Source: a virus
DNA: 20,679 nucleotides
IMG/VR virus record: IMGVR_UViG_3300032356_000014
Coordinates: 1-20,679 of that record
Reading direction: 5' to 3' (one strand)
Every line of letters starts with the position of its first letter. Position 1 is the first letter of the stretch. The notes below the pieces were generated by a model, which was not told the DNA's origin, did no database searches, and saw only the letters and a list, made by a program, of their open reading frames with translations. A program made the translations under genes and the position numbers. This document shows, piece after piece, positions 1 through 20,679 of this stretch.

Positions 1-117
1 ACCTGTGGCCAACCCTATAACCATCAGGCTGACGAATCCCGTCCACACATGCATTCCCAACGCTGCCAAGATCGCAAGTGGCACGACATATCCCAGGAGT
101 CTGCTTCTGTTTGTCAT
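1..117 (-). CDS. Small membrane protein, N-terminal part (runs off the window)
   Basis: An open frame starts with ATG at 117 and reads 39 codons to the first base of the window without a stop. The peptide begins MTNRSRLLGYVVPLA and is hydrophobic from about residue 7 to 39, with a positively charged start. This fits one or two membrane segments, N-terminus inside. A purine-rich stretch (GGAAAGGCGAAG) lies upstream of the ATG, a fair but not ideal SD. It lies 126 bases downstream of the cyclotransferase on the same strand, so it may belong to the same operon. The family cannot be named from 39 residues. A holin or other small membrane protein is possible, as is a chance open frame. Confidence 0.4.
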   Translation of the reverse strand, partial: MTNRSRLLGYVVPLAILAALGMHVWTGFVSLMVIGLATG

Positions 118-243
118 CTGTCTTCGCCTTTCCGGCCGTCTCAGCTGCGGCCCTCTGTCATGGTTGCTGTGTGATTCATGCCTCCAATGCGCTGGTCATA
201 CGACGCTACAACTACCAGTATTTCAACGGGTTGTCGCACTCTG

Positions 244-732
244 TTACGGCCATTGTGTCTTGTTCGTCGGCCGCGCATTTCGGATCAGGCTGCCGCAACC
301 AACATAGCACCAGACCGACAGGACACTGCCGCCGGTCGCAGCGGGCACCAGCACTCGGCGGTATGTGCTGTGCATACCACGGAAGCCCTCCAGTTGGTCA
401 ATCGGGGGCAGGGACATCTGAGGATCGCGAAGAGTAATGATCTCTCCTCTTATCATATGCCAGTCGGTCTCATCACGGACCGCGTCAACTATCAGGTCCG
501 CCGGGGTGCGTTCCTGTGTTGCGACATCCGCCAGCGGGTCCAATGTCCCGACCGCGAGGATGTCGCTATCCGGCACTCTCAGCACAGGTATCCCCGACGG
601 GAGTTCGTAGAGCCTACCTCGCACTGTGACCTCCTCAACGAAGACCGCAGACCGGCAGTAAACCTCGTGATTCCAGTAGCCGCGCTTGAGCGTGCCGTAG
701 ACGAATAATCGGAATAGGTGGTTGTGGCTCAT
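244..732 (-). CDS. Gamma-glutamylcyclotransferase-like (AIG2/GGCT fold) protein
   Basis: This 162-residue protein opens with FRLFVYGTLKRG (residues 7-18), the hallmark nucleotide-loop-like motif of the AIG2/GGCT fold. It continues with VRGRLYELPSGIPVL (37-51) and LEGF (114-117), which match the fold in order and spacing. Known family members cleave gamma-glutamyl-amines to 5-oxoproline and a free amine, for example GGACT and BtrG of butirosin synthesis. I do not assign the catalytic Glu with certainty. The start at 732 is chosen because its ATG overlaps the TGA of the amidotransferase (ATGA) and the YGTLK strand then lies near the N-terminus, as is usual. A longer open frame extends to 864 but would add 44 residues lying inside the previous gene. 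It is the last enzyme of the amidoligase cassette and is probably co-translated. Substrate unknown. Confidence 0.85.
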   Translation of the reverse strand: MSHNHLFRLFVYGTLKRGYWNHEVYCRSAVFVEEVTVRGRLYELPSGIPVLRVPDSDILAVGTLDPLADVATQERTPADLIVDAVRDETDWHMIRGEIITLRDPQMSLPPIDQLEGFRGMHSTYRRVLVPAATGGSVLSVWCYVGCGSLIRNARPTNKTQWP

Positions 733-1526
733 ATCGATACGCCTCTTTTGGCTGTCGCCGCTCCGGCTTGAGCCACGAAGTCGAATGGTATCCGGCGAGA
801 TCTGGCAAGACCATAGCAGCTCAGCACACAGATCGTCATTGGTTTGAGCGTCAGGCGTTCCCAAACGGCAACATCCGCCAACGCCGCCTGCAGATACTTC
901 CCGGACGACGCATAGAAAACAGCGTCCAGCTTGGGGTGGTATATCAGTTCCAACGGCTTGTTACCCTTGATGATGACCACGTTGCCGGGATCGCTCTTCG
1001 CCACAATGACCGCGCTCATCTGGCCGCGACACAGGGCGAGACGCTCGCGGAGGGCATTCACGTCTATGCAGCCGTCGGCAATGCAGGCGTCCGCAATCCG
1101 CCCAATGATCTCGCTGTCTACCTCGGCATGCCTGCTGAAGCGGAACCGATGGAATAGGTAGTCGGCGTTGAGAATCGTGCCATTGTGAGTCACCAGGCAG
1201 TTGCCGGTCCGCAGTGGATGGTTGTTCTCGTTGACCGCAGCGTTGCCCCGGGTCACGAAGCGGGTGTGGCCCATCAGCACGGTGACTCTGTTATCCACGT
1301 CGCCCAGCACCTGCCCGAAAGCCTTGTCACGCACAAACTGGCTGGCCGGAAGCGGCCTCTTGAACAACCTGTGCTCGCCGTCTCGGTTCACCCAGGCAAT
1401 ACCGGTCGCGTGCGGTCCGCGCTCCTTGCTGAGTTCCAGAAGCCTGGTGAACACCCAGGTCAGGTAGTCAATCTCCTCTTGCGTGCGTCGCTTGGCTCCG
1501 AATATCACTCCTGCTTGTCCGCACAT
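729..1526 (-). CDS. Class II (Ntn-type) glutamine amidotransferase
   Basis: This is a 265-residue single-domain protein. Residue 2 is Cys (MCGQAGV), the N-terminal nucleophile exposed after Met removal in class II glutaminases. Other matching motifs are ERGPHATGIAW (35-45), GHTRFVTRGN (86-95, the Arg that binds the glutamine carboxylate), NNHPL (101-105), THNGTI (113-118), VDSEII (136-141) and FYASSGK (204-210). These follow the order found in GlmS and PurF glutaminase domains. No synthase domain is fused, so it would hydrolyse glutamine and hand ammonia or a glutamyl group to a separate partner. The obvious partner is the adjacent amidoligase. The start lies 22 bases inside the upstream small gene, behind AAGGGGGTGAG, and its stop overlaps the next ATG. 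YafJ-like or phage-type stand-alone GATases are the closest description. Confidence 0.9.
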   Translation of the reverse strand: MCGQAGVIFGAKRRTQEEIDYLTWVFTRLLELSKERGPHATGIAWVNRDGEHRLFKRPLPASQFVRDKAFGQVLGDVDNRVTVLMGHTRFVTRGNAAVNENNHPLRTGNCLVTHNGTILNADYLFHRFRFSRHAEVDSEIIGRIADACIADGCIDVNALRERLALCRGQMSAVIVAKSDPGNVVIIKGNKPLELIYHPKLDAVFYASSGKYLQAALADVAVWERLTLKPMTICVLSCYGLARSRRIPFDFVAQAGAATAKRGVSI

Positions 1527-1744
1527 CCGGACTCACCCCCTTCCGTTGCCTCGAAGCCTCTGAAGATGCCCTCGGCATACTGCTTCCTGTTCTCGTGCAC
1601 CCAGAGCGCCGTGGCGTAATGCTCCATCTCATATGCAAGCTCGACTACCATGGGCACGTCAAGCATGTTGGTCTTGCCGGAGAGCCTGACTGCTTTCAGA
1701 CCCTCCAGCACATCAGCCGGGATCGGCACCTTAGTTCGCTCCAT
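1505..1744 (-). CDS. DUF5049-like small protein
   Basis: This 79-residue protein starts with MERTKVPIPADVLEGLKAVR, followed by SGKTNMLDVPMVVELAYEM and then KQYAEGIFRGFEA. The pattern of IP..(I/V)LEG(I/L)KAVR, G.TNM.D and a final FRGFE resembles DUF5049, a short phage protein family of unknown function. That assignment rests on recalled motifs only. The ATG at 1744 follows GGAGGT at good spacing. An upstream in-frame ATG at 1831 lies within the amidoligase exon and has no comparable SD. The gene overlaps the end of the amidoligase by 14 bases and the start of the amidotransferase by 22, so it sits between two enzymes of the cassette and may be an accessory subunit. Confidence 0.75.
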   Translation of the reverse strand: MERTKVPIPADVLEGLKAVRLSGKTNMLDVPMVVELAYEMEHYATALWVHENRKQYAEGIFRGFEATEGGESGCADKQE

Positions 1745-1894
1745 TGCCCACCTCCGATGTCTCGACGGCAGGCTTCGGGTTCGTCGGCTTCGGCCTGCCG
1801 TTTTTCCAGGCGGCGTCACCCGGCATCGCATTCAGGAGATGCTTTCTGGCGGTCTTGAACTCGTCGCCGATCAGTCCAAGGTGAAGGAGGAACA
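1731..1894 (-). CDS. Amidoligase, 3' exon (C-terminal 54 codons)
   Basis: This exon lies immediately downstream of the intron 3' end (CCCTAT at 1900-1895). It encodes FLLHLGLIGDEFKTARKHLL and then MPGDAAWK and a Pro/Lys-rich tail ending EVGNGAN before TAA at 1731. The LGLIGDEFKTAR and GDAAWK segments are what I expect at the C-terminus of phage Amidoligase_2 proteins, and no start codon or SD precedes them here. The first two bases (TG) complete a split codon with G4192, giving GTG (Val). Joined to the 5' exon, the coding length is 939 bases, exactly 313 codons with the stop. The end overlaps the start of the DUF5049-like gene by 14 bases. Confidence 0.8.
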
Positions 1895-1957
1895 ATAGGG
1901 TCGAAGGAGGGCGCGTTACCGGTCCGAAGACCGGCACGTTTCCCTCCAGCGCCCTCC
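1895..1957 (-). ncRNA. Group II intron domain VI and 3' splice site
   Basis: Read on the minus strand, this segment forms GGAGGGCGC paired with GCGCCCTCC, with an inner CCGGTC-TTCG-GACCGG hairpin. It then ends TTCGACCCTAT. An A seven bases from the end (1901) matches the branch-point position in Ll.LtrB, and the terminal AT fits the AY consensus. The stem geometry is read by eye, and the exact bulge was not modelled. Confidence 0.7.
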
Positions 1958-1991
1958 GAACCGTGCGAGCGGCTTTCACCGCACACGGCTC
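1958..1991 (-). ncRNA. Group II intron domain V
   Basis: The minus strand reads GAGCCGTGTGCGGTGAAAGC followed by CGCTCGCACGGTTC. This is the standard 34-nt domain V: the catalytic AGC triad in GAGCCG, a lower stem GAGCCG/CGGTTC, a two-base bulge on the 3' side, and an upper GCGG/CCGC stem capped by a GAAA loop. All core features needed for catalysis appear present, so the intron is probably splicing-competent. Confidence 0.92.
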
Positions 1992-2008
1992 TCCAGAAAC
2001 CACTGGTA

Positions 2009-3607
2009 TCACCAGTAGAGACCTCTATAGCGAAGTCGGCCTTTGTCGGTGATATCCCGTGCCAGCTTATGCAGCGATTTGCGCGGAACGGATGCGCAGA
2101 CCAGAAAGACTGTGCGCTCGACGCCACTCTGCAGGGTCGTTGTCGCACACCAGGTTTTCTGCCCGCCCCGAGGGTTACTCGGTTGCGGCGGACATCTGCG
2201 TATCCAACGCTGCGCTGCTTGGCTCAGGTACATCTTGTGCTTGCGGCCCAGGTAGCAACCGTATGCCCAGAATGTATGGTGTAGCACCTTCTGGAACACG
2301 TGGGCTGGGGCTGAAGCACAGGCGTAGTAGTTCATCCAGCCGGTCAGCTTTGCGTTGATTCGGCGGATGATATCTACCTCGTCGTCCTGAACCCGTTGGC
2401 AAAGGTCCCTGACTTGCTGTATTGTCTCCCGGGCGGAGTCATAGGGGATGACCAACTTGACCCGTGGCGTTTGAGTCGGGATTCTCTGCCTGGCCACCAT
2501 CTTGTAGCCAAGGAAGATGAATCCGTCGGTGATGTGGGTGATTGTTGTCTTCTCCGGGCTTAGGACCAGCCGGAGATTCTCCCACAGCCATCGAGTCAGG
2601 TCTTCTTTCATCTCCTCCGCTCTTGCCTTGGAGAGGTTTCGCAGTACGATCACCCAGTCGTCGGCGTACCGCACATAGGTGAGCTTGGGCTTTATCGGTT
2701 CCTTCAGATACGGGGTCTGTTTGCGCTGCGCTATAAGATGCCACAGCCGCGCACGCAGTTCTTCATCGGTGCCATCCGGTTTCTGTTTGCCGGCAAGCAT
2801 CTCGCGGATACGCTGGATCTGCCCCCCGATACGGTTGTAGTCGGGGTTGGTCCTGGCGTATTTCTCCTGGGGTGTCTGCGGCTGTTGCCGGTTGGCTCCA
2901 TAGGTTTCCTCGATATACCTGTCCATTTCGTGCAGGTATATGTTGGCAAGAACCGGTGATACGATCCCGCCCTGTGGCGTACCGACCTTGGTCGGGTTCC
3001 ACATGTCCATCTCGAAGTATCCTGCCTTCAGGAACTTCGCTATGAGCTTCAGGAACCGGTCATCACTGATGCGCTTCTCAAGCAGGCGCAGCAGGATGCT
3101 GTGGCTGACATTATCAAAGAACCCTTCGATGTCGCCCTCAATAACCCAATCCATCCTTGCCTTCGGATAGTTGTAGACGGCGTGGAGCGCCGTGTGGCAA
3201 CTGCGCCCTGGTCTGAAGCCGTGTGAGCAGTCCAGAAAGACCGGCTCATATATGGCCTCAAGAACCAGCTTTATGGCGCTTTGCACCACCCTGTCCGAAA
3301 ACGTGGGTATTCCAAGCGGTCGGAGCTTCCCCGACTTCTTGGGGATGTAGACGCGCCTTACCGGGTACGGCGTATAGGTGCCGTCTTTGAGCATTGCTGC
3401 CACCCTTTCGGCTTCGGCGGGGTTCCAGTGTTGCTTGGTCTTACCGTCTACGCCGGGCGTGTATGCCCCCTTGTTGTCTTCTATCTGTTCGTAAGCGAAC
3501 ATAAGGAAGTCCACCTGTGTGATCTCCCGGAACAGTCGGTCAAACCGCTTGTCCGGGTTCTGCTTGGCAAGTCTTGCCAGTCTGTGAATACGATGAGCTA
3601 CGATCAT
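2009..3607 (-). CDS. ltrA: Group II intron reverse transcriptase/maturase (LtrA-like, no HNH domain)
   Basis: This 532-residue protein has RT0-RT1 with AYEQIEDNKGAYTPGVDG (39-55) and RRVYIPKKSGKLRPLGIPTF (84-103). It has SHGFRPGRSCHTAL (128-141), the catalytic Asp region VIEGDIEGFF (155-164), GTPQGGIVSPVLANIYLHE (209-227) and the catalytic YADD (314-317). A maturase domain X follows, with LTGWMNYYA (421-429). The pattern is closest to Ll.LtrB LtrA among families I can recall. The C-terminal 60 residues contain no CxxC...H...H HNH endonuclease motif, so retrohoming would have to use single-stranded DNA at replication forks or another nick. The ATG at 3607 follows GAGAGGA about 11 bases upstream. 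The protein would assist splicing of this intron and act in its mobility. Confidence 0.95.
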   Translation of the reverse strand: MIVAHRIHRLARLAKQNPDKRFDRLFREITQVDFLMFAYEQIEDNKGAYTPGVDGKTKQHWNPAEAERVAAMLKDGTYTPYPVRRVYIPKKSGKLRPLGIPTFSDRVVQSAIKLVLEAIYEPVFLDCSHGFRPGRSCHTALHAVYNYPKARMDWVIEGDIEGFFDNVSHSILLRLLEKRISDDRFLKLIAKFLKAGYFEMDMWNPTKVGTPQGGIVSPVLANIYLHEMDRYIEETYGANRQQPQTPQEKYARTNPDYNRIGGQIQRIREMLAGKQKPDGTDEELRARLWHLIAQRKQTPYLKEPIKPKLTYVRYADDWVIVLRNLSKARAEEMKEDLTRWLWENLRLVLSPEKTTITHITDGFIFLGYKMVARQRIPTQTPRVKLVIPYDSARETIQQVRDLCQRVQDDEVDIIRRINAKLTGWMNYYACASAPAHVFQKVLHHTFWAYGCYLGRKHKMYLSQAAQRWIRRCPPQPSNPRGGQKTWCATTTLQSGVERTVFLVCASVPRKSLHKLARDITDKGRLRYRGLYW

Positions 3608-4191
3608 TTGAGGTCTTGTCCTCTCGTTAGTTTAGGTATTCACTGGTCTCCTGGCCCCCTTCGCTCCGTGAGCATTACCTCACATCACAGCTACTATGGG
3701 GCCTCTGCCGTCTGATGGGCATTCCCTCGCTAACAGGGTCAACCATCCCACCAGACTTCTCCGGTAGCTAAGTGCGCATTTGTTCGATGAACTTAGGCTT
3801 CTCATTTACGCCGTTGGCATGCGATGCATACCTGTTGGAGCCGGGCGTTGGGGTTGGACAGCCCATTGCCCTCGGTTCAGAGTGTCCCTTTCATGTGTCT
3901 TCGCGTAAAGCACATTTAGACTCCAGCACCCCGTCGGCTTGGTGAGGTGCCCGTACGATTCACGGACAGACGTTGAGATTCAGCCAGTCTAGGCTTAGCC
4001 ATATTCATCTGCCTTGAGGAACCTCTACAGCGGCCAAAGCCCGCCTGTGTTCCCCGTTGTCCCGCGAGAGCTTGCCGCCCCGGACCGGTTATGCGGTCCG
4101 ACACGTCGCGGTAGGTCGTGCCTCTGTCCAGGCACGATGGTTTAGGCTGCTAATGCAGCCCCACTTACGCACTTAACCCGAACGGACGCCC
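3608..4191 (-). ncRNA. Group II intron 5' structured region (domains I-III and start of IV)
   Basis: These 584 bases lack a convincing gene and form the 5' ribozyme part of the intron. Local hairpins are visible on the minus strand, such as GGGGCTGC-ATTA-GCAGCC near 4150 and GTGCCTGGACAGAGGCAC near 4120. The stretch CAGACGGCAGAGGCCCCATAG near 3700 looks like domain III of LtrB-type introns. A five-base exact complement (CCCGG, 3845-3841) to the last five 5' exon bases CCGGG is a candidate EBS1, but this is unproven. The short open frames here are not considered genes. Confidence 0.75.
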
Positions 4192-4966
4192 CCCGGAAGT
4201 CATACTTGGCGCTGGCGGGATTGAACTCCCGCTTGCGGCTTGATGCTCCTCTGCTGTTCAGAGCCTTCGCAGCGATGGCAAGCACGAACTGAATGGCGGC
4301 TTTCACCTTGCCAGCGTGCAGAGTAGCCTGGAACCATCGGAACTCGACGGTGCCTCGGTACCAAACGTTGTGCAGATTCACACCGTGGTACCTCGTCTGA
4401 TCGTAGTGCTGCGGGTGGTGATTGTGGTAGCCGTACCAGATGCGGTTCATCTGCTCGCGGGTCTTTGGACGGCTGCGCTCTATCTTGGCGATGAGTTCCG
4501 AACTGACCGGCTTCGTGTAGTTCCTGAGCCTCGATTCCTCGACACCGAGCGCTGTCAATATCAGCGGCTCCTGCTTGTGCACGATCTTGGCAAGGTTGCC
4601 GAGGGTCTTACCATCAAAGGCGGTCGCGTCAACGTGAATGTGGATGCCGCACTTCTGGTCGACGGTAGCTCCGCATCCGCGGATCGCGCGCACCACCTCT
4701 TGCAGCGTTTGAATATCTTCGTAGTTGAGGACCGGCGAGACCACCTCGGACCTGAGATTGGCCGGCACGCTTGTTAGTGAGGAGTCGGCAACGACCATCC
4801 ACGTTCGGCCTCGCTCATCGACTACGTGCCAGGGATCGTAGCAGCTTGGGATTCCGACGTGCTCGACGCTTACTCCCACCACGGACTGGATCGCGCGAGC
4901 CACGTCCCCACGGCTCCGCTTGATAGTTTCGATCTCGACCCCGAACCTGAGTTCCTGGAGTTTCAC
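4192..4966 (-). CDS. Amidoligase (COOH-NH2 ligase, Amidoligase_2 type), 5' exon
   Basis: This exon encodes residues 1-258 of a predicted 312-residue ligase of the glutamine-synthetase-like fold. Visible family features are RFGVEIET (7-14, metal-binding Glu strand), [15 protein letters not shown] (71-85), [10 protein letters not shown] (105-114), [13 protein letters not shown] (124-136) and [12 protein letters not shown] (205-216, acidic/Arg strand). Family members are thought to join a carboxylate and an amine using ATP. The GTG start at 4966 follows CGGAGGT at seven bases. If the transcript is not spliced, translation continues 16 codons into the intron and stops at 4142, giving a 274-residue protein lacking its conserved C-terminus. 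The exon ends in the codon series for KYDFR plus one G, completed by TG from the 3' exon. The substrate is unknown; neighbours suggest glutamine-derived ammonia or a gamma-glutamyl conjugate. Confidence 0.85.
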
Positions 4967-5129
4967 TTCTCGACCTCCGAGTTTGAGAACTGGCAGAAAA
5001 CATGTTTGGTGTTCCTGCTGTTCAATGAATGCCTCAAACCCCAGGAAACATCAAGTCTAACGAGCCGGATTTCCGAGGAATCTGGTGTTCTTTTTCAGGC
5101 GTGGAATGATTGGTGCAGGGGGTAACGGA

Positions 5130-5402
5130 TCACCCTGGGATGGCCTCGCCGTGGTCAATACCGGCATCGAGCAGGGCTTCGTTTAGCCACTGGACGTGCG
5201 CTTCTTCGCGGGTGATCCTGGCCATCACCGCCGTGAAGTCGTCGGATAGGTCCATCGGCAAACCGACTGCCTCCTCTATTCGCCGAATTCTGGCATCGAG
5301 GTTGGCGAGCAGGTCGAGCACGTGGTTTCGGATAACGCCATCTCGCTTTTCGGAGGGCGATGGGATGAACTCGGTCATCCCGCCGCGTCGTTTGACCAGC
5401 AT
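5130..5402 (-). CDS. Small helical protein following the large tail protein
   Basis: This 90-residue protein begins MLVKRRGGMTEFIPSPSEKR, followed by a largely helical region with HVLDLLANLDARIRRIEEAV suited to a coiled coil. It ends ALLDAGIDHGEAIPG. The ATG at 5402 sits seven to eight bases after GAGGAG and 11 bases after the stop of the 1203-residue tail protein, so it is the next gene of the same transcript. An open frame upstream of this ATG lies inside the tail gene and is not used. No family recognised. It could be a short fibre, chaperone or trimerising accessory for the upstream fibre, but that is only position-based. It is the last gene before the 163-base gap that precedes the amidoligase. 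Confidence 0.75.
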   Translation of the reverse strand: MLVKRRGGMTEFIPSPSEKRDGVIRNHVLDLLANLDARIRRIEEAVGLPMDLSDDFTAVMARITREEAHVQWLNEALLDAGIDHGEAIPG

Positions 5403-5413
5403 TATGCTCTCCT

Positions 5414-8400
5414 CTAGCTCAAGGTCGCGCCCAGGGAGTGGATGCGCAGGTAGATCAGGTTGTTGCCGGTCATCACGGCCTTGTACCTCACGCGGTTGCC
5501 GGTGGGGTTGGTGAACGCCCGCAGGAACACATACTCCGTCCAGGTCTGGTCCACTTCGCGGGTAGTATCCAGAGTCATCGGCTCCCAAGTCTCGCCGCCG
5601 TCGTTGGAGGCGAACCAGTTTATCGTGCAGCCACTGGGGATACTCATCTCGGCGTAGACCTTGGTGGATTCAACGCCCTGGGTAAGCTCGTTCTCGCGGG
5701 AGATGTAGGTCCCCTCGACGCCGTTCAAGTAGCCGATGAGGTTCACATCCTTGTAGTTCAAGGCTGGGGTATCGTTCGGGGCGTTGCTCGTGAGCCTGGC
5801 TCGAACAAGAACCCGAGTGGCGATGTTGGGAAGCCGCTCTTCCTCGGCGGGGACTATCGCGTCCCAGGTGACACCACCATCGGTCGAGTACTCCCAGGTC
5901 ATTCCCGTCCCTTGTGGAATCGCGGAGTACTCGTCCAGGTTCAGATCGCTGAACTGCACGCCGGTTACTTGCTGAAATCGGATTTCCCCGGAAGCCGCGA
6001 AGTCATACCCGTAGATGCGCATGTTGAGGTCCGAGCCGTTCAACGGAGTCCAGGTCTCGGCGTTGGAGCTTTCAAGCAGCACGCCCTCCGCGTATGTCTG
6101 GCGAGTGATGACGCCATTTCTGCCCATCTGACCGAGGCTGGCGATGCGGACTCGGTAGTTCGTGGAGTTGGTGAGCAGCACCACGGCGACGCTCTGGTTG
6201 GCCTGGACATAGAACGGATCGTTGAAGACGACCTTGGTTTCCGCGTTGAGGGCTATCTCCGACGGTGCGACGACCTTCTCGGCAAGAACCGTCTCGTTGG
6301 GGAGGCCGGTGGTGACGCCGCGAATCTGGACTGTCACTGGAATGGATGCGTCCTTTCTCGTGAAGTACAGCCCTATAGCGGAGAGCATGCGGTTCTGGGT
6401 GAAGCTGAATGTCTGCGCGAGCGGGTCACGCCGGGTGCGGGCAGGCACAGTGCGCCAGACGATTCGCTCGACCGGCACGCGGATGATCCGAGGTTCGACT
6501 TCACGGATGATCGTCTGTTGCTGGACGATTGTCTGTTGCTGGATGATGGTGTTCGTGACCTCGACACGCTCGATTCGGGTGACAACCAGCGGATCGTTAA
6601 CCTGCAGCATCGCCTGGGCGGAATACGTGCCGTCGGTCATCTCGACGATCCGGTTGCCGTTGTGTGCCGTTTCGGGGATGGTGAATGAACACGTCACGCG
6701 CCCGGCTTGGTCGGAATGGACGTCACTTGCCACGACCTGGCCGTCGCATCGAACGGTGATATTGGTAACACTGGGCGTGAAGTTCGAGCCTGTGACGGCG
6801 ATTCCTGTCTGCCCACTGCGGCCAATGTTTGGCGTAACCTCTATCATCGCCGGCGGCTTTTCGAAGACGGCATAGGGGTTGATATTCTTCTCCTCTGACC
6901 AATCGAGCTGCTCGACGAGCACGCGCTCCGTTGCCGGAAGCAAGGCCAGACTTCCCCTGAATAGAGCGTTGCTGTGCGCCTGGTCGACCTCGAGCACCCG
7001 GGGAGTGGCGGTGCGGCCTGGGGCGACGAACTTGCGAACGCCATCGATCCGTGCGCTCCACTCGGAATGGAACACATCCGACTGGGCTTCGTTCGAGAAG
7101 TCGTCGGAGTAGATTCCTTTCTTGGTCTGGGCGTCCCGGTTCTGGAGATTGTTGTTCATCTGGTACTGGGCGTCGTTGTATTTGAGATCCTCCACATCCT
7201 GCATTACCTGGTGGATCTGGGCCATGGTGATCCGGTTCAGGCCGAAGTTTCGGACGGTCATTTCCACTGAGTTCGGCGGGCAATCCACGCTGGCGAGCGC
7301 AAGAGTGCCCTCCGGCACTATCGGGAGCTTCGGAAAGTCCGAGGGTGCACCGTCGATGTGCAGGATTTCCCTGGCAGTCGCATAGATGATGTCTTTGCGG
7401 CCGAGGTAGTAGTCGTAGTCCACGCTGCAATTCGACCCGCTGACCGGATCACTTCCCACACCCGTCCTGCCGAAGTTGATGACGCTTGTGTTCCCCAATA
7501 CTATCTCAGGCACGGGCTGCGAAAGCCCGCTGGAGTTGGATGAGGGCGGGCTACTTGTCGTCGTCTCGTCCACTCCATCGTCTGCGTAGGAAGTCACTCC
7601 CGGGCCGAGTTCTTTGAGCCGCTTGAAGCTGGTTCGGCCCGTATTGGGCGACGCACGGTATATGCGATAGCCTGTCGCGCCGTTGATCGGTCTCCACGTA
7701 ATAAGGTTGACATCTCCCGCGGCGGTCTGGCGCGAGACGACTCGGCCGCCGATGTATTCCGTCTCGCCGGATGCCGAGAGCGCCGTGACTACATAGTGGT
7801 ACTGGGCGGCCGCCGGATACCCCGACTGTCCGAACCACCCGCCGTCGACGTAGTCCGTGCCCTTGACCATCTGCTTCACGTAGGTCCAGCGAACCGTATA
7901 TGTCGTGCCTATGGCTGGTTCATTGCCGGAGCCGAGCCAATCCACGTTGTTGCCGGACTGCTGCCAGTCGGTTCCTTCCGTGAATATGGTAGCCCCCTGG
8001 CTGACCTCCAGAATGTCGACAACCGGATTGGGTCTGAGCAGGTCTTCTCCGCCTCCGACCGATCCGCGAGTGACGTTGGCGGTTATCTCGACGATTGCCT
8101 CGACCTGGGTAGTCTCCTCGAGAGGAGAGCAGTTCAGAGCATAACGACGCTGATTGACGTTATACGTCTTCTGCTCGCCGCGCACGGACTTCGTGGCGAC
8201 CGATTTGGGCACGGTGGTGGTTGTAGGCAGGTCTTTCTGCAGACGGAACCCCTGGATATAGGCGCGGCCCGCGTTGGTGACGACCTGGACGCTTGAGCCA
8301 TCGTTGCCGCCGATGAAGCTGTCAAACCCACGCACCAGGTAGCTCCCAGCCTGGTCATAGGTGCGTTCCGCGAGGTTCTGCAAGAGCGAGTTCAAGCCTT

Positions 8401-9025
8401 CGGCCGCCGCGAAGTTGAGCTGGTCCTCGGTGATGGACGACACCGTGATCCTGCTGCCGGGGAGCGTGCCGAGTAGGTCGCGCAGATACATGTTCGACTT
8501 CTCTTGGATCGTAGCAGTAACTTCGCCGGTCTCGCGGTCGAACTTGTAGATCGGGACGACCTTGCGCTGTGTGACGTTGTTGGGAAGCGCATCGCCTGAA
8601 GTATCCCGCTCGCGAAGCACGAGCACCCACTTCTCACGCTCGGCGGTCGGCTCCCCGGTCGCAGGATTGATGAGCATGGCGTCCTGGTTATGGGTGTAGT
8701 TGTACTTCAAAAGCTCGACGTAGACGTAGTCGACGCCGCTAGTCTTGGCGGGATCGTAGGTGAGGGTCGCGCCCGGCACCTGCTCTATATGGCCGTCGAT
8801 GTAGACCACGCCGACTGAGAGCATGACAACGTTTCCTGCCACCTGGGGCACGAGGCCGCCGATGATCGCGCCTTCCTTGAATAGTAGATCGGCCAGCTTC
8901 TTGCGCTCGCGGATCGCGATATCCTGCTGTTCGTTCAGTTCCGAATCCAGCAGGTCGCGGTCCTGGTGGTAGCGAACCCGCTTGTAGTTCTTGGCCGGGT
9001 CGAATGTGTCTCTGGATATGGACAT
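5414..9025 (-). CDS. Large DUF4815-type tail/fibre protein with fn3-like and IPT/TIG-like regions
   Basis: This 1203-residue protein is the largest in the window. The N-terminus, FDPAKNYKRVRYHQDRDLLD (8-27) then SELNEQQDI, matches the DUF4815 pattern of phage tail proteins. About 405-475 is fn3-like (YHYVVTALSASGETEY, then ATGYRIYRASPNTGR). About 725-810 is IPT/TIG-like (IEVTPNIGRSGQTGIAVTGS). A short tandem repeat TIIQQQ-TIVQQQ-TIIREV lies near 825-840. Near 870 RRDPLAQTFSFTQNR begins a jelly-roll-like segment typical of structural proteins. The C-terminal third carries repeated strands with STDGGVTWDAI and SNDGGETWEPM (Asp-box-like). The ATG at 9025 follows AGGAGG. Its role is probably a baseplate-attached fibre or host-contact protein, by position after gpJ/gpI and the collar-like protein. 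No enzymatic domain was identified. Confidence 0.85.
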   Translation of the reverse strand: MSISRDTFDPAKNYKRVRYHQDRDLLDSELNEQQDIAIRERKKLADLLFKEGAIIGGLVPQVAGNVVMLSVGVVYIDGHIEQVPGATLTYDPAKTSGVDYVYVELLKYNYTHNQDAMLINPATGEPTAEREKWVLVLRERDTSGDALPNNVTQRKVVPIYKFDRETGEVTATIQEKSNMYLRDLLGTLPGSRITVSSITEDQLNFAAAEGLNSLLQNLAERTYDQAGSYLVRGFDSFIGGNDGSSVQVVTNAGRAYIQGFRLQKDLPTTTTVPKSVATKSVRGEQKTYNVNQRRYALNCSPLEETTQVEAIVEITANVTRGSVGGGEDLLRPNPVVDILEVSQGATIFTEGTDWQQSGNNVDWLGSGNEPAIGTTYTVRWTYVKQMVKGTDYVDGGWFGQSGYPAAAQYHYVVTALSASGETEYIGGRVVSRQTAAGDVNLITWRPINGATGYRIYRASPNTGRTSFKRLKELGPGVTSYADDGVDETTTSSPPSSNSSGLSQPVPEIVLGNTSVINFGRTGVGSDPVSGSNCSVDYDYYLGRKDIIYATAREILHIDGAPSDFPKLPIVPEGTLALASVDCPPNSVEMTVRNFGLNRITMAQIHQVMQDVEDLKYNDAQYQMNNNLQNRDAQTKKGIYSDDFSNEAQSDVFHSEWSARIDGVRKFVAPGRTATPRVLEVDQAHSNALFRGSLALLPATERVLVEQLDWSEEKNINPYAVFEKPPAMIEVTPNIGRSGQTGIAVTGSNFTPSVTNITVRCDGQVVASDVHSDQAGRVTCSFTIPETAHNGNRIVEMTDGTYSAQAMLQVNDPLVVTRIERVEVTNTIIQQQTIVQQQTIIREVEPRIIRVPVERIVWRTVPARTRRDPLAQTFSFTQNRMLSAIGLYFTRKDASIPVTVQIRGVTTGLPNETVLAEKVVAPSEIALNAETKVVFNDPFYVQANQSVAVVLLTNSTNYRVRIASLGQMGRNGVITRQTYAEGVLLESSNAETWTPLNGSDLNMRIYGYDFAASGEIRFQQVTGVQFSDLNLDEYSAIPQGTGMTWEYSTDGGVTWDAIVPAEEERLPNIATRVLVRARLTSNAPNDTPALNYKDVNLIGYLNGVEGTYISRENELTQGVESTKVYAEMSIPSGCTINWFASNDGGETWEPMTLDTTREVDQTWTEYVFLRAFTNPTGNRVRYKAVMTGNNLIYLRIHSLGATLS

Positions 9026-9034
9026 GATCGCCTC

Positions 9035-9568
9035 CTAGATCTTGATAACCCCGACGAGCTCCACCCGCGTATCGGATGTCTTGTTGAAATCGGGGATATT
9101 CTTCACCTCGTAGAGGTGGCCGGGTCTTTTCACTTGCCCGGACGGATTTGTCGCCGGGTCATACACGCCGCCCTCGGCGTAGTCGGACTGGTGACCGTCG
9201 ACATACTCGACGTTGCCGCCGAAGAAACCGTATTCGCGGATCGTGACGCCGTTTGCCTCGGCCTCATCGAACCGGAAGAAGACGCCGATGATCTGGGTTT
9301 CCAGCCCGGTCTCGGAGTAGCGGACGCCGTTGACTTCCAGGACTCCCTGCGGGTCTTCGGCGAGAAACGCAATCTTGTAGCATCGCTTCCTTGCGCGCTC
9401 GTGTTTGAGCGCCGTTTGGTCCACGCTCACGTCCGGCGGGTTCATTGGATCAGTGAACGTCTCGTCGCCGTCACCTATGGCGCAGTGTGTTATCCCGTCG
9501 ATGGGATCGCCTTTGAGCAACCGGGCCGTGAGAACGCGGCCGCTTCGTGTTATGAGTCCAAGTGACAT
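9035..9568 (-). CDS. Tail-collar-fibre-like protein (DUF3751-like N-terminus)
   Basis: This 177-residue protein starts MSLGLITRSGRVLTARLLKG and continues ITHCAIGDGDE (26-36) and a Pro-rich NPPDVSVDQTAL. It later has TGLETQIIGVFFRFDEAEAN and IREYGFFGGNVEY. This arrangement (start-of-protein label, thIAiGDG motif, then a strand with REYGFFGG) is that of the N-terminal attachment domain of phage tail-collar and tail-fibre proteins. It appears here as a stand-alone protein, without the long fibre shaft. It would link fibres to the baseplate. The ATG at 9568 is preceded by AAAGGA at seven bases. It lies nine bases before the start of the 1203-residue fibre, with which it likely assembles. Confidence 0.75.
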   Translation of the reverse strand: MSLGLITRSGRVLTARLLKGDPIDGITHCAIGDGDETFTDPMNPPDVSVDQTALKHERARKRCYKIAFLAEDPQGVLEVNGVRYSETGLETQIIGVFFRFDEAEANGVTIREYGFFGGNVEYVDGHQSDYAEGGVYDPATNPSGQVKRPGHLYEVKNIPDFNKTSDTRVELVGVIKI

Positions 9569-9580
9569 CGTGTTGTCCTT

Positions 9581-10480
9581 TCACACTTCTATGATGTGGC
9601 TTTCGCGGAGGATCACCCCAAAGACGGTCTGACGCATGTCGGCGTCCGGCGCAAGTCTCGTTGTCGTCCGTATTTCCAGGTCGGACGCGAGCGCCATCAG
9701 GCAAACGATCACGGCGGCGACGCCACAGTTTGCGATACGGGTATTGCCTATGCGCCAACCCTGATCCGCCTGCAGATAGGCGCTCCTGCCCACGATAGGA
9801 AGAATATCCGACCATTGCTCGATTCCGCCCCATGCGCTCTGCAGGCAGTCGACCAGCCGCTCGATGGAGTTGGAGACGGCGATCCGCTGGTCACCGCCTA
9901 CCGACAGCCTTCCGCTGACGGCGACAGAAATGTCGGAGGCAAGCAGCGTGGGATTCGGCACCGAGATCAGAAGATCTCCGTAGACCGTCCGAAGCGCGCG
10001 GGACCGCAGCGAGAGATCGAACTGCTTCGCCACCGGACGCGCTATCTCGGCACGAACGTCAAGGCTTTTGAGCAGGGCATTCGATACAGCAACGCGCTCG
10101 TCGGCGAGCACATTCCTTGCATTCAGTGCGATGGCCTGCAGATCGCAGCTCTTGGCGAAGGCCGCCACCTCATATATGGCCAGACGTTCGTCGTAGAGGA
10201 CTGCGATGGCTCCCGTGGTCACGATGCCTATATCCGCGGTGACGACGTATGCGCCGTTCACGGCAAGAGCGGAATCCACCAGGATAGACGCTTCCGCTGT
10301 CACCCCGACCGCGCAGTCGATATCACAAGCAATGGGTATCCCGGTCGGCTCGTCAGTGCCGGCGTCGTCTCCCCAGTCCCACACCGAGGCGAGACCGGCG
10401 TTGCGAAACTGGACTAAGCGCGGCGACGCCGCTCCCGCTCTGGGCGTTACGGTAGTTGCTTTGCCGTTACGAGTCGCCAC
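9581..10480 (-). CDS. Repeat-containing probable virion protein of unknown family
   Basis: This 299-residue protein uses a GTG start that overlaps the end of the 44-residue gene by 14 bases. It has an N-terminal Ala/Gly/Thr-rich lead, then alternating short hydrophobic strands with internal repeats: DERLAIYEVAAFAKSCD (97), DERVAVSNALLKSLD (127) and DQRIAVSNSIERLVD (197), with a weaker copy at TVYGDLLISV (165). Spacing is near 30 to 35 residues, which suggests a beta-solenoid or repetitive fibre. The C-terminal part has Trp-rich QSAWGGIEQWSD and an Ile/Ala-rich strand region. No enzyme motif or membrane segment stands out. Position between baseplate and collar genes suggests a fibre or baseplate decoration. 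I do not recognise the family. Confidence 0.7.
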   Translation of the reverse strand: MATRNGKATTVTPRAGAASPRLVQFRNAGLASVWDWGDDAGTDEPTGIPIACDIDCAVGVTAEASILVDSALAVNGAYVVTADIGIVTTGAIAVLYDERLAIYEVAAFAKSCDLQAIALNARNVLADERVAVSNALLKSLDVRAEIARPVAKQFDLSLRSRALRTVYGDLLISVPNPTLLASDISVAVSGRLSVGGDQRIAVSNSIERLVDCLQSAWGGIEQWSDILPIVGRSAYLQADQGWRIGNTRIANCGVAAVIVCLMALASDLEIRTTTRLAPDADMRQTVFGVILRESHIIEV

Positions 10481-10601
10481 GCCTGGTCAGCTTTCCTGCA
10501 ATGCTCTTCGCCTGGCCGCACATGCGGACGATCTTCGTACTCGGGACAAACACACAGGCTTTGCTCTCGACCGGGTTTTGCTTGCCTACTCTCGTTGCCA
10601 T
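10467..10601 (-). CDS. Very small basic protein (44 residues)
   Basis: ATG at 10601, two bases after the TAG of the preceding gene, with GGGAG about seven bases upstream. It reads MATRVGKQNPVESKACVFVP, then STKIVRMCGQAKSIAGKLTR and RGDS, with a TAA at 10467. Two Cys (16 and 28) and many Lys/Arg are present. The next gene starts 14 bases before its stop, so the pair is translationally coupled. Both proteins start MATR-x-GK, hinting at a shared leader or duplication. No family recognised. The tight packing and the absence of any other explanation for the 123-base space between flanking genes support a real gene. Confidence 0.65.
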   Translation of the reverse strand: MATRVGKQNPVESKACVFVPSTKIVRMCGQAKSIAGKLTRRGDS

Positions 10602-10603
10602 AC

Positions 10604-11593
10604 CTACTCCCTGATAGCGAATCCTCTCGTCCCGATGTAGAAGAACTTGTAGGTTATGCCGTTCCCGGCGTCTATCACGTCCTCCGAGACACCCCAGGAG
10701 GTCGATGTCTCATACACCTCGATTAGCTGTCCCCGTATCTCCGACTGGCCTGTAGTAGTGCAGTAGGCCCAATATGGGAAGATGCCTATCAGGTTGTAGC
10801 GGCAGTCGTTTGCCGCGCTGCCATAAGCCCCTCCGGCCGAACCCGCCACTTGGACATCGATCAGCGAGGTGTTCCATCCGGTGTAACGCGAGGCGGTATG
10901 AAGCTGAGTGAGCGCGGTGTCGCTGCGAGACATCATCACCGGAGCCACGTCCTCTCCGACTCGCGTGCCCGCGAGATAGCTGTTCGCAAGAGTCGCAATG
11001 GTAATGGTCTGAGGAGTGGACACCGTGTCGACGGCGGTGACCTGCATCCGCTCGAACTTGTCGCGGTTGATGATCTGGTAGTACAGCCCAGCCTTGAAGT
11101 AGGAAGCGTTGTCAACAGGCACGACGACACCCGAGCCCGCGCTCACGTCGGCCTGGGTTATCGCCATATTGGCCGACCAGTAGCGTTTGACTATGCCGAA
11201 GTGGAACGCCTGGTAACTCGTTCCTATCCGCACCACCACGACTATGTGATCCAGGTCGGCGTAGATCCAGTAAGGGAACGTGGTTGCGTCCTTCGTCGCT
11301 ACGTAGTTGTAGCTCGTGGAACCGGCAGGCAGGACTGCCGCCTGAGTGCCCGGGTTCCACCAGAGCGCGTTCCGCACACATACCTTGTCCGCCGTAGCCG
11401 CATACTTGTCGAAGAGCAGGTAGATCGTCTCTTTTCCTGACTCACCCGACGAGCCTATGTAGAGGAACGGGTTCGCCGCTCCAAGGTCTTCGGCGAGAAC
11501 GGTCCACCCGACCGTGCTTACAATGAAGCTCCTGAACTTCGAGAAGAAGTCGGCCGTGTTGCTGGCTATTCCGCTTGTGCTTCTATATGCCAT
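10604..11593 (-). CDS. Probable virion structural protein, family not recognised
   Basis: This 329-residue protein has no signal peptide or membrane segment. It is rich in Tyr, Trp, Thr and Ser with strand-forming blocks, for example PFLYIGSSGESGKETIYLLF (42-61), HIVVVVRIGTSYQAFHFGIV and DCRYNLIGIFPYWAYCTTTG. This composition is typical of phage beta-rich particle proteins. The ATG at 11593 lies five bases after GAGGT and eight bases after the stop of the upstream gene. The following 44-residue gene starts two bases beyond its stop. Its place between the gpI-like gene and the fibre genes suggests a baseplate or fibre component. No function beyond that is claimed. Confidence 0.75.
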   Translation of the reverse strand: MAYRSTSGIASNTADFFSKFRSFIVSTVGWTVLAEDLGAANPFLYIGSSGESGKETIYLLFDKYAATADKVCVRNALWWNPGTQAAVLPAGSTSYNYVATKDATTFPYWIYADLDHIVVVVRIGTSYQAFHFGIVKRYWSANMAITQADVSAGSGVVVPVDNASYFKAGLYYQIINRDKFERMQVTAVDTVSTPQTITIATLANSYLAGTRVGEDVAPVMMSRSDTALTQLHTASRYTGWNTSLIDVQVAGSAGGAYGSAANDCRYNLIGIFPYWAYCTTTGQSEIRGQLIEVYETSTSWGVSEDVIDAGNGITYKFFYIGTRGFAIRE

Positions 11594-11601
11594 CTCCTAC
11601 C

Positions 11602-12195
11602 TCAGATGATCGGGGACTCGGTGCCGGTGAGCCGCAGCTTGATGTCGGTCTTGTTCTGCACTGGCGTGGCCGCAGGCACGGTGATCCGCCGCCAGAAAGA
11701 GAGCGTCGTGTTGTGGGCCTTGTTGTTGAGAGCAAGTGACGCGCCCGCGACGGCAGCGTCGAGTTCCGGCTGGTCAGCGGCGAGCTTGACCCAGGACGCT
11801 TCGCTCGAACCTACCTCGTCGACGGGCTGTACGGTGAGATCGCTGTATTTGTAGCCGGAGTAAACTTTCGTGCCGGACGAATGGTTGCCCGCGGTAGTGC
11901 CACCATATCCTCGTTCGACGGTAAGCTCCGCCGTTCCGCCGCCGCTTGTGATGAGCATCTGCTCGCTGCCAACTATGATGATCTGGCCGTCCGCGAAGCG
12001 CGCCTCGGCAAGCTGAATTGTGGTAGTGGCTCCGTCGATAGCGGACGAGAGAGTGGTCTGCTCGTTCGCAAGGTAAAGCTGCCGATCCTTGGATTCCCCG
12101 TCAGTCCCGTTGAATACATCCGAGTCGGGGTTCGTGAGGGTGCCCTCGGATATCTGCTGAGTAAGCTCAGCGTCTTTGTAAAGATGGATTGCCAT
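11602..12195 (-). CDS. Probable virion structural protein, family not recognised
   Basis: This 197-residue protein begins MAIHLYKDAELTQQISEGTL and contains DVFNGTDGESKDRQLYLANE. A Thr/Gly/Ala-rich middle, TIQLAEARFADGQIIIVGSE (60-79) and TAELTVERGYGGTTAGNH, reads as a small beta-domain similar in style to phage particle proteins that join onto fibres. The C-terminus has SFWRRITVPAATPVQNKTDI. The ATG at 12195 follows AGGAGGAGAAC, a strong SD. It is nine bases downstream of the preceding gene and ends eight bases before the next. No catalytic motif seen. Confidence 0.78.
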   Translation of the reverse strand: MAIHLYKDAELTQQISEGTLTNPDSDVFNGTDGESKDRQLYLANEQTTLSSAIDGATTTIQLAEARFADGQIIIVGSEQMLITSGGGTAELTVERGYGGTTAGNHSSGTKVYSGYKYSDLTVQPVDEVGSSEASWVKLAADQPELDAAVAGASLALNNKAHNTTLSFWRRITVPAATPVQNKTDIKLRLTGTESPII

Positions 12196-12204
12196 GTTCT
12201 CCTC

Positions 12205-12519
12205 CTAGGCTTCCGGCCACTTGGTGACCGTGTAAAGATTCGCCGCAGCCGTGAAGCCGGCCGCCGCCGATTCCGCAAGGTCCCTCTGCCGGAACGTGAA
12301 TCTGCAAGAGCGGGTCGAATGGGCGAGCTTCGAGCGGTTCAGAGGCTCCCGCACGAGCCGGAAGACAATGGGTTTTGCGTCCGGCTCTTCGGTCGCTATC
12401 TCGCAGATGAACGCAAGCCTCCTCTCCGAAAGCTCGACACCGAGCAGCCGTTCCGTATTCAAGATGAAACCGTTCAGCTTGTGGCCCGATGTGCGCCCGT
12501 GCCAGCGGTTAAAGATCAC
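12205..12519 (-). CDS. Small protein after gpI, unknown
   Basis: This 104-residue protein has a GTG start at 12519 (MIFNRWHGRTSGHKLNGFIL). The same frame extends upstream only to the stop of the gpI-like gene at 12570-12568, and GTG is the only usual start codon in it. The SD is weak (GGGCTGGA overlaps the start region), so expression may depend on reinitiation from the previous gene 48 bases away. It is basic overall, with NTERLLGVELSERRLAFICE and SCRFTFRQRDLAESAAAGFT. No family recognised. Gene order suggests a baseplate or fibre-linked role. Confidence 0.65.
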   Translation of the reverse strand: MIFNRWHGRTSGHKLNGFILNTERLLGVELSERRLAFICEIATEEPDAKPIVFRLVREPLNRSKLAHSTRSCRFTFRQRDLAESAAAGFTAAANLYTVTKWPEA

Positions 12520-12567
12520 TCCAGCCCGCTCGAAGCCCTGGGCAAGCGTGCTCTGGTGAGCGATCTG

Positions 12568-13254
12568 TCAGTACGACCACGTGGTCTGTCTCTTTGTCAG
12601 CCTATGCTCCGAGTTCAGCAACCTGCGGCCAATGACGAACACATCGTGGATGCGGCCTGTCGAGTGCAAGGCAACTGTTCTCCGCAAGGCCGCAAGGAAG
12701 TCGTTTTCCATCGATTCCTGCGACAGCAGCCACTGCAGGAAAAACACCCGCGTTCCCGCCGGATGCTGCGGGGCAAGCGTTTCCCGTATCAATGGCACGA
12801 TGTTTCTGCTCTCGATCCGGTAGACCCCGAGGCTGTAAAGCTCGCCCGGGAGCTTCGCGCGGGTGACCGCAGAACGCCGGTTCAGGCGCAGCGCGCTTCG
12901 GAATGTCTCCTCTATCTCCCCTTGCCAACCGACATTGACAAGCGCGCGCCGGATTGCCGGAATAGACCCTTTGCGTCGATACTGCTCGACGATCTCGGCG
13001 ATCTCCCGACGCTGGAGGTCCGGGTCGCGCATAGGGTCGAAGCGATAACCGACCAAGGCCGCCAAGAGCGGAAGGAACCGGGGATCACAGGCGTCCACAT
13101 TCCAGAAATCCGGGAGCCGGTCGATGAGGCTTCTGATCTCATCGAGAGTTGCGGCAGGAATGGAAAGGAAAGCACGCAAGTCACCAGTCATATCCCGCTC
13201 GCGATAGATCGGCGGCAGCAGGTCGACGAGCTTTTTATCGAAGTAGCCGCTCAT
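12568..13254 (-). CDS. Baseplate/tail protein I-like (gpI, TIGR02242-type)
   Basis: This 228-residue protein has LLPPIYRERDMTGDLRAFLS (12-31), then TLDEIRSLIDRLPDFW, DPRFLPLLAALVGYRFD, and RREIAEIVEQYRRKGSIPAI. This is the classic order of the phage tail protein I/TIGR02242 domain: entry with LPxIY, an acidic helix, PxFLPxLAxxLG, and YRRKGT. In P2-like tails gpI is a baseplate wedge component working with gpJ and gpW. Its ATG overlaps the gpJ stop (ATGA), so the two are coupled. After about residue 110 it diverges to an Arg-rich C-terminal region of unknown role. Confidence 0.85.
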   Translation of the reverse strand: MSGYFDKKLVDLLPPIYRERDMTGDLRAFLSIPAATLDEIRSLIDRLPDFWNVDACDPRFLPLLAALVGYRFDPMRDPDLQRREIAEIVEQYRRKGSIPAIRRALVNVGWQGEIEETFRSALRLNRRSAVTRAKLPGELYSLGVYRIESRNIVPLIRETLAPQHPAGTRVFFLQWLLSQESMENDFLAALRRTVALHSTGRIHDVFVIGRRLLNSEHRLTKRQTTWSY

Positions 13255-14663
13255 AGCGCCGCCGTCCTCACGTCCAAATGAACCTCACCCAGCGTCGCGA
13301 TCTGCCCCGGTCGTATCTCGATATCCGTTTGCGGAGAGTTGAGCGTGACGTGACTCACGCCACGGGTCCCATCGAGAAGCGAGACGAGATCCGAGAAGTA
13401 AACAGGCTGGCCGAATGACATCTTCTCAAAGGCAAAGAACTCACGAAGCGCCGACTCCACCCGCATGCGGACGGCGTCAGGCCGCTCGGTAGGATAGACA
13501 TAGACCTCGGCGTCGATATTCACGGGGCGGTAGCTCGGATCGAACAGGTTTACCTCGATGGTGATGACCTTGCGGGACTCGATGAACTCCGCAAGCTCGC
13601 TCTTGAGTGTAGGCGAGGGCAGCCCGCCGCCGTCCGGCGCTACGGCCATGTTCACCTGGTAGTAGCGGATGTTGGAGCAGTCGTTGGCGTCGAGCACCTG
13701 AGCTTTGGCCACACCCGGAAAGCCCTCCGCGAGCGCCTTGTAGTCGTCCTTGGTGACGGCTTTCCATAGAGAGCGCAGTTCCGCCGGAGCCTGCAGCTTG
13801 GCGTGATCCAGAGTTTCGCGGTCGGAGCCACCTGTGGAGGCGATGGGGTTTGTGACCCAAAGATCGATCCGTGCTCCGCTGTGGTAGATCGGGCTGACGA
13901 TCTCCGTCACCAGCTCCCGACCTATGTTGCCCTCCGAACCCAGGGTTTCGAGATACTCGACAGTGACAATCTCACCGGCAGGCGGAATCGCTCCGCGGAC
14001 TCCGTCGCCGAAGATGATCCTGGTGACGTCCAGCCCGTCGGTTTCGACTTGGAAGTGCTTCGAGTCCGGCGCGCTGTCGATGAATGACCGCGCTTCTTTC
14101 CAATCATCGTCGCCGACGCGGATCTGCATACTGCCTTGGGCGATGACAGTCGAAGAGAGCGCAAACCGCTGGCTGCGCTCGCCGGTCGAGATGAACTCCT
14201 CGCTCTTTCGCACACCCTGGCGTGCGCCGACATCTACGGAAAGCTGGCCACGCGGGATTGTCGCGCTTTCGATGGTCTCGAACTCCACGTTCCCGTCGTC
14301 TAGCTTGGCTGTGCAGATAGTTCGGGCTGGAATAATGATGTCTTCAGTCATCACGGACGGCAGTTTGAACCGCAGCGTTGTAGTGGCGGCAACCGGCGAA
14401 TCCAGCAGATAGCCGATGAGCTTGCAGAGGTTGATCACATTCTGCCGCTGCCGGGCCGTTGGGAGGAATGCTTCCGCCGCCTGCGCGTCCAGGTAGTATG
14501 CGAGCATATCCCCGACGCCGCAGAACAACTCCAGCAGGACGACACCCAGATCGGACTCGTTGAAGTCGGTCCAGCGGTCGGTAAGCTGGGGAACGCGCGA
14601 AAGCAGTTCCTTGCGAAGGGATTCGTAATCCTTATTACTATACGAGATGCTCGCTCTACCCAA
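13251..14663 (-). CDS. Baseplate J-like protein (gpJ / gp6-type wedge)
   Basis: This 470-residue protein uses a TTG start at 14663. It has SNKDYESLRKELLSRVPQLT and FNESDLGVVLLELFCGVGDM near the N-terminus. IIFGDGVRGAIPPAGEIVTV lies in the middle, the motif around which the J-domain folds, and AVTKDDYKALAEGFPGVAKA lies further on. A C-terminal wedge module has VYFSDLVSLLDGTRGVSHVT. These match baseplate J proteins, which form the wedge arms of contractile tails with gp25 and gpI. TTG is chosen because AGGAG lies eight bases upstream, and it overlaps the gp25 stop by eight bases. An in-frame ATG at 14738 would add residues lying wholly within the gp25 gene. The stop overlaps the gpI start. Confidence 0.92.
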   Translation of the reverse strand: MGRASISYSNKDYESLRKELLSRVPQLTDRWTDFNESDLGVVLLELFCGVGDMLAYYLDAQAAEAFLPTARQRQNVINLCKLIGYLLDSPVAATTTLRFKLPSVMTEDIIIPARTICTAKLDDGNVEFETIESATIPRGQLSVDVGARQGVRKSEEFISTGERSQRFALSSTVIAQGSMQIRVGDDDWKEARSFIDSAPDSKHFQVETDGLDVTRIIFGDGVRGAIPPAGEIVTVEYLETLGSEGNIGRELVTEIVSPIYHSGARIDLWVTNPIASTGGSDRETLDHAKLQAPAELRSLWKAVTKDDYKALAEGFPGVAKAQVLDANDCSNIRYYQVNMAVAPDGGGLPSPTLKSELAEFIESRKVITIEVNLFDPSYRPVNIDAEVYVYPTERPDAVRMRVESALREFFAFEKMSFGQPVYFSDLVSLLDGTRGVSHVTLNSPQTDIEIRPGQIATLGEVHLDVRTAAL

Positions 14664-15108
14664 TTGGAACTCTCCTGATGTCTTCCAATGAGTCCGCAAG
14701 GATGTCCCGGCAGAAGGGGTAGACCAGATTGCCCTCAACCTGCGTATCTATCACCCGGTAAGAAATGCGTATATATAATGTATTGCTATCGGTTGCTTCC
14801 GGCGACTCGTCAAAGGACACATCCGTCACGTAGACTCGCTTCTCCCATCGCTCGATTGCGTCGATGATGTAGTGCCGGATAAGTCCCTTCAAAACGGAAT
14901 CGTTCGTTTCGAAGACGAGGTCATTCAGACGTGAGCCGAACTCCAAGTTCATGAACCGCTCCCCCGGGCGCGTCCCCAGAATCTGCAGGATGCTTTCGTG
15001 GATGTGCGCGTGGTCCACCGAGGTGACGGTCGAGACCTGCGCGCCGCCGGATCGCTTCGCAAACGCGAACGGAAATCGCAGCCCCTTGCCGAGGAAGTCC
15101 GTGCTCAC
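14656..15108 (-). CDS. gp25/gpW-like baseplate wedge protein
   Basis: This 150-residue protein contains ESILQILGTRPGERFMNLEF (38-57) then GSRLNDLVFETND, the signature of the GPW/gp25 family (I...L.T..GER...PEFGS.L..L.FE). The C-terminal half has AIERWEKRVYVTDVSFDESP and TLYIRISYRVID, the usual closing strands of the lysozyme-like fold. Family members nucleate wedge assembly and bind sheath-side proteins. The GTG start shares its first base with the stop of the upstream gene (TAGTG), so translation is coupled. Length is typical of the family. Confidence 0.92.
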   Translation of the reverse strand: MSTDFLGKGLRFPFAFAKRSGGAQVSTVTSVDHAHIHESILQILGTRPGERFMNLEFGSRLNDLVFETNDSVLKGLIRHYIIDAIERWEKRVYVTDVSFDESPEATDSNTLYIRISYRVIDTQVEGNLVYPFCRDILADSLEDIRRVPIG

Positions 15109-15983
15109 TATTCGTGCTCCTGGCAGTCGAAGCAGACCGCGCCCGTATCGGTGTCGCTGCCATCGCCGGAATCCTGCGGGAATCGGATAACCAAATCTAG
15201 GCCGCTTACGAGGGACAAGTGAATCGTCCCGTCGGCTTCTATCATCCCGGCGTGCCCGCTTTCCATTGCACGGAAGCTCTTCGACCCTCCTGAGATGCTT
15301 CTTGGTTGAATCTCTTCGCCGACGCCATCGATGCGGCCGATGCCTATGACATTCAGCGTGCCTATCGGATTGGCTATTGTGACAAGCCGTTCGCGCCGCA
15401 ATACATCCAGCCGAACTCCATCGGCCAGCGTGACCGTGTATCTCCCGTCAGCGGCGAGAGTCGGCTCCACGTCGTGGGGCAGCCCCTCGATACCGCAAGC
15501 ATCGTGCGTAACAGTTATGGCATCGTTCACCAGACTAAGCTCCGTGCCGCCCGGCAGAGAGACCTTTCCCGCGCGCGACGGGGCGACCGGCTTTGATACG
15601 CCGTCTTCGCCGACGGAGACCATTCCTCCGTCCGGCAGGACTCTGAGAAACGACCCGTCCGAAAACGAGAACAACCTGCCGCCGTCGGGAAGATCCCGAA
15701 TGGTTGTGCCAGTGGGAACCGACCGGAAGGGATGCGCATCCGCATCGTCGTCGAGTCTGCGCAGATACTGGGCGGCGCTTTGTTCGTGCAGGGCAAGAAC
15801 CCGCTGCGCCTCCTTGCGCATCATTTCGGAGGTGGCAAAGCTCTGCTCCAGAAGCACGCGTATCGCGTGCACCTCATCCCTGACCTCAGCAACAACTCCG
15901 GCCAGGGCCATAAGCTCGTAGTGGTTCTCGGACGAGCTTGTCTGTTCGATTATGAGTTGCGGATCGCCGCCTACACCTGCCAT
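15108..15983 (-). CDS. Coiled-coil plus DGG-repeat protein with terminal CxxC (possible spike-associated protein)
   Basis: This 291-residue protein is in the spike region. Residues 20-80 form a helical, coiled-coil-like part (ALAGVVAEVRDEVHAIRVLL). From 90 on come short beta repeats built on LPDGGRLFSFSDG and LRVLPDGGMVSVGEDG, then LPGGTELSLVNDAITVTHDA and LADGRYTVTLADGVRLDVLR-like strands. This looks like a narrow beta-helix or spike-type fold. The last residues carry CFDCQEHE (284-291), a CxxC with acidic/His tail similar to that in the gpV-like protein. ATG at 15983 is one base after the previous stop. A longer frame starts at 16007 but overlaps that gene. Function unknown; position between the Ig-like proteins and gp25 suggests a needle or baseplate spike partner. 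Confidence 0.75.
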   Translation of the reverse strand: MAGVGGDPQLIIEQTSSSENHYELMALAGVVAEVRDEVHAIRVLLEQSFATSEMMRKEAQRVLALHEQSAAQYLRRLDDDADAHPFRSVPTGTTIRDLPDGGRLFSFSDGSFLRVLPDGGMVSVGEDGVSKPVAPSRAGKVSLPGGTELSLVNDAITVTHDACGIEGLPHDVEPTLAADGRYTVTLADGVRLDVLRRERLVTIANPIGTLNVIGIGRIDGVGEEIQPRSISGGSKSFRAMESGHAGMIEADGTIHLSLVSGLDLVIRFPQDSGDGSDTDTGAVCFDCQEHE

Positions 15984-15984
15984 C

Positions 15985-16716
15985 TCAGTACCACCACTTT
16001 GGAACAAGTCTTATATTGCCGACATACCAGCCGTCGAACATCTGATATAGCGCGTCTTTAGTATCCCAAACAAACCGCACCGTGACGCTTCGTCCTATGA
16101 ACTCCCACAGGTCGATCCGCTCGGTTCGCCTGGGGATTACGCAGGGCTGGTTCCAGGCCGGGTAGATCACTGGCGGCGGATTGAAGTTGCGTTTCCAGCG
16201 GTTGTCGAAATAGATGTCCAGGCAGTCGTGATTGTGAGCGCCGAAGCTCTCAATCGCGCCCCAGACGTCGAAGTACATCCAGTAGTGCCTGTCGAGATCG
16301 AGCGTAAGCGCGAGTTCCCCTTGGACACGGATGTTGCATCCCCACCGGTCGAACCAGTCGGTGAAGTACTTGAAGTGCCAGACTCCACCGCCAAGCTTCT
16401 CTACATAGCCGGTCTCGGTGATATCTCTCACGACTGACGGCCCCTGCTCACGGTAGACATCGACCTGCAGATAGCGCCGAGAAACTACAGAGCCATCCCG
16501 GATTGCCTCCGCGACTATGACCGCCGCGCCAGACAGCGATCCATACGTAAGCACGCCGTTGGAGACAGCGGCGATGTTGGTATCAGACGAATAGAGCGAT
16601 ACTTCACCCTCCGGGCTTCCAACCACATCCAGTTGCACGGACTTTGCCTGCTGGTCATAGGGATGGATGATTGCCTGCGGGCGAATGTCCCAGTAGACGA
16701 CTCTTGATTCACTCAT
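15985..16716 (-). CDS. Ig-like (BIG_2-type) tail protein with a C-terminal Trp-rich domain
   Basis: This 243-residue protein starts MSESRVVYWDIRPQAIIHP. Residues 20-88 follow the BIG_2 pattern, with YSSDTNIAAVSNGVLTYGSL and GAAVIVAEAIRDGS. From about 110 a second domain is rich in aromatic residues: GVWHFKYFTDWFDRWGCNIR, DRHYWMYFDVWGAIESFGAH and DIYFDNRWKRNFNPPPV. Its look is that of a beta-sandwich carbohydrate- or surface-binding module, though no binding residues are assigned. ATG at 16716 is one base beyond the stop of the shorter Ig-like protein; no strong SD is seen. A longer frame to 16824 would lie inside that gene. Its role is probably a baseplate or spike decoration. Confidence 0.75.
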   Translation of the reverse strand: MSESRVVYWDIRPQAIIHPYDQQAKSVQLDVVGSPEGEVSLYSSDTNIAAVSNGVLTYGSLSGAAVIVAEAIRDGSVVSRRYLQVDVYREQGPSVVRDITETGYVEKLGGGVWHFKYFTDWFDRWGCNIRVQGELALTLDLDRHYWMYFDVWGAIESFGAHNHDCLDIYFDNRWKRNFNPPPVIYPAWNQPCVIPRRTERIDLWEFIGRSVTVRFVWDTKDALYQMFDGWYVGNIRLVPKWWY

Positions 16717-16717
16717 A

Positions 16718-17026
16718 TTAGGAGACCGCAATCTCGCTTGCGGCCGCGACCACCTCCGCGATGACATAACGCGCGCTCGTTCTGTCTTCCGAATCGTAAG
16801 CCACAATGACCGTCGAGCCGACATTCAGCCCGAGAGTGACAAGGCCGTTCACATCGACGGTGGCCACTATCTCGTCAGCAGATTGGAACTGGACAGTTCC
16901 CCTTGGAAGGCCACGAACCGACAGTGGAACCACCGTCCCCAGCGGACTCTTTGAGACCTTGATTGTCTTCGGGAACACATCCCAATACTGAACCTGATCC
17001 ACGCTCACCTCAGTTGTCTCCCACAT
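16718..17026 (-). CDS. Single Ig-like (BIG_2-type) tail protein
   Basis: This 102-residue protein is one Ig-like domain. VQYWDVFPKTIKVSKSPLGT (12-31) is followed by VQFQSADEIVATVDVNGLVT (45-64) and LGLNVGSTVIVAYD, the BIG_2 strand pattern. It parallels the N-terminal 90 residues of the next gene, including the YWD(V/I) motif, so the two look like duplicates, one with an added C-terminal domain. The start is taken at the ATG at 17026, which overlaps the PAAR gene by 17 bases. GTG codons in the same frame a few residues later are alternatives behind GAGGTG. Likely exposed on the particle near the spike. Confidence 0.75.
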   Translation of the reverse strand: MWETTEVSVDQVQYWDVFPKTIKVSKSPLGTVVPLSVRGLPRGTVQFQSADEIVATVDVNGLVTLGLNVGSTVIVAYDSEDRTSARYVIAEVVAAASEIAVS

Positions 17027-17273
17027 TCAGGCTGCCGCTCAATATCACCGCGCCGCATCCCGCGATGTCACCCAGCCTTGCGTTCGGCCTGCCGTCCGTC
17101 GCCGTATCCAGGCTTCCGGTAACGATGGGGGTGACGCCGTGCCCCGGTATCGGGCAGACGTGCACGTCGCACATGCGAGCGACCGGCCTGCCGTTCACGA
17201 ACGCAGTTATCGATCCAGTGATGATCGTTCCGCCGTGGCTGGAGACGTCGCCCAGTCTTGCCTGTGGTCGCAT
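17010..17273 (-). CDS. PAAR-domain spike tip protein
   Basis: This 87-residue protein shows repeats ARLGDVSSHGGTIITGSITA (5-24), then VNGRPVARMCDVHVCPIPGH and GVTPIVTGSLDTATDGRPNA, then RLGDIAGCGAVILSGS. These are three PAAR-type units: (P/A)AR.GD, GG.I..GS, NG.P.AR and CP..GHG. His13, Cys40, His45 and Cys73 are possible zinc ligands of the sharp tip, by analogy with known PAAR proteins. The length matches stand-alone PAAR tips that cap gpV/VgrG spikes. ATG at 17273 follows GGAAGG and lies three bases after the coiled-coil membrane gene. No effector domain is attached. Confidence 0.95.
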   Translation of the reverse strand: MRPQARLGDVSSHGGTIITGSITAFVNGRPVARMCDVHVCPIPGHGVTPIVTGSLDTATDGRPNARLGDIAGCGAVILSGSLNVGDN

Positions 17274-17276
17274 TCT

Positions 17277-17654
17277 TCAGCGCCTTCCGAAGTAGTTGAT
17301 GACCGCGCTTATGATGCCGCTCACTATCCCGCCGATGGTCACAACCAACCCTGCGATCTTCCACATCGTATCGACGCCAACCTTGCCGCCAAGCCCAGTG
17401 TTGAGTTCCCTGATCTGTTCCGCGTGCCGGGAAAGCTCATCGTTTATGCCCCGGACGATCAGCTCGACGTTCTCCTTATCGGACTTCTTCTCGATCTCTC
17501 GCTCGATGTGTTCCAGACGGTTTTGTATATCCCGCCTATGGTCTTCGAGTATCGAGCGGAACTCGGCCCGCCATGCGTCGAAGGTCTTCGCGAGAAGCCT
17601 TTCGCTTTCCACCCAGCCGCACTTCGTCGGGCCCTGGCGCTGGCTATCATTCAC
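17277..17654 (-). CDS. Coiled-coil membrane protein between spike and PAAR genes
   Basis: This protein of about 125 residues has a long charged helical region (EFRSILEDHRRDIQNRLEHI, EREIEKKSDKENVELIV). It then has one hydrophobic segment near the C-terminus (IAGLVVTIGGIVSGIISAVI) ending NYFGRR. That layout resembles XhlA-like or other holin-associated small membrane proteins. The start is assigned to GTG at 17654, because AAGGAGAGGA ends just upstream at SD distance. An in-frame ATG at 17675 overlaps the gpV stop as ATGA and is an alternative, adding seven residues. No family is certain. Position between gpV and PAAR is unusual for a lysis gene, so a particle-linked role is possible. Confidence 0.75.
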   Translation of the reverse strand: MNDSQRQGPTKCGWVESERLLAKTFDAWRAEFRSILEDHRRDIQNRLEHIEREIEKKSDKENVELIVRGINDELSRHAEQIRELNTGLGGKVGVDTMWKIAGLVVTIGGIVSGIISAVINYFGRR

Positions 17655-17671
17655 GGATTCCTCTCCTTGAG

Positions 17672-18697
17672 TCATGGGTTGATGAGCACCTTTCCGGTCG
17701 AGCGCACGACGATATGTCCGGTCGCTCCGTCCATGATCACCTTGCTTCCCGTCCTGTCTTTGAGCCTGATCTGTTCACCACCCGCTGAGGAGATGACTCG
17801 CACCTCCTGCGTGCCACCTAGCCCCCAAATGCCGATGCTCTCTCGGCCCTTGGTCGTGTCGATCAGTATCTTCTGCCAGCGCGATCGGGTCTTGTCGCAG
17901 GAGACGATATGAATCTTCTCCCTATCCTGCCACGCCTCAAGTCGAAGGAACTGGCGGCAGGCGTCCGTCACTTGAACAAACGCTTTGCCGCCTTTGATAT
18001 CCCGCGCGATATCGATCTGTTGACCGCCCGAACCAGCACCCGCTTGGCCGTCGCCCTCGCTTGACGCAAAATCGTGCGCCCCGCGCCGCCTAGAATTCGC
18101 AACCTGGACCTCCCTCTTGACCGGGCAGTGCATGTGCAGGATCTGGCCTGCCCTGTCTATGATCTTCAGAAACTCCTCTTCGTCCCGGTCGTCCATCACT
18201 ATGGTGTGGCCGGTCTCCGTCTTGACGAGCACCTTCCTGCGTGGGCAGTAGAATGGCGGATGAGCGTGGAACTTGCCGTGCTCCTTGTTGTCGGCCGAAT
18301 CCGAGGCATGCTCGTTCTTGTCTTCGCAGTCAAGGCAGGTCGCACTTGAGCAGAGCCGTTTTGACTCCTCGGGCTGTTCGCCTGGGTTGGACTTCGCGAG
18401 CCACACGCCTGTCCAGATAGGATACTGGAGATCACCGCCCTCGAACTCCGCCCAGACGCTAGCTCCCTCTTCGGGCACGAGGAACGTGCCGACATCGTCG
18501 TTGCCTCCGTATGGAAAGCAAGGCCACGCCCAGTCCGACCAGTTCTCCTCGCCAAAACCAAGCACAGCGGGAATCTCAAGTTTGAGCCTGCCGAGCCGCT
18601 CGGGATCGTTGTTGTCCCGAACGAAGGCGCGATACTTGCCGTACCACTTGTCCTTGTAGCGTTCCTCGTGCTGTTCGTCCTGGAAGGGAAGCGCCAC
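17672..18697 (-). CDS. gpV/gp5-like baseplate spike (OB fold, Phage_base_V) with Cys/His-rich insert
   Basis: This 341-residue protein opens with a gp5/VgrG-type OB-fold: GKYRAFVRDNNDPERLGRLK (20-39), FPYGGNDDVGTFLVPEEGAS (61-80) and VWAEFEGGDLQYPIWTGVWL (81-100). Residues 116-151 form an insert rich in Cys and His (C116, C121, C124, H130, H140, H144, H146, C151). The rest includes VLVKTETGHTIVMDD, IHIVSCDKTRSRWQKILID and a short beta-prism tail RVISSAGGEQIRLKDRTGSK, ending VVRSTGKVLINP, which would carry the PAAR tip. GTG at 18697 directly follows the TAA of the membrane protein, with AGGGG upstream. It forms the central puncturing spike with the gpD-like hub. No lysozyme domain is seen. Confidence 0.88.
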   Translation of the reverse strand: MALPFQDEQHEERYKDKWYGKYRAFVRDNNDPERLGRLKLEIPAVLGFGEENWSDWAWPCFPYGGNDDVGTFLVPEEGASVWAEFEGGDLQYPIWTGVWLAKSNPGEQPEESKRLCSSATCLDCEDKNEHASDSADNKEHGKFHAHPPFYCPRRKVLVKTETGHTIVMDDRDEEEFLKIIDRAGQILHMHCPVKREVQVANSRRRGAHDFASSEGDGQAGAGSGGQQIDIARDIKGGKAFVQVTDACRQFLRLEAWQDREKIHIVSCDKTRSRWQKILIDTTKGRESIGIWGLGGTQEVRVISSAGGEQIRLKDRTGSKVIMDGATGHIVVRSTGKVLINP

Positions 18698-19009
18698 TTA
18701 GATGCCCCTGAATATCTCTCGAACGATCTTCCAGCCGCTCTTTGGAGGGGACTTCTTCGGGTCGGCCTTAGCCACGGAATCCCTAAGAGCGTCCTTGGCT
18801 GCTGCGGTAAGACCAAGCTCTGTCCTGGCGACACCGGACTTCACCTCGTGAGCGCCAATACGCTCGATGACGCCGACAACCGCGTCGAGCGCGGCTGCCT
18901 GCGCCTTGCCCCATGCCGTCAGCTTGACGACCGCGATGAGCGCGACGAGAAAGGCCACAAGAACCTCACGGTTCTCCAGCACGAACCTGACTACCTGATC
19001 TATCTGCAT
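18698..19009 (-). CDS. Small membrane protein between hub and spike genes
   Basis: This 103-residue protein starts MQIDQVVRFVLENREVLVAF, followed by a single hydrophobic segment (VLVAFLVALIAVVKLTAWG, about 16-34) and an amphipathic region with AALDAVVGVIERIGAHEVKS. It ends in a Lys-rich tail, KADPKKSPPKSGWKIVREIF. The ATG at 19009 follows AGGAGGT, a strong SD, 16 bases after the gpD stop. One membrane helix with a basic C-terminus resembles small phage holins or particle-associated membrane proteins, but no family can be named. It is placed inside the hub/spike genes rather than in a lysis block. Confidence 0.7.
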   Translation of the reverse strand: MQIDQVVRFVLENREVLVAFLVALIAVVKLTAWGKAQAAALDAVVGVIERIGAHEVKSGVARTELGLTAAAKDALRDSVAKADPKKSPPKSGWKIVREIFRGI

Positions 19010-19025
19010 TTACCTGACCTCCTGA

Positions 19026-20348
19026 TTAGTTGCTGAGTACCTTGCCTGTGTTGGCGTCGATTCGGACCATCTTCGGCTTCGGTTTCACCGGCTTTGCGGT
19101 TTGGGATTGCCTGACCTGAGTCGCAGACCCTGCTCGGATCACAGCGCGTTTCTTTGGCTGTCGAGGAGCTTCGTATTCGTTCTTTTTGACCTTGACCTCA
19201 GCCGCCTTGGCTCCAGCGCCTTTGCCGAGTGCGTTGCGCTTGAGCTTTAACTCGCAGGAATAGCCGTCACCGAAGATGTGCCGGACGGAAGTGCAGTAGT
19301 AAGCGCCGGAGAACTTCCGTCCCACTCCGCGAATCTCGATGTTCTGCTTTGCGTGAAGAGTCGGAATGCCGATGGTGACAGCGGTCGCTTCCACCTGCCG
19401 AAGCTCGGCTTCTTTGAAGTGCCCCTCGGCTTTATCCTGAGCCGGTTCCTGACGAGGCTCCTCGTAAAAGCCCTCTGACCGCTCGAAGCTCTGAGCAATC
19501 TTGCCGGATTCCTGCTTGCGGAACTTGCCTTCGCCGGTATTGCCGTCGGCAAGATATGTCTTCTTTCCTAGCGACGTCCGGCCGGAAGTGGTCGCGTTGT
19601 TGGCCGCATGTTCGACGTGTGCTTTCTTGCGTGGATCGACGCCGACTGCCCTCGTCTCCGTCCCTGCGCCTTTCACACCCTGCGATTGGGTGGAGGGAGT
19701 GAACGACCGCAGCACGCCCTCGCGGTCGGTGAAGTACTCCAACGCCATCGCCGCGCGCGATTCGAGCTTCCTTGGATGGAAGTGCAGCTCGTCATCTTGG
19801 ACATAGAACACATAGCCCGTGACTCCCTTGCCGTCACTGTCACGGCTCTTGGCCGCCATGGTTTTCAGAAACTGGGCGTCGGAAAGATTGCCCTGCGCCA
19901 CACGCAAGTGTCTGCCGACGGTCTTTGTCACCACAGGAGTCAACCCATGCTCTGCCGCGATCTCCGAGTACAGAATCCCGGGAGCGGGCTTCTGCCAGAT
20001 TCGCTGAATCTGCTTGCCCGCGAGCTTGTGCCCCTTGTCGAAAGCCTTGATCTTGATCGTCGGCTCGCCGGTCTCCGGGAAATCGTAGTCTATCTCCTTG
20101 ATGACGGCGATCTTCCTTGGCGATAGGTCATCGACATAGCCGAACCGGGCGGCAATCTCGTTACCTTCCTGAAACAGCGGATCGTCCACGAACTGGAGAT
20201 ACCGGTCCGTGATGGTAATCTCCATCACGTCCATCTCCTCTTCGTTATCCTCGAAGACAAACGAGGTTATCTCGTGGGTGATGTCCTTGGAGAGCCGCTT
20301 GCCCTCGATCTCTATGATGAATGTGGGCTGATAGTCATCCAGTTGCAT
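19026..20348 (-). CDS. gpD/gp27-like baseplate hub protein
   Basis: This 440-residue protein has MQLDDYQPTFIIEIEGKRLS followed by TSFVFEDNEEEMDVMEITIT, the beginning of the late control D/gp27 fold. It continues with FGYVDDLSPRKIAVIKEIDY (69-88), KAFDKGHKLAGKQIQRIWQK, a LysM-like ILYSEIAAEHGLTPVV, and KQNIEIRGVGRKFSGAYYCT near residue 340. A Lys/Pro-rich tail follows (PRQPKKRAVIRAG to KVLSN), which is unusual and might bind DNA or membranes. gpD trimers form the hub that gpV plugs into. The ATG at 20348 is the first gene of the minus-strand block. Its SD is poor: GGAGG is 18 bases away and the near sequence is CCGGCG. Confidence 0.88.
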   Translation of the reverse strand: MQLDDYQPTFIIEIEGKRLSKDITHEITSFVFEDNEEEMDVMEITITDRYLQFVDDPLFQEGNEIAARFGYVDDLSPRKIAVIKEIDYDFPETGEPTIKIKAFDKGHKLAGKQIQRIWQKPAPGILYSEIAAEHGLTPVVTKTVGRHLRVAQGNLSDAQFLKTMAAKSRDSDGKGVTGYVFYVQDDELHFHPRKLESRAAMALEYFTDREGVLRSFTPSTQSQGVKGAGTETRAVGVDPRKKAHVEHAANNATTSGRTSLGKKTYLADGNTGEGKFRKQESGKIAQSFERSEGFYEEPRQEPAQDKAEGHFKEAELRQVEATAVTIGIPTLHAKQNIEIRGVGRKFSGAYYCTSVRHIFGDGYSCELKLKRNALGKGAGAKAAEVKVKKNEYEAPRQPKKRAVIRAGSATQVRQSQTAKPVKPKPKMVRIDANTGKVLSN

Positions 20349-20475
20349 CGCCGGTTATCCAAGTGTCCTCCACTTGATATTTACTGGCGGGAGAAGCGGC
20401 GTGCCGGGATTCTTTGGTGCAATCGCAAGCACCGACTCATCATCTACGGCGGGTAACTTCTGCTTAATGCTGAGC

Positions 20476-20504
20476 TTGACGAAGTGATGTTGGAAGCGTA
20501 AGAT
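20476..20504 (+). promoter_or_regulatory. Probable sigma70-type promoter for the secreted protein gene
   Basis: TTGACG at 20476-20481 is five of six to the -35 consensus. It is followed after exactly 17 bases by TAAGAT at 20499-20504, four of six to TATAAT. A start near 20511 would give an untranslated leader of about 80 bases. It is the best match in the intergenic region and lies on the strand of the downstream gene. Confidence 0.55.
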
Positions 20505-20514
20505 GCCAGTCAGG

Positions 20515-20550
20515 CGGGCATAAGGCTGATCGGCCTGTAAATAACGCCCG
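20515..20550 (+). promoter_or_regulatory. Hairpin in the 5' leader of the secreted protein gene
   Basis: CGGGC (20515-20519) can pair with GCCCG (20546-20550), enclosing a smaller AGGC/GCCT stem (20523-20526 with 20533-20536). It lies just after the predicted transcription start. It does not match a riboswitch I know, and could be a leader structure or chance. Confidence 0.3.
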
Positions 20551-20589
20551 GGGAGGTAACAGTGTAGCCAAACAGAAAGGAGCAACATC

Positions 20590-20679
20590 ATGATTCGTGC
20601 AACCAGAACAGTGTCGTTAGGGTTTCTGCTGCTCGTGCTCTTGGGATTCGCGGTTGGTGCTCACGCAGCCCCGGCCCAA
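20590..20679 (+). CDS. Secreted or surface protein, N-terminal signal peptide (runs off the window)
   Basis: ATG at 20590 follows AAAGGAG (20576-20582) at seven bases and reads to the end of the window without a stop (30 codons). It encodes MIRATRTVSLGFLLLVLLGF, then AVGAHAAPAQ. This is a textbook Sec signal peptide: a basic start, a hydrophobic core of about 15 residues, and an AHA-A type cleavage site near residue 26. The promoter upstream supports independent expression. It is the only clear plus-strand gene and is probably a host-type gene flanking the tail locus. Its mature function is not visible here. Confidence 0.8.
   Translation, partial: MIRATRTVSLGFLLLVLLGFAVGAHAAPAQ

Follow-up and report, generated by a model that had tools for sequence, protein, structure and literature searches.

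Group II introns are found in phage genomes, but the fate of a gene that carries one is not self-evident: is the gene lost to the insertion, or would splicing return it to the phage? We address this question for an amidoligase gene on the viral record IMGVR_UViG_3300032356_000014 of IMG/VR, of which positions 1 to 20,679 (20,679 nt, hereafter the window) were analysed.

A split amidoligase gene and its intron-free alleles

The amidoligase is the first gene of a four-gene overlapping operon and a group II intron of 2,297 nt lies within it (Table 1). Joining of the two exons keeps the frame and yields 939 nt, which on recomputation corresponds to 312 residues and a stop, as an earlier note on this sequence had stated. 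Without splicing, the amidoligase ORF runs from the GTG at 4966 to a stop at 4142 and encodes 274 residues. That unspliced mRNA stops here and loses a conserved C-terminus had also been claimed; both points stand, with the refinement that the lost part lies outside the Pfam Amidoligase_2 model. This model is complete within exon 1 (residues 5-231; E 8.5e-61 on the exon 1 ORF), so that the part missing from the product of unspliced mRNA is a conserved helical segment at the C-terminus, beyond the model. The PHROG 2443 match spans residues 3-299 of the intron-free allele.

Three intron-free alleles of the gene were found, with identities of 93% (L002), 81% (L003) and 52% (L005). All are collinear with exon 1 and at the intron site read KYDFRVFLLHLGL or KYDMRVFLI, uninterrupted. 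Since these relatives run from KYDFR directly into VFL, the exon join is correct. The earlier note had suggested looking for such alleles in related genomes, where homologues should continue from KYDFR into VFLLHLGL; the alleles do so, and bear out the coordinates and boundaries that it gave for a group II intron splitting the amidoligase gene. Two amidoligase matches in two pieces (H12 and H29) were considered as further split genes and rejected, being tandem amidoligase paralogues.

A second IMG/VR contig, IMGVR_UViG_3300031966_000109 (L097; 27,443 bp), corresponds to the window at its bases 4220-24898 and is nearly identical. The same intron and arrangement are present on it; the comparison covered 8,774 nt and showed 9 differences, of which a single one, a synonymous change in the maturase, lies within the intron. 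The arrangement is therefore very unlikely to stem from an assembly slip or a sequencing error. Comparison of window 1-12000 with named phages gave no near match, and a terminase (PF03354) was not found in the longer contig.

Table 1. Features of the amidoligase locus, in window coordinates.
Feature	Position	Strand	Remarks
Gamma-glutamyl cyclotransferase (AIG2-like) gene	244..732	-	GGACT E 7e-14; overlaps amidotransferase stop
Class II glutamine amidotransferase-like gene	729..1526	-	N-terminal MCG; GATase_6 E 6.7e-13; overlaps DUF5049
DUF5049 gene	1505..1744	-	Start overlaps amidoligase stop by 14 nt
Amidoligase exon 2	1731..1894	-	164 nt; remainder of codon 259 through residue 312, stop codon
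Group II intron	1895..4191	-	5′ GGGCG ... 3′ AU; intron-free alleles, two related introns, D5/D6 match, fold z -4.7
Domains V and VI	1895..1993	-	AGC triad; Rfam RF00029 59.3 bits, cut-off 40
Bulged A of domain VI	1901	-	Predicted branch point; seventh base from 3′ splice site
Intron-encoded RT/maturase	2009..3607	-	532 aa, in domain IV; RVT_1 and GIIM; YADD intact
Domain I	3763..4178	-	Root helix 4178-4166 with 3778-3763
CCCGG, weak EBS1 candidate	3841..3845	-	Intron nt 347-351; would pair with CCGGG 4196-4192
GTGCG decoy	4168..4172	-	19 nt inside intron; paired in domain I root helix
Amidoligase exon 1	4192..4966	-	775 nt, GTG start; residues 1-258 and first base of codon 259

Conservation and predicted fold of the exon 2 segment

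Across 54 viral amidoligases, the best-conserved segment is formed by residues 259-291, 33 residues that are encoded by exon 2. The mean top-residue fraction is 0.72 here compared with 0.58 for exon 1, and G268, R275 and G284 are invariant. The C-terminus that the earlier note described as conserved-looking is thus, up to residue 291, conserved above all other segments. Compared with the L002 allele, residues 259-291 have accumulated 15 synonymous changes and 1 non-synonymous change. By this measure the segment appears to be under strong purifying selection, and most of the substitutions behind the test may predate insertion of the intron.

In the predicted model of the L002 protein (pLDDT 92), the intron site falls in the middle of helix 253-263, whilst helix 269-279 is encoded wholly by exon 2. 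Foldseek matches of the model were 1tt4, 1r8g and glutamine synthetase (GS), and comparison with 1tt4, a glutamate-cysteine ligase, gave a Z of 13.7 and an rmsd of 4.1 for 237 aligned residues, over residues 4-286. Judged from this model, the amidoligase has the glutamine-synthetase-like COOH-NH2 ligase fold common to glutamate-cysteine ligases and GS. Because the intron site is inside helix 253-263, a helix of the folded part would be cut in the unspliced product, and we infer that enzyme function would be lost without splicing. Some activity could remain in this product, given that the Pfam catalytic domain is in exon 1.

The ribozyme and its maturase

The earlier note had called domain V and the 3′ end canonical, and this holds on closer inspection. 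The match to the Rfam model of domains V and VI is above the cut-off, the domain V hairpin with its AGC triad reads GAGCCGU...ACGGUUC, and the intron ends in ...CCCTAT at 1895, in keeping with the AY rule. In the consensus fold of three introns, namely the window intron and its two relatives described below (L097:857-3172 and L016:1418-3720), A1901 is an unpaired base flanked by the paired columns 108 and 110. Amongst these three, 62 of 169 pairs of the 5′ domains and 11 of 35 in D5/D6 carry compensatory changes, in which both sides are altered and the pair is kept. Shuffled sequences fold less well than the 584 nt upstream of the maturase gene (z -4.7). The Rfam model D1D4-1 scored 21.6 bits on domain I, below its cut-off of 35. 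A joint search of the three introns for EBS1-IBS1 pairings found none above chance, the best site (window 3845-3841) scoring 30 compared with a median best of 29 for shuffled exons. An apparent 9-bp EBS1/IBS1 match in the third intron was rejected, as it lies inside a putative hairpin stem.

The maturase is intact and scores 344 bits against TIGR04416, over the equivalog cut-off of 300; the closest solved protein is LtrA (E 1.5e-84). The intron to which LtrA belongs, Ll.LtrB, has in common with the amidoligase intron the AGC triad of D5, the bulged A of D6, a maturase in D4 and the order of the 5′ root helices. However, Ll.LtrB starts with GUGCG and encodes an HNH endonuclease domain, whereas the amidoligase intron starts with GGGCG and is without the endonuclease domain. 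Alignment to endonuclease (En)-bearing relatives shows that the maturase, like its two sisters, terminates ahead of the HNH domain that other relatives possess. The mobility of En-less group II introns proceeds via replication-fork priming. Therefore, any mobility of the amidoligase intron would have to use this route. RmInt1-type introns likewise have an En-less maturase and, by the account in PMC5010178, a mobility relying on replication-fork primers; they differ in host, which is a phage for the amidoligase intron. More than half of bacterial IEPs are without En (PMC4424553).

Related introns in other phage genes

Two introns related to that of the amidoligase gene were identified. The first (L097:857-3172) lies on IMGVR_UViG_3300031966_000109, left of window base 1, where it splits a phage tyrosine integrase gene on the opposite strand to the amidoligase, between ...SKTDQ and RGEGRWVGIP.... 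The exons rejoin in frame, the rejoined integrase aligns without gaps to an uninterrupted integrase at 45% identity, and the Pfam Phage_integrase score increases from 23.8 to 59.2 bits after joining. The second (L016:1418-3720) is found in Lentisphaerae bacterium ADurb.Bin242 within a phage tail-tube gene (Phage_tail_2), again with an in-frame join; the split gene adjoins head-protease and tape-measure genes in a prophage-like region. Thus, all three introns join their exons in frame, and they have the start GGGCGYCCGTTCGGG in common.

The maturases of these introns are 59% (L097) and 52% (L016) identical to the window copy, and the other matches listed are below 50%. Within the Lentisphaerae, a member of the lineage occurs in 1 of 289 genomes of the phylum. 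A narrow maturase scan of bacterial genomes returned no match, and a profile scan returned L016, at 52%, among the matches listed. Likewise, a GGGCGYCCGTTCGGG scan of viral contigs found, among the matches listed, a maturase nearby only at the two introns of IMGVR_UViG_3300031966_000109. A specialisation in phages cannot be claimed from only three members, although all of them sit in phage genes. We consider it possible, but rather doubtful, that they represent a rare En-less lineage with the GGGCGYCCGTTCGGG start that is specialised in phages and that, by occupying the integrase and the first operon gene of one temperate phage, makes both its lysogeny and the operon dependent on splicing aided by the maturase.

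One further candidate, L160 (49% identity over part of the maturase), was rejected as a lineage member because its intron is of the GTGCGCCCAGATAGGG type and lies in a different phage gene. This intron (L160:365-2825) is located near the start of a tail-protein-like phage gene (MATLGLD...), a case that suggests that phage tail protein genes are hit repeatedly by group II introns.

The downstream operon

Three further genes follow the amidoligase, each overlapping the one before it (Table 1). On unspliced RNA, translation would end at 4142, approximately 2.4 kb before the DUF5049 start, and splicing should therefore restore translational coupling. The order of the operon genes recurs in intron-free relatives; DUF5049 is found downstream at 12 of 84 amidoligase loci and the amidotransferase-like gene at 13 loci. 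Going by the families of its members, the chemistry of the cassette would be amide transfer together with gamma-glutamyl ligation and cleavage. Phage amidoligase-amidotransferase-cyclotransferase cassettes were described, according to PMC11318856, by Iyer et al. 2009; the window has the same gene run, its amidoligase belonging to PHROG 2443, the difference being that the first gene of the window cassette is split by an intron. A cyclotransferase gene is also found downstream in L009 (PV036458.1) and L010 (PP197246.1), gut and Terrisporobacter phages that have two amidoligase paralogues (about 245 and 316 residues) close together in tandem.

Proposed mechanism and alternative explanations

We propose that codon 259 of the phage amidoligase gene received a mobile group II intron lacking an endonuclease, that the gene is transcribed together with its operon, and that the maturase made from the intron folds the ribozyme. 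Lariat splicing through branch A 1901, between 4192/4191 and 1895/1894, would then restore a 312-residue glutamate-cysteine-ligase-like enzyme and with it the overlap-coupled translation of the downstream genes. Accepting this explanation means that the intron would splice in vivo, would depend on its maturase to do so and would move at replication forks. Taken as a whole, we regard it as very probably correct.

The alternative that survives best is a recently inserted, splicing-defective intron in an amidoligase gene that is being lost, with exons still intact for lack of time. Such a history would fit the near identity of the two carrying contigs, the EBS1-IBS1 search with no pairing above chance and the deviation of the 5′ end from consensus. 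GUGYG is the textbook 5′ start, found in the vast majority of group II introns but not in all (PMC4424553), and GGGCG agrees with it at four of five positions, with the root helices then following in the expected order. However, all three related introns start with GGGCG[T/C]CCGTTCGGG, the same 15 nt with the exception of one Y position. That two diverged introns in other genes have this start as well makes it a trait of the lineage and not a sign of decay; the shared start also supports, in spite of the non-GUGYG sequence, the 5′ boundary at 4191 that the earlier note had placed there. Moreover, the maturase has stayed intact, the structure is kept by compensatory changes, and the intron family persists in integrase and tail-tube genes that phages need. 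We therefore consider decay of the intron and gene to be improbable.

Less probable again is a regulated switch, in line with the possible control point of the earlier note, whereby splicing would turn on the amidoligase operon, and the integrase via the second intron, only in some conditions. That a single phage carries introns of the same lineage in two of its genes would be in keeping with a switch, as would the uncoupling of overlapping downstream genes in the unspliced state, but no evidence of regulation was seen, neither a sensor nor a conserved regulatory element, and relatives manage without the intron. Lastly, a 5′ splice site at GTGCG (4173/4172), which would produce a different short C-terminus (NVPPSPWTDRRRV...), fits the textbook consensus (PMC4424553) but is barely credible and was rejected: the motif is base-paired within the root helix of domain I and shows no conservation in the sister introns, which marks it as a decoy, and its use would shift the frame to give a product that departs from every homologue. 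A strict 5′ GUGYG rule would thus misplace the splice site here, which matters for annotation.

Relation to known phage introns

The earlier note regarded dependence on ribozyme splicing as unusual for a phage-type gene. This view is outdated, as a 2025 study documented group II introns across phages, including 9,229 positive IMG/VR contigs (Merk 2025, PMC12350094). Given this number, both contigs described here may be in the supplementary list of that study. The introns reported there are of the same kind, in that they lie in Caudoviricetes coding genes and were recognised by D5/D6 and intron-free homologues; that study, too, contains no experimental test of splicing. The main text does not name an amidoligase, nor does it describe the GGGCG lineage or a phage with one intron in the integrase gene and another in an operon. 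Our literature search found no paper in which a group II intron and an amidoligase gene are linked, and PMC11318856 mentions both separately. The latter describes a helicase gene of LM41phi6 that is likewise a prophage gene split by a maturase-bearing intron. Its authors read this as gene disruption, whereas the junction, structure and selection at the amidoligase argue for a gene restored by splicing.

With group II introns in phages already known, the amidoligase intron is an unusually well bounded case with a variant 5′ end. In this clean case the phage would obtain a conserved enzyme only by way of a ribozyme, and natural intron-free alleles are available as controls. Together with the sister intron in the integrase, the locus permits a direct test of whether group II introns are a cost to phages, are tolerated by them or are put to use.

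Two minor observations were made on the same contigs. Between the integrase and the cyclotransferase gene, L097:4336-3635 is an ORF of 233 aa with an HD-hydrolase-like motif (HDIGRYIENEY...HHH). At window 17175-17096 the Rfam family P10 (Pseudomonas sRNA) scores above its cut-off inside a same-strand ORF (17273-17010) whose translation resembles a PAAR-type spike-tip protein, and thus the P10 family may in part be coding sequence.
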